In this document: positions 1 to 38,690 of the stretch, in pieces
How positions within the stretch are numbered: position 1 is the first letter of the stretch
Layout: every line of letters starts with the position of its first letter
From: Desulfobacterales bacterium
Lineage (GTDB): Bacteria; Desulfobacterota; Desulfobulbia; Desulfobulbales; BM004
DNA length: 38,690 nt
Reading direction: 5' to 3'
NCBI GenBank assembly: GCA_021647905.1
Contig: JAKITW010000017.1
Coordinates: 1 to 38,690, forward strand
The notes under the pieces: model-generated
What the model was told of the DNA's origin: nothing
The model's input: only the letters and a program-made list of their open reading frames with translations
The model's database searches: none
Position numbers and translations under genes: made by a program

Positions 1-26
1 CGCGGCAGGCCGGATAACTGTAACGA

Positions 27-299
27 TTAGGTGCGGAGTTCGCCGCAGGTGAGAGACTTGCCGACCTGGATCAAATCCTTGCGCAGAAGGACGAGGGAGA
101 GGTGCGACCCGAGAACAAGATTGCTCTCAATATATTGATTTAAAAGAAAATATTTTTTCTCTTGACAGGGGGAATATAGGGTGTCCCCCTGTCCTTTACT
201 GGCCAGGCCACTTACAGCATCGGCATAGCTTTGCCTGGTACGTTCCGCATACCCGTGCAGTTGCATGTCCCCCATCATCCGTTTTCTCAAGTCTGTCAT
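27..299 (-). pseudogene. N-terminal fragment of a tyrosine recombinase (IS91-associated integrase)
   Basis: The first ~33 residues (MTDLRKRMMGDMQLHGYAER followed by TRQSYADAV) match the start of the SAM-like N-terminal domain of tyrosine recombinases that accompany IS91-type transposases. After that the homology stops, and the remaining ~55 residues, to the stop codon, resemble nothing I recognise and lack the catalytic domain. The start is well supported: AGGAGG lies at 306-311 on the minus strand, a few bases before ATG. A hairpin-forming inverted repeat (164-193) lies in the unrelated tail just beyond the break, as expected if foreign DNA replaced the rest of the gene. It is almost certainly not functional. 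It has the same direction as the recombinase C-terminal fragment at 4545-4844 but cannot be the other half of that gene, because the order on the minus strand is wrong. Confidence 0.7.
164..193. repeat. 10-bp perfect inverted repeat (hairpin)
   Basis: GACAGGGGGA at 164-173 is repeated inverted at 184-193 with a 10-nt loop. On the minus strand it is followed by an AAGAGAAAAAAT tract, not by a T run, so it is not an intrinsic terminator in that direction. On the plus strand a T-rich stretch precedes it. It sits at the point where recombinase homology is lost. Confidence 0.5.
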
Positions 300-308
300 G
301 ATACTCCT

Positions 309-347
309 CCTTTATGTAATGGTTAGTAAAAATGCCTTACATAAAGG
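309..347. repeat. 11-bp perfect inverted repeat overlapping the recombinase ribosome-binding site
   Basis: CCTTTATGTAA at 309-319 is repeated inverted as TTACATAAAGG at 337-347, separated by 17 nt. The near arm overlaps the AGGAGG (306-311) of the truncated recombinase gene on the minus strand. It could be an operator, the end of the mobile element, or an RNA hairpin that partly hides the ribosome-binding site. The sequence alone does not decide between these. Confidence 0.55.
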
Positions 348-373
348 ATATGACGAGTCAACCTGATGAGGGC

Positions 374-410
374 AAAAAAAAACAGGCAGCCCTCAGGGAT
401 TGCCTGTTTT
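374..410 (-). terminator. Intrinsic terminator (can act in both directions)
   Basis: A 10-bp stem (AAAACAGGCA at 379-388 with TGCCTGTTTT at 401-410) has a 12-nt loop. Read on the minus strand it ends in a run of nine T. Read on the plus strand it ends in four T. It lies downstream of katG on the minus strand and would stop katG read-through into the recombinase fragment. Confidence 0.75.
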
Positions 411-431
411 AATCTCTTTATTGCGTAGCCA

Positions 432-526
432 GGGGTTTAATACCCCGCCCCTTGGGGCGTTCAATGTTTTTAAAGATACCCCGTCCGCTTGCGGCGGGGT
501 AGTTCATTTCCCTACCGCGAAGCGGT
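432..526. repeat. Cluster of REP-like GC-rich hairpins
   Basis: Three stems follow closely: CGCCCC/GGGGCG at 446-459; TACCCCG at 477-483 with CGGGGTA at 495-501, extended by CCGC/GCGG inside to about 11 bp with one bulge; and ACCGC/GCGGT at 514-526. GTTCA or TTCAT follows hairpins 1 and 2. This pattern of palindromes is like REP elements or the ends of IS200/IS605-type elements. No transposase of that type is in the window. This covers most of the gene-free stretch 300-633, and I see no coding sequence there. Confidence 0.5.
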
Positions 527-633
527 TTAGTTCAACGAGCAGGTTCAGCGGCGGCGGAACGCCGTCCGCTGCAACCGATTATTAGCTGCCTACTCTTGCG
601 ACACTTTGCCAGAAGCGACTGAGAAGACCCATA

Positions 634-2853
<2,220 letters not shown>

Positions 2854-2876
2854 TTAAGATTTGTCTTTATCCAGCT

Positions 2877-2928
2877 AACACTTAGCGTTTTATCGGTCGT
2901 CCAACACTTAGCGTTTTATCGGTCGTCC
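2877..2928. repeat. Two perfect tandem copies of a 26-bp unit upstream of katG
   Basis: The unit beginning AACACTTAGCGTTTTATCGG occupies 2877-2902 and 2903-2928 without a mismatch. It lies 42 nt before the katG start, so it falls in the promoter or leader region. I see no clean -35/-10 pair there. It may be a duplicated operator or a by-product of element insertion. Confidence 0.6.
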
Positions 2929-3353
2929 CGCCCTGAAAATACCCCAGCCGAACAGTAACAGCCCTGACGGGTCGAAGGCTCTATGCGGCTGCAGTATCTT
3001 GCGGGATGAACGATAAAATGTTGTTGAACTGAGCCGTTTCGCGGCCCCGGCCTATGGGGTTTATATAGCGTGGGGAGGTCCGTAATAGCAAGTCGAAAGG
3101 TCTTCTGGTTGGTTTTCCTGGCGAAAATGTATTTCAACAGCGGTTTTCATGGGGGATTGGTTGCCGATTTTCGCTTGCTCTGGTTCATGTTGCAGTTTTT
3201 TTTATGCTGTTTTCCTTTTGGTTGACGCACTTCTGCTGTTGCGGCCTCGGCCGACAGCTCAGTTCGAAATCCCGATATGTCCTTTGTGGCCTTTCGCTAT
3301 GACGTATCCCGTAAGCGTTCACCAGCACCCCGTCTTCGCACGATCAGGCCGGC
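2929..3353. other. Gene-free stretch between katG and the IS91 transposase
   Basis: I recognise no gene here. Short open frames exist on both strands but lack ribosome-binding sites and recognisable motifs. The right part (from about 3300) probably holds the end of the IS91-type element, because a 15-bp motif found in the 3' end of the transposase gene recurs inverted at 3311-3325. Confidence 0.4.
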
Positions 3354-3464
3354 TCACATAGGCATACTATGGATTCGCCGGCCTGCTTGCACGAATCCGT
3401 GGCACTGGTAAACGCTTACAGGATGGTGGTTTCCGTAAATCTGTAGCCCCTGGTGAACGGTTAC
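3311..3464. repeat. 15-bp motif in three copies at the 3' end of the IS91 element
   Basis: CTGGTAAACGCTTAC at 3405-3419 and CTGGTGAACGGTTAC at 3450-3464 are direct copies. The reverse complement, GTAAGCGTTCACCAG, is at 3311-3325. IS91 transposases recognise a structured origin end downstream of their own gene, which is where these copies lie. That link is an inference from position. Confidence 0.45.
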
Positions 3465-4533
3465 CGTATCCCGATAAAACGGCGACGGCAGGCGGGCTAC
3501 CACCAGGATTTTGCCCTTGCCGCAACGGGGACACCGGGCGATGTCCATTCCCGTCACCCGCAGCATGGTTTCGCGGGTAGTTTCCTTTTTGACTTCCGGC
3601 GGCGTCATCAGTGGGTCGATGATTTGTCGGATGTGGGCGACCGCCTTCTTTTTTCGGGTGTGTGAGAGAAAACCGAAATAGCGGATTTTGGTAAAGCCGT
3701 TCGGCAGCACGTGGAGGAGAAAGCGGCGGATGAATTCCTCGGCGTCGAGAGTCATGGTTCTATTCACGTTGCCGTGCCGCCGGTCCTTATAAGCGAAGCT
3801 CACCTGTCCGTCGTCGATGGAGCGCAAGCGGTGGTTGGCGATGGCCACTCGGTGCGTGTACCGGGAAAGATACTCCAGGACCTGCTCAGGACCGGCAAAG
3901 GGGCGCTTGGCGTAAGCGAGCCATTTCTTTTTGCTTGCCTTGGCAAGTACCGTCTCGAACTGACCGGGGTCCCAGTCCGCAGGCAAAGCCAGTTCGCCTT
4001 TCCCATGCAATACCTGTAATTGCTCCAGGTAGCGTTTTTTAAAACAGGCGGCCAGCGAGGTGATCCTGAAAAGATAGTTTTTCCGTGCGCAGGTCCAGCG
4101 GTCACCGTCTTGCGAAAGCGCTCCGGCCGGAATCAGGCAGTGCAGATGAAAATGATCGATCAGGGTCTGGCTCCAGGTGTGCAGCACGGCGATGAACCCG
4201 AGCTGCCCGTTCAGACGCCATTTGGGGTCGGCGCCAAAGCTCTGCAGGGTATGGTTGACTGCGGTGAAGAGCAGGCCAAGGCAACTTTTTCGATTGTGGA
4301 GCACCAGAGGGTTAAGCAAATGCGGCAGGGTGAAGACAAGATGAAAGTAGCCGCAGGGCAGAAGCTCCGCCTTGCGGGCGACAAGCCACTGCTCCTTGAC
4401 GAGGCTCTGGCATTTCGGACAATGACGGTTACGGCAGGAGTTGTAGGCGATTCTGGTGTGGCCGCAGGCGTCGCAGGCTTCGACATGGCCGCCCAAGGCG
4501 GCGGTGCGGCAATAAAGAATATGACGCGTGCAT
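3354..4533 (-). pseudogene. IS91-family (HUH rolling-circle) transposase, frameshifted at its start
   Basis: The reading frame from about 4520 to 3354 shows the family's marks in order: a zinc-binding segment (CDACG, then CRNRHCPKCQ), the metal-binding HUH motif in HFHLHCLIPAG (about 115-125 counted from a TTG at 4496), and the catalytic tyrosine region YLSRYTHRV (about 209-217). A second CPRCGKG cysteine pair lies near the C terminus. The conserved stretch CRTAALGG begins upstream of the TTG, so 4496 is not the true start. The good start, AGGAGG at 4539-4544 and ATG at 4531-4533, opens a different frame that ends soon after. Removing one T after the first three codons (ATG CAC GCG) would join the two frames. 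The ~40 residues usual before that point are also missing. It is probably inactive. Confidence 0.75.
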
Positions 4534-4538
4534 AGCGC

Positions 4539-4544
4539 CCTCCT
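4539..4544 (-). promoter_or_regulatory. Perfect Shine-Dalgarno between recombinase stop and transposase ATG
   Basis: AGGAGG on the minus strand lies directly after the recombinase stop codon (4545-4547) and 5 nt before ATG at 4531-4533. It is the best start signal for the transposase, yet its ATG is out of frame with the conserved protein, which points to a recent frameshift. Confidence 0.6.
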
Positions 4545-4844
4545 CTACTGATCGAGGAGGCTCTTGATGGAGGCGAAGTGATCGGGAGTAATATGCAGAT
4601 ATCTGATCGTGGTCCTGATGTCGGAATGGCCGAGCAGACGCTGGAGTACGAAGATGTCGGTGCCCTGTTGAAGCTGATGGGTGGCAAAGCAGTGACGCAG
4701 GGTATGAATACCTCTGCCCTTGGTCAAGCCGGCTTTTTTTTTGCGGTGTAATAGATGCGCTGAGCAGTGCCGACAGACATCCAGTTGGACGTGCAGGTTC
4801 AGCCAGAACTCAGGGCCGGTCTGCAGGGCTTCCCCCCAGGTCAA
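4545..4844 (-). pseudogene. C-terminal fragment of a tyrosine recombinase
   Basis: From about residue 29 to the end (GRGIHTLRHCFATHQ, LLGHSDIRTT, RYLHI) it carries the second half of the tyrosine recombinase catalytic site: His-x-x-Arg, the LGH histidine and the nucleophile tyrosine. The first catalytic arginine and the whole N-terminal core-binding domain are missing. The first ~28 residues and the DNA upstream do not resemble the family. It sits 11 nt before the transposase ATG and would have been co-translated with it. It cannot catalyse strand exchange alone. Confidence 0.75.
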
Positions 4845-4940
4845 GGGCGGAATTGGAGGTAAGCGTGGGCCCGGATGCGGCGGTGTTGCTGAATGGCTAC
4901 GAAAATTCCGATGCGGGTTTATGCGGAGACATGGTCATGA

Positions 4941-4946
4941 TATAAT
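4941..4946 (+). promoter_or_regulatory. Possible -10 box for the phosphatase gene
   Basis: A perfect TATAAT lies 69 nt upstream of the gene at 5015. The matching -35 position has no good hexamer (TTTATG), so this is a weak call. Confidence 0.35.
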
Positions 4947-5014
4947 GCGGGTTCCGCCGGCCGGGGCCTTGTTCCCGATCCGGAGGTAATCAGTGAAAAA
5001 CGAGAGGATTATAG

Positions 5015-5674
5015 ATGTCCGTCATCCGTGCCATTGTTTTTGACCTTGACGGGACCCTGATCGACTCGGTCCGGGACCTGGCCGCGAGCGTCAACCATAC
5101 CCTGGGCCGCCTGGGTCTTGCCGGGCGTAGCGAGGAAGAGGTCGGAACCATGATCGGCGACGGGGCCCGGAAACTCCTGACCCGGGCCCTGGGTCCGGGC
5201 CGGGAGAAATTGCTCGACCAGGCCCTTTCCCTGTTCCTGGACCATTACGGCCGCCACTGCACCGAGCATACCGTACTCCTGGACGGGGCAATCCCCATGC
5301 TTGAGGAGTTGGGCCGGACCAGAAAACTCGGGGTGCTCACCAACAAGCCCCACCACCTGAGCGAACAGATATTAACATCCCTCAGGGTCCGCTGTTTTTT
5401 CAGCGAGGTAATAGGCGGCGACAGCCTGGGAGTTAAAAAACCGGACCCGGCCGGGCTCCTGCACCTGGCCGCTATCTGGAGTTTAACCCCGGCCGAAATC
5501 CTGATGGTGGGCGATCATGCAACCGACATCGCCACCGGCCATGCGGCCGGATCTCCCGTGGTCTTTCTGGAAGGGAGTATCGGCGAGAGCCGGGGACTTA
5601 CCCCGGAGAGGACAATCCGTTCCCTGGTCGAACTCCCGGCCCTGGCAGCGGAGTTGCAATCCCGCCCGACCTGA
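5015..5674 (+). CDS. gph: HAD-superfamily phosphatase, probably phosphoglycolate phosphatase
   Basis: At 219 residues it is of normal length for the Gph/PGP group. All four HAD motifs are visible: the nucleophile aspartates in DLDGTLIDS (10-18), the motif II threonine in LTNKP, the lysine in KKPDP, and the acidic motif in VGDHATDI. An alpha-helical cap lies between motifs I and II. The likely substrate is 2-phosphoglycolate, from DNA repair or oxygenase activity. Related HAD enzymes (pyrophosphatase PpaX, beta-phosphoglucomutase) cannot be excluded by motifs alone. GAGAGG upstream supports the start. The gene is alone on the plus strand and converges with the protease gene at 5748. Confidence 0.85.
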   Translation: MSVIRAIVFDLDGTLIDSVRDLAASVNHTLGRLGLAGRSEEEVGTMIGDGARKLLTRALGPGREKLLDQALSLFLDHYGRHCTEHTVLLDGAIPMLEELGRTRKLGVLTNKPHHLSEQILTSLRVRCFFSEVIGGDSLGVKKPDPAGLLHLAAIWSLTPAEILMVGDHATDIATGHAAGSPVVFLEGSIGESRGLTPERTIRSLVELPALAAELQSRPT

Positions 5675-5747
5675 TCCGGCCGCAACCGACCAGGGCTAGG
5701 TACCAGGCAGGCCGGATTTATAAGGTTCACCGTCCTTACGCGCCGCG

Positions 5748-7178
5748 CTATTCCTTTTCCAGCTTCTTGATCTTGACAAGCCAGGCCTCGGCCTTGGCGC
5801 GCAGACCGTTGTTGGCCGGCAACTCCTTGATGGCGCGCTTAAGCTGGGTCTTGGCCTGCTCGGCCTGGCCGCTGTACCAGTGGTACATCCCCAGATAATA
5901 GGCCCCGGCGCCCGGTTCGCCCACCTTGGTTTCAAGCTTGCCCAACTCGAAATAGAGCTTGGTATAATCCGGCAGCGCCGCCAGCAGATCCTCATACATC
6001 CTGAGCGCCTGCAACCGATGACCGGTCTGCTGCAGGGTCCGGGCCAGATAATAGGCGGCATAGCCATTGTCAGGCTCAGCAGCCAGGGTCTCCTCAAACA
6101 GCCCGCGGGCCTCCTGAAAGCGGCCGGAGTCGAAATAGAGCACCCCGAGATCGGTCTTGAGCATCGCCTTGTCCGGAAACCGGACCTGGACCGCCTTTAA
6201 CTCCGCCTCGGCCCGGTCGTATCTGGCCTGCTGTTGATAGACCAGGGCCAGACCGTACCGGGCCATCCCCTTTTCCGCTTCCGAGGCGGAAGCATCGGCC
6301 ACCATCCGCGAATAACGGGGCAACAACGCCTCCGGTCCCATGGTCAGGCTGAGTACCCGGGCCTTGATCCGTTGAAAGGCGAACTCGTCCACTGTCCGGT
6401 ACTTCTTCTTCGGCCCGAAAAGAATCATATCCTGCACATAGCCGATGCGCTTGCCCGGCTCGGGATGGGAGAGAAGATAGGGGGGAAGGTTGGCGCTCCG
6501 GAAACGGGATATCCGCCGCATTTCACGCAGCATATCCACCATGGCCTGCGGGTCCCGGCCCTCCTCCTGCATCCATTTAAAGGCCAACCGGTCCGCCTCC
6601 TCCTCGTCCCGGCGGCTGAACTTGAGTCCCATGGCCGCGTTCGCCGCCATGGAACCGGTGATCAGGGCCTCGCCCAGCGGACCGGCGCCCATGGCGATCC
6701 CGGCAATCATCAGGGCAACGGACCCGGCGGTCATCTTCTCGGCTTTATCAATCTGGCCGGCGATATGCCGGCTGGCCGCATGGGCCACCTCATGGGCCAG
6801 AACGCTGACCAGCTCGTTTTCACGGGAAATCGCTTCGATCAGCCCGGAGTGGATGAAGATCAGCCCGGAGGGCGCGGCAAAGGCGTTCAGCTCCCGGTTG
6901 CTGATCACAAAAAAATGGTAGTTAAAAAACTGCGGCCCCAGGGGCGCCAGCAGTTCGCGGCCCAGGCCGGAGACATACTGGCTGATGTCCGGGTCGTCGA
7001 GCAGGGTGAACTCCTTGCGGACAATACTCAAAAGCCGCTCGCCCACCTCCCGTTCCTCACCCACGGAAAAGGCGGCCGCGGCGATCCCCGGTCCGGACAT
7101 GACCCCGAGGCTGCCGCTGAAACAGCAGAGTATTATTATAGAGACGATCCGGAACCAGCAGGAAAACCGTGATTTCAT
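5748..7178 (-). CDS. Periplasmic M48 zinc metalloprotease with TPR repeats (BepA/YfgC-like)
   Basis: The 476-residue protein starts with a signal peptide (hydrophobic residues 10-26, Ala-rich cleavage region near 33-36), so it acts in the periplasm. The zinc site is HEVAH (129-133), with the third ligand in the EEEAD segment (about 192). A TPR region fills residues ~290-470. BepA-type proteases survey outer-membrane protein assembly, including LptD. That role is inferred here. A longer open frame reaches 7445, but the start at 7178 is preferred: AAGGA precedes it, it gives the signal peptide, and its ATG overlaps the stop of oleD (ATGA). This overlap implies coupled translation with the ole genes. 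Loose partners such as LoiP cannot be excluded. Confidence 0.88.
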   Translation of the reverse strand: MKSRFSCWFRIVSIIILCCFSGSLGVMSGPGIAAAAFSVGEEREVGERLLSIVRKEFTLLDDPDISQYVSGLGRELLAPLGPQFFNYHFFVISNRELNAFAAPSGLIFIHSGLIEAISRENELVSVLAHEVAHAASRHIAGQIDKAEKMTAGSVALMIAGIAMGAGPLGEALITGSMAANAAMGLKFSRRDEEEADRLAFKWMQEEGRDPQAMVDMLREMRRISRFRSANLPPYLLSHPEPGKRIGYVQDMILFGPKKKYRTVDEFAFQRIKARVLSLTMGPEALLPRYSRMVADASASEAEKGMARYGLALVYQQQARYDRAEAELKAVQVRFPDKAMLKTDLGVLYFDSGRFQEARGLFEETLAAEPDNGYAAYYLARTLQQTGHRLQALRMYEDLLAALPDYTKLYFELGKLETKVGEPGAGAYYLGMYHWYSGQAEQAKTQLKRAIKELPANNGLRAKAEAWLVKIKKLEKE

Positions 7179-8179
7179 TCCTTGATAACTCCTTGTTGTC
7201 TCAGCCGGTCGATCAACCGGTCCATCCCCTCGGCAGTGGAGATCCGCGGCACATACCCCAGATCTTCCCTCGCCCGCCGGATGGAGAACCAGTGCGACTT
7301 GGCCAGTTGCCGGGCAAGGAAACGGGTCATCCGCGGCTCCTCGCCCCGGCCGAGCAGGCGGCTGTATCCTTCGAGCAGGGCGCCGATGCAGTAGGCGGCC
7401 CCAAAGCTTATCCCCCGTGTAACCGGCGGGATGCCGGTCCGGCAAAACAACTCGTTGATCCAGTCCCAGAGATTCACCGGCTCGCCCTGGGAGATAAAAT
7501 AGGCACGACCGGCGGCAGTGGCAATGGAGCGCAGATTATCCGCGGCCAGCAGATGGGCCTGGGCCACGTTCTCCACATAGGAGATATCCACCAGGTTGCG
7601 GCCGTCCCCGACCCGGCGGAGCAGGCCCCGCCGGCCCCGGTCCAGCAGGCGGGGGACCAGGTGCGGATCGCCCGGCCCCCAGATCAGGTGCGGCCTGAGC
7701 GCGCAGGTCCTGAGCCTGGCCTGGTCAATTCCAAGCACCCGTTGCTCGGCCATGGCCTTGGTCCGGGCATAATCACAGAGAAACCGTTCGGCAAGGGGCA
7801 GGGACTCGTCATGGCCGCTGATATCGTTACCAGCAAAGACCACGCTGGGGGTGGAGGTATATACCAGGGTCTTGACCCGGTTTGCCAGGCAGGCCCTGAT
7901 CACATTGTCGGTGCCGAGGATATTGATCTCCTCGTATTCCCAGCGCGGACCCCAGATCCCGGCCTTGGCAGCCACGTGAAACACGGTGTCAAACCCGGCG
8001 AATGTTTTGACCAGCAACCCCGGGTCCCTGATATCGCCGCTAAACGCCCGCACCCCGAGCTGTTCAACCTCGGGATAGCGTCCCCGGCCCAGCACCGCCA
8101 CCTCATCCCCACGATCCCGGAGCTGACGGACAATGGCCAGGCCGACAAAGCCGCCGCCGCCGGTGACCAGGGCCTTCAT
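7175..8179 (-). CDS. oleD: OleD-like 2-alkyl-3-oxoalkanoate reductase (SDR family)
   Basis: OleD reduces the 2-alkyl-3-keto acid made by OleA to a 2-alkyl-3-hydroxy acid with NADPH. The 334 residues show the extended short-chain dehydrogenase fold: the nucleotide-binding VTGGGGFVG (5-13), the catalytic pair Y137 and K141 in YARTKAMAEQ, and a Ser/Thr-rich stretch at 108-112 for the catalytic serine. By sequence alone it could be called a 3-beta-hydroxysteroid dehydrogenase-like epimerase. The ole assignment depends on its place between oleC, with which it overlaps by ATGA, and a coupled protease gene, and on oleB further upstream. Confidence 0.85.
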   Translation of the reverse strand: MKALVTGGGGFVGLAIVRQLRDRGDEVAVLGRGRYPEVEQLGVRAFSGDIRDPGLLVKTFAGFDTVFHVAAKAGIWGPRWEYEEINILGTDNVIRACLANRVKTLVYTSTPSVVFAGNDISGHDESLPLAERFLCDYARTKAMAEQRVLGIDQARLRTCALRPHLIWGPGDPHLVPRLLDRGRRGLLRRVGDGRNLVDISYVENVAQAHLLAADNLRSIATAAGRAYFISQGEPVNLWDWINELFCRTGIPPVTRGISFGAAYCIGALLEGYSRLLGRGEEPRMTRFLARQLAKSHWFSIRRAREDLGYVPRISTAEGMDRLIDRLRQQGVIKE

Positions 8180-9813
8180 AATGCCTGCCCCCGTATCCGG
8201 GCGGCGGCCCAGACCGCCAGTTTTTCGCGGAATATCTTGGCATTATGACGGATATCCACTGGAAAGGCGGGATGGACCAGAAAATCATCAATACCCCGGG
8301 TCAGGGGATTGGCCCCGGCCAGCTTCCGCAGTTCCTGCTCAAGCCGGGCCGGCCGCTTTTTGGAATCGTGCAACTCAACGATCAGCACCGGCACCTGGTG
8401 ACCGGCCGGGCCCAGCCCCACCAGGGCGGAACGGAACACCGCCGGATGCTCGTTAAAGATCGCTTCACAGCAGACGGTGTACAGGGTCTCAACCGGGGTC
8501 CGGACCCGGTGCGCCTTGCGGCCGCAGAACCAGAGCCTTCCCTGGTCGTCAAGATAACCGAGATCGCCGATCCGGTGCCAGGTTTCACCGTTATCACCAA
8601 TCTTGGCCAGTTGGTTCTCCTGATCGTTATGGTCATAGGCCCGGGTGACCACCGGCCCCTTGACCACGATCTCACCGATCTCGTCCACGGGCAGGGCCAT
8701 TGATTCGTCCCATTCCCGGATCGGACCGTTGCACACCGGGATGACCCGGATGGTGATCCCGGGCAGGGGCCGGCCCACGCAGGTGCCGGCGCCGGTCCTG
8801 GTTTTTTCCCAGGTATGGTCTAAAATCTCGCTGCCGGTGATGGAGGCGATGGGCAGACACTCGGTGGCCCCGTAAGGGGTATGGACCTCGCCATCTTCAG
8901 CCATGATCGCCCGCACCCGCCCGATCAACTCACCGGATACCGGCGCCCCGGCCATGAGGATCTTTTTCAGCGAGTCCAGCCGGATGTTCTGCTCAAGACA
9001 GTAACGGCTGACCACGTTCCACAGGGCCGGCGAGCCAAAGGAGTAGGTAGCCCGGTATTCCCGGATGGAGCGGATAAAACGGACCGGATCCACCCGGGCC
9101 GGCCGGGTGGGATCCATGTCCGGCACCACCACCGTGGCCCCCAGGGCAATGGAAAAAAGGGCGAACAGCGGGAAGACCGGCTGGTCGATATCAGCGGCGT
9201 TGATTCCGTAATACTCCTGGATCAGCCGGAGCTGGGCGGCAAAGACGCCGTGCGGGTAGCACACCCCCTTGGGCGGCCCGGTGCTGCCGGTGGTGAACAG
9301 GATCGCGGCCGGATCGTCCTGGTCCCGCATCAGCGCGGCAAAGGGCGCCGCTGCTGGTCCCAATCTGTCCGCGGTAAAGGACCGGCCGAACAGACCGCAG
9401 GAGTTGCCCACGCAGATACTGGTGCGCACGGTGGCAAAGGGGGCCGGGAACAGGGTCTTGAACAAGTGGGCCCTGGGAATCCCCACGAACACGGTGGGCG
9501 CCACCCGGGCCACGCAGCGGCGCAGATTTTTATAGCCCATGCCGGGATCAATGAGGATGATCACCGCGCCGAGCTTGAACAGGGCAAAGGTCAGGGCGAT
9601 AAACTCAAGGGACGGCTTGACCATCAGCAGGACCCGGTCCTGCTGGCTCACCCCCCGCTCCTTGAGGGCCAGGGCAAAACCGTCCGCTATCCGGTCCAGT
9701 TCCGCGAATGTCCAGCTCCGCGGTTGCCGGCCGGCCGGCATTACCAGGGCAATGCGCTCCGGATACCGGCGGGCGGTCTCGGACAGGGACTGGGCGATGT
9801 TGCAGTTCAGCAT
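8176..9813 (-). CDS. oleC: OleC-like beta-lactone synthetase (AMP-forming ligase superfamily)
   Basis: OleC activates the beta-hydroxy acid from OleD with ATP and closes it to a beta-lactone. The 545 residues show the adenylate-forming motifs: the phosphate-binding loop TTGSTGPPKG (174-183), YGATE (314-318), and the hinge region IGDLGYLDDQG followed by FCGRKAHRV (from about 415). The GRKAHRV hinge and the absence of any acyl-carrier or CoA-pathway neighbour fit OleC better than a fatty acyl-CoA ligase. The ATG at 9813 has no clear ribosome-binding site. The gene overlaps oleD by 4 nt. Upstream are an AAATGTG-type short repeat and the 105-bp element, which separate it from oleB. Confidence 0.88.
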   Translation of the reverse strand: MLNCNIAQSLSETARRYPERIALVMPAGRQPRSWTFAELDRIADGFALALKERGVSQQDRVLLMVKPSLEFIALTFALFKLGAVIILIDPGMGYKNLRRCVARVAPTVFVGIPRAHLFKTLFPAPFATVRTSICVGNSCGLFGRSFTADRLGPAAAPFAALMRDQDDPAAILFTTGSTGPPKGVCYPHGVFAAQLRLIQEYYGINAADIDQPVFPLFALFSIALGATVVVPDMDPTRPARVDPVRFIRSIREYRATYSFGSPALWNVVSRYCLEQNIRLDSLKKILMAGAPVSGELIGRVRAIMAEDGEVHTPYGATECLPIASITGSEILDHTWEKTRTGAGTCVGRPLPGITIRVIPVCNGPIREWDESMALPVDEIGEIVVKGPVVTRAYDHNDQENQLAKIGDNGETWHRIGDLGYLDDQGRLWFCGRKAHRVRTPVETLYTVCCEAIFNEHPAVFRSALVGLGPAGHQVPVLIVELHDSKKRPARLEQELRKLAGANPLTRGIDDFLVHPAFPVDIRHNAKIFREKLAVWAAARIRGQAL

Positions 9814-9820
9814 ACGTCAG

Positions 9821-9846
9821 AAATGTAAAGTGTGAAATGTAAAATG
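9821..9846. repeat. AT-rich short tandem repeat (two 14-bp units, heptamer-based)
   Basis: AAATGTAAAGTGTG at 9821-9834 is followed by AAATGTAAAATGTG from 9835. A related stretch, TGTGAAATGCAAAA, resumes right after the 105-bp element at 9952-9965 and matches TGTGAAATGTAAAA at 9831-9844 in 13 of 14 positions. The element therefore appears to be inserted in, or flanked by, this short repeat. Confidence 0.6.
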
Positions 9847-9951
9847 TGTCGGTCTCGCAACAACCCGCTCGACGGATGTGATTCGTCTTGTAACTTGTTG
9901 ATTTTATTGGGTGGCATTTGAAGCCTTTCGGGTTGTTACGAGTTCATCAAA
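9847..9951. repeat. 105-bp dispersed palindromic repeat, copy 1 (between oleB and oleC)
   Basis: The element starts TGTCGGTCTCGCAACAACCC and ends with CGGGTTGTTACGAG plus a short tail, so its two ends form an imperfect inverted repeat around CTCGYAACAACCCG. It equals the reverse complement of 13391-13495 at 104 of 105 positions. It holds no coding sequence. The near-identical copies suggest recent movement or conversion; a REP/MITE-type element is the likely class. Confidence 0.85.
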
Positions 9952-10024
9952 TGTGAAATGCAAAAAACAGCGCACGCCTGTATGAGGATACTATCAAGGC
10001 TCCAGGCTCCGCTTAACCAACCGG

Positions 10025-10903
10025 TTACTCCGGGGAAACCGGCGGCTGGAGGCGGGCGAAAAAATCCTCCACCAGCGGGCCGATCTCGGCAAAGGCATCC
10101 TCAAGCAGATAATGACCGGCCTCGGGGAAAAAATGAGCCTCGGCCGTCGGAAAGCGGCGCAGCCATTCATCGTAAAAATAACGGTTAAAACAAAAATCCC
10201 GGCCGCCCCAGAGAACGAGCATCGGCGTGTTGCGCAACTCCGCCAGCCGCTGTTCGATTTCAACCAGGGTCTCCCAGGAGGGATCACCGGGAGAAAGGGG
10301 GATGTCCCGGACAAACCCGAGAACCGCGACCCGGTTCCGCCAGGAGTCATAGGGGGCAAGATAGCCGCGGGCCGTCTCCTTATCCATCTTTTTTGTTACT
10401 GCCATGGAGATCGCCGGCCGGGCGAAACCGTTCAGCCCGCGGACCAGGAGATCGCCCAGCAGCGGGGTCCGGCAGACCCGGATCCGGAGCGGAATGCGCG
10501 GCGAACGAAAGGCGGCGCTGTTCATCACCACCAGTCCCTGGACCCGCTCCGGGGTCCGGCCGGCCACGCCCATGCCGATGGCCCCGCCCCAGTCATGGAC
10601 CACCAGGGAATAACGGTCCACCCGCAGATGGGCCAGGAGCTGTTCAACATTGGCGATATGGTCGGCCAGCCGGTAGGGGTAGTCCCGGGGCTTGTCGGAA
10701 AGGCCGCAGCCGATATGGTCGGGCACGATTAGCCGGTATCTGTCCCGCAGCAGCAGGACCAGGTTACGAAAAAAAAAGGACCAGGTCGGGTTGCCGTGCA
10801 GCATGACGATGACCGGTCCATGGCCCTCGTCCAGATAGGATAGGCAATGGCCGTCGATCTCCAGCTGTTTCGGAGTAAAGGGATAAAGGGGAAGGGAATT
10901 CAT
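10025..10903 (-). CDS. oleB: OleB-like alpha/beta hydrolase (beta-lactone decarboxylase)
   Basis: OleB splits the beta-lactone made by OleC into an alkene and CO2. The 292-residue protein belongs to the haloalkane dehalogenase-like hydrolases: oxyanion segment HGNPTWSFF (36-44, with N38), nucleophile D104 followed by W105 in VVHDWGGAIG, acid D236 in WGGRDF, and general base H264 in EAGHYLLED. A true haloalkane dehalogenase would look much the same, so the OleB call leans on oleC and oleD downstream. The ATG at 10901-10903 is preceded not by a Shine-Dalgarno but by CCCCTGA heptamers. The gene is 211 nt from oleC, with the 105-bp repeat between them, so it may not be co-transcribed with oleC. 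Confidence 0.85.
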   Translation of the reverse strand: MNSLPLYPFTPKQLEIDGHCLSYLDEGHGPVIVMLHGNPTWSFFFRNLVLLLRDRYRLIVPDHIGCGLSDKPRDYPYRLADHIANVEQLLAHLRVDRYSLVVHDWGGAIGMGVAGRTPERVQGLVVMNSAAFRSPRIPLRIRVCRTPLLGDLLVRGLNGFARPAISMAVTKKMDKETARGYLAPYDSWRNRVAVLGFVRDIPLSPGDPSWETLVEIEQRLAELRNTPMLVLWGGRDFCFNRYFYDEWLRRFPTAEAHFFPEAGHYLLEDAFAEIGPLVEDFFARLQPPVSPE

Positions 10904-10907
10904 AGGG

Positions 10908-10934
10908 TCAGGGGTCAGGGGTCAGGGGTCAGGG
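10908..10934. repeat. Heptamer array TCAGGGG, just upstream of oleB
   Basis: TCAGGGG occurs three times in a row (10908-10928), then a partial fourth copy (10929-10934). On the minus strand this occupies the place where the oleB ribosome-binding site should be (4 nt before ATG). The same heptamer occurs twice at 26930-26942. Confidence 0.75.
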
Positions 10935-11037
10935 AATATTATATTCCGGTCCATGATCACAACCACATATTTTTTTCACTGTCCACTGTTCCTGGTTCTT
11001 GGTGCCTGGTGCTTGGTTCACTTGCCCACGGTTTTTT

Positions 11038-11128
11038 CCGTCCTCTGTTCCTCTGTCTTCCGTCTCTCGTCTCTCGTCTTCCGTCTTCCGTCCTCTGTCA
11101 TCCGTCCCCTGTCTCCTGTCTCCTGTCA
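11038..11128. repeat. Degenerate heptamer array, 13 units of YCYGTCT type
   Basis: The stretch divides into 13 consecutive heptamers such as TCCGTCT, CTCGTCT, CCTGTCT and TCTGTCA. It overlaps the 3' end of the minus-strand gene at 11098-11598 and encodes its last ~9 residues (RRQETGDG). The rest (10935-11037) is related low-complexity DNA without a gene. Confidence 0.75.
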
Positions 11129-11598
11129 TCTGCAAAGAGATAGGAAAAATCCGCTGGCCCATCATCGTCATCCGGGTCGGACGTTACCGCCCGGATCATC
11201 CTGTCCCGGAGCAGTTGTTCCCGGGTCTCCTGGTAACGACGGGCCAGGAGGCGTTCCGGGAACCTGGAATTATTGAGATAGGCGAAGATGTTCGCCCGGA
11301 CCCGGCCGATCATCTCTTTGATGAGTCTGTCCTTTAGCGCGGCATCGATAAAATTTCGCTCCTGCTCCAGGGAAAGGAGCAACTCATTGCCCAGGGCTGA
11401 ACGGATCTCCTCGGCCAGCCCGGGTTCCGGCTCCTTCGGCGCCTTTTGCCACAGCTCGTTGTTGAGTTGGATCGCCGCGTCGCAACGCAGGGTTACCTGC
11501 CACCGGTCCCCGGCCACCCGGCGGGAGAGATCATAAATATCAATGGTAATGCCATTGGCCAACTGTTCACTGATAATGGGGGGCAACGTCTCTTCCAT
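11098..11598 (-). CDS. Conserved-looking hypothetical protein, charged and soluble
   Basis: I do not recognise this 166-residue protein. It has no signal peptide or membrane segment. It is rich in Leu, Arg and Glu, with a likely helical middle part (about 60-140) and an acidic stretch DPDDDDG near 141-147. Its C-terminal RRQETGDG is encoded by a heptamer repeat array, so the ancestral end was probably a little earlier or was overwritten. GGAG/GAAGAG precedes the ATG. It sits upstream of oleB on the same strand but 195 nt away across repeats, so a functional link with ole is not established. It is not OleA: it is far too short and lacks thiolase motifs. Confidence 0.6.
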   Translation of the reverse strand: MEETLPPIISEQLANGITIDIYDLSRRVAGDRWQVTLRCDAAIQLNNELWQKAPKEPEPGLAEEIRSALGNELLLSLEQERNFIDAALKDRLIKEMIGRVRANIFAYLNNSRFPERLLARRYQETREQLLRDRMIRAVTSDPDDDDGPADFSYLFADDRRQETGDG

Positions 11599-11785
11599 CT
11601 TGACTCTTCTCCAAATCCAGATAAGGCATCATCCCGTTCAATCTCCCGGCCGGGATACCGACATCCCTCTTTACTCTTTTCAGTCGTTGATGCAAAGCAA
11701 GAAAAAAGAGAGGCAACAAAATAGTACCCGGACCACCCGCTATTGGCGCGGGGTTTGTGATGATAGTGGCGGCCACGGGCTGTTT

Positions 11786-11974
11786 ATGATATCCTTGGCA
11801 ATCTCTCTACTTGCCTGTTGCTTCACGCCGGGCAGCTGTTGCAGTCCGCTATTATCTGAAGACACCGGCCGCCGCACCATAATCCCGCCGGCTGAACCGA
11901 TACCTGGAACTTGTAATCGCGAGCTGAGACCTCTTTGTCCGATAAAAAGCATCGTCGCTGTAAAAGGGGAATGA
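11786..11974 (+). CDS. Possible small lipoprotein (weak call)
   Basis: A 62-residue frame begins MISLAISLLACC, a short hydrophobic stretch ending in LLAC, which would fit a lipobox. The remainder is Cys- and Pro-rich and unlike anything I know. There is no clear ribosome-binding site, and an in-frame upstream ATG at 11690 would bury the hydrophobic part. Its stop codon lies directly before the ATG of the two-CW gene (11976), which is the main hint of co-translation. It may not be a gene. Confidence 0.25.
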   Translation: MISLAISLLACCFTPGSCCSPLLSEDTGRRTIIPPAEPIPGTCNRELRPLCPIKSIVAVKGE

Positions 11975-11975
11975 T

Positions 11976-12278
11976 ATGAGCGAGATCAACTGCTGGGAAT
12001 ACCGTAACTGCGGCCGGGAACCAGGCGGCAGACACGCCGCCGCCTCAGGGGTCTGCAGCGCCGCCACCTATGCGGAGGCCGATGGGTTCTGCGGCGGCAA
12101 AAACGGGGGCCGGTCCTGCGTCTATATCACCGGCACCTTATGCGCCGGCGATGTCAGCGGAAGCTATCCCGGCAAACTCAAGGACTGTCTGGCCTGTGAC
12201 TTCTACCGGCTCCTTGAAGAGCAGCATGGGCCGGATTTCATTGCAGTCAAATTCTTCGAATATGTTAAAAGGTACTGA
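11976..12278 (+). CDS. Two-CW domain cysteine-rich small protein
   Basis: The 100-residue protein has the pattern INCWEYRNCGREPGG, then ADGFCGGKNGGRSC, GTLCAGDVSG and a final DCLACDFYRLL. This is the 'two-CW' domain that is frequent in Desulfobacterota and related anaerobes, alone or fused to sensor proteins. The conserved cysteines suggest metal or cluster binding, or redox sensing. The function is not established. It has no signal peptide. The next plus-strand gene begins 77 nt downstream, so the two may share a transcript. Confidence 0.75.
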   Translation: MSEINCWEYRNCGREPGGRHAAASGVCSAATYAEADGFCGGKNGGRSCVYITGTLCAGDVSGSYPGKLKDCLACDFYRLLEEQHGPDFIAVKFFEYVKRY

Positions 12279-12355
12279 TCAGGGCCGGGAACCGTGATCC
12301 GGCGGGACATCGCGCCGCCGGCCTCAAACCTGTTTCCTGCAATCGGCAAAAACGG

Positions 12356-12670
12356 ATGAGATCCCAAAAACGTCCATATCCAGGCTCCATTGAGGAGGCC
12401 GTTGCCGCCCTGGTATCGTACCTGCCCCTGAAAGAAAAAGCAGCTATCGCCCGGATGGATGAAGACGGGTTGCTGGAGTTGAACCTTTCCCTGGGCCTAT
12501 ATGTCAGGGACCGGCTGGGACTCTGGTCTGAAAACAAAAAATTGCTGGACGAGTGTCTCAGCCGTTTCCCCGGCCCTGGCAAAGAGGTGTATAAAGATGC
12601 CGCCACAGCGGTCATCATCAAGGCCCTGTGGCAAAAACTGCGGGAAACCCACTCGTTACGGATCGTCTGA
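12356..12670 (+). CDS. DUF6794-like small protein
   Basis: The 104 residues contain SIEEAVAALVSYLPLKEKAA near the N terminus, then LSLGLYVRDRLGLWSENKKL and VIIKALWQKLR. This matches my recollection of the DUF6794 pattern (P-x-[ST]-I-E-E-A-V, then L-G-x-x-[IV]-R, then G-L-W-x-x-N), a short helical domain of unknown function often found near toxin or immunity genes and in isolated copies. No signal peptide is present. No partner gene is obvious here. The family name is from memory and should be confirmed with a profile search. Confidence 0.6.
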   Translation: MRSQKRPYPGSIEEAVAALVSYLPLKEKAAIARMDEDGLLELNLSLGLYVRDRLGLWSENKKLLDECLSRFPGPGKEVYKDAATAVIIKALWQKLRETHSLRIV

Positions 12671-12712
12671 GACCGCCGCAAAGGAGCAAGGGCGACCTTG
12701 CGGGCCGCGGGC

Positions 12713-13258
12713 CTAGCCGCACTCGCAGCCGGGCCCGCAGGCAGGAGCGCCCCCGGCATCGGTATCGCACTCGCAGCCGGCGCCGCAGCCGGCGGCCATG
12801 GCCGTCATTGCGGCCCGCTCGGCAGCGCTGGTCTCCCTGACCTCCATCACCTCGACATCAAAATTAAGCCGCTGGCCGGCCATGGGATGGTTGAGGTCAA
12901 CAACCACGGTCTCTTCGTCCTTGAACGATTTCACCACGAGCATGATCGGTCCCTGCGGCCCCTGGGCCTCAAAGGCCATCCCTTCCTCTATTTCCATATC
13001 AGCGGGGAACTGGCTCCGGGGGATCTCCTTGAACAGATCCTCCTGGGCCGGGCCATAGGCATCTTCGGCCTCAATGGTGATCTTGGCGCGGTCACCGGCC
13101 CGCATCCCCATCAGTTCTTTTTCCAGGCCCGGGATGACCTGGCCGGAGCCGGTAATAAAGGCCAGGGGTTTTCCCTCCTGGGAGCGATCCACTTCCTCGC
13201 CCGAATCCAGGGTCAGGACATAGGAAAGGGCCACGAACACGTTGTCTGCGATCTTCAT
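12713..13258 (-). CDS. slyD: SlyD-type FKBP peptidyl-prolyl isomerase with metal-binding tail
   Basis: A cytoplasmic prolyl isomerase and chaperone of 181 residues. The FKBP part (1-65 and ~130-150) is interrupted by the insert-in-flap domain (about 70-125), the SlyD layout. GSGQVIPGLEKELMGM is the conserved FKBP loop. The C-terminal tail after residue ~152 is rich in Cys (GCGAGCECD, ACGPGCECG), as in SlyD proteins that deliver nickel to [NiFe]-hydrogenase maturation, though here with cysteines in place of most histidines. The start is supported by AAAGGAG. The leader carries a full intrinsic terminator (13280-13324) just before that site, which suggests regulated read-through. The gene is alone; the PAS/GGDEF/EAL gene upstream on the same strand ends 400 nt away. 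Confidence 0.92.
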   Translation of the reverse strand: MKIADNVFVALSYVLTLDSGEEVDRSQEGKPLAFITGSGQVIPGLEKELMGMRAGDRAKITIEAEDAYGPAQEDLFKEIPRSQFPADMEIEEGMAFEAQGPQGPIMLVVKSFKDEETVVVDLNHPMAGQRLNFDVEVMEVRETSAAERAAMTAMAAGCGAGCECDTDAGGAPACGPGCECG

Positions 13259-13279
13259 AATGTTTTTCTCCTTTGATGC

Positions 13280-13324
13280 AAAAAAAAAATCCGGGTCAAG
13301 CTCCGTTCCGTGAACTTGACCCGG
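13280..13324 (-). terminator. Intrinsic terminator in the slyD leader
   Basis: CCGGGTCAAG at 13291-13300 pairs perfectly with CTTGACCCGG at 13315-13324. On the minus strand the stem is followed by about ten T (13280-13289, complement of the A run). The slyD AAGGAG lies only ~6-10 nt further on. There is no room for a promoter between terminator and gene, so a slyD transcript must start upstream and cross it. Confidence 0.85.
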
Positions 13325-13331
13325 GGCGACT

Positions 13332-13496
13332 TTGTCGGTCTCGCAACAACCCGCGACACGGTAGACCGGAATTGTTACGACGCCGTCAACTTTGATGAAC
13401 TCGTAACAACCCGAAAGGCTTCAAATGCCACCCAATAAAATCAACAAGTTACAAGACGAATCACGTCCGTCGAGCGGGTTGTTGCGAGACCGACAA
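13332..13496. repeat. 165-bp composite palindromic element with 23-bp perfect terminal inverted repeats
   Basis: The outer arms 13332-13354 and 13474-13496 are exact reverse complements. Inside, the right part (13391-13495) is the inverted copy of the 105-bp element at 9847-9951. The left part (13333-13390) is a related shorter unit that starts the same way and ends ATTGTTACGAC. The two units thus lie in opposite orientation. No coding sequence is present. It looks like a BIME or MITE. This fills much of the gene-free stretch 13259-13658. Confidence 0.8.
13391..13495. repeat. 105-bp dispersed repeat, copy 2 (inverted relative to copy 1)
   Basis: Reverse complement of 9847-9951 with a single difference (C at 13464 in CACGTC, where copy 1 implies A on this strand). 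Both copies end at the same positions, which defines the unit. The two copies bracket oleB through slyD in inverted orientation. Confidence 0.85.
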
Positions 13497-13585
13497 CTTT
13501 AACAGGTGGCGCGTCCGGGTCCGTACCGGACGGAAAAGTTTTATAACATAAAATCAAAAACAGGGCCAGGCAGAAAATCCAGGGA

Positions 13586-13659
13586 ATCGAACAGCCACCG
13601 TCCGACCCGGCGGACGTGGTTTATCGAACAGCCACCGTCCGATCCGGCGGACGTGGTTT
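13586..13659. repeat. Two tandem 37-bp units with hairpins at the 3' end of the PAS/GGDEF/EAL gene
   Basis: ATCGAACAGCCACCGTCCGA begins both units (13586-13622 and 13623-13659); they differ at one position. Each can fold by pairing GTCCG with CGGAC and CCAC with GTGG. They start at the stop codon of the minus-strand gene, so they may act as a double transcript-end hairpin. There is no T run. A further 7-bp hairpin (CGTCCGG/CCGGACG) lies at 13512-13532. Confidence 0.7.
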
Positions 13660-16600
13660 CAGGAAGAGAGATTCCCGTCTTTGATCCGCCGGCCCTCTTT
13701 CAAATACCTGAAAAAGGTCTTGCCGGGAACCGGCTTGCTAAACAGGTAACCCTGGAACTGTTCGCAGCCGCGCTCCCGGAGAAAACTAAGCTGGGCCTCG
13801 GTTTCCACCCCCTCGGCCACCACCTTCAGACCGAGGCTGTGGGCCATGAAAATGGTTGCCGAGGTAATGGCCGCGTCCTCTTCGTTGTCCGGCAGGTCCT
13901 TGACAAAGGCCCGGTCGATCTTGAGGGCATCAAGGGGCAGCTGTTTGAGATACTGCAACGAGGAATAACCAGTGCCGAAATCATCCATGGAAAAGCAGAC
14001 CCCCATGTCGCGCAAGGCCCGCATGATCCGGATCGCCCCCTGGACATCACCCATGACAATGGACTCGGTTATCTCCAGTTCCAGGCTCCCGGCGGGCAGC
14101 CCGGTCTCCTTAAGCACCCTGGTGACCACCTCCACCAGGTCATCCTGATGGAACTGGCGGGGGGAAAGGTTCACCGCCACGTTGAGCGGATGACCGTTTT
14201 CGTGCCATGACGCGGCCTGCTGGCAGGCCGTGGCGAGCACCCATTCGCCAATGGGTATGATCAGCCGGGTCTCCTCGGCCAGGGGAATAAAATCGAGCGG
14301 CGAAACCAGCTCGCCGTTTCTCAGCCAGCGCACCAGGGCCTCGGCCCCGGCAATGGTCCCGCGCTCGATGCTCACCTTGGGCTGGTAATATACCTCGAAC
14401 TCCCGCCGTTCCAGGGCCCGCCGCAGGCTGTTCTCCAGCTCCAGACGTCGCCTCACCTCCTGGTTCATCCTTTCGGTAAAGAGCTGAAAATTGCCCCGGC
14501 CCAGTTCCTTGGCCCGGTACATGGCCAGTTCGGCGTTTTTGATCAGGGCAACGGCATCCTCGCCGTCGGCCGGGTAGAAGGTAATGCCGATACTGGCGCC
14601 GGCAAAGAATTCCTGCTCCTCGACCCGGATCGGTTCGGCAAAGGCATTCTCGATCCGCCGGGCCACCTCCAGGGCATCCCTTTCATCTTTAATCTCGGTC
14701 AGCAGCATGATGAATTCGTCACCGCCGACCCGGGCCACCGTGTCCTCGTCCCGGCAGCACTCCTGCAGCACCCCGGCAACCTCCTGCAGGAACCGGTCAC
14801 CGACATTGTAGCCCAGGCTGTCGTTGATATTCTTGAAATTGTCCAGATCGAGAAAAAACACCGCCAGTATCCGCCGGTGTCGCCTGGCATAGGCCATCGA
14901 CACCTCCAGCCGATCAATGAAAAGCTGGCGGTTGGGCAGCCCGGTCAGGGCGTCATGATAGGCCTGATGCTGCAACTGTTCCTCGCCCCGCTTGACATCG
15001 GTGATATCATAAAACACGGCAACATAATGGGAGGTCTTCCCCTGGAGATCCTTGACCGCGGTGATGGACAGCCTTTCCGGATAGGCCTCGCCGTTTTTCC
15101 TCCGGTTCCAGATCTCGCCGCTCCAGAGGCCCTGGTCATTGATGGCCTGCCACATCTCCCGGTAAAACTCCGGACCGTGCAGGCCGGACCGCAGGATCCG
15201 GGGATTTTTGCCGATCACCTCGTCGGCGCTATACCCGGTAATCGCCGTAAAGGCCGGATTCACCTGTTCGATTTCAGCGTCGGCATTGGTGATCGTAACC
15301 CCCTCGATACTGTTCTCGAAAACCGATGCCAAGAGCAGCATCCGCTGCTTGCGCTCGGTAATGTCCTGACCGAACAGATACACCGAACCGGTCTCCTTTA
15401 TCGGCACCGACATGAAGGAAAAGACCTTATCATCAATCCCTGTTTCAACATCCCGGACCATCTCTCCGGTTTCAAGGGCCCGGCGGAAACTTGTCAGCAG
15501 AAATTCCGGCAGACAGCTGCCGGTCGCACATTGCCATTTTTCAAGCAGGTAGGAGGATGCCGGGTTGGCATAGAGTATGGTGCCGTTGTCAGCGACCCGT
15601 AATATGGGGTTGGGGTTCTGTTCCGGGAACTCGGCCAGGACCCGGATCTTTTTCTCTGCTTCATGCAGTTCGGTGATATCGCGGCAATTGAGCACCACTC
15701 CCGAGACCGTGTTATCCCTTTCCACCGCCGGGTAACAGGCTATATCCATGAAAAAAACAGGGCCGCCGGCAGAGGCGGACCACTCCTCCTGGACCCTGAC
15801 CGTCTCGCCGGCCAGGCACCGGTCCACCCTTTCCTTGATCCGGGCAAAAGACTCGGCTCCCATCAGATCGGCCACGGAACGGCCCACCACCTCACCACGT
15901 TGTCTGTTAAAGGCCTTTAGAAAGGCATCGTTAACAGCCAGGTACACATAGTTCCGGTCCAGCAAGGCCATATGCTCGGAAGAGGCGGCCACGATCTGTT
16001 CATAGCGCCGCAGACTCCGTTCGAGTTGCCGCCGACGCACCTGGGCCCCGGCCAGCAGCCAGGAGCCAATGGTCAGCACGACAAGCAGGGCAACATCCAC
16101 GACCAGCATCCGGATGCGGAAAGGATACAGTGCCGCGTGGAGGGTTGCCGTGGGCATGAAGGAAATTATCCGCCAGAAATAGGCATCCTGTCCCGGATCA
16201 TCACCCTTGTCGGTGGAGAGCAGCCGCTCGCCAAGGTTCTTCCGCGCCTCCCGCACCGGGTAGATGGTGGCAAACGATATCAATCCGTCTTGGTTGATGA
16301 ACTGTCCTGATTCTTCAGCAATTATTTTCTGCCAGGCATCGGGGTAGCGGTTGGCAAAGGTCATATCCCGGCCCTCGGGGAACATGAACCCCCATTCCTC
16401 CTCGGGCCGGGCGCCTTTCAGCCAATAGCCCGCGGAGTTCAGCAGCATGATGCCGCCATGGAGCGAGGTCGCCGTCCTCGGTCCCAGATCTTGAAGAAAT
16501 TTATTACCCAGATAGTTGAGAATAACGATGCCGGTCCCGCGGCCCTGGGAATCAAAGGTCGGGGTGGCAAAACGGATGACCGGCTTGAACGGCCTTTCAA

Positions 16601-17132
16601 CCTCTTTGTTTTCCACGTTCAGATCAAGGGGGGATACGAAAATCTGTCCCTCGGCCAGACCAATCGTCTCCTGAAAATAATAGCGGTCCCCCTTGAACTG
16701 CAACCCCTCGTCCGGCACAACAACCGGACCGGCCGGGGATTTGTTGACCCTGATGACCTCCATGCCGTCGGCATCAAGAAAACGGATCTGGTCATAACCG
16801 GTCTTGAATCTGCTGAAGACCAGAAACTCCCTGATCAACTGCTCCCGGGCGTCATTGTCATTCCTGTTGGCGAAAAAGACCTCAAACTCGTGATGTTTGG
16901 CCAATATCATCAGATCGGAAACAATGGCCTCGAACCGGGCGGCGATATTCTTTTCCTGCTCGTTGAGATAGACCGCTTCCCGGCCCATGATGATGGTCTC
17001 TTCCACCCGGTGGCGCTTCATATAGAAAAAAACCGAAACCACGCCCAGGAGCAGGAGCAGGGGCAGAAACAGCTTGAAAAACCGTCTTGCCACCGTGTCC
17101 ATGCCGTTTCCAGTCGGATAATTAGCATGCAT
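13659..17132 (-). CDS. Membrane sensor with PAS, GGDEF and EAL domains (c-di-GMP turnover)
   Basis: A 1157-residue inner-membrane protein that probably makes or breaks cyclic di-GMP in response to a periplasmic signal. Layout: membrane segment 18-38; periplasmic sensor ~40-335, of the double-Cache type by length and by motifs such as RYYFQETIG; membrane segment ~341-362; PAS domains ~375-490, ~495-595 and ~600-715; GGDEF domain ~720-885 with an intact RVGGDEF (803-807 for the motif); EAL domain ~895-1145. The EAL motif is intact (AEALVRW, 931-933), as are NLSPRQF, ELEITES, DDFGTGYSSL, LKIDRAF and VAEGVE, so the phosphodiesterase should be active. ATG at 17132 has GGGAG upstream; ATG 10 codons later is an alternative. 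It is monocistronic, with tandem hairpins at its 3' end. Confidence 0.92.
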   Translation of the reverse strand: MHANYPTGNGMDTVARRFFKLFLPLLLLLGVVSVFFYMKRHRVEETIIMGREAVYLNEQEKNIAARFEAIVSDLMILAKHHEFEVFFANRNDNDAREQLIREFLVFSRFKTGYDQIRFLDADGMEVIRVNKSPAGPVVVPDEGLQFKGDRYYFQETIGLAEGQIFVSPLDLNVENKEVERPFKPVIRFATPTFDSQGRGTGIVILNYLGNKFLQDLGPRTATSLHGGIMLLNSAGYWLKGARPEEEWGFMFPEGRDMTFANRYPDAWQKIIAEESGQFINQDGLISFATIYPVREARKNLGERLLSTDKGDDPGQDAYFWRIISFMPTATLHAALYPFRIRMLVVDVALLVVLTIGSWLLAGAQVRRRQLERSLRRYEQIVAASSEHMALLDRNYVYLAVNDAFLKAFNRQRGEVVGRSVADLMGAESFARIKERVDRCLAGETVRVQEEWSASAGGPVFFMDIACYPAVERDNTVSGVVLNCRDITELHEAEKKIRVLAEFPEQNPNPILRVADNGTILYANPASSYLLEKWQCATGSCLPEFLLTSFRRALETGEMVRDVETGIDDKVFSFMSVPIKETGSVYLFGQDITERKQRMLLLASVFENSIEGVTITNADAEIEQVNPAFTAITGYSADEVIGKNPRILRSGLHGPEFYREMWQAINDQGLWSGEIWNRRKNGEAYPERLSITAVKDLQGKTSHYVAVFYDITDVKRGEEQLQHQAYHDALTGLPNRQLFIDRLEVSMAYARRHRRILAVFFLDLDNFKNINDSLGYNVGDRFLQEVAGVLQECCRDEDTVARVGGDEFIMLLTEIKDERDALEVARRIENAFAEPIRVEEQEFFAGASIGITFYPADGEDAVALIKNAELAMYRAKELGRGNFQLFTERMNQEVRRRLELENSLRRALERREFEVYYQPKVSIERGTIAGAEALVRWLRNGELVSPLDFIPLAEETRLIIPIGEWVLATACQQAASWHENGHPLNVAVNLSPRQFHQDDLVEVVTRVLKETGLPAGSLELEITESIVMGDVQGAIRIMRALRDMGVCFSMDDFGTGYSSLQYLKQLPLDALKIDRAFVKDLPDNEEDAAITSATIFMAHSLGLKVVAEGVETEAQLSFLRERGCEQFQGYLFSKPVPGKTFFRYLKEGRRIKDGNLSS

Positions 17133-17457
17133 TGGCCCTGCTCCCTTTAGTTAACATTCAATAATCCCCCTCCTGTCGGGAAAGGGGTCTTCTTCTACCA
17201 ACGGCCGCTCCATTGAGAAGGGCCGGCTGTTCATAAACAGGCTATCAAGCAGGAACTCGCTTCGCCGCAACGGCGATTCGGAATCCATAAGCATATCCTG
17301 CCGAAGTTGTTTCAAATTCCGCTTTTGCCGTCACAGCCGCGGCTCAGGGTCCGCTACACCGTTCGCTATAAGAAAACCCCTTTCCCGGTCCAACCTCAAA
17401 CGTACGGGGTTTACCGAAACCCTGCTCCATTTATCGTTTAAAAAGGAATCGAAAGAA
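17133..17457. other. Gene-free stretch containing repeat copy A
   Basis: No convincing gene. The right half is the 124-bp repeat (17299-17422). A small hairpin (CGCCG/CGGCG) lies near 17273-17285. The cupin gene ends at 17458 on the minus strand. A short plus-strand frame runs through the repeat but is broken by a stop in the second copy. Confidence 0.5.
17299..17422. repeat. 124-bp dispersed repeat, copy A
   Basis: This stretch, from TGCCGAAGTTGTTT to GTTTACCGAAACC, matches the reverse complement of 38567-38690 at 121 of 124 positions by eye. It holds no recognisable gene. The match may extend beyond the right edge of the window on the partner side; here the base just before 17299 (C at 17298) cannot be compared. 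Confidence 0.88.
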
Positions 17458-17775
17458 TCAGATCGGCGGGGCAATGGTGACAATGACCCGCATGTCGGTG
17501 ATGGCCCGGACCCCGTGCGGCTCACTGATGTCCGAGATAAGGATATCACCGGTCTTGGCCGGAATTTCAGCGTTATCCGCGCCCAGGAAGGCCCCCTCCC
17601 CCTCGATCACCAGAATGCTCAACTGACCGTCAAGCTGATGGGAGTGGACCGGAAAGGTCAATCCGGCGCTCAGGTTGAAATTGATGATCCGGAAATAGGC
17701 CGAATCGTGTACCAGAAACTTGTTCATCTTTTTGGGATCAAACTCACGGGCCGTATCCAGGTCTATTTTCCTCAT
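17458..17775 (-). CDS. Small single-domain cupin protein
   Basis: The 105 residues form one cupin barrel. Motif 1 is seen in FPVHSHQLDGQLSILVIEGE (metal-ligand histidines in HSH, followed by the usual glutamate position) and motif 2 in ISEPHGVRA. It should bind a divalent metal. The substrate is unknown; such proteins may be isomerases, dioxygenases or sensors. There is no signal peptide. AAGGAGGAG precedes the ATG, the strongest ribosome-binding site in this region. It is divergent from the hybrid kinase gene; a TATAAT lies at 17843-17848 on its strand. Confidence 0.85.
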   Translation of the reverse strand: MRKIDLDTAREFDPKKMNKFLVHDSAYFRIINFNLSAGLTFPVHSHQLDGQLSILVIEGEGAFLGADNAEIPAKTGDILISDISEPHGVRAITDMRVIVTIAPPI

Positions 17776-17842
17776 GAACCGCTCCTCCTTTTTGAGCTGT
17801 CTTGGGTATCTCCATGCCGTAACAACGGAATTTATTTCTTAT

Positions 17843-17848
17843 ATTATA
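17843..17848 (-). promoter_or_regulatory. Possible -10 box for the cupin gene
   Basis: TATAAT on the minus strand, 68 nt before the cupin ATG. The -35 position is weak. Confidence 0.35.
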
Positions 17849-17944
17849 GCAAACAATCCCTGGTTTTGCCCGGGGGAAAGCGATTATCCTTCACCCCGCC
17901 ACGGCATAACCCTTGTATCTTCCGTACTTAATAGCCGATAGAAC

Positions 17945-17973
17945 TTGACAACCGCGGTCCGGCCAAGGTATTC
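17945..17973 (+). promoter_or_regulatory. Sigma70-type promoter for the hybrid histidine kinase
   Basis: TTGACA at 17945-17950 is followed after 17 bp by GTATTC (or TATTCA after 18 bp). It lies ~90 nt upstream of the ATG at 18062 and argues that the kinase starts there and not at the earlier TTG, which is the -35 box itself. Confidence 0.45.
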
Positions 17974-18061
17974 AATGCTGACCTGCGCCGGAGGGCCTGT
18001 CAAGCTCATGCAGCCTTGCGGGCGCGGCCGGACAGCGGCAAAATCACCACAGGAGCGGAGA

Positions 18062-21000
18062 ATGGTTCACGGCAGAGATGCCAATAACAGCGGCCACGAC
18101 CAGTCCGGCGGCCGGGGCACTGTTTTCGGGGGACTGGGCAGAAGGCTCTTTGTCCTGTTTCTTGTCATCTCGCTGGTTCCCCTGGCCGTGGTCAGCTGGC
18201 TGAGTTATCACAACGCCCGGCAGAGCCTGAAGAACAGGGCAATCCAGTCGATGTCCGTTGCGGTACAGCTCAAGAAACGATATTTCCAGGCCTTTTTCAC
18301 GGAACGGTTGAACGACCTGCGCACCCAGGCCGGCCTGACCGGGAATGTGGAATTGCTGGAAAGACTGGCGCAGGGGAAAGGGGCCGGGCCCAGGGACAAT
18401 CCGGTTCCGACAACTCCCGGACAGGTATCTGTCACCGGCGCGGCAGCGGATCTCGACGATTTCAGACGGACGCAGGGCTATGACGCCATCCTCCTTATCG
18501 ACCCGTCGGGAGTTGTCCTGCACAGGACCGGCTCCGGCCCGCAACCTGGATTCAATATATTCTCCGGTCCCCATTCCGACAGCTCCTTTTCCCGCGCCTG
18601 CCGCAAGGCCCTGGCCCGGCCCGGCCGGCCCTTCTGTTCGGACATGGGATATTTCACCGTGGACGCCCGCGAACCGGAACTCTTCCTGGTCCAGGCAATA
18701 AAAAACAACTCCAAGGTGCTGATCGGGCTGATGGCCCTGCAGATGCCCATCGGGCCGATCAACGATATCCTGCGGGAACATACCGGCCAGAGTCTGACCG
18801 GAGAGACCCTGCTGGTCGGCGCTGACCGGCTGATACGCTCCGACTCCCGCTTCGACCGGAAACCAACGGCCCTGAAAAAAAGGGTGAACATGGACTGGTT
18901 CCAGGAAGAACTGACCCGGCCGGCGAACGCTTCCGGCCCGCTTTTCCCCCACAGAGACCCCTGGCAGGCCAGGCTTTATACCAACTTTCGCGGCCAGCGG
19001 GTGCTGGGCGTACACAGTCATCTGGAGACTCTCCGGCCGTTGGGCCTGCACTGGACGATTATCGCCGAGATCGCCGAGGCCGAGGCCCTTGAGGCGGCAA
19101 CCACCCTGCAGTATATCATCATCGGCCTGGTATCGATCACCGCCCTGCTGGTCCTCCTCCTGGCCTGGACCGCCACCCGCCGGATCGTGGCCCCGGTCCT
19201 GGCCATCTCCGCCTGGGCCAGGCGGGTGGCAACCGGTGATCTCGCCCCGGCCGAAATCCCCTGGGCCACCCACGAGATCACTGAGTTGAAGAACAGCTTC
19301 GGCCACGTGGTGGCCTCGCTCAACGTGGTGACCCAGGTCTGCAAGCAGATCGCGGTGGGTGATTTTGATACCTCGGTTGCCATCCGCGGCGACCAGGACC
19401 AGTTGGGCCGGGCAGTGAACCAGATGGCCGAGAACCTGCGGGCCGTGGTCCGCCAGACCGACGGCGTGGCCCAGGGCGACTATACCATTGAGATCAGCCC
19501 CCGCTCGGAAAAGGACAAACTGGGCCGGGCCCTGTTTCACATGACCAGCACCCTGGGCCGGCTCAATGCGGAAAAGGAACGACAACTATGGCTCCAGAGC
19601 AGTCTGACCGCGCTGGGCGACCGGCTCCACGGCGAACATGACCTCAGAACCCTGTCCCACAACATCCTGAGCTGCATCGCCGAGCTGCTCAAGATCCAGG
19701 TCGCCACCATGTTTCTGATCAAGGACGAACAACTGAACATGGTCGGCATGTATGCCTTTGAAAAAAACATCGATGCGGTTCGATCCTTCAGGATCGGCCG
19801 CGGACTGGTGGGCCGGGCCGGGCTGGACGAAAAAATAGTGGTCCGCAACAGCCTGCCGCCGGACTATTTCGGCATCAACCTTGACCGGGCCGATGTTACG
19901 CCCGACCACCTCGTTGTTGTGCCGTTCTTCTTTGAAAACAAAATCAAGGGAGTAATGGAATTCGGTTGCCATGGCCGACCCAGCGGCCGGCAACTCGAGT
20001 TTCTCGAACAGGCCGCGAAAAACATCGGCATTGCGGTCAATACCACCGAGTCCCGCATCAGGACCGCCATCCTGCTCGAACAGACCACCCAACAGGCCGA
20101 GGAACTTCAGGTGCAGCAGGAGGAACTGCGCCAGGCCAACGAGGAACTGGAGGAACAGACCCGGGCGCTCAAGATCTCAGAGGAAAGGCTCCAGGAACGG
20201 CAGGAGGAGCTGCACATAGCCAATGACATGCTGGCGGACCGGGCCCGGGCCCTGGAAACCGCCCGCCGGGAGATCGAGGAAAAGGCCCGTGACCTCGAGG
20301 TCACCAGCCGGTACAAATCCGACTTCCTGGCCAACATGTCCCATGAGTTGCGCACCCCTTTGAACAGCATCCTGATTCTCTCCCAGCTCCTGGCCCGGAA
20401 CAAGGGAGGGACCCTCACCGCCAAACAACTGGAATATACGCAGACCATCCACACCTCCGGCTCCGACCTGCTCCAGCTGATCAACGAGGTACTCGACCTG
20501 GCCAAGGTCGAGTCCGGCCGGCTGGAGGCCCATCTTGAAGAGGTCGAACTGGAGCAACTCATCGAAAAGTTGACCCGCGGCTTCAAACAGCTTGCCGCGG
20601 AAAAGGGTGTTCGCCTGGCAGTTATCCTGGAAAAGGGGCTGCCCGCCACGATCCGCACCGATCACCAGCGGCTGCTCCAGATCTTGAGAAACCTGCTGGC
20701 CAATGCCTTCAAGTTCACCGAGCACGGCACAGTGACCCTGCGGCTGTTCAAACCCGACCCGGCCACCCGTTTTACGCGCAGCCGGCTGGACCCGGCCGGG
20801 GCCGTTGCCTTTGCGGTCACCGACACCGGGATCGGCATCCCCGGGAGCAAGCATGACCTGATCTTCAAGGCCTTTTATCAGGCGGACGGCACCACCAGCC
20901 GTAAATTCGGCGGCACCGGTCTTGGACTGTCCATCTCCCGGCGGCTGGCCAAACTCCTTGGCGGCGAGATTCAACTGCAAAGCGCCCGGGGCAAGGGCAG

Positions 21001-21934
21001 CACCTTTACCTTGTTCGTCCCCAGGGAGCCGCGGCACCCAGTTACCACGGAAGCCGCGGAGGTGCCGCCGCCATTGCCGAGCCCGGCACGATCCCGGCCC
21101 CGGGGGCCTGACAAGACGCCAGCGGCCGCACAGCAACCGGAAACGGCCCGGGAAACGATCAAGGACGACCGGAGAAACCTTGCCGATACCGATGGCTCCC
21201 TGCTGGTTATCGAGCATGACCCGATCCTTTTGAAACAACTTCTCGACCTGTGCCGGGAAATGGGTTTCAAGTGTCTGCTCGCCGAGGATGGAGAGGCAGG
21301 GCTTCACCTTGCCGACTATCACCGGCCCAGCGGGATCATTCTCGCTGCCGGGCTGCCGGGCATCAACGGCCGTGAGGTCCTGGCCCGGCTCAAGGACAAT
21401 CCCCGGACCCGCCCCATCCCGGTCCACCTGATCTCCGCGGCCGACGCCCCGCCGGAAGGACTCCTGGCCGAAGCCACCCTCTTTCTCCACCGGGTGAAGG
21501 GCAACCGGCCCCGGGGCCGGCAACGGCTGCGCCGGCTGGCCCATGACCGGGAACCATTGTTCCAGGGCCGGCGGATTATGGTGGTGGACGACGACATGCG
21601 CAATGTGTTTGCCCTGTCCAGCGTACTCGAAGACAAGGGCTTTGAGATCATCGCGGCCCGCAACGGCCGTGAATCTCTTGAAAAAATCAGCAGACAACCG
21701 GATATCGACCTGGTGCTGATGGACATCATGATGCCGGAGATGGACGGCTACCAGGCCATTGCCGCCCTCAGGAAACAGGCCCGGTTTCAATCGCTGCCGA
21801 TCATTGCCCTGACCGCCAAGGCGATGCAGGGCGACCGGCATAAATGTATCGCCGCCGGGGCCAGCGATTATCTGGCCAAGCCCTTTGACACCGAAAAACT
21901 TCTCTCGCTGCTCAGGGTCTGGCTGTACCGCTGA
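18062..21934 (+). CDS. Hybrid sensor histidine kinase with dCache-like sensor, HAMP, GAF and two receivers
   Basis: A 1290-residue inner-membrane kinase. Layout: membrane segment 30-49; periplasmic sensor ~50-345 (Cache-like); membrane segment ~350-370; HAMP and a second HAMP-like stretch ~372-501; GAF ~521-666; long coiled coil ~667-750; HisKA with phospho-acceptor H761 in NMSHELRTPLN; HATPase with NLLANAFKF, DTGIGIP and GGTGLGLSI (~870-990); receiver 1 ~1046-1151; receiver 2 ~1170-1290. Receiver 2 is intact (VDDD, D1221, K1273). Receiver 1 has alanine at the phosphorylation position (ILAAGLPG, 1095) and is probably a binding domain only. The start at 18062 is chosen for AGGAG 7 nt upstream. 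No Hpt domain is present, so a separate phosphotransfer protein or the next gene's receiver may be the partner. Confidence 0.92.
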   Translation: MVHGRDANNSGHDQSGGRGTVFGGLGRRLFVLFLVISLVPLAVVSWLSYHNARQSLKNRAIQSMSVAVQLKKRYFQAFFTERLNDLRTQAGLTGNVELLERLAQGKGAGPRDNPVPTTPGQVSVTGAAADLDDFRRTQGYDAILLIDPSGVVLHRTGSGPQPGFNIFSGPHSDSSFSRACRKALARPGRPFCSDMGYFTVDAREPELFLVQAIKNNSKVLIGLMALQMPIGPINDILREHTGQSLTGETLLVGADRLIRSDSRFDRKPTALKKRVNMDWFQEELTRPANASGPLFPHRDPWQARLYTNFRGQRVLGVHSHLETLRPLGLHWTIIAEIAEAEALEAATTLQYIIIGLVSITALLVLLLAWTATRRIVAPVLAISAWARRVATGDLAPAEIPWATHEITELKNSFGHVVASLNVVTQVCKQIAVGDFDTSVAIRGDQDQLGRAVNQMAENLRAVVRQTDGVAQGDYTIEISPRSEKDKLGRALFHMTSTLGRLNAEKERQLWLQSSLTALGDRLHGEHDLRTLSHNILSCIAELLKIQVATMFLIKDEQLNMVGMYAFEKNIDAVRSFRIGRGLVGRAGLDEKIVVRNSLPPDYFGINLDRADVTPDHLVVVPFFFENKIKGVMEFGCHGRPSGRQLEFLEQAAKNIGIAVNTTESRIRTAILLEQTTQQAEELQVQQEELRQANEELEEQTRALKISEERLQERQEELHIANDMLADRARALETARREIEEKARDLEVTSRYKSDFLANMSHELRTPLNSILILSQLLARNKGGTLTAKQLEYTQTIHTSGSDLLQLINEVLDLAKVESGRLEAHLEEVELEQLIEKLTRGFKQLAAEKGVRLAVILEKGLPATIRTDHQRLLQILRNLLANAFKFTEHGTVTLRLFKPDPATRFTRSRLDPAGAVAFAVTDTGIGIPGSKHDLIFKAFYQADGTTSRKFGGTGLGLSISRRLAKLLGGEIQLQSARGKGSTFTLFVPREPRHPVTTEAAEVPPPLPSPARSRPRGPDKTPAAAQQPETARETIKDDRRNLADTDGSLLVIEHDPILLKQLLDLCREMGFKCLLAEDGEAGLHLADYHRPSGIILAAGLPGINGREVLARLKDNPRTRPIPVHLISAADAPPEGLLAEATLFLHRVKGNRPRGRQRLRRLAHDREPLFQGRRIMVVDDDMRNVFALSSVLEDKGFEIIAARNGRESLEKISRQPDIDLVLMDIMMPEMDGYQAIAALRKQARFQSLPIIALTAKAMQGDRHKCIAAGASDYLAKPFDTEKLLSLLRVWLYR

Positions 21935-22160
21935 GCAGCGATGCCGTAAGGCCGGCTCAGGGGTCTGCCTGGCAAAGCCGGACCGGCTCCGGGCATTGCC
22001 TTTGCAGAAGAGACTGGGAATCCGGGCAAAGAAGGAGTAAATTATAATTTGCTTTTTTTCTCAGCAACTTTTTCCGGTTGTTATAGAGAAAAACAATCAC
22101 CCGGGCTGAACCGGGGTGGACTTTAGAACCTGGCCATCAACCCGTTCCTGACAACCGACC

Positions 22161-23156
22161 ATGGCGGAAAAGAGCACCATTCTCATTGTTGACGATCAGC
22201 CGGCCAACCTCCTTGCTCTGGAAGGTCTGCTCGAGGACCTGGACCTGAGCATCGTCACCGCGACCTCCGGCAACCAGGCATTGAGCCTGATGCTTGAGCA
22301 CGATTTTGCCCTGGTGCTCCTCGACGTGCAGATGCCGGACATGGATGGTTTTGAGGCCGCGACCCTGATGCGCGGCCGCAAGGAGACCCGCCATGTGCCG
22401 ATCATCTTTGTCACCGCCCTTAACAAGGGGAAAAAATATATCTTCAAGGGATACGAGGCCGGGGCGGTTGACTATCTGGCCAAACCGATTGAGCCGGAAA
22501 TCCTCAAGAGCAAGGTGCGGATCTTTCTCGAACTCGACCGGCAGAAGAAGCTGCTGGAAGAGCACGCCATCCTCCTTGACCTCAAGGTCCGGGAACTGCT
22601 GGAGGCCCAGCAGCAACTCAAGAAGGCCAATGTTCAACTCAAGCACCTTTCAGTGCTCGACGGCCTGACCGGGATCCCCAACCGCCGCCGGTTTGACGAC
22701 TTTTTCAGTCTGGAATGGCGGCGGGCCAGCCGCGAGCACACCCCCCTCTCCCTGATCATCATCGACATCGACTACTTCAAGGCATATAACGACCGCCACG
22801 GCCACCAGGCCGGCGACGAGTGTCTGAAGCTGGTATCCGCCGCCCTGGGCAAGGCCCTGATGCGGCCCACCGATCTGATCGCCCGCTACGGCGGGGAAGA
22901 GTTCGTTGCCGTGCTGCCGGAAACAGCCCCCAGGGGAGCGCTCCATATCGCCAAACTGCTGCACCGCAACGTGGAAAAACTGGCTATCCCCCATGCCGAT
23001 TCCACCGTGGCCGGCCATGTGACCATCAGCCTCGGGGTCTCCACCACCGTTCCCACCCAGGACACCGACCCCGGAATCCTGCTCGAAAACGCGGACCAGG
23101 CCCTGTATCGGGCCAAGCAGGAAGGCCGCAACCGGATCGTCACCATCAACTGCTGA
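22161..23156 (+). CDS. Response regulator diguanylate cyclase (REC-GGDEF)
   Basis: This 331-residue cytoplasmic protein makes cyclic di-GMP from two GTP. The receiver (about 5-120) has the acidic pair DD at 11-12, phospho-acceptor D55 and K108. A short helical linker (~122-165) leads to the GGDEF domain, whose signature is YGGEEF (244-248 for the motif). An inhibitory site RPTD (235-238) stands five residues before it, so product feedback is likely. The layout is like WspR. It lies 226 nt behind the hybrid kinase on the same strand and is its likely output. The ribosome-binding site is poor, and the intergenic DNA is rich in small hairpins. Confidence 0.92.
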   Translation: MAEKSTILIVDDQPANLLALEGLLEDLDLSIVTATSGNQALSLMLEHDFALVLLDVQMPDMDGFEAATLMRGRKETRHVPIIFVTALNKGKKYIFKGYEAGAVDYLAKPIEPEILKSKVRIFLELDRQKKLLEEHAILLDLKVRELLEAQQQLKKANVQLKHLSVLDGLTGIPNRRRFDDFFSLEWRRASREHTPLSLIIIDIDYFKAYNDRHGHQAGDECLKLVSAALGKALMRPTDLIARYGGEEFVAVLPETAPRGALHIAKLLHRNVEKLAIPHADSTVAGHVTISLGVSTTVPTQDTDPGILLENADQALYRAKQEGRNRIVTINC

Positions 23157-23238
23157 TCTTCACCGGGCAGATCCGGCCACCACCCTGGAGCAGAAGGCCG
23201 CAACCGAGAAACCTAAGCATTGATCCGCCAGGGGACCC

Positions 23239-23270
23239 GGAACGTGGAACCGGTCCGGAATCCACGTTCC
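23239..23270. repeat. 10-bp perfect hairpin between convergent genes
   Basis: GGAACGTGGA at 23239-23248 pairs with TCCACGTTCC at 23261-23270 with a 12-nt loop. It lies between the ends of the diguanylate cyclase and ydbL genes. There is no T run on either side, so it is a stem that may protect or end both transcripts and not a classic terminator. Confidence 0.5.
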
Positions 23271-23377
23271 CGGTGGATAAGGCCTGTCACATCGTTGGCT
23301 GGCCGGTCGTAAAAAAACCGCGGCCCCGCCGACCGGCGGCAGGACCACGGTCATCAACAAACCCGGACGGAAACGGG

Positions 23378-23755
23378 CTATTTACGGTACCACTTCCCTT
23401 CACTGTCCTGGAGCCATTCGCCCGGCGCGGCCCGTTCGGCAATCTGCCGGGCCCGCCGCTGGCCGACCAGTTCGGCGCTTGTTCCCTGCTGTTGGGCAAT
23501 GGCCCGGTAGACCAGCTGCCGGTCATTGTTCTCGGCCTGGATCACCTTTTCCTGGTCCCGGGCCGCGGCCACGAACTCTAGAAAACCCCGGTTGTTCTCG
23601 CCGATCACCCCCTGGGCCTTGAGCGCGTTGATATCCGGCAACCTCGCCCGCATCCGCGCCTTGATATCCCCGCCAAAGGCCTGGGTCCCGCTGACAAAGG
23701 CCAGGACCAACCCCAGGGCCAACACTGTCTGCACTATTCGAGAGATCTTCATCAT
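23378..23755 (-). CDS. ydbL: YdbL-family (DUF1318) periplasmic protein
   Basis: A 125-residue protein with a signal peptide (hydrophobic ~9-22, cleavage near TQAFG), hence periplasmic. The mature part has the YdbL pattern: KARMRARLPDINALKAQGVI, GENNRGFLE, and a C-terminal GEWLQDSEGKWYRK. In E. coli ydbL follows ydbH and ynbE, and modulates YdbH-YnbE bridge assembly. The same order is kept here. The start at 23755 is favoured by AGGAG upstream; a second ATG follows directly. A longer frame upstream to 23896 would destroy the signal peptide. It is the last gene of its operon, converging with the diguanylate cyclase. Confidence 0.87.
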   Translation of the reverse strand: MMKISRIVQTVLALGLVLAFVSGTQAFGGDIKARMRARLPDINALKAQGVIGENNRGFLEFVAAARDQEKVIQAENNDRQLVYRAIAQQQGTSAELVGQRRARQIAERAAPGEWLQDSEGKWYRK

Positions 23756-23816
23756 TCCTGTCTCCTGCTTGCTCGATTCCAATCGCTGTTCATGACCTGC
23801 CTGCTTCGCCTGCATC

Positions 23817-24032
23817 CTATTTGCTCCCCTTGGTCCCTTGGTCCAGATCACCGAAAAAATCATCCAGGGCCCGGTCCACCTTGATATTGACATCAATGGT
23901 AATATGGATCGGCTTGATCTCCACCGGGGCGATATCGACCTGGTGCCGGGAATCTACCTCATACTTGGTACAGCCCGGGAGAAACGGAAAAGCCATTGCC
24001 GCCAGCAGGCAGCACAACCCGACTCTTTTCAT
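23817..24032 (-). CDS. ynbE: YnbE-like outer-membrane lipoprotein
   Basis: A 71-residue lipoprotein. The lipobox is LPGC near residue 20, after a hydrophobic signal. The short mature chain, with IKPIHITIDVNIKVDRALDD, fits YnbE, which in E. coli stacks on the C terminus of YdbH and multimerises by beta-strand stacking to bridge to the outer membrane. AAGGAGGG precedes the ATG at 24032; the longer frame to 24089 lacks support and overlaps ydbH. It lies 19 nt after ydbH and 61 nt before ydbL. Confidence 0.85.
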   Translation of the reverse strand: MKRVGLCCLLAAMAFPFLPGCTKYEVDSRHQVDIAPVEIKPIHITIDVNIKVDRALDDFFGDLDQGTKGSK

Positions 24033-24051
24033 ACCACGACCCTCCTTGCAC

Positions 24052-26667
24052 TCATTGCATCTTCTTAAGAACATCGCTGATATTGCCACTATACCCCAGG
24101 ATCGTGTTCAACGGGAGCCGGAAATTGACATCAAGCAGAATCGGCTGCAGTATCCCGGTCCCGCTACCCTCCACTTCCAAGCGGACAAAGGAACCAAGGT
24201 CCCGGCGATAGGCAAAGGGCAGCGGCTTGGCCGGCTTGCCGTCCAGCCTCATCCTGACCACCAGATCCTCCCCATCGCTCTGGAACAGGAGCCGGACCCA
24301 GTTGTAACGGAAATCCTTTAATGCCGCGGCGGCAAAATCGATCTGGGCGAACCGGGGCGTATTTCGGGGAATACCGGCAAAGAGCAGATCAGCGGCCCCC
24401 ATCCGGACCAGTCCGCCCTCGCCGGGGCTGGAGTAGAGAAACCCGTTGTCAAAATTAAACCTGCCCCCGCGAAAACCCAGGGGGATCCGGCCGTTGACCG
24501 TGCCCTGGCCCTGGACCTGGGCTATGCCGAACTGGTTCAGCACCTGGGCGAGATGCAACCGGTCGCAGTACAGGGTGATGTCAAAATCACGATCATCCGG
24601 GTGCAACCGGAGTCCATAGGCATAGACATGGCCCTGGCACCAGGAAAAATCGCTTTTTTCGATAAAAAGCGAAGAGGGCGACTCGATCTGAAAGGCGATT
24701 GTGCTGCGGCCGAACTTAAGATCACCCAGCGATGCCCGGCTGAAAGTTAACTGCTGCTCCGGCGCGCTGCGTATCCGGGGAAGCAGGGGCAGGGAAAGGT
24801 CCAGGGCAATATCCTCGATCAGCAGTTTTTTCTCACGGTTCTCCAGCCGGCCGTGCCGGATATTGCCGGCCAGGCTGCCGCTCAGCCGGGAGCCGGACAG
24901 GGCAAGTTCACCCCTGGCCCGCAGCTCGCCGCCCACGCTCAGACCCGGCGCGGCCGGGAACAAAGCATCCGGCCTGAAGCCGACAATCGTAACCGCGGGG
25001 ATCGAAAAACCAAGCCCGGCCGCGATCCCGGCCGGGCCCGGGCCGACATCACCGCTGAACTCCAGCCGCAGCCCCGGGACCACTCCATTATCAAGAAGAC
25101 CGCTGAACCGCAGGCCTTGCTCCGCCTGGTACAGGGTGGCGGCAACCGCTCCCATCTTCCGGCCCTTCCAGGAGATTGATTTGATTGCCAACTCACCGGC
25201 AGCGCCCTTTTCCCGGCCCGGCCACCGAAAAGGCGCATCGCCCCTGATCCCGGTAAATTCCAGCCCTTTTCCAGAATCCCTGATCCGGGCCTTGTCAAAG
25301 CGGAGCCGGCCGTCAAGGGTCAGACCGGACTGCTCGTCCGGCGCCGACCCGGCCGTACCGGTCAGCCGGACCAGGGGCAGGGTCGCGGTCAGGTCCCGGC
25401 CCAGGCGCAATGAAACCTCCGGCAAAAGGAAAGAAAAATCAAACCCGCCCTCAGCGTCCCGGCCATGGCTGGTTACCTTTAACTCGGACCGGCCGGCCGC
25501 AAGGGTGAGGCCGCCCTCACTTGCGCCGGAGAGCCGGGGGGTGGTTCCGGTCGCATCCAGCCGCCAGCCCGTATCAGGACCGTATCCGGCAGAAAATTCG
25601 AACTTAAGCGGAGCCACGGCAATGGAAAATATATCTGCTGAACCAATGGTTGATCCAGGGGTAAACTCCAACGCACCGGTTGCGGCCGACACCCCGCCGG
25701 GATCGATCCGGATATCAGCCCCCCCGGCCAGGGTTGCGGCCGTCGGCTGCACCAGCGCCAGATCGCTGATCTCCACCCGCCAGTCCGGGCCCTGGCCATG
25801 GACCGTCAGCCGGGCCGGACGGGACGGACCGCCCCTCACTGTAAAGGCGGCAAAGGAAACCCCGGAAGTATTATTAATCTCACCGGCCGCGTTCACCTCG
25901 TTCAGTTGGAAGGGCCGCAGCCCGAGGGCCGCCCTGCCGCTCAGTCCGAGATCACCCGTCGTCCTCATCCCGGGCAGAACCTGGTCCAGAAACGGCGCAA
26001 CAGCGGCCAGGGACAACGAGCCGGCCCAGGAGAGGTCCACCCGGTTGGCGGGCGGATCCACCAGGGCCGTCACCCGGATCCCGCGGCCAGCGGGAAAAAG
26101 ATCAAGTACCAGGTTCCAGCGGCCGTCCGGTTGGTCTCCAGCCGGCCGCAGGGTAAGTTCAAAGGGCAGCCGCACGGTTCCCAGGGGCGAGTCAAGGAGC
26201 AGTGTCGCTCCCCGGACTACCACCTCTCCGACCATTACCGGCACAACGATTCCGGTTTCCCGGGGCGGACCGCCGCCGGACAACCGGTCGGCCAGCGGCC
26301 GGTCAAGCCCGGCCAGGGTCAAGCGGTTGTCAAGGTACCGGGTCCGGACCGTAAGCCCGCTGACCACCAGCCGCTTGATCCGCTTTTTGAACAACCCGGC
26401 CGGGGAAAAATCCAGTTGCAGAGCGCTCCAGGACAGAGCCGGCCGGGCCGGCGGGCCCACCTCCAGTTCGCCCAGGTCGATCCCGGTAATCCCGACCCGG
26501 CGCACATCAAGCCGGAACTCGGTGTCAGCGAACCGGTGCTGAAACCGTTGGCTCAGATATTGTTCAAGATAGCCGGGCAATAAAGGGAACAGGAGCAGCG
26601 GAGCGGCCAGGCATACCCCCAGGCCGACGAGCAGGACCGCAATAATAAAGCGCTTTTTCCGGGACAT
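24052..26667 (-). CDS. ydbH: YdbH-like AsmA-superfamily intermembrane lipid transport protein
   Basis: An 871-residue protein anchored in the inner membrane by one N-terminal segment (about 7-30). The long periplasmic part is repetitive and beta-rich, with many alternating hydrophobic strands, as expected for the AsmA-like bridge proteins (TamB, YhdP, YdbH) that carry phospholipids to the outer membrane. The C-terminal region (about 700-871; ITLYCDRLHLAQVLNQFGIA, IPLGFRGGRFNFDNGFLY, DVNFRLPLNTILGYSGN) resembles the DctA-YdbH domain. Family membership is backed by ynbE and ydbL following it. The ribosome-binding site is weak. A small membrane-protein gene ends 30 nt upstream and may be co-transcribed. 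Confidence 0.88.
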   Translation of the reverse strand: MSRKKRFIIAVLLVGLGVCLAAPLLLFPLLPGYLEQYLSQRFQHRFADTEFRLDVRRVGITGIDLGELEVGPPARPALSWSALQLDFSPAGLFKKRIKRLVVSGLTVRTRYLDNRLTLAGLDRPLADRLSGGGPPRETGIVVPVMVGEVVVRGATLLLDSPLGTVRLPFELTLRPAGDQPDGRWNLVLDLFPAGRGIRVTALVDPPANRVDLSWAGSLSLAAVAPFLDQVLPGMRTTGDLGLSGRAALGLRPFQLNEVNAAGEINNTSGVSFAAFTVRGGPSRPARLTVHGQGPDWRVEISDLALVQPTAATLAGGADIRIDPGGVSAATGALEFTPGSTIGSADIFSIAVAPLKFEFSAGYGPDTGWRLDATGTTPRLSGASEGGLTLAAGRSELKVTSHGRDAEGGFDFSFLLPEVSLRLGRDLTATLPLVRLTGTAGSAPDEQSGLTLDGRLRFDKARIRDSGKGLEFTGIRGDAPFRWPGREKGAAGELAIKSISWKGRKMGAVAATLYQAEQGLRFSGLLDNGVVPGLRLEFSGDVGPGPAGIAAGLGFSIPAVTIVGFRPDALFPAAPGLSVGGELRARGELALSGSRLSGSLAGNIRHGRLENREKKLLIEDIALDLSLPLLPRIRSAPEQQLTFSRASLGDLKFGRSTIAFQIESPSSLFIEKSDFSWCQGHVYAYGLRLHPDDRDFDITLYCDRLHLAQVLNQFGIAQVQGQGTVNGRIPLGFRGGRFNFDNGFLYSSPGEGGLVRMGAADLLFAGIPRNTPRFAQIDFAAAALKDFRYNWVRLLFQSDGEDLVVRMRLDGKPAKPLPFAYRRDLGSFVRLEVEGSGTGILQPILLDVNFRLPLNTILGYSGNISDVLKKMQ

Positions 26668-26697
26668 GGCTGTTACCCGTGCCGATATCGAGCCGGC

Positions 26698-26916
26698 TTA
26701 GCGCCGGGCCAGTGAAAAAACCCCCTTGAGGATCAACAGGACCCAGGGGGTGCCGTGGAGCAGGAGATCAAACCAGTCTATGGGCCGGACCAGGTTTCCC
26801 CTGGCAAGCATCTGCAGTTTCTCCCAGATGTGCGGCGGGCTGAAGGGGGCCAGGCCCAGGGTCAGGCAGGCGATGATCAACAGGACCCAGGGGAGATCGG
26901 CCAGTATTTTTTCCAT
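26698..26916 (-). CDS. Small two-helix membrane protein
   Basis: The 72-residue protein starts MEKILADLPWVLLIIACLTL. It has one membrane segment at ~8-26 and a second at ~55-70, linked by an amphipathic stretch with RPIDWFDLLLHGTPW. Similar small proteins occur widely in proteobacteria and are often labelled 'RND transporter' without evidence. The function is unknown. AAGGA lies 6 nt before the ATG at 26916, and TCAGGGG heptamers (26930-26942) lie just beyond it. The gene is 30 nt upstream of ydbH on the same strand, so a role with the YdbH system is possible (inference). Confidence 0.7.
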   Translation of the reverse strand: MEKILADLPWVLLIIACLTLGLAPFSPPHIWEKLQMLARGNLVRPIDWFDLLLHGTPWVLLILKGVFSLARR

Positions 26917-26929
26917 GGGTTTTCCTTGG

Positions 26930-26942
26930 TCAGGGGTCAGGG
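26930..26942. repeat. Short TCAGGGG heptamer repeat (two units)
   Basis: TCAGGGG followed by TCAGGG, the same heptamer as upstream of oleB (10908-10934). Both sit within ~25 nt of a minus-strand start codon. Confidence 0.55.
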
Positions 26943-27027
26943 CCAAAACGGGCCTTGAAAAAGGCGGACAAACAGACTAAAAAGAAACGTTTACTTTCAT
27001 GCCCCGAACAGCTTGAGATTGAGAAAT

Positions 27028-27591
27028 ATGAACAGCCGCATCGATTTTTTAACCCCGGAACAGAGCTGCCTGCTGGTGATCGACCCCCAGGAACGGCTGA
27101 TGGCCGCCATCCACCAGGCGGACCGGGTGATTGATAATACGGTGATCCTGATCCACTGCGCCCGGACCCTGGCAATGCCGGTCCTGGCCACCACCCAGTA
27201 CGAAAAAGGGCTGGGCCCCTTTGTGCCGAAGCTGGATCAGATCTTAAACGATACGCCCCGGGTGGACAAGACCGAGTTCAACTCCTTTGCCAATCCCGGG
27301 TTTAAAAAACTGCTCGCCGGCCTGGACAAAAGGGTGGACACCATGATCCTCGCCGGGGCTGAGACCCATATCTGCATCTACCAGAGTGCTCTGGGCGCCT
27401 TGAACAACGGCTATCACGTCTGGGTCGCGGCCGACGCGGTCTCCTCCCGGAAAAAACGCGCCTCCCGGCTGGGACTGGAGCGACTCCGTACCATCGGCGC
27501 GGCCGTGGGCCCCACCGAGATGATTGTCTATGAGTTGCTGCAACAGGCCGGAACCAAAGCCTTTAAGAGCATGCTGCCCCATTTGAAATAA
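27028..27591 (+). CDS. Isochorismatase-family cysteine hydrolase
   Basis: The 187-residue protein has the catalytic triad of the family: D in LLVIDPQERL (about residue 20), K in VDKTEFNSF, and C in GAETHICIYQSA. It resembles the YcaC and nicotinamidase-like branch. The substrate is unknown; amide or imide hydrolysis is the usual chemistry. A TTG five codons earlier is in frame, but the ATG at 27028 is preferred. The ribosome-binding site is weak. alaS follows on the same strand after 65 nt. Confidence 0.87.
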   Translation: MNSRIDFLTPEQSCLLVIDPQERLMAAIHQADRVIDNTVILIHCARTLAMPVLATTQYEKGLGPFVPKLDQILNDTPRVDKTEFNSFANPGFKKLLAGLDKRVDTMILAGAETHICIYQSALGALNNGYHVWVAADAVSSRKKRASRLGLERLRTIGAAVGPTEMIVYELLQQAGTKAFKSMLPHLK

Positions 27592-27656
27592 ATAAACAAT
27601 GATTTCACCGCGGTAAATATTTAGTTTTTACGAATGCATCGACCCTGGAACCGACC

Positions 27657-30314
27657 ATGACCGGAAATGAGATTCGCGCCTGTTTTTTAAAATATTTCGC
27701 TGCCCGCGGCCACACGATCATCAACAGTTCATCCCTGGTGCCCGGGGATGATCCCACCCTGCTCTTTACCAACGCCGGCATGGTCCAGTTCAAGCAGGTA
27801 TTCATCGGCGAGGAACAACGGGACTATGTCCGGGCCGCATCCTGCCAGCGGTGCGTCCGGGCCGGCGGCAAGCACAATGACCTGGAAAATGTCGGCCACA
27901 CCGCCCGTCACCATACCTTTTTCGAGATGCTCGGCAACTTCTCCTTTGGCGATTATTTCAAGGAAGAGGCGATCCGTTTTGCCTGGGATTTTCTGACCAA
28001 GGAACTGGGGCTGCCCGCGGAAAACCTGTGGGTCTCGGTCTTTGCAGGGGATGACGAGGCCTTTTCCCTCTGGGAGCAGGTGCAGGACCTGCCCGCGGGC
28101 CGGATCGTCCGCATGGGGGAAAAGGATAATTTCTGGGCCATGGGCGACACCGGCCCCTGTGGTCCCTGTTCCGAGATCCATATCGATCAGGGACCTGGGG
28201 TGGGCTGCGGCTCGCCCGCCTGCAAGGTGGGCTGCGAAAATGACTGCGACCGGTTTCTCGAACTCTGGAACCTGGTCTTCATGCAGTTCAACCGCGATGC
28301 CTCGGGCGCCATGACCCCGCTGCCTGAACCGAGCATCGACACCGGCATGGGACTGGAACGGATCGCCGCCGTGCTCCAGGGCAAGGTCAATAATTACGAT
28401 TCCGACCTGTTCAGCCCCCTGATCGACCGGATCGCCGCACTGACCAGCACACCGTACAACCGCGACAACCGAACCGATACCGCCATGCGGGTCATTGCCG
28501 ATCACAGCCGGGCCATCGCCTTTCTGGTGGCGGACGGGGTCCTGCCCGCCAACGAGGGCCGCGGCTACGTACTCCGCCGGATCATGCGGCGGGCGGTCCG
28601 TTTCGGCCGGGCCCTGGGGCTGACCCAGAGCTTTCTCGCCGGGATCACCGCCCAGGTGGTTGATTCCATGGCCCATGCCTATCCCCATCTCAAGGATGCG
28701 GACCAACTGCTGCGCAAGGTGGCGACCAACGAGGAAGAACGGTTCCGCGAGACCCTGGACAACGGGCTGGCGCTCCTCAACCAGGAGATGGATAGACTCA
28801 GGGACCAAGGCGACGGCTTGATTCAGGGCGACTTTATCTTCAAGCTCTACGACACCTACGGTTTTCCCCTGGATATTGTCCGGGATGTGGCCCTGGAACA
28901 GGGCTTCAGCGTGGATGAGGCCGGTTTTGCCAGGGCCATGGACCAGCAGCGGCAACGGTCGAAACAATCATGGAAACAAGGGGAGATGGCCACCGTGGCC
29001 CCGGGAATCCGGGCCCTGGCCGACCAGGGGCACAAGGCCCGGTTCATCGGCTACGGACAAAAGAACGGCCAGTCACGGATCGCCGGGCTGGTGGACGAAC
29101 AGGGCGAGGCAACCGACCGGGCCGGCCAGGGCGAACCGGTCTCTGTTTTCTGCGCCGAGACCCCGTTCTATGCCGAGTCCGGCGGCCAGGTCGGCGACCA
29201 GGGCGAGATCATCGGGCCGAACGGCCGGGCCCGGGTCCTGGATACGATCATTGTGGGCAACGGCCTGATCCTGCACCAGGCCGAGGTGGAGGAAGGCGCC
29301 CTGGCCACGGGAGACCCGGTGACTCTTAAGGTTACCGAGGGGCGCCGCCAACGGATCGCCAACAACCATACCGCCACCCATATTCTCCAGGCCGCGCTGC
29401 GGCGGGTCCTGGGCGATCATGTAAAACAATCCGGCTCCCTGGTGACCCCGGACCGGCTGCGCTTCGACTTCACCCATTTCTCGCCGCTGGACGAGGCGGA
29501 GATCGCCGGGATTGAAAAAATCTGCAACCAGACCATCCGGGCCAATATCCCGGTGACCACCCGGATGCTCTCCCGGGATGAGGCGATCAAGGAGGGCGCC
29601 ATTGCCCTGTTCGGAGAAAAGTATGGTGACACCGTGCGGGTTGTGGCCATCGACTCCTTGAGCAAGGAGTTGTGCGGCGGCACCCACGTGGCGGCCACCG
29701 GAGAGATCGGTCTCTTAAAAATCGTCACCGAGACCGGGATCGCCGCCGGCATCAGACGGGTGGAGGCAATCACCGGGCCCGAGGCCTTTGCCCGCTTCCA
29801 GGAGGCGGAACAGCGCCTGCACCGGTTGGCCGGCCGGTTAAAAGGACTGCCCGGGGAGTTAGACGATAAACTCGACAAACTGCTGGCCCGGCGGAAATTC
29901 CTCGAACAAGAGGTGGCCCGGCTCACTGCCCGGCTCGCCTTAAGCGATCTGGACGGGCTCATCGGCAAGGCCGTCCTGGTCGAGGGAATCAAGATAGTGG
30001 TGACCGCCATTCCCCTGGATTCGCCCAAGACCCTGCGCGAGGTGGGCGACCGGATCCGGGACAAACTCGGCTCCGGCCTGGTGGTCCTGGGCGGGGTTTA
30101 CCAGGACAAGGCCGCCCTGCTGGTAATGGCCAGCAAGGACCTTTCCGGCCGCCTCCATGCCGGCCGGATAGTCAAAGAACTGGCCGCCCGGGTGGGCGGC
30201 AAGGGCGGCGGCCGGCCGGATATGGCCCAGGCCGGCGGTCCGGACGCCGATCAACTCGACCAGGCCCTGGCCGCGACGGTTGAGGTGGTCCGCTCCTTTC
30301 TGGCCGACAACTGA
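27657..30314 (+). CDS. alaS: Alanyl-tRNA synthetase
   Basis: AlaS charges tRNA-Ala. The 885 residues match the normal length. The N-terminal class II catalytic core starts IRACFLKYFAARGHTIINSS and includes the DTGMGLERIA motif. The editing domain binds zinc by H571 and H575 (HTATH) and C673 and H677 (CGGTH). The C-terminal DHHA1-type domain ends with GGKGGGRPDMAQAGG. Nothing is missing. The ATG at 27657 has no strong ribosome-binding site, but the homology starts right there. The gene is upstream of, but separated by more than 550 nt from, the ATP synthase operon. Confidence 0.98.
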   Translation: MTGNEIRACFLKYFAARGHTIINSSSLVPGDDPTLLFTNAGMVQFKQVFIGEEQRDYVRAASCQRCVRAGGKHNDLENVGHTARHHTFFEMLGNFSFGDYFKEEAIRFAWDFLTKELGLPAENLWVSVFAGDDEAFSLWEQVQDLPAGRIVRMGEKDNFWAMGDTGPCGPCSEIHIDQGPGVGCGSPACKVGCENDCDRFLELWNLVFMQFNRDASGAMTPLPEPSIDTGMGLERIAAVLQGKVNNYDSDLFSPLIDRIAALTSTPYNRDNRTDTAMRVIADHSRAIAFLVADGVLPANEGRGYVLRRIMRRAVRFGRALGLTQSFLAGITAQVVDSMAHAYPHLKDADQLLRKVATNEEERFRETLDNGLALLNQEMDRLRDQGDGLIQGDFIFKLYDTYGFPLDIVRDVALEQGFSVDEAGFARAMDQQRQRSKQSWKQGEMATVAPGIRALADQGHKARFIGYGQKNGQSRIAGLVDEQGEATDRAGQGEPVSVFCAETPFYAESGGQVGDQGEIIGPNGRARVLDTIIVGNGLILHQAEVEEGALATGDPVTLKVTEGRRQRIANNHTATHILQAALRRVLGDHVKQSGSLVTPDRLRFDFTHFSPLDEAEIAGIEKICNQTIRANIPVTTRMLSRDEAIKEGAIALFGEKYGDTVRVVAIDSLSKELCGGTHVAATGEIGLLKIVTETGIAAGIRRVEAITGPEAFARFQEAEQRLHRLAGRLKGLPGELDDKLDKLLARRKFLEQEVARLTARLALSDLDGLIGKAVLVEGIKIVVTAIPLDSPKTLREVGDRIRDKLGSGLVVLGGVYQDKAALLVMASKDLSGRLHAGRIVKELAARVGGKGGGRPDMAQAGGPDADQLDQALAATVEVVRSFLADN

Positions 30315-30685
30315 TCCCCTCTCCCCGTGAGCGGGAATGACTCCATATATAGTAGAGTGCTGAGAAACAATATATTTCAGCGCAGCACCACTGCCACCTT
30401 TTTTTCTGCTTGCCCGCCGTAGCCGTCAGGCGAAGGAGGGTCCTCTGACACCTCACCTCTCACGCTTCACGTCTCGGCATCAAAGGCCTCACCTGGCAAA
30501 CAGGTGCGGCTGTACTTTATTTTTGCGCCGCCCGGGATCACTCACCTGAAAAACAGCCACTTTCAGACCACTTTGTCCACCTTTGCTCCTTTTTCATTTT
30601 CAGCCCTGTTTCCCAGGTCCCGCTCCACGCGCGGGCCACCGGTCCAGCCCCCTTCGTATCGGCTAAAAAATATTGATAAAAAAAG
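30315..30685. other. Gene-free stretch with heptamer repeats between alaS and the atp promoter
   Basis: No gene is visible. At 30441-30475 five degenerate heptamers of the type ACCTCTC follow each other. CACCTG and CAGGTG form a 6-bp hairpin near 30490-30507. The rest is pyrimidine-rich. No intrinsic terminator for alaS is evident. Confidence 0.5.
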
Positions 30686-30714
30686 TTGACAGCCCTCGAA
30701 CTATACATTAGATA
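30686..30714 (+). promoter_or_regulatory. Strong sigma70-type promoter of the ATP synthase operon
   Basis: TTGACA at 30686-30691, a 17-bp spacer, and TAGATA at 30709-30714. The sequence before the -35 box is A-rich (an UP-element-like AAAAAAA). The leader to the first gene at 30868 would be about 145 nt. Confidence 0.75.
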
Positions 30715-30867
30715 AGCACGATAAAATAGATGAACGAGCATTCATTCATACGCAAAGAATGCCCCGCAGCAAGGCGATTGCAACGAGAAGTATTCTAAAA
30801 ACAGACCAGGCCGGCGAAGATCGGCGTGGCGCCATCGGCAACCAGCATTCAGGAGCTAAGGACACGG

Positions 30868-31293
30868 ATGATAACCCTCGATATCACCTTAATAATCCAG
30901 ATAGTCAACATCCTGCTACTCATCGGCGTTTTAAACGTCGTGCTTTACAGACCGATCCGGACCGTGCTGGCCCAGCGCGAGAAAAAACTCGCTGCCCTGG
31001 AAAATGAAATCAAGACCTTTGGCAACAACATCAAGCTGCGCAAGGAAGAGGTCAACAAGCAGCTCAATATTGCCCGGGCCAAGGCCAAGGATGTGCTGGA
31101 AGAGGCGCGCAGCACGGCCCAGGAGGCAAGCGCCGGGACCCTGGCCGGAATTCGTGAAGAGGTCTCAGCGGCCAAGGCGGACCAGTTGACCGGGATCCAG
31201 AGGGAATTCACCAGCGCACGTGACACCCTCAAGGGACAAATTGAAGGCTTTGCCACCGATATAGCAGGAAAAATTCTGGGGAGGGCACTGTAA
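30868..31293 (+). CDS. atpX: ATP synthase F0 subunit b'
   Basis: A 141-residue peripheral-stalk protein: membrane helix at ~5-26 (ITLIIQIVNILLLIGVLNVV), then a long charged coiled coil to the C terminus. It pairs with subunit b to hold F1 against F0. The start is ATG at 30868, with AGGAG and AAGGA upstream; a longer in-frame start at 30826 has no support and would put a charged tail before the helix. It is the first gene of the operon, with 2 nt to atpF. Confidence 0.9.
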   Translation: MITLDITLIIQIVNILLLIGVLNVVLYRPIRTVLAQREKKLAALENEIKTFGNNIKLRKEEVNKQLNIARAKAKDVLEEARSTAQEASAGTLAGIREEVSAAKADQLTGIQREFTSARDTLKGQIEGFATDIAGKILGRAL

Positions 31294-31295
31294 TA

Positions 31296-31901
31296 ATGAA
31301 CGTAAAATTCACCTGGTCCAAACTAAAGAGCGCCGCCCTGATAACCGGGGTGCTGGCCCTGACCGCCGGCCTGGCCCATGCATCGGCTGGTGCGGAAGGC
31401 GCCCACGGGGGCGTGTCTTCGGAAAAACTCTGGGACCTGCTCTGGCGGACCCTGAACTTCGCTGTCCTGGTTTTCATCCTGGTCAAGTTCGGGGCCAAAC
31501 CCATTGCCAGCGCCTTAAGGAACAGGCGGGCCTCCATCACCGACCAGTTCGCCGATCTGGAGGCGAAACGGACCGAGGCGGACCGGGCCTATCGCGAATT
31601 TGAGGAAAAGCTGGCCACCATTGATCAGGACATCAATGAGATCATTGAAAACGCCAAGGCCCGGGGCGAGGCCGAAAAAGAACGGATCCTTGAAGATGCC
31701 AAACGCACTGCCGCTGATATCAAGCGCCAGGCCGAAATGGCGGTCCAGCATGAACTGGCATTGGCCAAGCTCAACCTGCGGGAAGAGGTCGCCAACCAGG
31801 CGGTATTGATGGCCGAAGAGCTGCTCAAGCAGAACCTGCGGCAGGACGACCAGGTCAAACTGATTGAAAACTATCTTGAAAAGGTGGGAACGGTACAGTG
31901 A
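31296..31901 (+). CDS. atpF: ATP synthase F0 subunit b
   Basis: The 201 residues begin with a signal-like hydrophobic stretch (~12-28, ending GLAHASA), a feature seen in b subunits of this bacterial group. The true stalk membrane helix follows at about 51-66 (TLNFAVLVFILVKFG), then the coiled coil that binds delta and alpha. Together with AtpX it forms a heterodimeric stator. Its stop overlaps the GTG start of atpH by 4 nt. Confidence 0.93.
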   Translation: MNVKFTWSKLKSAALITGVLALTAGLAHASAGAEGAHGGVSSEKLWDLLWRTLNFAVLVFILVKFGAKPIASALRNRRASITDQFADLEAKRTEADRAYREFEEKLATIDQDINEIIENAKARGEAEKERILEDAKRTAADIKRQAEMAVQHELALAKLNLREEVANQAVLMAEELLKQNLRQDDQVKLIENYLEKVGTVQ

Positions 31902-32443
31902 AACAGACGATCTTAGCCAAACGGTATGCCAAGGCCCTGTTTGCGGTCGGCAAGGAGGAAGGGAACAATGATGAGTACAGCCAGTTCCTTTCCGAGTTTG
32001 CCGCGCTTATCGACGCGCGGCCCGAGGTCATTGATGCGCTGACCAATCCCCTCTACCCCCAGGAACTGCGCGGCAAGGTCATGGCTGCCATTGTCAAGTC
32101 AATCGGCTGCGACCAGATCATGGGTAATTTCCTCAACCTGCTGGTGCAGAAAAAACGGGCCGAGATCCTGGCCGACATTGCCGATGTCTTTCAGCAGATG
32201 GTTGACGCCGACCGGAACATCAGCCGCGGCACGATAACCACTGCGGTTGCCCTGGAGGATGAACTGAAAAACAAGGTGCGGACCGCACTTGAAAAAATAA
32301 CAGGAAAGCAGGTGCTCCTCGAAACCCGGGTCGATCCGTCGATTATCGGCGGGATGATCGCCAAGGTCGGCGATCTGGTGATGGATGGGAGCATCAAGAG
32401 GCAATTGACGGGTTTAAATGAATCCATAAAGGGGAGTGAATAG
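31898..32443 (+). CDS. atpH: ATP synthase F1 subunit delta
   Basis: The 181 residues match the OSCP/delta family: N-terminal helical bundle ([20 protein letters not shown]) and the C-terminal conserved [20 protein letters not shown]. Delta joins the top of F1 to the stator stalk. It starts with GTG at 31898, inside the atpF stop (4-nt overlap), so translation is coupled. atpA follows after 5 nt. Confidence 0.95.
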
Positions 32444-32448
32444 CCACA

Positions 32449-33972
<1,524 letters not shown>

Positions 33973-33993
33973 CCAAGGGGAAAAGGCAGAGCA

Positions 33994-34860
33994 ATGGCTA
34001 CTCTAAAGGAAGTCAAGACCAAAATTGGTGCTGTGAAGAAGACCTCGCAGATCACCAAGGCCATGAATATGGTGGCGGCTGCCAAGTTGCGCGGGGCCCA
34101 GCAGAAGATGGAGGATTTCCGGCCCTATGCCGGCAAGTTCAACGACACCATGTCCACTATGTCCGGCAGCATGGACAGCGGCCAGTTTCCGCTGATGGAG
34201 ATTCGCGAGGTCAAGACCGTGGAACTGGTCATCTCCTCCACGGATCGGGGCCTGTGCGGCAGCTTCAATGCCAATATCTTCAAGACCGCCGATAAAATGA
34301 TCGCCGCCTACCAGGCGGAGGGCAAACAGATCAGCCTGGTCTGCATCGGCAAGAAGGCCAACAGTTATTACCAGAAAAGAGGCAAGGTGCGGGCGGCGCA
34401 TCTGGACATCATGAGTACCTTCCAGATGTACAACGCCCGGGCAATCGCCCAGGACATCGCCGACAATTTCCTGGCCGGCGAGGCTGACGAAGTGCATATC
34501 CTCTATGGCAAGTTCCACAACGTGGCGGTGCAGAAGCCGGCCCAGGTCATGCTCCTGCCGGTACAGCCGGAGGAAGCGGCCCAGGAAGGCGTCCAGGCGG
34601 CAGCCGACTACATCTATGAGCCCAGTACCAACGAGATCATGGAGGTGCTGCTGCCGCTGTACCTGAACACGATGGTCTATTACGCGATGCTGGAGACCAA
34701 CGCCAGTGAGCAGGCCGCCCGGATGACCGCCATGGATAACGCCACCCGGGCCTGTAATGATATTATCGACCAGTTGACCCTGGTGTACAACAAGGCCCGG
34801 CAGGCGGGTATCACCGCCGAGCTGATGGACATCGTCGGCGGTGCCGAGGCCCTTAAATAA
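33994..34860 (+). CDS. atpG: ATP synthase F1 subunit gamma
   Basis: The 288-residue central rotor shaft. The N-terminal helix (KTKIGAVKKTSQITKAMNMV AAAKL) and the C-terminal helix with EQAARMTAMDNATRAC and LTLVYNKARQAGITAEL are both conserved, as is STDRGLCGSFN. It couples proton flow to rotation within alpha3beta3. AAGGGG lies upstream of the ATG. Confidence 0.97.
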   Translation: MATLKEVKTKIGAVKKTSQITKAMNMVAAAKLRGAQQKMEDFRPYAGKFNDTMSTMSGSMDSGQFPLMEIREVKTVELVISSTDRGLCGSFNANIFKTADKMIAAYQAEGKQISLVCIGKKANSYYQKRGKVRAAHLDIMSTFQMYNARAIAQDIADNFLAGEADEVHILYGKFHNVAVQKPAQVMLLPVQPEEAAQEGVQAAADYIYEPSTNEIMEVLLPLYLNTMVYYAMLETNASEQAARMTAMDNATRACNDIIDQLTLVYNKARQAGITAELMDIVGGAEALK

Positions 34861-34889
34861 AACGGACATTGATATTAAGGAAGCGTTAA

Positions 34890-36368
<1,479 letters not shown>

Positions 36369-36446
36369 GCGCGTCGGCTGTCGCTACTGACGAGCAGTTA
36401 TCGAGTGTGACCCGGCCCGCGCCGGGGAAAAGAAGGAACAAGGATA

Positions 36447-36863
36447 ATGGCTGAGAAGATCAAACTGGAAGTGGTAACGCCCAGGGGCGCTATTTTAAAC
36501 AGGGATGTCGATATCGTCACCGCGCCCGGATATGGCGGTGAGTTCGGGGTCCTGGCCAATCACGCCCCTTTCCTGAGCACCATCAAGATCGGGACCATGG
36601 CCTACCGCGACGGCAGCGAAGCCCAGGAACTGATGATCAGCGGCGGCTTCTGCGAGGTGTCCGGCAACAAGGTCACCTTTCTGGTTGAGAGCGCCGAGGC
36701 CGGTCACGAGATTGATGTGGACCGGGCCATGGCAGCCAAGGACCGGGCCGAGAAAAGACTGGCCGCGGCCCAGCAAAAGCAGGAAGAGATCAACCGGGCC
36801 CGGGCCGAGGCCGCATTGCAGCGGGCTCTGCACCGTTTGAGGGTGGCTAAAAGCGAGGGTTGA
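36447..36863 (+). CDS. atpC: ATP synthase F1 subunit epsilon
   Basis: The 138 residues show the N-terminal beta barrel ([39 protein letters not shown]) and the C-terminal helical hairpin ([20 protein letters not shown]) that can inhibit ATP hydrolysis. It is the last gene of the operon; an intrinsic terminator follows 43 nt later. Confidence 0.95.
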
Positions 36864-36905
36864 AATTTCCGGCAAAAGCCGGTAAAAGAACATGGTGGTT
36901 TTATC

Positions 36906-36933
36906 CAGGCCGTCCGCAAGGGCGGCCTGTTTT
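36906..36933 (+). terminator. Intrinsic terminator after the ATP synthase operon
   Basis: CAGGCCGTCC (36906-36915) pairs with GGGCGGCCTG (36920-36929), with one G-T pair and a GCAA tetraloop, followed by TTTT. It ends the atp transcript before the flavoprotein gene. Confidence 0.8.
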
Positions 36934-36979
36934 ATGTCCAAGGCCCGTATATCGAAAAGGATGAGGAGGAATAACCAGG

Positions 36980-38401
36980 ATGAAGCCGAAAGAGAGAATG
37001 GCAATACCCAGACAGAAGGCCACCGAACTGGCCGTTGCCGACCGGGTTACCAATTTTGATGAAGTCACCGCCGGGTACGACCAGGAAACCGCGCTGCGCG
37101 AGGCCGAGCGGTGCCTGACCTGCAAAAAACCGACCTGTCGAAACGGCTGTCCGATCCATAACAATATCCCCGGGTTTATCCAACTGCTCCGGGAAGGACG
37201 GGTCGAAGATGCCTACTGGACCATCCGCGAGACCAGTTCCCTGCCCGCGGTCTGCTCCCGGGTCTGTCCCCATGAGTTTCAATGCGAGGGTTCCTGCGTG
37301 CGCGGCAAAAAAGGCGAGCCGGTGGCCATCGGCATGCTGGAACGCTACATAGTCGACTGGATGGTGAGCAATAATAAAAATATGATGCAGGAATGCGCCA
37401 GGCCCAAGGGCAAAAAGGTGGCCATTGTCGGCTCCGGTCCCGCCGGGATGACCGTGGCCTTCTACCTGGCCCACGCCGGCTATGAATGCACCATCTTCGA
37501 GAGCCTGCCCAGGTCCGGCGGCATGCTCATTGTCGGGATTCCCGCCTATCGGCTGCCCCGGGACATCATTGATGCTGAATTCGATGCCCTTAAAAGCTGC
37601 GGGGTCAAGATCATCAACAACGTGGTTATCGGCAAGGACAAGAGCCTGGAGGAGCTGAAGCAAGAGTTTGACGCGGTGTTCATGGGCATCGGCGCCCATG
37701 CCAGCCGCAAACTGGGCATTGACGGCGAGGAACTGGAGGGTGTCTCGCACGGGGTGGACTACCTGCGCAAGATCAACCTGGGCGAGACCATGGACATCGG
37801 CCGCAAGGTGGTGGTGGTCGGCGGCGGCAATGTGGCCATCGACGTGGCCCGCACCGCATTGCGGACCGGCTCCGACCAGGTGTTCATCCTCTACCGCCGG
37901 ACCAAGCAGGAGATGCCGGCCGCAGCGGCCGAGATCCATCACCTGGAGGAAGAGGGGGTCAAGATCGAATTCCTGGCCGCCCCGGTCAGGATCCACGGCC
38001 AGAACGGCCGGCTGACCAAAATAGAGTGCATCCGGATGAAACTGGGCGAATGCGATGCCTCGGGCCGCTGCCGGCCGGTGCCAATCAAGGACTCCAACTT
38101 CATGATCCAGGCCGACTCGATCATTGCCGCGATCAGCCAGGACGTGGAGCCCACCGCCAATAACGGCATTGACTTTGCCATGACCCGCTGGGGCACCTAC
38201 GAGGTGGATGAGGATACCCTGCAGACCTCGGTACCCTGGATCTTTGCCGGCGGCGACGCGGTACTCGGCCCCCAGACCGCGGCCAAGGCGGTTTACCAGG
38301 GCAAGGTGGCCGCGGAATCGATCATCCGCTTCCTGGAAGGCCGGGACCTGAAAGAAGGCCGGTTCCCGGAAAAAGAGGCCGTGGCTGCGGAGAAGAAGTA
38401 A
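36980..38401 (+). CDS. Glutamate synthase small subunit-like NADPH flavoprotein
   Basis: The 473-residue protein resembles the beta subunit of glutamate synthase (GltD). It has an N-terminal twin [4Fe-4S] domain (C45, C48, C53, C57 and C92, C96, C102, C106), an FAD site (VGSGPAG, 150-156) and an NADPH site (VVVVGGGNVAIDVARTA, from 277). In anaerobes such stand-alone proteins may serve glutamate synthase, an NfnAB-type transhydrogenase (as the NfnL subunit) or sulfide dehydrogenase SudA. No partner gene (a GltB-type large subunit, or an NfnS/SudB-type ferredoxin reductase) is in the window, so the electron acceptor is open. GAGGAGG is well placed before the ATG. Terminators on both sides make it a single-gene unit. 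Confidence 0.88.
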   Translation: MKPKERMAIPRQKATELAVADRVTNFDEVTAGYDQETALREAERCLTCKKPTCRNGCPIHNNIPGFIQLLREGRVEDAYWTIRETSSLPAVCSRVCPHEFQCEGSCVRGKKGEPVAIGMLERYIVDWMVSNNKNMMQECARPKGKKVAIVGSGPAGMTVAFYLAHAGYECTIFESLPRSGGMLIVGIPAYRLPRDIIDAEFDALKSCGVKIINNVVIGKDKSLEELKQEFDAVFMGIGAHASRKLGIDGEELEGVSHGVDYLRKINLGETMDIGRKVVVVGGGNVAIDVARTALRTGSDQVFILYRRTKQEMPAAAAEIHHLEEEGVKIEFLAAPVRIHGQNGRLTKIECIRMKLGECDASGRCRPVPIKDSNFMIQADSIIAAISQDVEPTANNGIDFAMTRWGTYEVDEDTLQTSVPWIFAGGDAVLGPQTAAKAVYQGKVAAESIIRFLEGRDLKEGRFPEKEAVAAEKK

Positions 38402-38427
38402 CCCTTACTCTCTTTTCAGTTGCAATC

Positions 38428-38459
38428 AAGGCCGTGTCCATTTCAGACGCGGCCTTTTT
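38428..38459 (+). terminator. Intrinsic terminator after the flavoprotein gene
   Basis: AAGGCCGTGTC (38428-38438) pairs with GACGCGGCCTT (38446-38456), with one G-T pair and a 7-nt loop; TTTTT follows, partly within the stem end. A strong canonical terminator. Confidence 0.88.
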
Positions 38460-38566
38460 ATTTACCGCCCGGACCTTCACCAATAAACTTGCTGACAGCT
38501 GACTGGCAATGACGTATCATCCATGGTATCCGATAGTTATCGTCTAAAATCCGAACCGGGCCAGTA

Positions 38567-38690
38567 AGGTTTCGGTAAACCCCGTACGTTTGAGGTTGGA
38601 CCGGGAAAGGGGTTTTCTTATACCGAACGGTGTAGCGGACCCTGAGCCGCGGCCGTGACGGCAAAAGCGGAATTTAAAACAACTTCGGCA
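38567..38690. repeat. 124-bp dispersed repeat, copy B (inverted relative to copy A)
   Basis: Reverse complement of 17299-17422, with about three differences. The inner boundary is sharp: after GTTTACCGAAACC the two copies diverge. The outer end is cut by the window edge, so the unit may be longer. Confidence 0.88.

Follow-up and report, generated by a model that had tools for sequence, protein, structure and literature searches.

In the pyrG attenuator of B. subtilis, a start-proximal terminator operates without a long leader, through slippage at a G-run at +1. The slyD leader of relatives is likewise predicted to have a start-proximal terminator but, unlike pyrG, is without a G-run at +1: of 27 loci, just one has GGG within ~4 nt of the predicted +1. 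Terminator-type riboswitches, e.g. c-di-GMP-I (RF01051), resemble the slyD leader in that the terminator lies directly before the ribosome-binding site (RBS), and differ from it in that neither an aptamer nor an antiterminator was found at slyD. NusA autoregulation in B. subtilis acts through an intrinsic terminator in a 5′ leader, the efficiency of which is set by a trans-acting factor (PMC12288461). An intrinsic terminator in the 5′ leader is also what the slyD locus shares with that system (PMC12288461); here, however, the gene is slyD, and by prediction no more than ~15 nt separate the start from the terminator. In E. coli, CspD is linked to read-through of the start-proximal intrinsic terminators of short RNAs (PMC9765468). 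The terminator of the slyD leader is likewise predicted to be start-proximal and intrinsic; a role for a protein factor at slyD is our proposal.

Among the papers searched, none describes an attenuator in the leader of slyD. In relatives, the leader has the general layout of a 5′-UTR attenuator, i.e. an intrinsic terminator between promoter and coding sequence; of the traits of antiterminator-type attenuators and riboswitches, we find neither a mutually exclusive fold nor a match to an RNA family. We regard the slyD leader as a new candidate of a broad kind, the 5′-leader terminator, and not as a new kind.

The terminator before slyD

The window, i.e. the whole 38,690-nt stretch of DNA that was analyzed, carries slyD on its minus strand, preceded by the following elements (assigned from the sequence; for slyD also from Pfam and its tail, and for the hairpin also from folding and its same position in relatives).

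12713..13258, minus strand, slyD, FKBP-type peptidyl-prolyl isomerase, 181 aa, with a Cys-rich C-terminal tail
13268..13273, minus strand, ribosome-binding site AAGGAG, 9 nt 5′ of the ATG
13280..13289, minus strand, U-tract of exactly ten
13291..13324, minus strand, terminator hairpin of 13 pairs with a loop of 8

Read 5′ to 3′ on the minus strand, the leader is CCGGGTCAAG TTC-ACGGAACG-GAG CTTGACCCGG A TTTTTTTTTT GCATCA AAGGAG AAAAACATT ATG or, split into stem and loop, CCGGGTCAAGTTC-ACGGAACG-GAGCTTGACCCGG-A-TTTTTTTTTT-GCATCA-AAGGAG-AAAAACATT-ATG. The original prediction described a perfect 10-bp stem followed by about ten T, with no space for a promoter between the hairpin and the RBS. Both points are borne out, coordinates included: the outer 10 bp are perfect within a full stem of 13 pairs (one of them G-U), and only 6 nt separate the run of ten T from AAGGAG. 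The hairpin ranks first among 24 terminator-like sites in 10 kb, a number that, counting sites of any quality, compares with 11.6 ± 4.0 in shuffled sequence. Its 72-nt segment folds with a z-score of −5.4, and none of 200 shuffles folds as well. Rfam returned no match at the slyD leader, either in the window or at 9 loci of relatives.

The slyD product matches Pfam FKBP_C (E = 3e-16) and scores 104.8 bits against the SlyD equivalog model PRK10737 (NCBIfam), below the curated cut-off of 174; its tail holds 6 Cys within the last 35 residues. A linkage of slyD with a cold-shock protein (csp) gene was considered and rejected, as the convergent downstream csp gene occurs at 7 of 59 loci, all from genus g2 (L064-L069) except L041.

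Conservation, covariation, and specificity

Relatives were drawn from the family, the order, and the phylum; the genus holds this genome alone, and sampling at class level returned the same genomes as at order level. Upstream of slyD, one arrangement recurs among these relatives, i.e. TTGAC(A/T/C), N16/17, TAnnnT, 12–20 nt, a GC-rich hairpin, 6–10 T, and the RBS. By eye, hairpin and U-tract are present at ~23 of 29 Cys-tailed slyD loci of the order, and a strict automatic rule finds them at 17 of the 29. Of 30 loci measured, all but one have 12–20 nt between the −10 and the stem, with a median of 17 nt, and the start, predicted from the promoter consensus only, falls ~6–14 nt 5′ of the stem. 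The same order of promoter, hairpin, U-tract, and RBS is also found at other slyD loci across the phylum, among which the upstream sequences of L126 and L128 are those of the Deltaproteobacteria records L042 and L043, pointing to Desulfobacterota as the phylum. Whether relatives with the same slyD have the hairpin was one check of the original prediction, and its outcome was in favor of that prediction. In the canonical set of loci, the U-tract adjoins the stem. A Carafa-type score, which was computed with strict adjacency, exceeds 0 in only 10 of 29 order loci, partly because an A stands between stem and T-run.

The element is not indispensable, given that some phylum families and order members are without a proper U-tract or hairpin. 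Specifically, the order members concerned are L095 and L100, in which the hairpin is degenerate, together with L107, L109, and L110; among the phylum families, f91 and f43 have a hairpin that is not followed by a U-tract. On the SlyD tree, the terminator state is clustered, yet with several gains or losses. The arrangement is present in each of the rows nearest to the SlyD of this genome (L040, L092, and L093), although the promoter of L040 is less clear. As a separate observation, a second slyD copy in G011 (L075) has a hairpin and T-run ~100 nt before slyD, with a loop region close to that of the window (GTTCACAGAACGGAGC vs GTTCACGGAACGGAGC) and a stem that differs by compensatory changes.

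With the stem arms of the loci aligned by hand, compensatory changes are found at 11 of 12 stem pairs. Paired cells make up 94% of the stem, a value that none of 500 shuffles reached and that is far lower in slid registers; the arms were picked for pairing, which favors this percentage and affects the compensatory changes less. In this genome, the stem differs from the commonest one in most of its sequence and retains its form. From this pattern of substitutions, we conclude that the structure is under selection.

The arrangement is also specific to slyD. Base rates were computed on ~840 kb, where an automatic scan places a terminator-like hairpin at that position in 7 of 358 control genes (2%), the slyD of G009 included. 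Under stricter criteria, five genes have a strong terminator directly before the RBS: two are slyD, one lies behind a c-di-GMP-I riboswitch, and two are of an unexplained kind. Recovery of the true c-di-GMP-I riboswitch gene served as a positive control for the scan, and of the five genes just one, the slyD of G009, shows a consensus promoter immediately ahead of the hairpin. In five genomes of the order, the commonest exact hairpin has a single site, which in every case is at slyD. A covariance model (R1) searched against 251 order genomes gave 18 matches with E < 1e-6, all 18 at slyD; most of these loci went into the model, and the informative point is that there are no other strong sites. 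It does not detect the divergent hairpin of this genome. The 12 weaker matches inspected lie mostly just 3′ of the stop codons of other genes, as ordinary 3′ terminators do. A shared terminator repeat was considered as well and rejected, because pattern and model searches give strong matches at slyD alone. Among short FKBP paralogues of the same genomes, 16 loci showed no comparable element. Of note besides slyD are a c-di-GMP-I riboswitch with a terminator before a 160-aa lipoprotein-like gene (L176 18111-18183, G091) and a 201-aa gene whose RBS is immediately preceded by a strong hairpin and eight T, with no Rfam match (L155 ~10589, G000:C7).

Probable attenuation and its alternatives

The original prediction held that transcripts start upstream and cross the terminator, and this is supported by the upstream promoter of relatives, the compensatory changes in the hairpin, and an upstream gene that is often divergent. 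Under the reading we favor, hairpin and U-tract would form an intrinsic terminator within the 5′ untranslated region of the slyD mRNA. Most initiations in relatives would then yield a terminated RNA of ~50 nt, and the RBS and slyD would be reached only by polymerases that read through. We infer from the conserved arrangement that the element may terminate in vivo and be regulated, and we consider it rather probable that premature termination at the leader limits slyD expression.

Attenuation is in this general sense the best reading of the locus, while the classic kind does not stand, as in relatives the start is predicted to lie ~6–14 nt 5′ of the stem, too close for an antiterminator to fit in between. 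In the window, the search for an antiterminator across 13325-13545 was negative, with a longest complement of 7–8 nt against a shuffled mean of 7.1–7.4. Translation-dependent read-through, which had also been proposed, finds no support: the RBS follows the terminator, no upstream ORF was seen by eye to be conserved, and no antiterminator was found in 13325-13545. Several relatives lack the possible leader-peptide starts of the 5′ arm, and the frames differ through the loop (by eye). With the terminator near the start and the RBS behind it, neither a riboswitch nor coupling to the slyD ribosome should be able to open it. Because the leader of relatives is too short for a competing antiterminator fold, read-through would most likely be set by the polymerase and trans-acting factors, i.e. 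NusA/NusG, cold-shock proteins, or a dedicated RNA-binding protein. The mode would be that of a fixed leader terminator with a leakiness that depends on polymerase and factors.

A bolder version, i.e. a phylum-wide, slyD-dedicated attenuator with its terminator within ~15 nt of the start, no alternative fold or antiterminator, and a leakiness controlled by a dedicated trans-acting factor, is unlikely. If the element terminates in vivo, Desulfobacterota would have in it a cis-regulatory RNA not described before, which covariation shows to be conserved and which is specific to a single chaperone/metallochaperone gene. It would then also offer a clean natural case of attenuation with a leader too short for an alternative fold, placing control in the polymerase or a protein.

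The strongest alternative, which we regard as possible if still doubtful, is that the hairpin stabilizes or insulates the 5′ end of the mRNA and the U-rich stretch serves as a ribosome (S1) landing site or translation enhancer, with little termination. More distant relatives (L127, L129, L137-L139, and L141) do keep a promoter-proximal hairpin without a U-tract, and the U-tract can pair weakly with the purine-rich RBS in folds. Within the order of this genome, however, the T-run of 6–10 adjoins a GC-rich stem in terminator format, even where the stem sequence has wholly changed.

It is improbable that the terminated RNA of ~50 nt is itself the product, an sRNA made from the slyD promoter, with slyD living on read-through. 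Members of three families (f1, f5, and f13) have the same 5′ stem arm, CCCGATGAAGCC, beyond what pairing demands, but the loop is unconserved, other families and this genome have different stem sequences, and the element is always linked to slyD. Slightly less probable again is that the hairpin simply serves the upstream gene as its 3′ terminator, or insulates against read-through, with slyD starting within or after the hairpin. Such a reading would suit the window, where a co-directional GGDEF/EAL gene (13659-17132) has its end 335 nt upstream of the hairpin. In at least 12 relatives, by contrast, crude ORF calls place the nearest upstream gene divergently, so that sense transcription reaching the hairpin there should be that of slyD; moreover, the conserved −35/−10 lies upstream of the hairpin, and no promoter is seen between hairpin and RBS.

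The metal-responsive read-through of the original prediction, tied to the metal-binding tail of SlyD, is very improbable: all these SlyDs have Cys-rich tails, but loci without the terminator carry the same tails, so that terminator presence does not track the tail, and relatives have no room for an aptamer before the stem and no Rfam match. Attenuation of the pyrG type, in which slippage at a +1 G-run makes the antiterminator, is a known means of regulating a terminator close to the start when the leader is not long, and is hardly credible here given the rarity of GGG at the predicted start.

MITE insertions upstream of the terminator

Most of 13325-13500, where the original prediction suggested looking for an antiterminator, is mobile-element sequence. 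The features upstream of the hairpin are as follows (no strand is assigned to target sites and MITEs).

13329..13333, target-site copy ACTTT, 5 bp, on the slyD side
13334..13388, short derivative (55 bp) of the MITE family, flanked by two ACTTT copies, with terminal sequence GTCGGTCTCGCAACAACCCG
13389..13393, target-site copy ACTTT, middle
13394..13495, full-length MITE, 102 bp, with inverted termini, one of dozens of near-identical copies
13496..13500, target-site copy ACTTT, outer
13496..13502, minus strand, TTAAAGT, putative −10 box intact at the outer MITE junction, resembling the TAAAGT −10 of relatives
13540..13548, minus strand, TGTTATAAA, alternative candidate for an extended −10-like sequence, from the sequence
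13659-17132, minus strand, PAS/GGDEF/EAL gene, co-directional and upstream of slyD

The repeat has the length (102 bp), inverted termini, 5-bp duplications, and high copy number of a MITE. One terminus gives 157 matches in 2.73 Mb of the genome, and the copies are near-identical, with 5-bp duplications at many sites, and often stand in tandem at a 107-bp period. A further terminus of the family is found in the window at 9847-9867, just upstream of an AMP-binding gene (8176-9813).

Upstream of the hairpin, the window showed no convincing slyD promoter, and the native one is not recognizable. The outer ACTTT preserves the putative TTAAAGT box, which is without a good −35; in the rejoined empty site, a −10-like box would stand only 4 nt from the stem, unlike in relatives. 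The leader of this genome is probably longer by about 165 nt. Here the terminator persists intact while two MITE insertions have reshaped what lies upstream of it, and the locus shows a MITE family rewriting a leader upstream of a conserved terminator. In G012, one of the 23 order loci with hairpin and U-tract, a palindromic repeat is inserted between the terminator and the slyD RBS (L212 400-580), the mirror case of the window. Finally, a tandem pair of 37-bp repeats, each of which could fold into a small hairpin, lies at 13586-13659 of the window, at the 3′ end of the GGDEF/EAL gene, where it reaches the stop codon.

Follow-up and report, generated by a model that had tools for sequence, protein, structure and literature searches.

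In Escherichia coli, ydbH, ynbE and ydbL follow one another on the same strand and encode proteins of the PF11739, PF13617 and PF07027 families. The 2024 work of Kumar, Davis and Ruiz is said to be the primary paper on the interaction between YdbH and YnbE in this organism. This interaction is also stated in PMC12977461, and PMC8593681 describes YhdP, TamB and YdbH as redundant in E. coli. The figure legend of a review presents YnbE and other lipoproteins of these pathways as well conserved among Gracilicutes (PMC11784454). Whether AsmA-like proteins require an extraction partner in the inner membrane is treated as an open question in another article (PMC10900882), so the idea of an inner-membrane partner is worth testing. 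In a literature search for YdbH together with Desulfo-, a paper on MlaA was the sole match.

We analyzed a stretch of 38,690 nucleotides (the window) from a Desulfobacterales bacterium. It contains the same three families as the E. coli locus, in the same order and on one strand, and the proteins are of similar lengths (871, 71 and 125 aa in the window, 879, 61 and 108 aa in E. coli). The two loci differ in that the aligned residues of YdbH are only ~16% identical between the window and E. coli, the window YnbE is not seen by PF13617 and has a six-residue gap in its strand, and a gene for a 72-aa protein stands in front of ydbH. In our assessment, it is likely that positions 23378-26667 hold a divergent YdbH-YnbE-YdbL lipid-bridge operon, and that the 72-aa protein is an independent neighbour which the bridge does not require.

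Results

Gene order and protein families

The small ORF, ydbH, ynbE and ydbL lie in this order on the minus strand, all four inside positions 23378-26916 (Table 1). The gap between the small ORF and ydbH is 30 nt and that between ydbH and ynbE is 19 nt. A GC-rich, terminator-like stem is located directly 3' of ydbL; in the region, 8 terminator-like sites were observed, compared with 5.1 expected from shuffled sequences. Upstream of the small gene are a divergent isochorismatase-type gene and then an alaS-like gene, the latter labelled from its sequence and carrying no family assignment. No promoter was found in a sigma-70 scan of the gap between the small gene and ydbH, a scan that neither shows nor excludes co-transcription.

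Table 1. Positions of the annotated features in the window
Feature	Positions	Strand	Description
small ORF	26698-26916	-	72 aa from its ATG; predicted membrane protein; family unnamed and widespread; probably no bridge part
ydbH	24052-26667	-	871 aa; predicted AsmA-like bridge protein; PF11739, 55.5 bits
ynbE	23817-24032	-	71-aa lipoprotein, type B (KPIHITIDVNIKVDRALDDFF); lipobox FLPGC
ydbL	23378-23755	-	125 aa; DUF1318; signal-peptide-like start; PF07027, 83.6 bits
terminator-like hairpin	23316-23352	-	16 pairs (11 G-C) and a T run; from a consensus scan only

In the Pfam scan, the 871-aa protein belongs to PF11739, with a score above the curated cut-off of 26.3 bits, and the 125-aa protein to PF07027 (DUF1318/YdbL), for which the cut-off is 27 bits. 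Since both families score above their curated cut-offs and the gene order is kept in relatives, the locus is beyond chance. The 871-aa protein also shows a weak similarity to DUF748, which together with TamB and YhdP is part of the AsmA clan. This match lies in the N-terminal part and reaches 19 bits where the cut-off is 50; the DUF748 score is higher in the YdbH of some relatives, still under the cut-off. Such scores, and the low identity to E. coli YdbH, would be expected if another AsmA-clan protein, of the DUF748 or YhdP type, occupied the ydbH position. We consider this highly improbable, because the 871-aa protein passes the PF11739 cut-off, it has the DUF1318 partner and the gene order expected of ydbH, and the lipoprotein beside it matches YnbE by profile. 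Elsewhere in the window's genome, one AsmA protein is present and no TamB match was found.

The profile search thus agrees with the preliminary description, which had taken the 871-aa protein for YdbH: it falls in PF11739 and not in another family. That description had also reported the E. coli order ydbH-ynbE-ydbL, which is indeed the order in E. coli K-12, and a 72-aa gene 30 nt ahead of ydbH, and the coordinates place this gene at that distance on the same strand. It had further pointed to a complete trio outside the gammaproteobacteria. This is correct, yet it is not unusual, as PF11739, PF07027 and PF13617 all match in a Caulobacter control as well. Judged from their sequences, the three genes form a genuine YdbH-YnbE-YdbL operon of a known kind, in a divergent variant.

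Predicted structure of YdbH

The AlphaFold model of the window YdbH, built with an 8-row alignment (pLDDT 74), consists of a helix at residues 3-45 followed by ~50 strands arranged as a long beta body. A membrane helix and a long beta groove, as the model predicts, are likewise found in the bridge-like lipid transfer proteins Vps13 and LPD-3. In a Foldseek search with the model, the LPD-3 lipid bridge (9cap_A) ranked third (probability 0.97, E 3.4e-4, TM 0.20), and the top two matches were to apolipoprotein B100. VIA-align placed an N-terminal fragment of Vps13 (6cbc_A) on YdbH residues 52-232, with a Z score of 8.9 and an rmsd of 4.7 over 155 residues. However, global TM-scores are low, and many unrelated beta proteins, beta-barrel proteins among them, score equal or higher in the Foldseek and VIA lists. 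The structural matches therefore back the architecture, not kinship. Superposition on these bridge-like proteins is poor globally, as the TM-score of LPD-3 illustrates, and a PDB sequence search with the window YdbH returned chance-level matches only, with none to Vps13 or LPD-3.

Two types of YnbE

The trios fall into two types. In type A, YnbE is recognised by PF13617 and PF11739 scores are strong; in type B, the type of the window, YnbE is overlooked by PF13617. A Pfam scan of the window's lipoprotein gave no match, PF13617 included, and a PHROGs search with YnbE found nothing. Only 2 of 18 type-B members were matched by PF13617 at E <= 1, the best at 0.17. When the two profiles are compared directly by hhalign, the window-type YnbE aligns with the E. 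coli-type YnbE at 97.3% (E 2e-11); the alignment opens a gap of six residues in the strand, which in type B is six residues shorter than in E. coli. The lipobox cysteine, which follows a signal peptide, is invariant in all 18 rows of the YnbE alignment, which covers 18 of the 20 type-B rows; the other two (L124 and L125) were left out as no start codon was found. The proposal that the lipoprotein keeps both its lipobox and its strand is therefore only partly borne out: the lipobox and the strand motif are present, and the strand itself departs from that of E. coli YnbE by the six-residue gap.

The two types are also separated in a maximum-likelihood tree of 26 YdbH sequences, where a fully supported branch divides 20 rows of type B from 6 of type A, E. 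coli being one of the latter. The E. coli branch is very long and drew a warning from the tool. A 777-aa ORF of genome G040, which had entered by length alone, was excluded from this tree.

Distribution of the trio

We surveyed 58 genomes, the window's own and those of relatives in its family and order. PF11739 was found in 25 of them, PF07027 in 26, and PF13617, which marks type A, in 6. A YnbE-like lipoprotein ORF adjoins YdbH in 23 of the 25 PF11739-positive genomes, with DUF1318 near on the same contig. The other two are G009, where the contig stops within ydbH, and G027, which has YnbE and YdbL on another contig. A type-B YnbE profile identified 21 carriers among 395 genomes of the phylum. 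The loci fetched outside the order have YdbH-YnbE-YdbL in 12 of 12 cases, all of type B, and the YdbH proteins scanned from them all pass PF11739 (10/10). The trio is common in the order of the window and, because it recurs in these 12 loci as well, it is a regular system in the window's phylum, and no oddity.

The small protein family

A single-sequence search detected the small gene in 38 of the 58 genomes in the relatives set, and a profile detected it in 142 of 257 genomes of the order. At least 584 confirmed stretches of the gene were found in a collection of contigs. The best 80 of these loci carry labels that include Desulfobulbaceae, other Deltaproteobacteria, Alpha- and Gammaproteobacteria, Nitrospirae, Myxococcales, Acidobacteriota, Spirochaetia and Omnitrophota. 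Aligned with the window's copy, 28 of the best 80 loci are 51-78% identical to it across records labelled as many different phyla, and 18 residues are invariant in the 29 sequences. A separate alignment of 25 rows was reduced to 24 by dropping an out-of-frame row (L096). A search of a plasmid collection gave one distant match, from Runella, annotated as ‘hypothetical protein’. No family for the small protein was found in Pfam, NCBIfam or PHROGs; a Pfam scan of its relatives gave no match either. A motif text search of the literature found no paper. In public annotations such small proteins are sometimes labelled ‘RND transporter’. The small family is a real and deeply conserved gene family, and it is unnamed.

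A model of the small protein built from the 29 rows (pLDDT 86) has helices at residues 2-7, 10-21, 30-39 and 45-71. These may correspond to a short helix in the membrane, one of amphipathic appearance and a long one, the assignment to the membrane being our own reading of the model. The best Foldseek match to the model had a meaningless E value of 4.3, and a PDB sequence search with the protein returned only chance-level matches.

A fixed partner of the small gene elsewhere was sought among its neighbours and rejected, as no neighbour cluster was present in more than 6 of the best 80 loci. Two of the most frequent clusters, a YtkA-like lipoprotein and a MauG-type peroxidase (family names taken from cluster members), were seen only in the window's family.

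Position of the small gene relative to ydbH

The window's family is represented by 12 genomes (G000-G011), and in 7 of them the small gene lies directly before ydbH (G000, G001, G006, G007, G008, G009 and G011), although in G008 ydbH is cut by the contig end. This adjacency, limited in our survey of the order to the window's family, is kept despite YdbH being only ~30% identical between genera and despite different upstream genes. In G004 and G010, the start of ydbH coincides with a contig end and no small gene was found; the contig of G005 breaks off just past the small gene; and in G003, neither gene was detected. The locus of G002 is syntenic with the window, with an ATP-synthase gene, alaS, isochorismatase, the small gene, an Fe-S protein, a response regulator and a histidine kinase. 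The trio is missing from this locus, and neither PF11739 nor PF07027 has a match anywhere in the genome, which is ~90% complete. In genus g2, the small gene and the Fe-S gene seen in G002 flank the trio, indicating that in G002 the small gene either was there before the trio or remained after its loss.

Genus g22 offers the strongest indication that the small gene is linked to ydbH. In four g22 genomes, the small gene is upstream of ydbH on the same strand, with 4.9-11.2 kb between the two gene starts, and in a fifth, G195, it follows ydbL by ~25 nt. Across the order, 76 genomes have both the small gene and PF11739, 66 have the small gene only, 45 have PF11739 only and 70 have neither; the two thus occur together slightly more often than expected (odds ratio 1.8, p 0.024, with kinship not corrected). 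The two genes lie within 20 kb on one contig in 10 of the 76, namely five from the window's family and five from g22. In another 5 they share a contig at a distance of 560 kb or more, and in 61 they are on different contigs, among them G008, where they are really adjacent and the contig is split. The small gene was not seen in the 12 type-B loci fetched outside the order. Among the best 80 small-gene loci, 8 hold a YdbH match, which in 5 is immediately downstream of the small gene. PF11739 was absent from all 27 distant carriers scanned (27 of the best 80 loci), a profile that may overlook very divergent YdbH; in 7 of the 27, a longer frame encodes a DUF1318 protein.

These distributions bear on the role of the small protein. 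It could be an inner-membrane accessory of YdbH in this lineage, for example a lipid feeder, that shares the operon because the two work together. Its place just ahead of ydbH on the same strand, kept in the window's family as YdbH diverged, would suit such a role, as would its proximity to the trio in g22. We nevertheless think it unlikely. The small gene occurs without PF11739 in 66 of its 142 carriers in the order and in the 27 distant ones, it is present in G002 where the trio is missing, and in most genomes with both genes (G008 excepted) the two are far apart or on different contigs. The preliminary description had seen in the small protein a missing inner-membrane partner of the bridge, and these carriers speak against it; the neighbourhood survey that it called for shows the small gene to be largely not near ydbH outside the window's family. 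Because the small family is mostly away from the trio, the 72-aa protein is probably a mere neighbour and not the missing part.

Discussion

The locus can be read as follows. YdbH would be anchored in the inner membrane through its N-terminal helix and span the periplasm with an extended beta groove, on which phospholipids may slide. Its far end would meet YnbE, a lipoprotein of the outer membrane, and YdbL, by our assumption, would serve as a small periplasmic helper. The lipid transport and the membrane locations are inferred for this operon, as is its co-transcription. The 72-aa protein would be an independent small inner-membrane protein with a job of its own, and its gene is probably read out with the operon in the window's family only.

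A more elaborate arrangement is conceivable, in which the small protein is a general inner-membrane factor that has joined the YdbH bridge on two or more occasions, before ydbH in the window's family and after ydbL in G195. In these lineages it would feed lipids at the inner-membrane end, and in others it would serve different systems. Type-B YnbE, whose strand is shorter, would cap the bridge in a stacking unlike that of E. coli. We regard this combination as quite improbable, and favour a divergent bridge operon with an independent neighbour.

Our analysis brings to light a divergent YdbH-YnbE-YdbL branch in the window's phylum. As PF13617 overlooks the type-B YnbE, surveys that rest on the YnbE profile under-count the system. 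The unnamed family of ~70-aa putative membrane proteins, conserved across many phyla, merits attention of its own.

A conserved family of small membrane proteins

The 72-aa protein encoded directly before ydbH (26698-26916, reverse strand) belongs to an unnamed family of two-helix membrane proteins that is deeply conserved in many phyla. Its alignments (A2, 24 small proteins; A4, the window and 28 of the best 80 loci) gave a core of PPHxxEKLxML-x(2)-GxLxRPxDWFDLxxHGxPW, and searches of Pfam, NCBIfam and PHROGs for the family found a model in none of them. When the gene's neighbours were compared across the best 80 of at least 584 loci, none was fixed. In genus g2 of the same taxonomic family (loci L073, L074, L075, L076 and L077), the small gene comes after two genes, one encoding a YtkA-like lipoprotein and the other a di-haem peroxidase of the MauG type, whereas in the window it does not.

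Lipid-bridge proteins in the genomes compared

Among 25 genomes with a PF11739 (YdbH) match, only G027 has a separated ydbH-ynbE-ydbL trio: YnbE and YdbL are paired there, but on a different contig from the YdbH frame, which is short at 547 aa (contigs C19 and C21; L107 and L108). DUF1318, the YdbL domain, was matched by frames of ~210-230 aa in seven distant carriers of the small gene (G258, G260, G261, G264, G269, G279 and G280), all of which gave zero matches in the PF11739 scan. Therefore, DUF1318 is also found outside the YdbH system.

The window's own genome (G000, 98% complete) has no match to TamB (PF04357). It does encode an AsmA protein, and a further frame, of 1228 aa, matches AsmA weakly. 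Its set of lipid-bridge proteins may thus differ from that of E. coli.
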